A stretch of 41,029 nucleotides of DNA, from contig DSAD01000257.1 of assembly GCA_011372875.1 (NCBI GenBank), forward strand, positions 1-41,029, in the 5' to 3' direction. This document shows positions 1 through 41,029 of the stretch, piece after piece; position 1 is the first letter of the stretch; each line of letters starts with the position of its first letter. Under the pieces are notes generated by a model. It was not told the origin of the DNA. It did not search any database and worked only from the letters and a program-made list of their open reading frames with translations. A program made the position numbers and the translations under genes. The DNA is from Deltaproteobacteria bacterium (GTDB lineage Bacteria; Desulfobacterota; Desulfomonilia; UBA1062).

Positions 1-241
1 CTCATTGACAAATCTTTGATACTATTCCTCGATGAATGCTTGGTTGTCCTTGTTATTGACAGACAGAGCCAGGGTCTGTATTATGCACGCTCAGAAAGGG
101 GATGGAGTCCCCCAATTAGATAACCGCCTGTATGGCTGATGACTCCTGCCGGGGGCATGATCGGCAGGATGGACATATCATAAAAAACCGCTTCCTGTAT
201 CGAATAAACCCCCTGGAATGATTCCCATAAAAGGATGGTTT

Positions 242-691
242 ATGAAGAAACCCGCTCATTTTCAATCCAAAGAAAAACAACCGGAGTCCTTCGTTAAGGG
301 ATAGTGTGAACAGCCGTTGTCGGTTCTCATCGAACAGGGCATGGAGACTCTCAAGAGTGCCGGAGCGGAATTCGGTTATGACGCCGGCAAGACTTCTCTG
401 CTGCATCAGCGGCTGAGGGAAGGAAGATTTCATCTTGCCGTGCCCGGCCAGTTCAAAAGAGGCAAAAGCACACTCTTGAATGCGCTTTTGGGAGAAACGC
501 TTCTTCCGACCTCGGTTATTCCGCTGAGAGCTATCCCGACCTTCATCAGATCAGGTTCAATGAAGCTCAAGGTTACCCATGCATCTTCCGGCAGCCAGGA
601 GGAGATCCTGTGCGAGTCCAGGATCGAACTGATCTCTGCTCTCGAACAGTATGTTTCAGAAGAGAAAAACCCGAGGAATCGCCTCTTGTAG
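242..691 (+). pseudogene. Truncated dynamin-family GTPase remnant (N-terminal part with P-loop only)
   Basis: ORF 317..691 contains GQFKRGKSTLLNALLGETLLPTSVIPLRAIPT, a dynamin-like G1 motif and flank. The ORF ends after about 124 aa (EEKNPRNRLL*), before the expected G3/G4 motifs. The same frame reads upstream to ATG 242 but is broken by TAG at 302-304. Confidence 0.7.
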
Positions 692-802
692 GCAGCCATT
701 GATCAGGCACCATTTTCTTAACACAATTCAGATGCAAGATGTGGGTTAAACCCCGGCAGACTTGATTTCGCTGAACCGGGGTCCTATTATTCTGAAAATC
801 CT

Positions 803-2893
803 ATGGAAAGACATAACAGACTCAAAGAAGAGATAAGCCCCTACCTTCTCCAGCATGCCGCGAATCCGGTCGCGTGGCGGCCATGGAATGAAGAGGCATT
901 TACCGAGGCACAAGATCTCGACAAGGCAGTGTTTCTCTCCATCGGATACTCCTCCTGCCACTGGTGTCATGTCATGGCCCGTGAATGCTTTGAAGATGAC
1001 GAGGTGGCCCGGCTCATGAACGATGCTTTCATCTGCGTCAAGGTGGACCGCGAGGAGCTACCCCATATCGATGCCACCTATATGACGGCCTGTCAGATGA
1101 TGACTGGCAACGCGGGCTGGCCGCTCACCATCATCATGACACCTGATAAACAGCCGTTCTTTGCCGCCACCTATCTCCCCAAACATTCAAGGCAGGGCCT
1201 TATCGGCCTGATGGAACTCATCCCGATCATCGACAATACATGGAAGACGAATCAGAAGGACCTCATACATTCCGCCCGCCGGATATCCGCGGCCGTAGCA
1301 GATGCCCTTAAAAGTGAACCCGGCAGTATCCCGGATAAAAGCCTTGTCCAACACGGCTTTGAAGGACTCGCTGCCGGATTCAGCCCGACGTACGGAGGAT
1401 TCGGTGACGCCCCCAAGTTTCCGGCACCGCATAACATCATGTTTCTGCTGAGATACCACAGACGTTTCAGAGACAGCCGCGCACTGAACATGGCGACAAG
1501 ATCACTGGATGCCATGCGCATGGGAGGAATCTTCGACCATGTAGGCTTCGGATTTCACCGTTACTCGACAGATGCGAAATGGCTCGTTCCTCACTTTGAA
1601 AAGATGCTCTATGACCAGGCCCTTGCCGCAATCGCCTATACCGAAGCATACCTGGCCACAGGGCGGGGCAGCTACCAGAGAACAGCCAGGGAGATCCTGA
1701 CATATGTCCTGAGGGAAATGGTCTCGGCCGAGGGCCTGTTCTTTTCGTCCCAGGACGCCGACACCGAGGGAAGTGAGGGGAAATTTTATGTATGGACGGA
1801 CCAAGAACTGAGATCCATACTGAACAAGGAGGATTATCTCTTTGCGACAAAGGCCTATTCCCTGCAAAAGCAGGGTAATCTCTCCACAGCATTCGCCCAC
1901 GACAAGATCATCCTTCACATGAACACACCCCCTGAAAGGACAGCCGAGCATCTGGGCATGGACGATACCACCTTGTCCAAAAGGCTTGAACAGATACGAG
2001 CGGCCCTGTTCGAGAAACGCAGCATGAGAGCAAGGCCGTTTACTGACGAGTCAACACTGACTGACATCAACGGCCTCATGATCGCCGCACTTGCCAGGGC
2101 AGGACAGACATTCTCAAGCAGGGAATATCTTGAAGCAGCAGCCAAAGCCGCTGATTGTATCCTGGAGAACATTAAGGACTCAAAAGGCAGGCTGCTCCAT
2201 GTCTATCGCCCCGGCAGACCAGGCGCAGAGGCGAGCGCGAAAGACTATGCCTTCCTTATCTGGGGTCTGATCGAGCTTTATGAGGCGGTGTTCGATCTGA
2301 AATACCTTAATTGCGCTTCGGCATTAGCCCGCGAATGTATCGAATATTATTGGGACAATAAAGACGGGGGCATCTTCCTTACGTCTTGTGAGAGTGACGT
2401 GGTCATCGCCAGGATAAAGGATTCGCACGACGGGGCACTGCCATCGAGCAATTCGGTATTCCTGCTGGACCTGATCCTGCTTGCAAGGATTACCGGCGAT
2501 ACGGACCTCGAACAAAAGGCTTATGACACGGCAAAAGCATTCTCTAAGACAATGGCAACGTCTCCTTCCTCCCATATCTTCATGTTGATGGGTCTTGATC
2601 TTTTACTGGGACCTGCCTGCGAGGTAGTGCTTTCGAGCAGCACCGACACAGGCGGTATCGAAGAGAAGCTGCTGGCCCTGCGTTCACGTTTCCTTCCGCA
2701 TGTCGTTGTCGTGCATCGCCCGGACGAGGCAACTAAGGGGCTGCCGGAGCATATTAAAGACAAATCTCCTCAAGACAATAAAACCACTGCATATGTCTGC
2801 TCGAATCGATCGTGTCTCGCCCCGACAACAGATACCGCCGAGATGATAAGGCTTGTCATGAAAAAAGGCCGGGCCACACAGGAACTAGAATGA
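803..2893 (+). CDS. Thioredoxin domain-containing protein, DUF255 / YyaL (spermatogenesis-associated protein 20-like)
   Basis: 696 aa. N-terminus NRLKEEISPYLLQHAANPVAWRPWNEEAF...SIGYSSCHWCHVMARECFED is diagnostic of the DUF255/YyaL family. Confidence 0.93.
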   Translation: MERHNRLKEEISPYLLQHAANPVAWRPWNEEAFTEAQDLDKAVFLSIGYSSCHWCHVMARECFEDDEVARLMNDAFICVKVDREELPHIDATYMTACQMMTGNAGWPLTIIMTPDKQPFFAATYLPKHSRQGLIGLMELIPIIDNTWKTNQKDLIHSARRISAAVADALKSEPGSIPDKSLVQHGFEGLAAGFSPTYGGFGDAPKFPAPHNIMFLLRYHRRFRDSRALNMATRSLDAMRMGGIFDHVGFGFHRYSTDAKWLVPHFEKMLYDQALAAIAYTEAYLATGRGSYQRTAREILTYVLREMVSAEGLFFSSQDADTEGSEGKFYVWTDQELRSILNKEDYLFATKAYSLQKQGNLSTAFAHDKIILHMNTPPERTAEHLGMDDTTLSKRLEQIRAALFEKRSMRARPFTDESTLTDINGLMIAALARAGQTFSSREYLEAAAKAADCILENIKDSKGRLLHVYRPGRPGAEASAKDYAFLIWGLIELYEAVFDLKYLNCASALARECIEYYWDNKDGGIFLTSCESDVVIARIKDSHDGALPSSNSVFLLDLILLARITGDTDLEQKAYDTAKAFSKTMATSPSSHIFMLMGLDLLLGPACEVVLSSSTDTGGIEEKLLALRSRFLPHVVVVHRPDEATKGLPEHIKDKSPQDNKTTAYVCSNRSCLAPTTDTAEMIRLVMKKGRATQELE

Positions 2894-3066
2894 ACCTCTT
2901 CTTTACTACATTTACCGCAATAGGCACCCTGTTCATAATCGGGCTTGTAGGTTTTACGGTTCTGAGCAGACGGATCCTCATTGGCAATGCATTAGGGCCG
3001 CTTTCCGTGCTGGCCATCGATATAGCCCTGCCCTGCCTGCTCTTCAGCAGGTTTCTCCCTGCATAG
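2890..3066 (+). pseudogene. Truncated AEC (auxin efflux carrier) family permease, N-terminal 58 aa
   Basis: MNLFFTTFTAIGTLFIIGLVGFTVLSRRILIGNALGPLSVLAIDIALPCLLFSRFLPA* resembles the first helices of AEC permeases. ATG overlaps the upstream stop (ATGA). The rest of the transporter is absent. Confidence 0.6.
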
Positions 3067-3116
3067 AGTGCCCTGATACAGAAGAGATTGCCGTTTTTCG
3101 ACATCCGGGAAATACA

Positions 3117-3269
3117 TGGAGTAATGGAGTTCGTGAAGAAGAGACTGGAGTGTTGGTTTGAAAAGACTGGAGTAATGGAGTGCTGGAGTAAAGGTAAAAA
3201 CCTGTTCAACCTAATACTTAAAACCTGAAACCTTATACCCTGTACCCTAAACCTAAAACCTCATACCTT
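3117..3269. repeat. Short-repeat cluster: TGGAGTAATGGAGT copies and a degenerate 7-bp-period A-rich/CC array
   Basis: TGGAGTAATGGAGT at 3117-3130 and 3168-3181. Consecutive heptamers 3221-3269: aaacctg aaacctt ataccct gtaccct aaaccta aaacctc atacctt. Confidence 0.75.
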
Positions 3270-3325
3270 GAGTCTGACAAGAAAGATCTGGACATTTTCT
3301 TAAGCCTCCCTTAATCTTGAACCCT

Positions 3326-4828
3326 ATGATAGCAAGCGTTAAATCGGCGTCCCTGTGGGGAACCGATGCGCTTGGGGTTGTTGTTGAGGCACATGTTCAA
3401 GGAGGTCTACCGACATTCGGCATCGTGGGGCTGCCCGACAGCTCGGTAAAGGAGAGCAGGGAACGGGTACGTTCGGCCATCATCAATTCCGGACTAGAGT
3501 TCCCCCCCAAACGCATCACAGTCAATCTGGCCCCGGCAGATGTTAAGAAGGAAGGGGGCATATTCGACCTGCCCATCTGCGTTGCCGTCCTGGCTGCGCT
3601 CGGTGTAGTCTCAAAAGATAATCTTTCAAGATTCCTCTTTGTAGGAGAGCTGGGCCTCGATGGAAGGGTTCGTCCGGTACGTGGCGTCATATCCTCTGCA
3701 TCTCTTGCAAAACGCTCCGGGCTGGACGGAATCGTGTGCCCGGTGGAAAACGTCAACGAGGCATGTCTTGCCGGGAGCGCTGTATGGCCGGTGAGAAACC
3801 TTATTGAGGTTGTAGGCATCCTTCGCGACGGCATGCCGCCGCCCGTACAGATGGATATCGAGATCTGCGCTCCTTCGGTTACCGGCCCGGACCTGGGCGA
3901 GATAACCGGCCAGTTTGTCCCCAAGAGGGCCCTTGAAATCGCAGCTGCAGGCTCGCACAACATGCTGATGATCGGGCCTCCGGGCGCAGGCAAATCCATG
4001 CTCGCAAAACGGCTGCCCTCGATCCTGCCGCCTCTTACGCGTGAAGAGGTCCTTGCATGTACGAGCATCTATTCGGCTGCCGGCCGGTTGAGACGGAACT
4101 CCATTGTCACGGCCAGGCCCTTCAGGTCTCCTCATCATACCATCTCGGACGCAGGCCTTATCGGTGGAGGAACCATTCCCACACCAGGCGAGGTCTCGCT
4201 TTCTCACAACGGCGTACTGTTCCTTGACGAGCTCCCCGAGTTCAGAAGGAGCGCGCTCGAAGCTCTGAGGCAGCCGATCGAGGACTTCTGCGTGACCGTT
4301 TCCAGGGCAAATACGGCAATAACCTTTCCGGCTCAATTCCAGTTCATAGCGGCAATGAATCCATGTCCGTGCGGATATCTTGGACATTCCAGAAGAGAGT
4401 GCCGCTGTACACCCTCACAGATAGCGAGATACAAGACAAGGGTCTCCGGCCCTCTTATGGACAGGATAGACATACACATATGGGTAGACCCGGTAGATGC
4501 ATCAAGCATACTCAACCAGAACACCACAGCATCATCCTTGAGCGTCTCCCAACGGGTGGCACACGCCAGAACAGCTCAGTACAACAGGGGGCAAGCCAAT
4601 GCACGCATTCCCGACAGCAGACTCGACGACATCTGCCTTCTTGACGGCGCGTCAAAAGGCTTGCTCATTTCCGCAATGGAAAAATACAGTCTGAGCATGA
4701 GAGGATACAAACGCGTGATCAAGGTTGCCAGGACCATAGCGGATCTTGAAGGAAGCGAAACCATAAAGGCTTCCCATGTCGCCGAGGCACTCCAGTATCG
4801 CCCGGAGCTTTCCGTTTCCATCAGCTGA
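3326..4828 (+). CDS. comM: YifB/ComM family Mg chelatase-like AAA+ ATPase
   Basis: IASVKSASLWGTDALGVVVEAHVQGGLPTFGIVGLPDSSVKESRERVRSAI and Walker A GPPGAGKSMLAKRLPSILPPL. ATG 3326 preferred over TTG 3317. Confidence 0.93.
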   Translation: MIASVKSASLWGTDALGVVVEAHVQGGLPTFGIVGLPDSSVKESRERVRSAIINSGLEFPPKRITVNLAPADVKKEGGIFDLPICVAVLAALGVVSKDNLSRFLFVGELGLDGRVRPVRGVISSASLAKRSGLDGIVCPVENVNEACLAGSAVWPVRNLIEVVGILRDGMPPPVQMDIEICAPSVTGPDLGEITGQFVPKRALEIAAAGSHNMLMIGPPGAGKSMLAKRLPSILPPLTREEVLACTSIYSAAGRLRRNSIVTARPFRSPHHTISDAGLIGGGTIPTPGEVSLSHNGVLFLDELPEFRRSALEALRQPIEDFCVTVSRANTAITFPAQFQFIAAMNPCPCGYLGHSRRECRCTPSQIARYKTRVSGPLMDRIDIHIWVDPVDASSILNQNTTASSLSVSQRVAHARTAQYNRGQANARIPDSRLDDICLLDGASKGLLISAMEKYSLSMRGYKRVIKVARTIADLEGSETIKASHVAEALQYRPELSVSIS

Positions 4829-4898
4829 TGGGGCATCTTCAAGAAGAAAACATCTCACCATTTTTATTAATACTCGTCACATTGTATGACGATAGGAT

Positions 4899-7456
4899 AT
4901 GTATGCATTGTTGGCACAGTCAAGAAATGACTATACCGGCTTGCGGGAGAGCATTTTGAAAAGGGGATCCGAGAAATTCAGTATCAATGATCACCTAGTG
5001 GCCGTAGCCGTGGTCATTTCTCTCTTTATCTGGATCGCTCAGTCCATCATCGATACGAACTACCACAAAGAAACGCACCTTATCCAGGAACTGTTCTTCC
5101 CTTACCTTCCGCATCTCTGGCCCCGCCTGCTCTTTGTTTCCGCGATTATCGCTTTCGGGATATTTTCACAGCACATGGTAAAAAGAAGCAGGCTGGCCGA
5201 GGATGCGCTCAGAGAAAGTGAGACAAGATACAGAAACTTTGTAGAGATACTCAAAGACATAGTCTTCACCATCGATACCGAAGGCAGATTCACCTACCTG
5301 AATCCGCAGATAGAAAAAGTAACCGGTTACAGGATTGAAGAACTCCTGGGCAGAAGATTCACCGATATCTTAAGCCCCTCCTATCAAAAGACCACCCTGA
5401 ACAAATTCACAAGAGCGATGGCCGGTGAGAATATCCCCATATACGAAGTCGATATGCTGTCCAAGGCAGGAGAGCCTGTTTCAATGGAGCTGAACGTCAG
5501 GACCATAAGAGACGATGAAGGCACGCCGATCGGCAGGATCGGTGTGGCACGAGATATAACCGGCAGGAAAAAGGTGGAACAGGCCCTCAAGGAAAGCGAG
5601 GAAAAATTCAGGGTACTTGCCGAGTCATCACCTACCGCCATCATGCTTTATCAGGACAATGTGTGGATATATGCAAATCCTGCAGCCGAGAAGATCTGCG
5701 GCTACAGCGAGAACGAACTCAAGAAGATGCATTTCTGGGATATCGTCCACCCTGATTACAGAAAACTTGTCCAGCAGCGGGGAGAAAGTCGCCAGAAGGG
5801 GCTTGCCACCGAGCAGCGTTATGAGTTTAAGATATTGACCAAACAAGGTATTGAAACCTGGGTGGATCTTTCAGGTGCACAGACCATGTTCGAAGGCCGG
5901 CCGGCATCATTTCCGTCATCGACATCAATGACAAAAAGCTTGCGGAACAGACGATCCGCGAGAGTGAAGAGAAATACCGCACCATCTTGGAAAGTATAGA
6001 AGAAGGATATTTTGAACTGGACCTCAAGGGAAACTTCACCTTTTTCAATGATTCGCTGTGCAGGATATTTGCATGCCCGAAAGATCAGATGTCGGGCAGG
6101 AATTATCAGACATTTATAAGAGATGAAAACAGAAGAAAGATCCGCAGGATAGCACTAAACGTTTACAAGACCGGAAAGCCACAAAAGATTATAAACTGTG
6201 ATATCATCCGGGGAGATGCAAAAAATTCAAGCCTGGAGATATCCCTGTCTCTCCTGCGCGACGCATCAGACAACCCTGCAGGATTCCGGGGTATTGCCCG
6301 GGACAACACCGAAAAAAAGCGTCTGGAGGCGCAGCTCCTTCAGGCCCAGAAGATGGAAGCCATCGGAACCCTTGCAGGGGGGATAGCGCACGATTTCAAC
6401 AACCTTCTCATGGCTGTTCAGGGCAACACCTCGCTTATCAAGATGGATCTTGCCTCTGAATCTCCTCATATAAAACGGCTGGAACATATAGAGAGGTGCG
6501 TTGCGAGCGGGTCGGAGCTGACAAAACAGCTTCTGGGTTTTGCCAGGGGAGGCAAATACGAGGTAAGGCCCGTGGATCTCAACGAACTCATACGAAAATC
6601 CTCAGACATGTTCGGAAATACGAAAAAAGAGATACAGATCCACACTAAACTGAACAAGGATCTCTGGAATGTGGAAGCGGATCATGGACAGATAGAACAG
6701 GTCATGCTGAACCTGTATGTCAATGCATGGCAGGCCATGCCTGCAGGCGGCGAACTATACCTGGAGACAAGCAATGTCAGCCTTGACGAACAATATGTCC
6801 GGACATACGAGGCAAATCCAGGCAGATATGTGAAGGTTTCAGTGACAGACACAGGCAAAGGAATAAGTCGATCTGTCCTGCAGAGGATCTTCGACCCCTT
6901 CTTCACAACCAAGGACAAGTCCAGGGGATCGGGCCTGGGTCTGGCATCCGCCTATGGAATCATCCGTAATCACGGAGGCATCATCAATGTCTACAGTGAG
7001 GAAGGCAAAGGAACCACCTTCTCTATCTACCTGCCTGCATCCGACAGACATATCGTCAAGGAAGACAGCGTCATACCACAAACCCTGACAGGAAACGAAA
7101 CCGTGCTTCTCATAGATGATGAGGAAATGATCATCGATATCGGGACGGAGATCCTGAAGAAACTCGGATACACCGTATATACGGCCGAAAGCGGAGAACA
7201 GGCCCTAAAGATCTATGCAGAAAAAAACGATGCCATAGATATCGTCATCCTTGATATGATCATGCCCGGCATCAGCGGGGCGGAGACCTATGAAGGCCTC
7301 AGAGAGATCAACAATGATGTAAAGGTCCTGCTCTCAAGCGGATACAGTCTCAACGGTCATTCGGAAAAGATCCTCGAAAAGGGCTGCAACGGATTTATCC
7401 AGAAGCCCTTCAACATAACGGATCTTTCCATAAAGATCCGTGAAGTACTGAATTGA
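4899..7456 (+). pseudogene. PAS-PAS-PAS hybrid sensor histidine kinase with C-terminal receiver, interrupted by an apparent 1-nt frameshift near 5898-5906
   Basis: ORF 4899..5999 (two TM segments and PAS domains) and ORF 5987..7456 (PAS, HisKA GTLAGGIAHDFNNLLM, HATPase, REC VLLIDDEEMIID...ILDMIMPGISG). The second frame reads upstream from 5903 as GIISVIDINDKKLAEQTIRESEEKYRTILESIEEG, joining the domains. Confidence 0.8.
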
Positions 7457-7558
7457 ACCCACATTCTGCAGTTGAGCAAACCCATAACAGTTACGGTCCT
7501 GTGGCTTTGTTCCGTGAGATCGGCATCCAGACACGAAGGTATTTTTCCAGGTTGTCTT

Positions 7559-7581
7559 GTCATCGCGGCTAAAGCCGCTCC
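7559..7581. repeat. REP-like palindromic element
   Basis: gtcatcGCGGCTaaAGCCGCtcc, perfect 6-bp inverted repeat (7565-7570 / 7573-7578), between convergent genes. The reverse complement GGAGCGGCTTTAGCCGCGATGAC matches the classic REP core. Confidence 0.65.
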
Positions 7582-7622
7582 AGCAGGGTTCATTTCTTGA
7601 CAGCAGACGCGCTCCAAAGATA

Positions 7623-8564
7623 CTACAAGAACAGTTCGCTAACCGAAGCCTCCTCATATATCCGCTTGATCGCCTCGGCAAGGAGTGGCGCAACGCTCAG
7701 CACAGTTATCTTTTTGCACATGGTGGCATCGCCCTTTAATGGTATGGTATCGGTGACGACAATCTCATCAAGGGGAGACTTGTCTATCCTGCTGATAGCC
7801 GGGCCTGAAAGAACTGCATGGGTACAGCACGCAGCGATCTTCCTGGCCCCTGCTTCCCGAAGCGCGACAGCACCGTTGGTCAGGGTACCGGCGGTATCCA
7901 CCATGTCATCCACTATCAGGCAGCTCTTGCCGGTAACGTCTCCGATTATATGCATGACATCGGATTCGTTCGCCCGTTCCCGTTTCTTGTCGATTATTGC
8001 GAGATCGGCCTTGAGGGGTTTTGCATATGCCCTGGCCCTCTCTACACCGCCTGCGTCAGGGGAGACTATGCAGAGGTTGTTCAAGAATCTTTCCTTAACA
8101 TAATTCAGCACAACCGGCTTGGAATAGAGATTGTCCACAGGGATGTCAAAAAAACCCTGTATCTGGCCGGCGTGAAGATCCATGGTAAGAACACGGTCCG
8201 CACCGGAAACGGCAAGCAGGTTTGCTACCAGTTTTGCGGTAATGGGTGTGCGAGGAGAGGCCTTCCTGTCCTGCCTGGCATAGCCGAAATAAGGAATGAC
8301 CGCGGTGATTCTCTTTGCAGAAGCCCTTTTCATGGCATCGAGCATGATAAGGAGTTCCATCAAATGTTCGTTAGCAGGAGAACACGTGGACTGGACGATG
8401 AAGATGTCCTTGCCGCGGATACTCTGATGGACATCGACCGATGTCTCTCCATCAGAGAATTTTTTCACATCTCCACTGCCAATCGATATACCCAGGATTG
8501 AACAGATACTTTCCGCTAACGGCCTGTTGGCATTGCCGGTAAATACACAGATGTTCGACTCCAT
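7623..8564 (-). CDS. prs: Ribose-phosphate pyrophosphokinase
   Basis: MESNICVFTGNANRPLAESICSILG...SDGETSVDVHQSIRGKDIFIVQ...PYFGYARQDRKASPRTPITAKLVANLL. ATG at 8564 preceded by an AGGAG-type RBS; the longer ORF start reads into the tRNA. Confidence 0.95.
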   Translation of the reverse strand: MESNICVFTGNANRPLAESICSILGISIGSGDVKKFSDGETSVDVHQSIRGKDIFIVQSTCSPANEHLMELLIMLDAMKRASAKRITAVIPYFGYARQDRKASPRTPITAKLVANLLAVSGADRVLTMDLHAGQIQGFFDIPVDNLYSKPVVLNYVKERFLNNLCIVSPDAGGVERARAYAKPLKADLAIIDKKRERANESDVMHIIGDVTGKSCLIVDDMVDTAGTLTNGAVALREAGARKIAACCTHAVLSGPAISRIDKSPLDEIVVTDTIPLKGDATMCKKITVLSVAPLLAEAIKRIYEEASVSELFL

Positions 8565-8590
8565 ATATGCCTTCTCCTGAAAAAAGATTA

Positions 8591-8664
8591 TGGCTGGGAC
8601 GGGTGGACTCGAACCACCATAACGAGATCCAAAATCTCGTGTCCTGCCATTAGACGACATCCCA
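8591..8664 (-). tRNA. tRNA-Gln (anticodon TTG), 3' CCA encoded
   Basis: Reverse complement folds: acceptor TGGGATG/CGTCCCA, D stem GTCT/GGAC, anticodon stem CGAGA-TTTTGGA-TCTCG (anticodon complement 8630-8632), T arm GGTGG-TTCGAGT-CCACC, then G73 and CCA. Confidence 0.93.
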
Positions 8665-8707
8665 GCAATTGAGTTACCTCAATTATTGGGGAGGCACTAT
8701 AGTGAAA

Positions 8708-8974
8708 TTATACCTCGTTGGCAATCTTTTGTTCGTAGATCTGCAGAATAGACTGTTCGATCTTGTCTCTTGTCTCCATGTTGAGGGGATGAGCCGTATC
8801 CCTGAATGTACCGTCCTTCCTCTTCCTGGAAGGCATCGCTACAAACAAACCAGTGGTTCCACTGATTACCCTGAGATCCCGGATAACGAAACAATCATCA
8901 AAAACAACAGATGCGTACGCCTTGAGTTTATCGTTATCCCTGACCGGAAACACCTTAACTTCTGTTATCTCCAT
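8708..8974 (-). CDS. spoVG: SpoVG-family septation regulator / RNA-binding protein
   Basis: MEITEVKVFPVRDNDKLKAYASVVFDDCFVIRDLRVISGTTGLFVAMPSRKRKDGTFRDTAHPLN is canonical SpoVG. Confidence 0.95.
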   Translation of the reverse strand: MEITEVKVFPVRDNDKLKAYASVVFDDCFVIRDLRVISGTTGLFVAMPSRKRKDGTFRDTAHPLNMETRDKIEQSILQIYEQKIANEV

Positions 8975-9818
8975 ACCTTTCCCCCGTCAATCCTGTTGTG
9001 GGTATGTACCGGTACCCGACATGCCGCTTTATGCGGTCCATTGCATTACATAAATGATCCGTGTCTTTAAATACGCCAAAGACCGATGAACCACTTCCTG
9101 ACATAAGAACCCCCAGTGCCCCGGCGTTATGCAACTCTTCTTTGATCAATCCAAGTTCGGGGCAAATACCAAACGCTGCAGTTTCAAGATCGTTCTCTAA
9201 CCACTGCTCCGGCGATATTATATCATTTCCTATATCGTGTATTGTAAATCTATCTTTTTCAGGAGTCAATGGAGACTTTAGTGCTGAATACACTTTTGCC
9301 GTGGAAATGCTAAACGGCGGCACTACCAGAAGATATGCCCTTTCTTCAAGGGATACCTCCTTAACGATCTCATCACCCCTGGAACCCATCAGAGCGGGTC
9401 GACCGAGAACGAAAAAAGGGCAATCTGCGCCGATCCTGCCTGCCATTGTCATCAGGTAATCCCTGGAAAGGCCGGCATGATAAAGGTCGTTCATTCCCAT
9501 CAGGACACTGGTTGCATCGCTGCTTCCTCCACCCAGGCCGGCCCCTACCGGGATCCTTTTGTCCACCTCAATGCTTATGCCCGAATCGATCCCGGTGCTT
9601 TTAAAAAAAAGGCTGGCTGCCTTGTAGACAAGATTATCACCATCCGCACAGTCGCATCCTGGCGCATTGACAGCAATCCCGTGATCAGTTGCCTCAAGCA
9701 GGATCTCGTCAAACAGGGAAAGGGGAACCATAATGGTTCTCAATTCATGGTACCCGTCCATTCTCTTATGGAGGACCTTGAGATAAATGTTTATCTTTGC
9801 CGGGGCGTGCACCTTCAT
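8955..9818 (-). CDS. ispE: 4-diphosphocytidyl-2-C-methyl-D-erythritol kinase
   Basis: MKVHAPAKINIYLKVLHKRMDGYHEL and GHMP motif RIPVGAGLGGGSSDA. Confidence 0.95.
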   Translation of the reverse strand: MKVHAPAKINIYLKVLHKRMDGYHELRTIMVPLSLFDEILLEATDHGIAVNAPGCDCADGDNLVYKAASLFFKSTGIDSGISIEVDKRIPVGAGLGGGSSDATSVLMGMNDLYHAGLSRDYLMTMAGRIGADCPFFVLGRPALMGSRGDEIVKEVSLEERAYLLVVPPFSISTAKVYSALKSPLTPEKDRFTIHDIGNDIISPEQWLENDLETAAFGICPELGLIKEELHNAGALGVLMSGSGSSVFGVFKDTDHLCNAMDRIKRHVGYRYIPTTGLTGERYGDNRS

Positions 9819-11302
9819 TGAGCGTCGACAGCAATGTACATGGGTCTCGAGTCTCTGTGAACGAGCATCAATACAGCCTGGCCTTTCCTGACACCCTTCA
9901 TGGCTTTGAGATATTCCTCGATATTATCGACCCTGCTTCCTCCTGCCTCCTTGATGATATCCATCTTCTCCAACCTGCTCTTTGCGGCGCTTCCATTCGG
10001 ATCGATATCTATCACGAGAATGCCTCCTGCGTCTTCAAGGTTGAACTGTCTTTTTACATCAGGGGTCAGATCTTTCAGAACAATCCCGAACCTGTCTTTG
10101 ATCTCTTCCGACTCATCGGGGATCTGTCCAAGACTTGCTATATTTTCCTCGATACGCTTCTTCAGTCTCGTCTCAAGAGAAAGCTTTCTGGATTCCCGCC
10201 AGACTACTATTTCCACCTTTGAATCGGGCTTCAGGCTTCCGATATACCGGGTGAGCCCGTGTGGATCATCAATGTCTTGTGAATTGATCCTGAGAATAAT
10301 ATCACCCGGTTTCACCCCTGCCCTGTCCGCAGGGTCACCTGAATAGATCATGGTCACCATGGCCCCTGCAGGATTATCCAGACCGACTGCGCGGGCTATC
10401 TCCGGGGTAACCTCCTGAATGGCTACACCAAGCCATCCCCTGGTCACCTCGCCTTTGTCTTTGAGTTCAGGCAGTATATCCTTGACCATATTGATGGGAA
10501 TGGCAAAACCTATGCCATTTCCCGAAGAGACAATTGCTGTATTGATACCGACAACCTGTCCGTCCATGTTCATGAGGGGCCCGCCGGAATTCCCAGGATT
10601 AATGGCTGCGTCTGTCTGGATAAAGCTGTCGTATGGCCCGGCACCGATCACCCTGGCCTTTGCCGATACGATACCCTGCGTCAGTGTATGCCCGAAACCG
10701 AAGGGATTGCCTATGGCAAATACCCAGTCCCCTATCTCAAGCATATCCGAATCACCGAGCACGGATACGGGAAAATCCTTTCTATCCGATTCTATCTTGA
10801 TCAGCGCAATATCCGTATTATCATCTTTTCCGACAAGAGCGGCTTTATATTCCTCGTTATCCGACAGGGAAACAAAGATCTCATCGGCCTCCCTGATGAC
10901 ATGGTTGTTGGTAAGAACATACCCGTCACGGGAAATGATAAATCCTGACCCCAGACTCTTCTGTTTCAGGTCCTTCTCGGGAAGTTTGTCGAAGAATTTC
11001 TGAAAGAATTCATTGAACCAGTCATTCTCACCTCCCGGCCCTTCGAAATGTCTGTAGAGTTCTCTTGCCGGGATCTTATTCGCGGTCCTGACATTCACAA
11101 CCGTGGGAGAGGTGGATTTGGCCAGAGTGCTCAGAGAGGGCATGACAACATGCACGGTGGAGGTGCTTGCGCCGTCTCTCCAGAAAGGCAGAGCCTCGCT
11201 GTGTGGGGAAAGACTCAAGGATGTCGAGATAAACATCCCGACAAGTGCCGAACACACAGCAACCATAACAAGCAAGCCTACCAAGGAAATCTTCCTTTTC
11301 AT
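9815..11302 (-). CDS. Periplasmic serine protease of the Do/HtrA family with two PDZ domains
   Basis: Signal/TM N-terminus, LGSGFIISRDGYVLTNNHVI, TDIALIKI, AAINPGNSGGPLMNMDGQVVGINTAI, then two PDZ-like regions. Confidence 0.94.
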   Translation of the reverse strand: MKRKISLVGLLVMVAVCSALVGMFISTSLSLSPHSEALPFWRDGASTSTVHVVMPSLSTLAKSTSPTVVNVRTANKIPARELYRHFEGPGGENDWFNEFFQKFFDKLPEKDLKQKSLGSGFIISRDGYVLTNNHVIREADEIFVSLSDNEEYKAALVGKDDNTDIALIKIESDRKDFPVSVLGDSDMLEIGDWVFAIGNPFGFGHTLTQGIVSAKARVIGAGPYDSFIQTDAAINPGNSGGPLMNMDGQVVGINTAIVSSGNGIGFAIPINMVKDILPELKDKGEVTRGWLGVAIQEVTPEIARAVGLDNPAGAMVTMIYSGDPADRAGVKPGDIILRINSQDIDDPHGLTRYIGSLKPDSKVEIVVWRESRKLSLETRLKKRIEENIASLGQIPDESEEIKDRFGIVLKDLTPDVKRQFNLEDAGGILVIDIDPNGSAAKSRLEKMDIIKEAGGSRVDNIEEYLKAMKGVRKGQAVLMLVHRDSRPMYIAVDAQ

Positions 11303-11682
11303 TCCTCACCTCTTTCTGCTTCGACATAGCAGATTCTCAATTCATAAAGGAAACCTTCGATCAGTCTCTCCTCTTCAGGACTCAGATTACCCCTGGTCTT
11401 GGTCTGAAGCAGCGACAGGATATCGATATTCTGCCTGGCCAGATCGAGATCTCTGCTGATCCGACCGGTCTCGGGATCAGGCACGGCGCCTAAACTGATC
11501 ATGGCAGCAGAAGCAAAACTCATGATCAGGGTAGAGAAATCTATCTTCAACTCATCCTTGTGCACAAGAATATCTTCGCTTGTTCCGGGATTATCCTTAT
11601 GCATGCTTGATGAACCGGGGTAATCCTGATTGGTTTCACCTCTTTTATCGCTAAAGGTATATCCTTTAATTTCGTCACCCAT
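11299..11682 (-). CDS. DUF1844 domain-containing protein
   Basis: IDFSTLIMSFASAAMISLGAVPDPETGRISRDLDLARQNIDILSLLQTKTRGNLSPEEERLIEGFLYELRICYVE. Start at internal Met MGDEIKGYTF (8-nt overlap with the upstream gene). Confidence 0.85.
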   Translation of the reverse strand: MGDEIKGYTFSDKRGETNQDYPGSSSMHKDNPGTSEDILVHKDELKIDFSTLIMSFASAAMISLGAVPDPETGRISRDLDLARQNIDILSLLQTKTRGNLSPEEERLIEGFLYELRICYVEAERGEE

Positions 11683-12823
11683 ACTGTAATCCGCTGATAT
11701 TATGTATTGGAAATATCTCATCTTTTATAAAGGATATCTTTGAGTCAAGGTATCTATTCACATCCTTCTTCAATAGGGGTGCTATACTGTAGGGTGAATC
11801 CCGAAGCTCTTCCACACTGTTTCCATGACCTGTCACTGCACCGCCTACAAGACCGAGGTAGGGATCGTAAGGCTGCAGACCGTTGAGCTCCGCCCATGCA
11901 AGGGTCCAGCCTCGAACCACGTCGGGAACACTATATCCGCCACCGCCCAGGGCAAGAAGCTTGGGGCAACTTGCCCGGATCTCTGCTATCACTTCACAGT
12001 AACCATTATTCGTCATCCTCATATTGGTCAGAGGATCCTTCTTCAAGGTATCGAGCCCGATCTGCGCAACAACGCACTGGGGTTTGTATGCTTTGGCCAG
12101 GGGTGTATAGATCTCCTTGAAGACTTTTATATATGCCTCGTCATCGGTATATTCCGACAGGGGGACATTGACCGTATACCCCAGGCCCTTTCCTGAGCCC
12201 ATCTCGCTTTCGAACCCGCCCCAGGGATACAGGGTTTCCCCGCTCTGATGAAACGATATAAAAAGCACATCATCCCTTTCATAAAAGGCATCCTGAACAC
12301 CATTGCCGTGATGCGCATCGATGTCAACATAGAGAATCCTTTCATATCCGCTGTTCAATAAACGCTGGATGGCTATAACGATATCATTGATATAACAGAA
12401 CCCTTCGGCATGTCCGCGACCTCCGTGATGAAGCCCGCCTACCGGACTGAAGACCACATCCGCCTTGCCGCTTGAGATGAGATGCGCACACTGGAGTGTC
12501 GCGCCTAAGACCAGCAGAGAAAATTCATAAACGCCTTTGAACACGGGATTGTCGGATGTACCAAGACCATATCCAAGCATGGTGAAATCGAAAGAACCTT
12601 TGTCGGCAGCCTTAAGGGCTTCAATGTACTCTTTCGAATGATACTCGAGCAATGCATCTTCGCTGGCCGGTTCCGGCTCGATAATGGAAATCCAGGGCCT
12701 ATCGAAAAGGCCGTACCGATAGCATAATTCATATACCATGGTCGCCTTATAGGGCTTGAACGGATGTTGATCTCCCAAGCTGTAGGTATCATATTTGGGC
12801 GTATACATGAAAACTGAATTCAC
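11675..12823 (-). CDS. Histone deacetylase / AcuC-like family protein
   Basis: SPVGGLHHGGRGHAEGFCYINDIVIAI and RILYVDIDAHHGNGVQDAFYERDDVLFISFHQSG. GTG start with AAGGAG upstream. Confidence 0.92.
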   Translation of the reverse strand: MNSVFMYTPKYDTYSLGDQHPFKPYKATMVYELCYRYGLFDRPWISIIEPEPASEDALLEYHSKEYIEALKAADKGSFDFTMLGYGLGTSDNPVFKGVYEFSLLVLGATLQCAHLISSGKADVVFSPVGGLHHGGRGHAEGFCYINDIVIAIQRLLNSGYERILYVDIDAHHGNGVQDAFYERDDVLFISFHQSGETLYPWGGFESEMGSGKGLGYTVNVPLSEYTDDEAYIKVFKEIYTPLAKAYKPQCVVAQIGLDTLKKDPLTNMRMTNNGYCEVIAEIRASCPKLLALGGGGYSVPDVVRGWTLAWAELNGLQPYDPYLGLVGGAVTGHGNSVEELRDSPYSIAPLLKKDVNRYLDSKISFIKDEIFPIHNISGLQYG

Positions 12824-13035
12824 CCCTGGCTCCTTCTATGCTTGATATTGAATCTCTCAAAAACAGTACTATATCAAAAGATAGAACGACAAAGAAGACT
12901 AATCTTCATATGTAATCACGCAACCCCCACTAAATAACAGCCGACCTGACGGGATATTGATAAATGTTTATCTTCAAACCCTTTTCCTCCGATAAAGTTA
13001 GCATCTACAGACACCAATACGAACAGGGAGCAAAG

Positions 13036-13131
13036 ATGATTCCACTCGACATTTCCACATACCAGGCTGTAAACCATTTGAGTCTTCAAGAAACCTCAGC
13101 ATGGGCCGCTGTTGGAAAGCGGGACAACTGA
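13036..13131 (+). CDS. Unannotated 31-aa small ORF immediately upstream of, and 1 nt overlapping, the response regulator
   Basis: Purine-rich gggagcaaag before ATG 13036; MIPLDISTYQAVNHLSLQETSAWAAVGKRDN, stop TGA overlaps the next ATG (TGATG). Confidence 0.4.
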   Translation: MIPLDISTYQAVNHLSLQETSAWAAVGKRDN

Positions 13132-13730
13132 TGAAGATCCTGATTGCCGAAGACTCTGCGACAACAAGGGTAATCCTCGAAGAGCTTCTTGAAGAATGGG
13201 GCTACACATTTATTTCAGCAACTAACGGCAATGAAGCCCTTGAAGTCCTGAGTTCCGATGACGCACCGAATCTTGCGATACTGGACTGGATTATGCCCGG
13301 CATTGAAGGCATTGATGTATGCAGGCAGATTCGCAGAAAGAAAAAGGCCTTTCCCCTGTATTTTATCCTCCTGACGGCAAAGGTGAAAAATGAGGAGATA
13401 ATCGAAGGGCTCGAGGCAGGCGCTGACGATTATATTATAAAGCCGTTTGAAAAAGGTGAACTCAGGGCACGCATCAAGGCAGGGCAGAGGGTTGTAGGGC
13501 TTCAGCTGGAACTCGCCAAACGCATAAAAGAACTTCAGGCCGCACAGACTCATATCAAGACACTTCAGGGCATAATACCTATCTGCGCTCACTGTCATAA
13601 GATCAGGGATGACCAGGAGATCTGGCAGAAGATCGAGGCATACATCGAAAAACACTCGGGTGCCAGATTCAGCCATGGCATATGCCCCGAATGTGTAAAG
13701 AAATACTATCCGGAACTAAGGACCAGCTGA
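13131..13730 (+). CDS. Response regulator with C-terminal double-CxxC module
   Basis: MKILIAEDSATTRVILEELLEEWGY...LAILDWIMPGIEGIDVC...ADDYIIKPFEKGEL receiver; C-terminus CAHCHKIRDDQEIWQKIEAYIEKHSGARFSHGICPECVKKYYPEL. Confidence 0.9.
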   Translation: MKILIAEDSATTRVILEELLEEWGYTFISATNGNEALEVLSSDDAPNLAILDWIMPGIEGIDVCRQIRRKKKAFPLYFILLTAKVKNEEIIEGLEAGADDYIIKPFEKGELRARIKAGQRVVGLQLELAKRIKELQAAQTHIKTLQGIIPICAHCHKIRDDQEIWQKIEAYIEKHSGARFSHGICPECVKKYYPELRTS

Positions 13731-14067
13731 GATAGTTGCCGGCACATAATCGTTAATGAAATACCTCGCCGCAAGCTTTAGAGGTATCAACGACTCTTTT
13801 TTCTCTTCCCCCCTCACCTTTATTCTCTCCCCCTCATGCAAGGACTAAGATGCACGCTGCAAGCTTACGGGGTAAAAGCTAATCAATCTGTGGCAGGACA
13901 CCCCCCCTGGCGTAGAAATCGCTGCATCCCGCATGACCTCAATGCCGGACAGGGAAACCTTCTCTATCATAATACACTGTACTGACACTACTCAAGAAAC
14001 AAAGTGGATAGACTGAACGCCCCTTGATATGATATCATGTTTCAACATCCATGAAAGGAGATGCTTC

Positions 14068-14310
14068 ATGAATCATGGGTTTGACATTTTAAACAATCTC
14101 ATTGTACTGGAAAACGGTAAACTTACGGTATTGCGATCCATCGAGGACATCGAGACCCTTCTTGAAAAACTGACAAAGATACAGGATACCTTCCGCGAAA
14201 AACATACTCCGAAAGGAAACAAGGTAAAGGGTGATATCGATTATCTGATCCGGCTGATCACAAACATGGCATCTTTTGTATATGAAAGTGAACTGTACAA
14301 GGAACATTAA
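14068..14310 (+). CDS. Small uncharacterised protein
   Basis: MNHGFDILNNLIVLENGKLTVLRSIEDIETLLEKLTKIQDTFREKHTPKG...; ATG 14068 preceded by AAAGGAG. Confidence 0.7.
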   Translation: MNHGFDILNNLIVLENGKLTVLRSIEDIETLLEKLTKIQDTFREKHTPKGNKVKGDIDYLIRLITNMASFVYESELYKEH

Positions 14311-14325
14311 AAAAGGACGATATAA

Positions 14326-14724
14326 ATGAACGGCAAAGGCATTTCCATGATCACGTCACAGAAGGCACCTGCTGCCACCGGCCCTTATTCTCAGGCCGTT
14401 ACAGCTGGCGATTTCCTTTTTGTATCCGGGCAGATCCCCCTTAATCCCGCAAGTGCAACGATTATCTCAGGAGGAATAAAAGAGCAGACGTCACAGGCAC
14501 TTCAGAATATCCAGGCAATACTTGAGCAGGCCGGGGCAGGTTTTGACCGGGTAGTGAAAGTGGAAATATTTCTCAAAAACATGAATGACTTTTCAGCCAT
14601 GAATGACGTCTATGCATCATTCTTTTCCCGCCACGAAATGCCTGCGAGAAGCGCCGTCGAGGTCTCAAGACTCCCCAGAGATGTGTTGATCGAGATTTCC
14701 TGCATTGCATACCTGGGAAAATGA
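14326..14724 (+). CDS. ridA: RidA/YjgF/UK114 family reactive intermediate deaminase
   Basis: MITSQKAPAATGPYSQAVTAGDFLFVSGQIPLNPAS...RSAVEVSRLPRDVLIEISCIAYL. Start may be the internal Met (MITSQKAP). Confidence 0.94.
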   Translation: MNGKGISMITSQKAPAATGPYSQAVTAGDFLFVSGQIPLNPASATIISGGIKEQTSQALQNIQAILEQAGAGFDRVVKVEIFLKNMNDFSAMNDVYASFFSRHEMPARSAVEVSRLPRDVLIEISCIAYLGK

Positions 14725-14873
14725 GAGATAAAAATATCCTTAAAACACGACTGTACGTCAGACAGAAACCAGGGATATTTCAGGTAGCAAGGCAAAGATG
14801 CAATCTCTGATATTTTTACGCTGTGGTTTATCAATAATAATGTTACCATAGTGCGAGATCTTAATGGTGTATC

Positions 14874-15764
14874 ATGGGAAAGAATGAAAACGGCGGAGAG
14901 CTGAAATCATCCATATATGAATCATCGACACAAATCCTGTGGAACCTCCTTCTCATAACTTCAGGCAGCATCATCTGTGCGATTGCAGTAAATGCGATCC
15001 TCATACCGCAGAACTTTTTCAGCGCCGGGTTTACCGGCATTGCACTGTTTGCGCACTATCTCTTCCCTTCAATCCCGGTGGGCACGATATACCTGCTCCT
15101 GAATATCCCTATGTTCATAATCGGATGGTCTCTTGTGGGAAGACGCTTCTTTTATTACAGTATAGCCGGCATGGCAATCTTTACCTTTGCCCTCTATACG
15201 ATCAATCTAACCATTCCCATCCATGACAAGATCCTGTCTGCGCTGTTGGCCGGGATCGTAAACGGTGTAGGCAGCGGCATCGTTCTACGGTCCATGGGTT
15301 CTGCCGGTGGCACCGACATACTGTGCGTTATCCTGCAGAAGATCTTTTCCATAAAGGTGGGGACATCAACCCTGATTTTCAACGGAATACTCCTTGGTAT
15401 CGCAGGCATAACCATATCCATCGAAGGGGCACTGTATACCCTGGTCTTCCTCTATGTAAACACCCAGGTTTTGAACCTGGTTGTCCTGGGCCTGTCCAAA
15501 CGCAAGGCCGTGTTCATCATATCCGACAAATGGGAAAATATCTCTGAAGAGATCCTCAAGAAAGACAAAAGAGGAGTAACCATTATAGAGGGCATAGGGG
15601 GATACAGGAAGGAAAACAAACGGATCATCTACAGCATCATCGCATTTCAGGATCTTCCTGTGCTGAAAAAGATGATCTCCGATATCGACCCCGGGGCCTT
15701 TGTCGTTGTCATGGATACCCTGGAGGTAATGGGGGCACGAATAGGCAATCAGCCTCAGTGGTAA
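14874..15764 (+). CDS. YitT family membrane protein (DUF161 plus DUF2179)
   Basis: AINAILIPQNFFSAGFTGIALFAHYLF-type N-terminus, several TM helices, C-terminal KRGVTIIEGIGGY...DPGAFVVVMDTLEVMG. Confidence 0.88.
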   Translation: MGKNENGGELKSSIYESSTQILWNLLLITSGSIICAIAVNAILIPQNFFSAGFTGIALFAHYLFPSIPVGTIYLLLNIPMFIIGWSLVGRRFFYYSIAGMAIFTFALYTINLTIPIHDKILSALLAGIVNGVGSGIVLRSMGSAGGTDILCVILQKIFSIKVGTSTLIFNGILLGIAGITISIEGALYTLVFLYVNTQVLNLVVLGLSKRKAVFIISDKWENISEEILKKDKRGVTIIEGIGGYRKENKRIIYSIIAFQDLPVLKKMISDIDPGAFVVVMDTLEVMGARIGNQPQW

Positions 15765-15796
15765 GTGCCCGGCACCCCATGAATATTGACCGGGCG

Positions 15797-17161
15797 TTAT
15801 CGGTACATATTCTTTTCGCGCTCGACAACATCAACGATCTCGTTGATGATATTCGGCAGCTTCCTGGTTACCCGCTGCCAGGAAACTGTTCTCGGGGTCT
15901 CATAAAGCTCGGTGCGTATCTTCTGGGTTGTCTTCTCGATCACAGGAAGCAGGCCTGCATCGATGAACTCTTTGAATTCCTCATGGGCGCTGACATAAGA
16001 ACTGAAGCGATGTGTCATGAATGAAGGGGCAAGAAGAAGGTCTCCGGCAAAAAGGATGACATTTTTAAAGACATCGTCCACCATTGCCTCTTCCTTGTTA
16101 GTATCATAGATAAGGCCGTTGAATGCGGCATTGTCCGAGTACATCTTTATCAGGTCGTCCGCCACGCTCAGGTATGTCGTTGTAAGATCCCTGATGAAAT
16201 GTTCCGAGATAACAAGGCCCTCTTCTATGACCAGCGCGCTCAGAAGGGTGGTTACGATGTCGATACCCATCTTATAGAGCCCCTTGCTCTGATCATCGAC
16301 AGATACCGGCTGATGTTTGTGGTCAAAGGGCTCCTGGCTTATCTCGACCTGGGCGGAACTGGTTGCCTTCCGGTATACCTCAATAAGGGTAAAGATCTCA
16401 ACACCCCAGTTCGTGGCAAACTGCATACGTCTGAGGAGTTCGCCGTCAAAGATCACCTCACCGGAAAGCTGATAGTTGAACGTCAGAAGAAAATCCACCA
16501 GACGCAGAACCTTCTCTTCCTGCGTATCGGTGAACTTCCGCTTCAGGGCTATCAGCAGCGGGTCCAGAAGAAGCCTCTTTACCCTCCCGTAAAACTGCTG
16601 ATCCTTTATTCTTGCATAATAGGCCTTGCTGAACTGGTACCCCAGGACCTGAACCGGATAGAACAACCTGTTGAGCTGCGCAGAACTGAATGTCCTTATG
16701 TCGGCATCCACCAACCCGATAGTCTGGGCACCCATGGCCAGGGCAATACCGAAAGACATGAACATGTTCCTGCCCTTGCCCGGTTCCTCAAGTCCGAAAC
16801 CTGCATCCGAGAGGGCCTGATAAATCGATGTGAAACCCGGACCGTCATTGTGCTGAATCAGATAATTCTGCACCTTGTATTTGTTGAGAATGGTGGCAAG
16901 CTCACAGGCTTCATCAGTGCTTGCACGGTCAAGTCCGAAGATGATCTGCGAGAGATACGAGATCTCGCTGAGCTGGCTGACGATATTCTCGAAAACAGGT
17001 CGGTTGTCTGGGTCTGTGAACTCTGAAGCCAGCAGAGGGATAATCAGCACGGCCTTCTTCCATCTGGAATACTGCAGCAGTTCCTGTTCCATATTGGGAT
17101 TATCTTCATTCAAAAGATATAAGGTGCTGATTTTGGTGTGTTTCTGTGCGAAATTTGACAT
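15797..17161 (-). CDS. Glycosyltransferase resembling glucosyl-3-phosphoglycerate synthase (GT81-like)
   Basis: AVLIIPLLASEFTDPDNRPVFENIVSQL...IIFGLDRAS...HNDGPGFTSIYQAL...GKGRNMFMSFGIALAMGAQTIGLVDADIRTF...GEVIFDGELLRRMQFATNWGVEIFTLIEVYRK. Confidence 0.8.
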   Translation of the reverse strand: MSNFAQKHTKISTLYLLNEDNPNMEQELLQYSRWKKAVLIIPLLASEFTDPDNRPVFENIVSQLSEISYLSQIIFGLDRASTDEACELATILNKYKVQNYLIQHNDGPGFTSIYQALSDAGFGLEEPGKGRNMFMSFGIALAMGAQTIGLVDADIRTFSSAQLNRLFYPVQVLGYQFSKAYYARIKDQQFYGRVKRLLLDPLLIALKRKFTDTQEEKVLRLVDFLLTFNYQLSGEVIFDGELLRRMQFATNWGVEIFTLIEVYRKATSSAQVEISQEPFDHKHQPVSVDDQSKGLYKMGIDIVTTLLSALVIEEGLVISEHFIRDLTTTYLSVADDLIKMYSDNAAFNGLIYDTNKEEAMVDDVFKNVILFAGDLLLAPSFMTHRFSSYVSAHEEFKEFIDAGLLPVIEKTTQKIRTELYETPRTVSWQRVTRKLPNIINEIVDVVEREKNMYR

Positions 17162-17482
17162 TGTTTTCTCCTCCTTCTCTATCTACCGGCGACCCTGTCA
17201 TCATTAAACCGATATACGACATTATTTACCGGACCATATAATACAACCTGAAAGAACATCATTGTAAACCAGTGCCGCACCCATGGTCAATCGGATATAC
17301 AGGCGATAAAGCATCCACTTGATACTGTTATCTATTCTATTCTCCAGATATGATAAAATGTTCTGACAATATCATTGACAGAACCATACATGCCGCACAT
17401 TGATAGACACTGCATCAGTTCATCTTCGGGCAATTACAGGCTCACCGATCTGAGACGATCATCCTTGGCATGAATATCCGTG

Positions 17483-18244
17483 CTATGCGAGAAAACCGAA
17501 ATACCAGCTTATTATCTGCGCACCCCAGAGTACATACAGAAGCCCACCAAGTGCCAGAAACGGGCCAAAGGGAATTGCAGCCTGCATGGTTTTCTTCTGG
17601 ACAAACGCCCAGGGCAGGCCGAAAATCGTTCCGACAAGAGACCCCATGAATATAGTGAAAAGGACCCCTTCCCATCCGACAAATACACCTATCATGCCAA
17701 GCAGCTTGACATCACCACCGCCCATCCCCTGCTTACCTGTAAGGAAATAGTATCCGTAGATCACGGCGGTAAGAAGACCTGCACCGAGCGCAAGGCCCAA
17801 GAAGGCCTCCCGGTATGATACAGGGAGCCAATATACGAGTACAAGCCCGATAATGCCCCCTCCGACAGAAAGACCATCGGGTATTATCTGATAATCTATA
17901 TCAATAAAGGTGATGATCAGGAGAACACATGCCCAGAGATAATAGATACCGAATGTTATAGTCAGACCGAAGCGATAGAGCATGCCAAGGGCCAGCAGGG
18001 CACTGAGTGCTTCAACCAGCGGATACCTGGGCGATATCCTTTCCGCACAGCTCCTGCACCTGCCGCGCAGGAAGAGATAGCTCAGTATCGGTATGTTATC
18101 CCATGGCCTGATCTTGGTACCGCAGCCCGGACAGTGAGAACTCGGCCATACAACGGACTCTTCACGGGGAATCCGGTAAATGCATACATTCAGGAAACTC
18201 CCGATGAAAAGACCCAGGACTCCTGCGAAAACAGGCCATATCAC
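17483..18244 (-). CDS. pilD: Prepilin peptidase (A24 family)
   Basis: GLFIGSFLNVCIYRIPREESVVWPSSHCPGCGTKIRPWDNIPILSYLFLRGRCRSC, FIDIDYQIIPD, GKQGMGGGDVKLLGMIG. Confidence 0.95.
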   Translation of the reverse strand: MIWPVFAGVLGLFIGSFLNVCIYRIPREESVVWPSSHCPGCGTKIRPWDNIPILSYLFLRGRCRSCAERISPRYPLVEALSALLALGMLYRFGLTITFGIYYLWACVLLIITFIDIDYQIIPDGLSVGGGIIGLVLVYWLPVSYREAFLGLALGAGLLTAVIYGYYFLTGKQGMGGGDVKLLGMIGVFVGWEGVLFTIFMGSLVGTIFGLPWAFVQKKTMQAAIPFGPFLALGGLLYVLWGAQIISWYFGFLA

Positions 18245-18669
18245 CCGATCAGATCTCCCCTTCTGTAACGCATGATCTCGCCTAACAAAGTCGTTGTCAC
18301 ATCTCCCACGATCTCTTTAAGCGGATCATCATCCGCGAGAAACGAGCCTGCATCATCGAGCTTCGACCTCATGACATCCAGGTCATTCACCATCGTCCCT
18401 ATTGTCTTGAGTGTGTTGCCCGGATCAAGGAGCGCCTTCGAATAGGTTCCCAGCATATCGATAGCCTGTTCGCTCATGGTAAGAACCTCAACTTTCAGAG
18501 GATTTACATTGTTTATCTGCGGCATGGCTTGAACGGGCGACGCCTCTTTTGTGTCGGCTTTCTGAACATCTCTGAGCATGTCCTCAAACCCTGAGGATAT
18601 GCTGCCGGACTTTGCTTCAGGGGCCTTCGGGACAACAGCACCGATTATCATGTTAGGATCTATCTTCAT
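18241..18669 (-). CDS. Small conserved-looking protein of unknown function (possibly flagellum/pilus-associated)
   Basis: MKIDPNMIIGAVVPKAPEAKSG...QAIDMLGTYSKALLDPGNTLKTIGTMVNDLDVMRSKLDDAG...GEIMRYRRGDLIG. AGGAGG RBS before ATG 18669; 4-nt overlap with the prepilin peptidase. Confidence 0.75.
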   Translation of the reverse strand: MKIDPNMIIGAVVPKAPEAKSGSISSGFEDMLRDVQKADTKEASPVQAMPQINNVNPLKVEVLTMSEQAIDMLGTYSKALLDPGNTLKTIGTMVNDLDVMRSKLDDAGSFLADDDPLKEIVGDVTTTLLGEIMRYRRGDLIG

Positions 18670-18723
18670 CTTCTCCTCCTGACAGATATGCAAGCAAGTA
18701 TAGTGCCATGGCTATCCCGCTAT

Positions 18724-18774
18724 TCACCTGGCCGCATTTGCAAACCGCAGGGAGGAAATTTCTTCCCGTGGCAT
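18724..18774 (-). CDS. Candidate 16-aa leader ORF with strong Shine-Dalgarno
   Basis: Minus strand AAGGAGG-aattttcc-ATG; MPREEISSLRFANAAR*. Confidence 0.3.
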   Translation of the reverse strand: MPREEISSLRFANAAR

Positions 18775-18791
18775 GGAAAATTCCTCCTTTT

Positions 18792-19724
18792 TCATATATG
18801 AGGAACCATCCGCTCGATTGTTGCAGCCCTGTCTTTTACAATCTTGTCTATATCCTGTCCCAGAAGTTCCCTGACATATTTACGGATCATACGGGAAGTC
18901 TCCTCCACTACCATCTCAGGGTCGTTATGGGCACCGCCTGTGGGTTCTTGTATAAGGCAATCCACTATCCCTTCCTTGTATAGATCTCTCCCGGTGCCTC
19001 TCAAGGTATCTGCTGCAATCTCCTTGTTCGCAGCATCGCCATATATGATCGAGGAGTATCCTTCAGGACTTATGGATGAGTAGAAGGCGTTTTCGAGCAT
19101 TATGATCCTGTCGCCGAAACCGAGCGCCAACGCACCGCCCGAACCTGCCTCGCCTATTATACACACTACAACCGGGGTCCGAAGACATGCAATCACAGAG
19201 ATACACTGCGCAATGGAAAAGGCCTGCCCCTTGTATTCCGCCTCGGGCAAGGGATAGGCCCCAGGGGTGTCTACAAAGGTGATGACAGGCCTTTTGAATT
19301 TTTCCGCCATTCTCAGCAGACGCATAGCCTTGTAATGCCCTGAAGGGCTTGCCATGCCATAATGATGCTTGACATAGTCTTTGTGGTTGCCTGAACGTTT
19401 CATGTGGCCGATGACCATGACAGGGATGTCGTCCAGAAATGCAAAACCGCCTTTTACCGCTGCATCGTCTTCATATATCCTGTCTCCATGGATCTCGAGG
19501 AAATCGGTAAATACGGCTTTGATGTAGTCGTCGAACACGGGCCTTTCGACGTGCCTTGCTAGCTCGACACTGCTCCAGCGTGAGATGCCCGAATAAATTT
19601 CTTCTCTGAACTGTTCGACCTTCCTTGTGATCTCTTCAGTGTCTACCTCTTCCAGCCGGGAGATACTCTTCTGAAGCTCTTTGAGGGCACTGTCTATTTC
19701 ATCGAATCTGTCATCTCTCTTCAT
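18792..19724 (-). CDS. accA: Acetyl-CoA carboxylase carboxyltransferase subunit alpha
   Basis: ELARHVERPVFDDYIKAVFTDFLEIHGDRIYEDDAAVKGGFAFLDDIPVMVIGHMK...GSGGALALGFGDRIIMLENAFYSSISPEGYSSI. Confidence 0.96.
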   Translation of the reverse strand: MKRDDRFDEIDSALKELQKSISRLEEVDTEEITRKVEQFREEIYSGISRWSSVELARHVERPVFDDYIKAVFTDFLEIHGDRIYEDDAAVKGGFAFLDDIPVMVIGHMKRSGNHKDYVKHHYGMASPSGHYKAMRLLRMAEKFKRPVITFVDTPGAYPLPEAEYKGQAFSIAQCISVIACLRTPVVVCIIGEAGSGGALALGFGDRIIMLENAFYSSISPEGYSSIIYGDAANKEIAADTLRGTGRDLYKEGIVDCLIQEPTGGAHNDPEMVVEETSRMIRKYVRELLGQDIDKIVKDRAATIERMVPHI

Positions 19725-22700
19725 TGCAGTTCTACTCCGGCGTTCCCGACAAGAGAAGCGATCCTGGCCAGAAAATCTCTGGACGGCCTTACCAGATATT
19801 CCTTTCCCGCATCAATATTCACAACCAGTTCTTCGGTCTGTATCTCAAAGGTTATCCGGCAGGCCCCTTTCGAGTCCAGGACGGCATCTTTGAGCAACCT
19901 GATCTCATCAGGCTCCATCTTCACCGGCAGCCTAAGCAGTAGCCTTTTCGCCAGTATGGCTTCTGCATTGTCGAGGGGATGGATCTCCTCGGCAAAGAGT
20001 TCCACCTGCTCGGCTTCGATCTCTGCGTTCTTATCATCCGCATTCATTCCCACTCTGGCCTTTACAATAATGGGGATTTCATCTGTTATAAGATCCTGAT
20101 ACTCGCTGAAGAACTGCGGGAAAAAGATTATCGGGACAGACCCCTCAAGATCCTCAAGAACGGCTCGCGCCATAGCTGCACCCCTTTTCGTCCTGGTCAC
20201 GTTCAGATTATTGAGCACCCCTGCAATGATTACAATACCATGATTGTCTGCCAGGGTCTGCGTTGTGGCGGTGGAATACTTTTCAATAACAGATTCATAC
20301 TTCTTGAGAGGATGTCCGGAGATGTAGAAACCCACTCCATCCTTCTCCATCTTCAGCTTCTCTTCTTCCGACCAGTCCGGGATATCCGGCATTTCCATCT
20401 TGTCGTGGGCATTGTCCTGCGAAAACTCATCGAGGCTGAACAGGGTCTCCTGACCTGTAAGCTTGTCCTTTGCCTTTCTCTGCGCATCTTCCAGGAGTAC
20501 GTCCAGCACCTCAAAGAGCGCCCTTCTGTTCGGGTAGAGGCTGTCAAACGCACCTACTTTTATGAGCGATTCCACTACCCGCCTGTTCACCTTAGACAGG
20601 GCCAGGCGCTGCAGGAAAGATCCGAGATCAGTGAAAGGCCCGTTCTTGCTCCTTTCGGCAATGATCACTTCCACTGCTGCCCTGCCGACATTCTTTATGG
20701 CTGCAAGCCCGAACCGTATGCCTTCATCAGATGAGACAAACTCCCAGCTGCTCTCGTTGATATCAGGGGAAAGTATCGCCACCCCTTTGGACTTGCACTC
20801 TGCAATATGTTTGGTAACCTTATCGGTCTGGCTCAGATCAAGGGTGAAATTCGCAGCCATGAAGGCCTTGAAATAATGCGCCTTCAGAAATGCCGTCTGG
20901 TAGGCAACAAGGGCATATGCCGCGGCGTGGGACTTGTTGAACCCGTATTCGGCAAATTTCTCCATAAGGTCGAAGATCTCCGCAGCAGTCTGCCGGGTGA
21001 CACTGTTTTTTATCGCACCTTCAACAAAGGTCTCCCGGTGCTTCGCCATCTCTTCGGCTTTCTTCTTGCCCATGGCCCGTCTCAAAAGATCGGCCTTGCC
21101 GAGGGAATATCCACCCAGCTTCTGGGCTATCTGCATTACCTGCTCCTGATAAACGATAATCCCGTAGGTCTCGTTAAGAAGATCTTCAAGCAGTTCATGC
21201 GGGTAGTCTATCTTCTCCCTGCCGTGCCTGCGTTCCACATACGATGGTATGAGACTCATGGGACCAGGACGGTAAAGGGCGACAGCGGCGATGATGTCCT
21301 CGAATTTCTCCGGCCGAAGCGAGCGAAGCATCTGCTTCATACCTGAACTCTCCAGCTGAAAAACGCTCGATGTGTCCCCGTCGCTGATGAGGTGATAGGT
21401 GAGTTCATCATCCAGAGGGATATTCGTGATGTCCAGCGCTATTCCCTGGGAGGAAAGTATATCAAGGGCCTTCTGAATGACAGTAAGTGTTTTCAACCCC
21501 AGCATATCAAGCTTGATCAGGCCGACCCTTTCGACCCGTAACATGTCGTACTGGCTGATGAGCATGCCTTTTTTATCCATATACACAGGTATATGATCCA
21601 CCAGAGGCCTGTTATCCGATATCACTACTCCGCCTGCATGGACTGATGCATGGCGGCTCAGGCCTTCAAGGGCCCTGGCGATATCGATGAGCCTTGCCAC
21701 CATTACATCCTTGTCTATCAGTTCCTTGAGTTTCGGCTCCACACTGATAGCCTCTTTCAGCGTCATCTTCGGATCATTGGGGATGAGCTTTGCGATCCTG
21801 TCCACATCACCATAGCTCATTCCCAGAACCCTTCCCACATCGCGGATAACCGCCTTTGCCTTCATATTTCCGAATGTGGTGATCTGGCATACGTTTTCAG
21901 GCCCGTATTTATTCTTTACATATTCGATGACTTCATCACGCCTGCTCTGGCAGAAATCCACATCGATATCCGGCATGCTCCTGCGTTCCGGATTCAGAAA
22001 ACGCTCAAAGAGGAGATTCCAGCGGATGGGATCGATATCCGTGATACCAAGGGCATATGCCACAAGAGAACCTGCAGCACTCCCACGCCCGGGGCCCACG
22101 GGAATATTGTTTTGTTTGGCGTACTGGATATAATCCGAGACGATCAGGAAATACCCGGAAAAACCCATGGATATGATGATCTGAAGTTCTTCCTTGAGCC
22201 GCTCGGCATACTCATCCCGTATCTTCTCGCCCATTCTCAGACTGAGCCCTGCCCAGGATCTTTCTTCGATGACGTCTTCAAGGGTTTTCTCCTTGTCGAT
22301 GGGGTATACCGGAAAGTAATAAACGCCTTTAGGCAGTTCAAGGTTGCATCGGCTCGCCACCTCTTGTGTTGCCTTAAGCGCATCCGGGGCCCAGGCAAAC
22401 TGCTCGGCCATCTCTTCGGGGCTCTTCAGGTAGAGCTGATCCGTCTCGAAGGTCATACGATCTTTGTCATGAATCATGCTCTGCGTCTGTATACAAAGAA
22501 GTGCCTCGTGGGCCTTTGCATCCTCCTTGCGCAGATAATGGCAGTCATTTGTCGCAACAAGAGGCAGATCGTATCTTTTCGACAGATCGACGAGCAGGGT
22601 ATTTACCCTGTTCTGGTCTTCGATTCCGTTATTCTGAAGCTCCAGGTAGAATCTCCCGTCAAAGGTTGCACGGTAAAATTCCATGGCATTGAGCGCATTC

Positions 22701-23158
22701 GATTCATTGCCGCGAAGAAGCCAGTAGGGGATTTCACCCTGCAGACAGGCGCTCATGGCAACGAGCCCTTCGCTGTACTGGGCAAGAAGATTCCTGTCTA
22801 CCCTCGGTTTGTAGTAAAAACCCTTTATATGGGCGGCGGAGACAAGCTTTATCAGATTCTTATAGCCCAGCTCATTCTGAGCGAGCACAACGAGATGATA
22901 GTTCTTCGGCAGTCCGGCAACAGGCTCCTTTATTGTCATATCTTTCGGAGCTACATATAATTCGCACCCTATTATCGGCTTTATACCTGCATCTAGAGCC
23001 TTATCATAAAATTCCACGGCACCGTAAAGGACACCATGGTCTGTTATAACCGCTGAATCCAGACCAAAGGCCTTGGAGGTACTGATGAGATCGGCGATCT
23101 TGATAGCTCCGTCCAGAAGACTGTATTGAGTGTGACAGTGCAGGTGCGTAAAAGACAT
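19721..23158 (-). CDS. dnaE: DNA polymerase III subunit alpha
   Basis: MSFTHLHCHTQYSLLDGAIKI PHP domain, VGPGRGSAAGSLVAYALGITDIDPIRWNLLFERFLNPERRSMPDIDVDFCQ, ALYRPGPMSLIPSYVERRHG. Confidence 0.98.
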   Translation of the reverse strand: MSFTHLHCHTQYSLLDGAIKIADLISTSKAFGLDSAVITDHGVLYGAVEFYDKALDAGIKPIIGCELYVAPKDMTIKEPVAGLPKNYHLVVLAQNELGYKNLIKLVSAAHIKGFYYKPRVDRNLLAQYSEGLVAMSACLQGEIPYWLLRGNESNALNAMEFYRATFDGRFYLELQNNGIEDQNRVNTLLVDLSKRYDLPLVATNDCHYLRKEDAKAHEALLCIQTQSMIHDKDRMTFETDQLYLKSPEEMAEQFAWAPDALKATQEVASRCNLELPKGVYYFPVYPIDKEKTLEDVIEERSWAGLSLRMGEKIRDEYAERLKEELQIIISMGFSGYFLIVSDYIQYAKQNNIPVGPGRGSAAGSLVAYALGITDIDPIRWNLLFERFLNPERRSMPDIDVDFCQSRRDEVIEYVKNKYGPENVCQITTFGNMKAKAVIRDVGRVLGMSYGDVDRIAKLIPNDPKMTLKEAISVEPKLKELIDKDVMVARLIDIARALEGLSRHASVHAGGVVISDNRPLVDHIPVYMDKKGMLISQYDMLRVERVGLIKLDMLGLKTLTVIQKALDILSSQGIALDITNIPLDDELTYHLISDGDTSSVFQLESSGMKQMLRSLRPEKFEDIIAAVALYRPGPMSLIPSYVERRHGREKIDYPHELLEDLLNETYGIIVYQEQVMQIAQKLGGYSLGKADLLRRAMGKKKAEEMAKHRETFVEGAIKNSVTRQTAAEIFDLMEKFAEYGFNKSHAAAYALVAYQTAFLKAHYFKAFMAANFTLDLSQTDKVTKHIAECKSKGVAILSPDINESSWEFVSSDEGIRFGLAAIKNVGRAAVEVIIAERSKNGPFTDLGSFLQRLALSKVNRRVVESLIKVGAFDSLYPNRRALFEVLDVLLEDAQRKAKDKLTGQETLFSLDEFSQDNAHDKMEMPDIPDWSEEEKLKMEKDGVGFYISGHPLKKYESVIEKYSTATTQTLADNHGIVIIAGVLNNLNVTRTKRGAAMARAVLEDLEGSVPIIFFPQFFSEYQDLITDEIPIIVKARVGMNADDKNAEIEAEQVELFAEEIHPLDNAEAILAKRLLLRLPVKMEPDEIRLLKDAVLDSKGACRITFEIQTEELVVNIDAGKEYLVRPSRDFLARIASLVGNAGVELQ

Positions 23159-23166
23159 TGTCTGCC

Positions 23167-25517
<2,351 letters not shown>

Positions 25518-25545
25518 TTGTGGTAAAGGTTAATGTTCGCCTGCA

Positions 25546-26514
25546 TCAATGATTATATAACCATACATATATAAGCAAGTATAAAACAAGAACACCTATG
25601 CTGTCCATCCGGAACGGGGCTTTTCTCTTTGCCCTTACCAGAGTGCCGGCAAGGAAAATCCCGGACATGAGAATACCCGCACCCAGTGTCACTGTCTGGG
25701 CAGGTGTGACTGCAGCATACACGCTCTTGGCATACATGAGATCCGCAAATGCTATTATGGTAAGGTTCATAAGGTTTGAGCCGAAGATATTTCCGGTCGC
25801 CATAGAGATATTGCCAAGACCGAGAAGCCTCATGGTAACCACCAATTCAGGCAGAGAAGTCGCTGCGGCCATGAAAAGAGAGCCTACAAAGGTCGATGTC
25901 AGGTACGTATTCCGGGCAATATCATCGCACGCGTCAGCAAGAAGGACTCCTGCACCCACAACCAGCACCCCTGAAACGCAGATCAAGATAATATTTACCT
26001 TGAGACTCCTGCCCGGCTTTCTTTCATGGACAGCCTGAAGATCCTGTTCTTCGAACCCCTGCCTGGAGTATATCCACATCCCGAGCAGATAAAATGCAAG
26101 TATGAATATATCACCCCATAACGCACAGGATTTCTGTGAAAATGAACACATGCCAATGAGCATTACAAGAAATGCGCTCAGGCTTATGCTCAGGTATGCG
26201 GAAAAATTCGACCGCCATTTCCATCCGTTCCCAGCCACCCTGGAGCCAAACAGGACAATGGCAAGAGACAAGATGGCGATATTGAAAAGATTGGAGCCGA
26301 AGATATTTCCAACCCCGAGATCGGGGTTGGATTTATATGCAACGGCTGAGATTGTACCGATAAGCTCGGGCAGGGATGTTATAATGCCCAGAATCAGGGC
26401 ACCGATAAAGCCTTTGCTCAATCCGGTAATATCTGCGGTCTCATCTGCCAGATCACTGAGATATCTTCCTGCAAAGAAAATAACCAGCGAAGCTAGAACA
26501 AAACGAAACCACAT
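25546..26514 (-). CDS. Sodium/calcium exchanger family (CaCA) membrane protein
   Basis: Two internally repeated motifs: GALILGIITSLPELIGTISA...NPDLGVGNIFGSNLFNIAIL and SLFMAAATSLPELVVTMRL...ISMATGNIFGSNLMNLTII. Confidence 0.92.
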   Translation of the reverse strand: MWFRFVLASLVIFFAGRYLSDLADETADITGLSKGFIGALILGIITSLPELIGTISAVAYKSNPDLGVGNIFGSNLFNIAILSLAIVLFGSRVAGNGWKWRSNFSAYLSISLSAFLVMLIGMCSFSQKSCALWGDIFILAFYLLGMWIYSRQGFEEQDLQAVHERKPGRSLKVNIILICVSGVLVVGAGVLLADACDDIARNTYLTSTFVGSLFMAAATSLPELVVTMRLLGLGNISMATGNIFGSNLMNLTIIAFADLMYAKSVYAAVTPAQTVTLGAGILMSGIFLAGTLVRAKRKAPFRMDSIGVLVLYLLIYVWLYNH

Positions 26515-26523
26515 GTACCCGGA

Positions 26524-28314
26524 CTATCTCTTCAACTTGTTGTCTTGCAACTCTTTGAGAAGATCTCCGAGATTGGTTCCGACCTTTTCCGATCCCTTCT
26601 CCGGGGTCACAGCAGGCTTATTGTCTCTGGATTCCTCCATGGACTTTATTGAAAGACCGATCTTTTTATTCTCAGGGCTGATACGAAGGACCATGGCCTC
26701 CACTTCCTGGCCCACGGAAAGGACCTCGGCCAGAGAGTCTATCTTATCGCTGCTTACCTCAGAGATGTGAATCATGCCCTCGACACCCTGTCTTATCTCT
26801 ACAAACGCCCCGAAATCCGTCAGGGATGTCACCTTGCCATGAATAATGCTCCCAACCGGATGCTCGTTGGCAACCTGGGTCCATGGATCGGGACTGAGAT
26901 GCTTTACACCGAGAGAAAACTTCTCGCTGTCCGGGTCAATGGTGAGTACCTTTGCCTCAATCACATCACCCTTTTTATAGGTATCACGAGGATTCTTAAC
27001 CTTGGGATCCCAGGAAAGATCCGAGACATGAACAAGGCCATCAACATCGATATTCTCATCTACGCTGACGAACAGACCGAAGTCGGTAACGTTCTTTACA
27101 GTTGCATTCACAACCGTACCCTGCGGATAATATTCCTCTATGAGCTCCCAGGGATTGGGGGACGTCTGTTTGAGTCCCAGGGATATCCTTCTGTTGTTCT
27201 GGTCTACCCCCAGAACGACAACTTCCACCTCCTGTCCTTCTTCCAATATGGAGGAGGGATGCCTCACCCTTTTGGTCCAGAACATCTCGGAGATATGCAC
27301 AAGGCCTTCAACCCCTTCTTCCAATTCTACAAAGGCGCCATAGTTCGTGATGGAAGTAATCTTGCCCGAGATCTTCTTGCCGATGGGATAACGGTATTCC
27401 AGACCTTCCCAGGGATCGGGGATCAGTTGTTTCATTCCCAGCGATATCTTCTCGGTGGCCGGATCGAAATCGAGAACCTTTACTCTTATTTCCTGGTCTG
27501 TCGAGACCTTGTCCTTCGGATCTTTGAGCTTTCCCCACGACATGTCGGTAATGTGCAACAGACCGTCTATGCCGCCGATATCCACAAAAGCCCCGTAGGC
27601 CATGATATTCTTGACCTTGCCCGTAATTACATCATCCTTGGCAAGAGTTTCCAGTATCTTCTTTTTGTCTTCATCCTTCTGGCGTTCCAGGACCTCGCGA
27701 TGACTTACCACAACATTATTCTTTTTCCGGTTGAACTTGATGATGGAAACATCGATAACATCGCCGATCATCTTTTCCAGTTCATTCTCTGATACCGGGC
27801 TCAGTGTTGCCTGAGAACTCGGCAGAAAGGCCGGAATACCGATATCAACGGTGAGACCACCCTTTATCCTTTCAACAACTTTCCCGGGCAGGTAGCTACT
27901 ATCCTGATATGCTTTGAATATATCGTCCCAGATCTTGATGCGACGAGCTTTTTCCTTGCTTAATCTGATAATTCCCTTGGCAGGGTTGATGCTTTCGACA
28001 AGCACCTCCACCTCATCTCCGACAGATATACCGATAACGCCGTTATGATCGATAAATTCTCGAATGGGTGCCTGACCCTCATTCTTTCTTCCGATATCGA
28101 TCATGATGTGTTCCGCGCCTATCTGAACTACTGTTCCTGTCACCAATGAACCCGAGGTGACCCGCTTGTCCAGAGTCTCTTCGTACAAGGCTTCAAGATC
28201 CTTGTCCGAACCGGCCATTTCGATTTCCATCTCGTTTTGATCCTGCTGAGAATTTTCCTCCGTGCTTGTGTTTTCCTTTTCTTGATCAGTTTTGGTTTCT
28301 TCTGTACTGAACAT
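26524..28314 (-). CDS. rpsA: 30S ribosomal protein S1
   Basis: Repeated S1 domains (ITSITNYGAFVELEEGVEGLVHISEM, VTSLTDFGAFVEIRQGVEGMIHISEV, VKNVTDFGLFVSVDENIDVDGLVHVSDLSW). Confidence 0.95.
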   Translation of the reverse strand: MFSTEETKTDQEKENTSTEENSQQDQNEMEIEMAGSDKDLEALYEETLDKRVTSGSLVTGTVVQIGAEHIMIDIGRKNEGQAPIREFIDHNGVIGISVGDEVEVLVESINPAKGIIRLSKEKARRIKIWDDIFKAYQDSSYLPGKVVERIKGGLTVDIGIPAFLPSSQATLSPVSENELEKMIGDVIDVSIIKFNRKKNNVVVSHREVLERQKDEDKKKILETLAKDDVITGKVKNIMAYGAFVDIGGIDGLLHITDMSWGKLKDPKDKVSTDQEIRVKVLDFDPATEKISLGMKQLIPDPWEGLEYRYPIGKKISGKITSITNYGAFVELEEGVEGLVHISEMFWTKRVRHPSSILEEGQEVEVVVLGVDQNNRRISLGLKQTSPNPWELIEEYYPQGTVVNATVKNVTDFGLFVSVDENIDVDGLVHVSDLSWDPKVKNPRDTYKKGDVIEAKVLTIDPDSEKFSLGVKHLSPDPWTQVANEHPVGSIIHGKVTSLTDFGAFVEIRQGVEGMIHISEVSSDKIDSLAEVLSVGQEVEAMVLRISPENKKIGLSIKSMEESRDNKPAVTPEKGSEKVGTNLGDLLKELQDNKLKR

Positions 28315-28509
28315 TTTACAAACCCCCTATCCGTCGTTCCTTATTCCTCAATAAGTTGGGAACCTATACAATATAGATGCCAAAAATACAAGACTTTAAT
28401 AAGGCACGGCAAACCGGTTTAATTTCCATAACATATACTAACAATGACTGGGGGGGGTCTAACCTATGTTCCCACATAAACCCAATCAGGAGCAACGTGA
28501 TTTCAAAGA

Positions 28510-28935
28510 TTAATCAAGAGGGTTCTTTTTGGTCTTCATTGCTGAGGGATCCTTTAACGCCTTGTCTAGATCATTGAAGATGCGGGCCTTGTCCGTGCTC
28601 TTGCCAAGTGATTTCTCGATCTCCTTCATCCGGTTTTGCTGCCTGTTTTGAAACTGCGAGATCTCATCCTTTATCCGGGAGTCATCTTCCACCTTCGGCA
28701 GATCTTCAATCCTCATGTGGTCTGCAATACTGTACCGAATCTCGGCACCTGTTTTGATGACGCTGATTATGAATCTTTCTTCAAGTTTCCTCGACAGCAG
28801 GGACAGCTCCTCTTCCGAAATCTTCAGAAGAGAAGAAAGCCCACCAAGGGTCGGCGGCCTTCCATACAGATGCTCACAAACCCGAATACCGCAGACGAAT
28901 ACATGAGCCTGAGAGTAGAGATCCTTTACCTTCAT
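28510..28935 (-). CDS. Uncharacterised protein, N-terminal region with HTH-like pattern
   Basis: GRPPTLGGLSSLLKISEEELSLLSRKLEERFIISVIKTGAEIRYSIADHMRIEDLPKVED followed by a charged coiled-coil-like tail. Confidence 0.7.
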   Translation of the reverse strand: MKVKDLYSQAHVFVCGIRVCEHLYGRPPTLGGLSSLLKISEEELSLLSRKLEERFIISVIKTGAEIRYSIADHMRIEDLPKVEDDSRIKDEISQFQNRQQNRMKEIEKSLGKSTDKARIFNDLDKALKDPSAMKTKKNPLD

Positions 28936-29041
28936 GGAATAAATCTATCTCAAAGGATGAGAATATGCAATAATGATTCAAGAATAGGCTTGACATCTCC
29001 GATATAACAAAACAAATAATGCCTTGATAGGAGGGCCTGGT

Positions 29042-30031
29042 TTGAAAAAGACATTCTGCGCTTTCATCGGTCTTTTTTTACTTGTCTGTGCATATACCCC
29101 GTTGATGGCTGATGACACTGTCCATATCGTCAGAAAAGGCGACACACTCTGGGACATTTCATCTCAATATCTTGAAACACCGTGGAAATGGCCACTCGTC
29201 TGGGCAAACAACGAAGACATCACCAATCCACATCTGATTTATCCCAATGACAGGGTCATCATCTCAAAACAGGGTGAGAAGGTCATCATTACCGTTGTTC
29301 GTACTCAGGAGGAAACTGAACCTGCTCAGGCCCCGGAGACCTACACCCCCGAAGAGATCGCACAGGAAGAAGAGAAATCCATCGTCATATCACCCAAATT
29401 CTCCACGTTCATTTACAGCCCCAACATCCTGACAGGCTCCGGGTCGGTTATCAAAAAACACGGCCTGGGAGACATGGCAACCAGAAACGAGATGATCCTG
29501 ATCAAATCATTATCAGGGTTGTCTCCCAACAGCGGCATAACCATCGTATCGAAGGTCTCGGATGTCAAGAATGACAATAAGATTATCGGTTATCTGTATA
29601 AGGCTGTCGCCATAGCCAAGGTGGAAGATTTCACCAGAAATATTGCAAAAGCCACCATTACCTATTCGAGCCAGGAAATCAAGCCCGGCGATATCGTGTT
29701 TGACGATCTGCGACCCATAGAGCCCATGACTGTAAAGATCTCTGAACCTTCCATGAACAATATCGGTCATATCATCGACTTTTATGGAGGAATCAGCAGC
29801 AGCAGCGACCTGGACATCTCATTTGCAGATGTGGGCAGAAACAGCGGGATTGAAGAGGGTACCCTGTTGTCGATCTACGAAGAGACCACCATAGATGGAG
29901 AAGACGCGGTATTCCGTGATTATCGGGGCATGATCCTTGTATTGCAGTCGCTGGACACCTCGTGCATGGGACTTATCATCGAGTCAAATGCCCAGATAAG
30001 AAGGGGCTTCCTTGTAATAGGTGCTTGGTAG
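29042..30031 (+). CDS. LysM peptidoglycan-binding domain protein, secreted
   Basis: Signal peptide KKTFCAFIGLFLLVCAYTPLMA, LysM HIVRKGDTLWDISSQYLETPWKWPLVWANNEDITNPHLIYPNDRVII. Start probably TTG 29042 after GGAGG (ORF track begins at 29024). Confidence 0.88.
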   Translation: MKKTFCAFIGLFLLVCAYTPLMADDTVHIVRKGDTLWDISSQYLETPWKWPLVWANNEDITNPHLIYPNDRVIISKQGEKVIITVVRTQEETEPAQAPETYTPEEIAQEEEKSIVISPKFSTFIYSPNILTGSGSVIKKHGLGDMATRNEMILIKSLSGLSPNSGITIVSKVSDVKNDNKIIGYLYKAVAIAKVEDFTRNIAKATITYSSQEIKPGDIVFDDLRPIEPMTVKISEPSMNNIGHIIDFYGGISSSSDLDISFADVGRNSGIEEGTLLSIYEETTIDGEDAVFRDYRGMILVLQSLDTSCMGLIIESNAQIRRGFLVIGAW

Positions 30032-30088
30032 GCCTGAAAGGATCAATGATCAAGAAACACTACAATTAGAAACCGTCAGGGGGGATGC

Positions 30089-30400
30089 TTACAGGGCGAC
30101 CCCCTGGAATGACAACAATATATTCAGCCCCTTTTCATCCGCCCTGGTAAAGCTTACCGCAATACCGCAATCCGTTTTTCTTATAACCCTGCCTTGAGCC
30201 CAGATGATCTTCCCGAACTCTTCGGCATCAAGGCTTGCAATGATATAACCTGTGAGATCCTGCAGCGGGGTATCGGTACTGATATACATACCGCCCTTGC
30301 TTATATTGTTCACCCGGCCCATCTTATAGGCATATCCATCATCCCTGAAGGCAACCTTCATATCTACCCTTGCCCGCTTATGCAATCTTTGCTCTTCCAT
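30089..30400 (-). CDS. PilZ domain protein
   Basis: EEQRLHKRARVDMKVAFRDDGYAYKMGRVNNISKGGMYISTDTPL has RxxxR-type and (D/N)xSxxG-type motifs. Start at internal Met (MEEQRLHKRA). Confidence 0.8.
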   Translation of the reverse strand: MEEQRLHKRARVDMKVAFRDDGYAYKMGRVNNISKGGMYISTDTPLQDLTGYIIASLDAEEFGKIIWAQGRVIRKTDCGIAVSFTRADEKGLNILLSFQGVAL

Positions 30401-30550
30401 GACCCAGAACACCTCCCGCCTGCATGAAAAATCTGCTGCAACTTCCCGTCAAAGAGATTATATTCCAATGCCTACTATAGTATACAGGAATATCAAGGAT
30501 CACTTCAAGCATATAAAAAATTGGTTTCATCAATTGGCAAGAACACCACG

Positions 30551-30579
30551 TTGACACCTAAAGTTCAATACGTTATAGA
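30551..30579 (+). promoter_or_regulatory. Sigma70-type promoter for hpt: TTGACA - 17 nt - TATAGA
   Basis: TTGACA 30551-30556, spacer 30557-30573, TATAGA(T) 30574-30579. ATG follows 7 nt later at 30587. Confidence 0.6.
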
Positions 30580-30586
30580 TTGATTT

Positions 30587-31117
30587 ATGAAGGTGTTATT
30601 CAATGCCGGGGAAATTGCCCGGAAGGTGAAAGAGCTCGGTGATGAAATCACTGCTGCCTACGAAGGATGCAACCTCTACATCATCGGCATACTCAAAGGC
30701 GGTTTCATATTTATGTCGGACCTGGTCAGACAGGTCCGCATGCCGGTCAGGATCGGTTTTGTAAGGCTTTCGAGCTATGGGAATTCAGACAGCCCACAGG
30801 GCAATGTCAGGATTCTGGACGATGTTGAAGACGCGGTACAGGGCAGACATGTTCTTATTGTGGATGATATAATGGATACCGGCCAGAGTCTTCTGGCATT
30901 CAAGAAACATCTGGAAAGCAAGGGCCCAATCTCAGTAAAGATATGCACCATGATAAACAAGACACAGAGACGCATCGCCCCCATGGAACCTGACTTTTAC
31001 GGCTTCCAAGTCTCTGAAGGATTTATTGTCGGATATGGTCTTGATTACGCTGAAGATTACCGGGCGTTACCAGAAATATGCATAATAGAACCGGGTAACG
31101 GGGAAGGAAATGCCTGA
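30587..31117 (+). CDS. hpt: Hypoxanthine phosphoribosyltransferase
   Basis: MKVLFNAGEIARKVKELGDEITAAYEGCNLYIIGILKGGFIFMSDLVRQV...VLIVDDIMDTGQSL. Confidence 0.96.
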   Translation: MKVLFNAGEIARKVKELGDEITAAYEGCNLYIIGILKGGFIFMSDLVRQVRMPVRIGFVRLSSYGNSDSPQGNVRILDDVEDAVQGRHVLIVDDIMDTGQSLLAFKKHLESKGPISVKICTMINKTQRRIAPMEPDFYGFQVSEGFIVGYGLDYAEDYRALPEICIIEPGNGEGNA

Positions 31118-32028
31118 TGGTAGTCACATGTCCGAATTGCCACAGCAAATTCAAGCTGAACAAAGAATCCATCGTCAAAGACTACATAAAGATGAGATGC
31201 AGCATATGTTCTCACATCTTCACCTTTCAGCCTGAAGGCGAACCAAGCCTGGAACAGGAATTCGACAGCCTTATCAGCTCTTCCGATGAAACACTCTCCC
31301 AGGATTTTGATAACGAAGAAATCTCTGAGGGATTCAGTGCCGAGATAACCGAAACAACTGAAGACGAAGAATCCCACGGGGTCAGTATCGAAAAGGATAC
31401 TGATCAGCAACCCGAATCAGTTATCCGGGAAATAGACTCCATACTCGGGACTGGTGAAGAAATAGGGTCAGAAACGGACCATGATGTTACGAGAACCGAA
31501 CGACCCAAGTTTTCCTTTGCCATGGCCTTCAGCGTTATTATAATCATTGCAATCTTTGTCGCAGTCGCCCTGTGGATCGTAAGAGACCAGATCCCTTTTC
31601 TTCAGAAAACAGACAACGAGTTTCAGCAGGCTGTTCTTGAACGGGGTCCATTTTTCAGCATCGACGAAGACAGCGTCACGTATGAAATGCTTAGCAACAA
31701 TCAGGAAGGAACCGTCCTCGTAGTCAAGGGGGTTATCAGAAAACTCACGACCAAACCTCTGGATTCCGTTATGGTTCAGGCCCGGATATACGACAAGGAC
31801 GACAAGCTTATCGATTCGCGAAGTGCATATGCCGGCATTATCCCGGACTCGTCGGAATTAATGCGGCAGAAAAGCAAGGACATCAATATCCTGCTTACTG
31901 CAGAGCCCAGATCCATAGGGGCATTAGAGAGTTCTCCCGACATACCTTTTGCCGTGGCATTCTTTGGCAGACCTGCCCTCGACGGGGCATCATTCCAGGT
32001 TGAGGTAAAGGAATTTCATTGGAGATAA
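31117..32028 (+). CDS. Zinc-ribbon (MJ0042-type) plus DUF3426 domain membrane protein
   Basis: MVVTCPNCHSKFKLNKESIVKDYIKMRCSICSHIFTFQPEG, central TM, C-terminal GVIRKLTTKPLDSVMVQARIYDKDDKLIDSRSAYAG. Confidence 0.87.
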   Translation: MVVTCPNCHSKFKLNKESIVKDYIKMRCSICSHIFTFQPEGEPSLEQEFDSLISSSDETLSQDFDNEEISEGFSAEITETTEDEESHGVSIEKDTDQQPESVIREIDSILGTGEEIGSETDHDVTRTERPKFSFAMAFSVIIIIAIFVAVALWIVRDQIPFLQKTDNEFQQAVLERGPFFSIDEDSVTYEMLSNNQEGTVLVVKGVIRKLTTKPLDSVMVQARIYDKDDKLIDSRSAYAGIIPDSSELMRQKSKDINILLTAEPRSIGALESSPDIPFAVAFFGRPALDGASFQVEVKEFHWR

Positions 32029-32118
32029 ACCAGAAAGCATCCACGTTCCGGCTGGGGCATTCAGCCTTTATTCCTGCGCTTTACTCTCTGATGAAAACCA
32101 GGCTGACGGCTTGACATC

Positions 32119-32532
32119 ATGCGCATAATGGGACTTGACTTCGGAACAAAAAGGATCGGCGTAGCCATCAGTGATCCAGGGGGCTCCATGGCACATCCCC
32201 TCGATACCGTCGAGGTACGCGGCGATGGATCTCATATGGAACAGCTACAGACCATAGCACGTGAATACGGGATCTCAAAGGTTGTGATAGGTCTTCCCTA
32301 TAATATGGATGGCAGCATAGGCCCCAGCGGTGAAAAGGTCCTTGCCTGGTCCGAACAGATCAAAGGCATTCTTGGTCTGCCGGTTGTTCTCTGGGATGAA
32401 AGACTTACGACATCAGAGGCTCACGAGTTTCTCATTGGATTGAATATAAAGGGTAAAAAGAGAAAGCACATTGTGGATAAGATTGCCGCCGGCATTATCC
32501 TGAAAGATTATCTGGAATCGTCGCACCCATGA
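32119..32532 (+). CDS. ruvX: Putative pre-16S rRNA nuclease / Holliday junction resolvase YqgF
   Basis: MRIMGLDFGTKRIGVAISDPGGSMAHPL...VVIGLPYNMDGSIGPSGEKV...VVLWDERLTTSEAHEFL. Confidence 0.95.
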   Translation: MRIMGLDFGTKRIGVAISDPGGSMAHPLDTVEVRGDGSHMEQLQTIAREYGISKVVIGLPYNMDGSIGPSGEKVLAWSEQIKGILGLPVVLWDERLTTSEAHEFLIGLNIKGKKRKHIVDKIAAGIILKDYLESSHP

Positions 32533-33524
32533 AATCGGTTGCCTATGTCGTCTTTCTTGTCATCACCTGCATATCCATACTTATGCTTATCCATACCTAT
32601 GCATTTATATCGACAGCATCCATACCCCTGAATCCGGTCATAATCGAGATCAAGCCGGGAACAAGCGCATGGGAGATATCCCGGACACTGGAAGACACGG
32701 GAATTGTAACCGATTCCTTCATGTTCATGGCCCTTTCGCTTGCAACCAGAAAGGCATCTCATCTTCAGGCCGGAACATATGTATTCGAGGGCAGACATTT
32801 TCCCATGGATATCATCCATATCCTGTTTAAGGGACGGACGCTTAGATACCGTATTACGATCCCTGAAGGATCTGATCTCTTTGCTGTCGGAGACATTATC
32901 GCTGCCACAGGGCTGCTTACAAAGGAGGACTTCATCCGGAGCGCATCGGATACCGGCTCACCCGAGTTCTTCGGACTGGATTCGCAGTCCATGGAAGGAT
33001 TCTTATACCCTGACACCTACTACCTCTCTCCCAACATGACAGCACTCGAGATGATGGCAAAGATGGTGGAACGATTTAACCAGATCTTCACCCCGGAGAT
33101 GCAGCAGCAGGCAGATGCTCTGGGAATGACCAGGACCGAGATCGTAACCCTTGCATCGATTATAGAGAAAGAGGCTGTCTTGAATGAAGAAAAACCGATA
33201 ATATCATCGGTTTTTCACAACAGACTCAAGAAAAGGATGCTCCTTCAGTCCGACCCTACCGCAATCTATGGGATTGATAATTTCCACAGGAAAATCAGCC
33301 GTAAAGACCTGCAAAGAGATACACCGTACAACACCTACAAATATCCCGGTCTTCCGCCCGGGCCCATCTGTAATCCGGACAAATATTCGATAATTGCCGC
33401 GCTTAATCCTGAAAAAACCGATTACTTTTATTTCGTGGCGAAGGGTAACGGACTACACCACTTTTCAACCTCTCTCAAAGAGCACAACAGGGCTATAATC
33501 AGCAACAGAAAGGCCGGGAGATAG
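32529..33524 (+). CDS. mltG: Endolytic transglycosylase MltG (YceG-like)
   Basis: TLASIIEKEAVLNEEKPIISSVFHNRLKKRMLLQSDPTAIYGI...RDTPYNTYKYPGLPPGPICNPDKYSIIAALNPEKTDYFYFVAKGNGLHHFS. Confidence 0.96.
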   Translation: MKSVAYVVFLVITCISILMLIHTYAFISTASIPLNPVIIEIKPGTSAWEISRTLEDTGIVTDSFMFMALSLATRKASHLQAGTYVFEGRHFPMDIIHILFKGRTLRYRITIPEGSDLFAVGDIIAATGLLTKEDFIRSASDTGSPEFFGLDSQSMEGFLYPDTYYLSPNMTALEMMAKMVERFNQIFTPEMQQQADALGMTRTEIVTLASIIEKEAVLNEEKPIISSVFHNRLKKRMLLQSDPTAIYGIDNFHRKISRKDLQRDTPYNTYKYPGLPPGPICNPDKYSIIAALNPEKTDYFYFVAKGNGLHHFSTSLKEHNRAIISNRKAGR

Positions 33525-33573
33525 TACCCGATTCATCTAAAGTTAATCCCGGCACCTTACGATATATGAAGGC

Positions 33574-34188
33574 ATGGAACACTTGCGCGCAGCGATCATC
33601 GACGACGAAGACGGGGTTCTGGATCTTATCGAGCTGATTCTGAAGGAAGAAGGTCTGAAAGTATCCCGCTTCAATAAAGCAGAGGATCTTCAGGCAGCAC
33701 TGAATACACAGACCTTCGACATTATCATTTCCGATCTGGTTCTGCCCGGGATATCAGGACTCGATCTGCTCGACATACTCAATAAGGATTCCATTGATAT
33801 ACCATTCGTTCTGATCACAGGATATGCATCCCTTGACTCTGCGATTGATGCAGTCAACCGCGGGGCCTTCTACTATATCAAAAAACCCTTCAATATAGAG
33901 GAGATCCGTTTTGTGATTCAACGGCTCAAGCAAAGACGTGACACCTTAAGGGAGATTGCTTCACTAAAGAACAAGGTACTCTCGCTCCAGAACCAACTTG
34001 AGACAGAGGTAAAGAAAACGCTTGAGAACATACCGGTGATAACCCAATCCAACCCGTTTCAGGGCGGCTACGATGTAAACAAGGTATTTACTGCGATTGA
34101 ATACCTCGGAAGACTGAAAACAGACGGTCTCATATCGGACAAGGAGTTCGGGGAATACAAGGGCAGGATTCTCAAAAGGATTATATAA
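33574..34188 (+). CDS. Response regulator with C-terminal SHOCT-like tail
   Basis: Receiver AAIIDDEDGVLDLIELIL...DIIISDLVLPGISGLDLL...FYYIKKPFNIEEI; tail TAIEYLGRLKTDGLISDKEFGEYKGRILKRII. Confidence 0.88.
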   Translation: MEHLRAAIIDDEDGVLDLIELILKEEGLKVSRFNKAEDLQAALNTQTFDIIISDLVLPGISGLDLLDILNKDSIDIPFVLITGYASLDSAIDAVNRGAFYYIKKPFNIEEIRFVIQRLKQRRDTLREIASLKNKVLSLQNQLETEVKKTLENIPVITQSNPFQGGYDVNKVFTAIEYLGRLKTDGLISDKEFGEYKGRILKRII

Positions 34189-35612
34189 TGCAAGACAAGG
34201 TCTTAATAGTTGATGATGATCCTGGGATAAGAAACACGATTTCAGAACTCGTGGGCGAACTCGGATATGAGAGCGAAACAGCCGCAGACGGCCTCGATGC
34301 AATCGCCATGCTCGATTCAGGACCCTATCTTTGTGTATTCACCGACATCATGATGCCGAACATGACAGGACTGGAACTGATCCAGAAAATAAAGGCCAGG
34401 GAAATATCCCTGCCCATCATCGTAATCACCGGATATGCATCGCTGGAGATAGCTATCGATGCAATGAAATATGGTGCATCGGACTTTATATCAAAGCCGT
34501 TCAAGGTCAAGCAGATCGAACTGCTGCTCAACAAGGTGAAACGTGAGAAAAGCCTTCTTGAAGAGAATAAACGCTTCTCCGACACCCTTCATCTTCACCG
34601 TCTCATCGACAATCTAGTCGGCCAGCTGGAAGACAAGAAAGAGGAAATCATATCCCTGCAGGCCATATCGGGAAAGATCGTCAGTCTTAAAGGTATACGC
34701 GACCTGGTTGGTGCCATCATCGATGTATCCAAACAGCTCATGGATGATGCCGAGGTGGAATTCTTTCCAGTCAGCAGAAAAACCAACACGCTCATCGATA
34801 CCAAAGGAGACAAGGAAATACCTCTTGACCCGGGACTTCTCAGCGGTTCGATTGTCAGGAAACAAAATGACGGCCCGTCCTTAATAAATAAATTCGAAAC
34901 CATATTTCCGCTAACCATCGAGGGCCAGGTATTCGGAGCTCTGGACATCAGATCAGAGACCATCTTAGATGACGACAAGGAAGGCAAGATCCAGTATCTG
35001 CTCGACCGCTGCGCAGAACGCATGGAAAACGTTGCGCTCTATGAAGGCCTTTATGAGAATATGCTCTCGACACTCAATTCCATGGCAAAGATACTCGATG
35101 CCAGAGATCCTCATACCTCCCAGCATTCCACACGGGTAACCATGCTCTCCGCAGCAATGGGCAATGCCCTGGGCCTGAATGAGGATGAACGTGATGTCCT
35201 GTATATTGCGGCATCGCTTCACGACATCGGCAAGGTGGGCATCCCCGACAATATCCTCCTGAAACCTCAAGGGCTTACAGAGGAAGAGTTCGCCATTATA
35301 AAAAAACATCCGGATATCGGCGCGGACATCCTCAAGCAGATTCCTCCAATGGCACGCGAATCAGAAATCATTCGACACCACCATGAGCACTACAACGGGA
35401 AAGGCTACCCTTCCGGGCTCAAAGCAGGTGATATACCCTATCTGTCCCGCATCATTTCCCTGGCAGACGCCTTTGACGCAATGACATCCGACAGGCCATA
35501 CCGTAAGGGCATGTCGGTGGAGATGGCAATCGAAGAGATCCAGCGATGCAAAGGGATTCAGTTCGATCCTGATCTTTCAGACATCTTCATTCAGAGAATT
35601 GCCCGGCTATAG
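34188..35612 (+). CDS. Response regulator with HD-GYP domain (predicted c-di-GMP phosphodiesterase)
   Basis: Receiver KVLIVDDDPGIRNTISELVGELGY...; HD-GYP AASLHDIGKVGIPDNILLKPQGLTEEEFAIIKKHPDIGADIL...HHHEHYNGKGYPSGLKAGDIPYLSRIISLADAFDAMTSDRPYR. Confidence 0.95.
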   Translation: MQDKVLIVDDDPGIRNTISELVGELGYESETAADGLDAIAMLDSGPYLCVFTDIMMPNMTGLELIQKIKAREISLPIIVITGYASLEIAIDAMKYGASDFISKPFKVKQIELLLNKVKREKSLLEENKRFSDTLHLHRLIDNLVGQLEDKKEEIISLQAISGKIVSLKGIRDLVGAIIDVSKQLMDDAEVEFFPVSRKTNTLIDTKGDKEIPLDPGLLSGSIVRKQNDGPSLINKFETIFPLTIEGQVFGALDIRSETILDDDKEGKIQYLLDRCAERMENVALYEGLYENMLSTLNSMAKILDARDPHTSQHSTRVTMLSAAMGNALGLNEDERDVLYIAASLHDIGKVGIPDNILLKPQGLTEEEFAIIKKHPDIGADILKQIPPMARESEIIRHHHEHYNGKGYPSGLKAGDIPYLSRIISLADAFDAMTSDRPYRKGMSVEMAIEEIQRCKGIQFDPDLSDIFIQRIARL

Positions 35613-35618
35613 GCAGTC

Positions 35619-36101
35619 CTACTGTTCAGACGGCAGTTCAGCGCCAGTGTCCTTTACTGGTGGTTCCAAAGAGGAACTATCGGGTTGTTCTGCACCGTCC
35701 TTATCCATAATGGCCCGCAACTTCTGTTTCAGCTCCAGGTTTTCCCGTACAAGCTCTTTATTTTCACTCACAGCGACTGCCATCAGCCGGTTTTCTTTCT
35801 CCAGAAGCGATATCCTCTGGGAAAGGGCATCGATCTGATCCATGTTCTGCGCGGCACCGGCTGCCTGTTTCTGCTCAAGCATGTTCATCTCCGTCTCAAG
35901 CCCATCCACCGTATCGAGAAGTTTCTTGTTTTTATGTTCCAAGGTAGCAATATAGTTGATCGTTTCCTGAAGAAAGGCCTTATGATCCAACTGCTTGTCA
36001 TTGTTCAGCCCCCAGAAATAGTACCCGAGAATAAGTCCTGCAACAAACAACATCGCTGCAACAACCAGAACAGTCATGGATTTCTTCTTTGTCTCCGCCA
36101 T
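35619..36101 (-). CDS. Single-TM coiled-coil protein of unknown function
   Basis: VLVVAAMLFVAGLILGYYFWGL TM segment followed by a heptad-rich Leu/Glu/Lys coiled-coil. Confidence 0.7.
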   Translation of the reverse strand: MAETKKKSMTVLVVAAMLFVAGLILGYYFWGLNNDKQLDHKAFLQETINYIATLEHKNKKLLDTVDGLETEMNMLEQKQAAGAAQNMDQIDALSQRISLLEKENRLMAVAVSENKELVRENLELKQKLRAIMDKDGAEQPDSSSLEPPVKDTGAELPSEQ

Positions 36102-36234
36102 TTATCCATCCCCTTTATATCATATCATCATTAAAAGATATGGCATCCTGGTTGCGCAGTCAAGCCGAAGTTCAACAGGCAAAGGGAAAAGGTATTTCAG
36201 ATTGCGATAAAACGGATCTCGAATTATAGAAAAC

Positions 36235-36254
36235 AGGGTACAGGGTATAAGGTT
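36235..36254. repeat. Inverted 20-bp copy of the heptamer array at 3229-3248
   Basis: AGGGTACAGGGTATAAGGTT is the exact reverse complement of 3229-3248 AACCTTATACCCTGTACCCT. Confidence 0.8.
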
Positions 36255-36282
36255 GCGAAAAATCCTGATATGGAATAACAAA

Positions 36283-37287
36283 ATGGATATGGACATATTG
36301 ATCGTCAAGCTCGGTGCCCTGGGCGATGTGGTCAACACCCTGCCACTTGCCATCACCCTTAAGAAACAACTGGGGGCTCATATACACTGGGTAGTTGAAC
36401 CGTTGAGCTATCCGCTCGTGGCCCACCACAGGTGTGTCGACAGTACCATTGTGTTCGACAAGCATAACTGGATACAGTCCCTGCCGGGTGTAATCCGGCA
36501 GATAAGAAAGCAGCGGTTCGATATCTGTCTCGATCTGCAAAGGATTATCAAATCAGGTTTGCTTTGCCTTGCATCAAGGAGCACACGTCGTATCGGGTTT
36601 GACCAGCACCGCTGCAAGGAGATGACCGGGATTTTTCCCTTTGATCGTATCCCTGCGTCCGACCCCGGAAGGCATATGCTGCTTCAGTACCTTGAATTTG
36701 CAGAGTATCTCGGAATACAAGACCATGCAATATGCTGGAATATACCGGTAGACGAACATGTTCCTTCCGGGCTTCCATCACAATATCTCGTATTGAATAT
36801 AGGGGCCACCAAAGAGGCAAACAAATGGACACCCCAGGGGTTTGCATCGCTCGCGATGGCAATCTCTGGAAAGTATTCCGTCCCCTGCGTACTTACCGGC
36901 GTCAGTCAGGACAGGGCAATGGCGGACACGATTATAGATATTGCAGGAAAGCACGTTATCGATCTTGTGGGCAAGACATCCCTTCAGGATCTGATCAATG
37001 TCCTGAACGGTTCATTGGCAGTGGTAAGCTGCGACACAGGCCCTATGCATCTGGGAGTCGCCCTGGGCAGGGAGGTGATAGCACTGTTCGGCCCTGCAGA
37101 CCCGTCAAGGACCGGGCCGTATCGGGGTCACGTCATCAAGAAACAACTTCATTGCTCTCCCTGCAATAAAAGGGCATGCAAGGATCCTGTTTGCATGACC
37201 TCGATTCGCAGTGAAGATGTGATGGAAAAGATAGACCTTGTCCTAAAAGCCCATGGGCTTCAGGCCCGCTCAGACACAACGGAATAG
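36283..37287 (+). CDS. Glycosyltransferase family 9 / ADP-heptose:LPS heptosyltransferase-like
   Basis: MDMDILIVKLGALGDVVNTLPLAITLKKQ...VLNIGATKEANKWTPQGFASLA...VVSCDTGPMHLGVALGREVIALFGPADPSRTGPY. ATG 36283 preferred over TTG 36253. Confidence 0.9.
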   Translation: MDMDILIVKLGALGDVVNTLPLAITLKKQLGAHIHWVVEPLSYPLVAHHRCVDSTIVFDKHNWIQSLPGVIRQIRKQRFDICLDLQRIIKSGLLCLASRSTRRIGFDQHRCKEMTGIFPFDRIPASDPGRHMLLQYLEFAEYLGIQDHAICWNIPVDEHVPSGLPSQYLVLNIGATKEANKWTPQGFASLAMAISGKYSVPCVLTGVSQDRAMADTIIDIAGKHVIDLVGKTSLQDLINVLNGSLAVVSCDTGPMHLGVALGREVIALFGPADPSRTGPYRGHVIKKQLHCSPCNKRACKDPVCMTSIRSEDVMEKIDLVLKAHGLQARSDTTE

Positions 37288-37289
37288 GA

Positions 37290-38744
37290 TCAGGCCCTGG
37301 GGCATCTCCATGAATCTACATGATCACCTTCAGGGGTGCAATAAAGGATATCCCTTTTCTCAGAGCACCTCCATACATCCTGAAACAAGGTTACGGGGTC
37401 ATCTCCGGTACAACCGGCATATGCTCTCAGGAATCTCATCCGCATGCCCAGGCTGATATACACCGGGATGCTCGTGTTGATCTGTACAAGATTTTTCAGT
37501 CTCTTTGCATACTGCAGGAAACGCCTTTGTTCTATACGGTCGGTATCAAGCAGATAAAATCGAGGGACTGCAGGATCGACCTTGATGTTACATGCCTTGA
37601 GATCGGCATGGTATATATTAAGGGCATGCATTGAACCGATCATCTCCCCAAATGCAGATACAACACCCATCTTGTCCCTGAAACAAAGGTCCTTGAACTC
37701 AGTACAGAAAAAGACATCGAGATCCGGATGATACAGCATTTTGGTAACAAGCACACTCGAGCGGTCTTCATACACACCTACAGCAGCGGGGTCTGCAACG
37801 CCTATGCCGTTAAAATAGAGGGTGAGCAGCCCTTTCCACGAACGCAGCGCATACTCGGAACACAACGGCCCTGGACGTTTGTATGTCTTGACACAATAGG
37901 AATCCACCTCGGAGAGTTGTGTCTTTTCCTGATATTTCAGGACATTTCTCCGCTCGGCAATATTCCTGACATGTCTGCCAAGCAAGGATTCAAGGTCAAG
38001 AGCATCCCCCATAAACACATATGCCCTGTAGTTTTCCCCTTTAATTTCGTGTGTAAAGATCCCCGGCTTCAGACACCGCTCCACCAGCTTCTTCACGTAT
38101 CGACGCCTCGAATGCAGAGCCTTCGCGCGTATCTCTTGTGCAAGACCTTTTGATTCATAAAGGCTCCCGATTCTTTTCAGTGCGTCTTCAAGTTCGTCAT
38201 CCCCGATATCATAAACAGCCAGAACCTGAGAGAAAAGGGCTATGACATGGCGAGGTCTGATCACCCTGCAGGGGTTTACTTCATAGACATCCAGCAGGTA
38301 TGGCCTGTCAGAGTCGTCAAGCACGATATTGCCCAAATGCATGTCGGAAAAGAAAAACCCGTTCTTCAGGAGTTCAACAGTCATATCAAGCATGACTGAG
38401 GCCTGCTTCTGCCTTTCGAGATCATGCAGACCCCGGCACGGATGCACGGCCTTTGTAATAAGCGCGCTTGAGGCTGCAAGGCGTATATGATCAACAACTT
38501 CCGGGACGTTCAGGCCACAGCCCTTCAAGTGTCTGAGCATGTCCGCCTCATGCAGTGTCCTCGGCCGGAGAAGATTTCTCAGTTTTGCTACCGGGCCCTC
38601 AGGATCATATATCTTGACGAAATATTCAGGGGTGGTGCCCCTGTCCAGCCGGTATACTCTCCGTATGGACCTCTCCTGTATAAGACACCACTCGTGCTCA
38701 ATATACCTCGATGAGATAAGATCTCTTATATGGGTATATTTCAT
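37290..38744 (-). CDS. Protein with two tandem LPS-kinase (Kdo/WaaP)-like domains
   Basis: First kinase-like unit YFVKIYD...HEADML...FFFSDMHLGNIVLDDSDRPYLLDV; second YCVKTYK...IYHADLKACNIKVDPAVPRFYLLDTDR. Confidence 0.82.
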   Translation of the reverse strand: MKYTHIRDLISSRYIEHEWCLIQERSIRRVYRLDRGTTPEYFVKIYDPEGPVAKLRNLLRPRTLHEADMLRHLKGCGLNVPEVVDHIRLAASSALITKAVHPCRGLHDLERQKQASVMLDMTVELLKNGFFFSDMHLGNIVLDDSDRPYLLDVYEVNPCRVIRPRHVIALFSQVLAVYDIGDDELEDALKRIGSLYESKGLAQEIRAKALHSRRRYVKKLVERCLKPGIFTHEIKGENYRAYVFMGDALDLESLLGRHVRNIAERRNVLKYQEKTQLSEVDSYCVKTYKRPGPLCSEYALRSWKGLLTLYFNGIGVADPAAVGVYEDRSSVLVTKMLYHPDLDVFFCTEFKDLCFRDKMGVVSAFGEMIGSMHALNIYHADLKACNIKVDPAVPRFYLLDTDRIEQRRFLQYAKRLKNLVQINTSIPVYISLGMRMRFLRAYAGCTGDDPVTLFQDVWRCSEKRDILYCTPEGDHVDSWRCPRA

Positions 38745-38765
38745 GACCGCCTTTCATATACCTGT

Positions 38766-39800
38766 TCAGACTTTTCCTGTATCCTCACCCATGCAGGGTT
38801 TCTCCCTTTCAAGCAAGGTCCTGCAGGCATCCATGACCTCGTCCGCCCCCAAACTCCTCATGCAGTATATATCCTTGCATGACCGGTTAAGATAACACGG
38901 GGAACACTTCATCTCCTTTCTCACCACAATGCTGTGAGTGTTCTGCGGTCCTACATAGTACGGATCGGTAGGTCCGAACAGGGCAACCACCGGGATATCC
39001 GCAGCCGAAGCCATATGCATTACCCCGGAATCAATACCCACAAAAAGGGCAGCCTTTTTCAGCAGGGGATATAATTCCCGCAGTCCCAGGGCACCTGTCA
39101 GGTCGATAACATCGATCTCTTCCCGGCCGGAGCGCTCGGAAACATATCGAGCGATCAGGCCGTTGCACTCGTGGGTATCTCCCCCTCCCACGAGAACAGC
39201 CGAAAGACCGTGCTCGCGATACAGCGAGACAATGACCTCGGCATACTTCTGTTCGTCCCATGCCTTGGCAAGTCTCCTGCTGGAGGCGCCTGCAGAGACC
39301 ACTACATACTTTTCAGGAAGACCGGACACAGAGCATTCCTGCTGTACGGCAAGCAGACCCACGTAATCGTTCTTGACAATGTTCATGCCGAGTCTTTCGA
39401 GCAGACGCGCATTGTTGATCCAGCAGTTGTGTCCTGCAACTGTCTCTTTTACATCCAGGGCAATGTCCCAGGGAAAATGGACAAACCCTGCCTTTATCCC
39501 TGCAGAGCTCAGCGCGGTAAGCAGCATGGCCTCCTGAGAACGGGCAAGGGATATGAGCATGTCGTAGCCGTTGCGGTGAAGCCTTCTTGCCAGGTCAAGT
39601 CTTCCTGCGTAGCTGTCGTCCCTGATGTATATGCGCTCAACATATGGTGAATCCTCAAGCAAACCCCTCAGGTAAGGTTTCACGACCGAATGGATACTTG
39701 CACCGGGACAGTTATCCTTTAGCGCCCTGAGCAACGGCAGGGAAAAGACCAGATCCCCGATCTGGTTGAGATGGATAACACAGATCTTTTCAATCTTCAT
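38766..39800 (-). CDS. Glycosyltransferase family 9 / heptosyltransferase-like
   Basis: MKIEKICVIHLNQIGDLVFSLPLLRALKDNCPGASIHSVVKP...LFVGIDSGVMHMASAADIPVVALFGPTDPYYVGPQ. Confidence 0.92.
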   Translation of the reverse strand: MKIEKICVIHLNQIGDLVFSLPLLRALKDNCPGASIHSVVKPYLRGLLEDSPYVERIYIRDDSYAGRLDLARRLHRNGYDMLISLARSQEAMLLTALSSAGIKAGFVHFPWDIALDVKETVAGHNCWINNARLLERLGMNIVKNDYVGLLAVQQECSVSGLPEKYVVVSAGASSRRLAKAWDEQKYAEVIVSLYREHGLSAVLVGGGDTHECNGLIARYVSERSGREEIDVIDLTGALGLRELYPLLKKAALFVGIDSGVMHMASAADIPVVALFGPTDPYYVGPQNTHSIVVRKEMKCSPCYLNRSCKDIYCMRSLGADEVMDACRTLLEREKPCMGEDTGKV

Positions 39801-39809
39801 GGCATTTCA

Positions 39810-41021
39810 CTACAGAAAGAAGTTGTTGTCCTCAACCACTTCGAGATTATCCACACTCTCACCCGAAGATATAAAACGTTCTATCCACCAGTTGACATGA
39901 TGGTAAAAACACACGACCACATTGCATTCCTGTCCGGCGTCGAAGTTCCTGATGGATTTATCAAGGGCGCCGTGGGTCTTATCGAACATATCGAGATTCT
40001 TATAGCCGTCACTGCCTGCTATCCTGCCCTTGGCAACACCACGGTATGCCGGACAGTGAAAGACCCCTGAAGGTGCAAGCACTGTTCGGAAAAACTGGCT
40101 GTGACACACATTCGGCTGCCTTTTGAGTTCATGAACCTTCCTGTCCATCATTGCATGAAGGTTGACACTCTCAAGTATTGCCACCTGAGCGTTGTGTTTT
40201 GCCTTGGCAAGGTTCTCCCGAATCCGCTGAATAATACTGTTTTCCCGCTCGGCATCCGTATCACTGAACAGAGACTCCTTTTTCGAACCGTCCAGCCTTA
40301 GGAGACAAGGCTTGAATGAGATATAATCGAAGTCATATTCTCCGGCAAGTTCCACTGCCTCGTTGATCTCTTCAATATTCGGACAGATCTCTTTTCCATT
40401 CATGAAAATCCCTTCCCAGACAATGACATATGAATATCCGAGAGATATCTTCGGATTATCCTGTTTGATCTGCCTGGCCTCGGTCAGTATCTTCTTCAAT
40501 GTCACATTTTTCCCGGGGAGGTGAGCCTTATAAAAGGTTTCTTCCCGGGCAGCATCGATCGACAGCCTCAGCCAGTCTCCCTCCTGCAGGAGATCTGCCA
40601 CCGCTGCAACCCGCTCGAGCCGGGAACCGTTCGTCACGATACCCACCTGAAGCGATCTGCCCCGGCAATAACGGACTACCTCTTCAAAGTCCGGGTGCAC
40701 GGTAGGTTCACCTCCACCGATAAGAATTACCGAGAGAAGGCCTTTTTGCACAAGGGTGTCGATACTGTGCCTGATGGTATCAAGATTCAGGGCCTCACCA
40801 GTATTTATGATCCCCGAATCCACACAGTGCGGGCAACTGAAGTTGCAAGCAGATGTAAGATCAAGGTTTATTGATACCGGTCCCATTGAAGGAAGACCTT
40901 CCATCCGATTGCATCCCCTGCGTCCTCTCTCCCAGAGGATATATTTCTTGAGATTTTCAATAACCGATCTCTGCCTGAGTTTTGCACTGAAATCATGCTC
41001 TTTGTCTTTGAGTTGTTCCAT
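39810..41021 (-). CDS. Radical SAM protein with Cys-containing C-terminal region
   Basis: LDLTSACNFSCPHCVDSG (CxxxCxxC), LIGGGEPTVHPDFEEVVRYCRGRSLQVGIVTNGSRL; later Cys in PNVCHSQFF, GVFHCPAYRG, QECNVVVCFYHHVNWW. Confidence 0.92.
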   Translation of the reverse strand: MEQLKDKEHDFSAKLRQRSVIENLKKYILWERGRRGCNRMEGLPSMGPVSINLDLTSACNFSCPHCVDSGIINTGEALNLDTIRHSIDTLVQKGLLSVILIGGGEPTVHPDFEEVVRYCRGRSLQVGIVTNGSRLERVAAVADLLQEGDWLRLSIDAAREETFYKAHLPGKNVTLKKILTEARQIKQDNPKISLGYSYVIVWEGIFMNGKEICPNIEEINEAVELAGEYDFDYISFKPCLLRLDGSKKESLFSDTDAERENSIIQRIRENLAKAKHNAQVAILESVNLHAMMDRKVHELKRQPNVCHSQFFRTVLAPSGVFHCPAYRGVAKGRIAGSDGYKNLDMFDKTHGALDKSIRNFDAGQECNVVVCFYHHVNWWIERFISSGESVDNLEVVEDNNFFL

Positions 41022-41029
41022 GCCTACCC

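Follow-up and report, generated by a model that had tools for sequence, protein, structure and literature searches.

A widespread tandem kinase of deltaproteobacteria and its probable double phosphorylation of inner lipopolysaccharide sugars

The window, which is the whole stretch of 41,029 nucleotides that we analyzed, is the entire contig C3 of the source genome. It carries the gene order radical SAM, GT9 glycosyltransferase, double kinase, convergent with a second GT9 gene. The kinase gene is a 484-aa ORF with an ATG start and a TGA stop, and the purine-rich GAAAGGCGG lies immediately upstream of it; its minus-strand orientation had not been given in the original prediction. The features discussed below are the following:

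37290..38744, minus strand: tandem (double-domain) LPS-kinase-like protein, 484 aa (ORF; PF06293 in two stretches; AlphaFold2)
38040..38744, minus strand: domain 1 (D1), residues 1-235, with kinase residues K44, alpha-C E66, D134, H136, N139, and D152
37293..38039, minus strand: domain 2 (D2), residues 236-484, with K286, D381, N386, and D400, and S302 in place of the alpha-C Glu
38766..39800, minus strand: GT9 (heptosyltransferase-family) glycosyltransferase (PF01075, 1.2e-30), upstream of the kinase across a 21-bp gap
39810..41021, minus strand: radical SAM protein (PF04055, 3.3e-17), opening the apparent operon as far as the contig shows it
36253..37287, plus strand: convergent GT9 glycosyltransferase (PF01075, 1.1e-33), a neighbor conserved in relatives

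The nearest models for the upstream GT9 are heptosyltransferases III/II (TIGR02201, 4.3e-31, under the model cutoff), and the nearest for the convergent GT9 is heptosyltransferase I, or WaaC (TIGR02193, 2.2e-37, also under the cutoff). Elsewhere in the window, a small minus-strand ORF at 30089-30412 resembles, by eye, a PilZ-type (cyclic-di-GMP binding) protein.

Two sets of kinase-like motifs had been proposed within the 484-aa frame, and every one of them is present: YFVKIY (K44), SDMHLGN (D134 and N139), and LLDV (D152) in D1, and YCVKTY (K286), HADLKACN (D381 and N386), and LLDTDR (D400) in D2. The two halves are homologous over most of their length, with hhalign aligning D1 to D2 at 99.8% probability (E = 2.4e-27, 222 columns) such that D134 faces D381 and E66 faces S302. 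A full-chain AlphaFold2 model, built from an alignment of 26 relatives, contains two kinase folds (pLDDT 93.9, pTM 0.88) and not the single fold that would have spoken against two tandem domains, and D2 modeled by itself also adopts a kinase fold (pLDDT 95.0). In a Foldseek search, the top match to the full chain was the EGFR kinase-domain duplication, a tandem kinase, with the tandem JAK seventh. These proteins likewise place two kinase folds on one chain, but they are eukaryotic protein kinases and the likeness is one of layout only.

The two-domain architecture amounts to a variant within the Kdo/WaaP family and not to a new kind. The whole protein matches PF06293 in two stretches (E = 1.4e-13, 51.2 bits against a curated cutoff of 21.3), and D2 alone exceeds the cutoff (1e-10, 41.8 bits). 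D1 alone falls below the reach of PF06293 and matches APH, RIO1, and Bud32 models, the APH/Bud32-type models outscoring those of LPS kinases. The catalytic Lys, catalytic Asp, and metal-binding Asp of the family are found in both domains; the alpha-C Glu is found in D1 (E66) and is absent from D2 (S302). When each half was compared by profile with solved structures, WaaP (6DFL) was the top match for both (1.9e-11 for D1 and 4.1e-14 for D2), and with wider-family profiles the match reached 1.2e-29 for D1 and 9.5e-17 for D2. Scores against the equivalogs are far lower: the RfaP model NF011703 (cutoff, 170 bits) gives 23.1 bits for D2 and no match for D1, and the KdkA model NF002475 (cutoff, 142 bits) gives 31.8 bits for D2 and 15.7 bits for D1. 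NCBIfam scores were tried as a way of telling whether each domain is a WaaP or a KdkA, and this was abandoned, as the Kdo-kinase and RfaP models match both about equally.

The heptose I kinase WaaP (RfaP; 6DFL) has its kinase fold and Lys/Asp/Asp set in common with both domains, but it is a single domain of ~260 aa bound to acyl-ACP and has E78, whereas the tandem protein has two domains and its D2 lacks the Glu. KdkA, the Kdo kinase (NF002475/PF06293), is the best NCBIfam match of D2 and has the HxDxxxxN loop in common with it; KdkA is also single domain, however, and D2 scores far under its equivalog cutoff. The heptose II kinase WaaY (RfaY), the expected functional partner should one domain act on heptose II, gives only weak matches, and these to some D1 relatives. 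Our literature search for tandem LPS kinases found none described. PA5006 of Pseudomonas aeruginosa, encoded in the waaP-wapP-wapQ operon and regarded as a putative LPS kinase (PMC8707732), has at least 493 aa; judged by this size, it may be another double-domain example.

The tandem form is present in 18 of the 24 genomes of the source genome's family; the six that lack it are five of one genus and one other. Across the phylum, 172 of 394 sampled genomes have some match, and at least 60 of the genomes listed have one that spans both halves. After GT2-kinase fusions and single-domain proteins were dropped, 96 candidates yielded 85 distinct tandem proteins, whose sources include planctomycete records and no fewer than 15 families of the phylum; the named relatives are deltaproteobacterial and Syntrophaceae metagenome-assembled genomes. 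Both halves are under purifying selection, with dN/dS of ~0.23 for D1 and ~0.16 for D2 against the nearest relative. The double kinase is an old, widespread protein in deltaproteobacteria, and the rarity of the fusion that the original prediction had implied does not hold.

Among the 85 tandem proteins, the active site of D1 is nearly invariant (Lys 84/84, alpha-C Glu 83/84, catalytic Asp 84/85, Asn 83/85, metal Asp 85/85). That of D2 is kept in ~96% (Lys in 81, catalytic Asp in 82, Asn in 82, metal Asp in 83). The alpha-C position of D2, where the motif SWKG (residues 302 to 305) had been flagged as lacking the Glu, is Glu in none of the 85 and is mostly A, S, or G. Stand-alone D2 proteins (family f2), encoded beside GT9- and GT2-like genes, are likewise Glu-less but keep their Lys, Asp, Asn, and Asp. 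The missing Glu thus defines the D2 lineage as a whole and is not peculiar to the protein of the window.

Plainly dead domains are rare, occurring in 4 of the 85 tandem proteins, and they appear in settings where an intact counterpart is also encoded. Two are in one genome, G010, in which copy L042 has a dead D1 (E66A, D134E, N139D) and an intact D2, and copy L062 has an intact D1 and a dead D2 (K286Y, D381G, N386R, D400P). The GC contents of the two copies are similar (62.5 and 63.6%). In the family tree they are placed apart, each beside members with matching gene neighbors, although several of these branches are weakly supported. With 86% completeness and 7% contamination in the G010 bin, the copies might derive from two organisms. 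The other two are in G189 and G269 (loci L176 and L178), where the tandem D2 is dead and the same locus encodes a stand-alone D2 whose Lys, Asp, Asn, and Asp are intact; these genomes belong to one family and were counted as one event, giving two independent losses overall. Domain inactivation looks compensated, as would be expected if the two domains have separate, nonredundant activities.

The gene neighborhood connects the protein to glycan synthesis. The radical SAM, GT9, and double-kinase genes with a facing GT9 are kept in L028-L032 and L034-L038, the facing GT9 of L035 lying past the contig end, and a Gfo/Idh-like gene is additionally found upstream in L029-L032 and L034-L038. This conserved pair of radical SAM protein and Gfo/Idh-type oxidoreductase ahead of the GT9-kinase genes perhaps modifies a core sugar. 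A second setting (L033, L040-L043, and L063) places the double kinase between DnaJ and an FmdB-like zinc ribbon, near DnaK, and an LpxL-like acyltransferase, which can follow DnaJ in this order, lies beside the tandem kinase twice (G008 and G010). In other families, the immediate neighbors are mainly GT1/GT4 (42/127) and GT2 (15/127) genes rather than GT9. The source genome encodes LpxC, WaaA, and HldE domain I, together with a GmhA-like match just below its curated cutoff and an HldD match well below its own. Only two GT9 genes were found in that genome, and both flank the tandem kinase. A separate 244-aa single-domain protein on contig 25 has Kdo kinase as its nearest model (98.5 bits, under the cutoff).

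Several relatives (L029-L032, L034, L036-L038, and L061) also encode a GT2 glycosyltransferase with a C-terminal PF06293 kinase, a fusion of ~560 to 600 aa exemplified by L061:5274-6947 and situated near a heptosyltransferase-I-like GT9 gene. The window's own genome yielded no PF06293 match of this fusion type.

We propose that the protein is a bifunctional LPS inner-core kinase of two homologous WaaP/KdkA-type domains, probably acting on both heptoses, a reading to which we assign a probability of about 0.5. Conservation and compensated loss suggest that both domains are catalytic. The weakest step is the naming of the two heptoses as acceptors, suggested by the two flanking heptosyltransferase-like GT9 genes and the separate Kdo-kinase-like gene. 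Each domain would bind ATP-Mg, and the two would phosphorylate separate hydroxyls on the nascent lipid A-core at the cytoplasmic face of the inner membrane, with one inner-core heptose per domain, as if the enteric WaaP and WaaY pair were merged in one chain. The fusion would hold both active sites on one acceptor and set a 1:1 ratio, and in D2 the ATP-binding Lys would have to be held in place although the usual alpha-C Glu is missing.

Other accounts of the locus differ widely in plausibility. An assembly or frameshift artefact joining two genes deserves practically no credence: homologous full-length single frames recur across 18 genomes of the family as well as many further ones, and these independent assemblies refute it. 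We found nothing in its favor, the sole apparent split (G174, L138) sitting in a masked or gapped stretch. That split had been considered as a gene fission and was set aside as uninformative because it coincides with a run of N. A protein kinase or other atypical kinase of the RIO, Bud32, or APH type, unconnected to surface glycans, is very improbable. The models matched by D1 lean this way, as does PRPK/Bud32, the nearest PDB fold of D2 alone, but D2 exceeds the PF06293 cutoff, WaaP is the best profile match for both domains, and the neighbors are glycan-synthesis genes.

The alternatives that accept an LPS-kinase-like protein concern what its domains do. In WaaP, the alpha-C Glu engages the catalytic Lys (K51-E78), a pair well conserved in WaaP homologs (PMC6147952), and D2, which always lacks this Glu, could therefore be weak or inactive. 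We nonetheless consider it unlikely that, on the pattern of the JAK kinases, D1 is the only active kinase and D2 a pseudokinase-like domain that regulates or binds the acceptor. The absence of the Glu from all 85 D2s while D1 keeps it, and the three tandem proteins that pair a plainly dead D2 with an intact D1, would fit such a division of labor. Against it stand the retention of the other active-site residues in D2, a dN/dS lower in D2 than in D1, the occurrence of dead D2s only where another intact D2 is encoded, and the same residue set in stand-alone D2 proteins. The original prediction offered two options, a bifunctional kinase or an active domain paired with a regulatory one; conservation, together with losses that look compensated, favors two working domains. 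Two active domains could also act on other substrates, such as a Kdo plus a heptose or the sugars of another glycolipid or exopolysaccharide, which is a realistic minority possibility. The generic GT1/GT4 and GT2 neighbors in other families, the near-equal matches to the Kdo-kinase and RfaP models, and the radical SAM and Gfo/Idh-like genes of the f1 operon, suggestive of an unusual sugar, point in this direction, whereas the flanking genes in the window's own family are GT9 and the Kdo-kinase-like protein is encoded separately on contig 25.

The bifunctional inner-core kinase remains our preferred reading, with two phosphates probably placed by the double kinase on inner lipopolysaccharide sugars. 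We hold somewhat more tentatively, at slightly short of even odds, to the wider picture of widespread single-chain bifunctional LPS-core kinases in which the D2 site works without the alpha-C Glu and duplicates split the activities by reciprocal loss. The outer membrane gains stability from inner-core phosphates, and in P. aeruginosa WaaP is essential (PMC6147952). A conserved double kinase would account for core phosphorylation by a single gene in many deltaproteobacteria, and paired active sites in one chain would be useful for dissecting specificity. The D2 subfamily seems to work without a residue normally held essential, and reciprocal loss in duplicates, if true, would provide a natural experiment for matching each phosphate to its domain.
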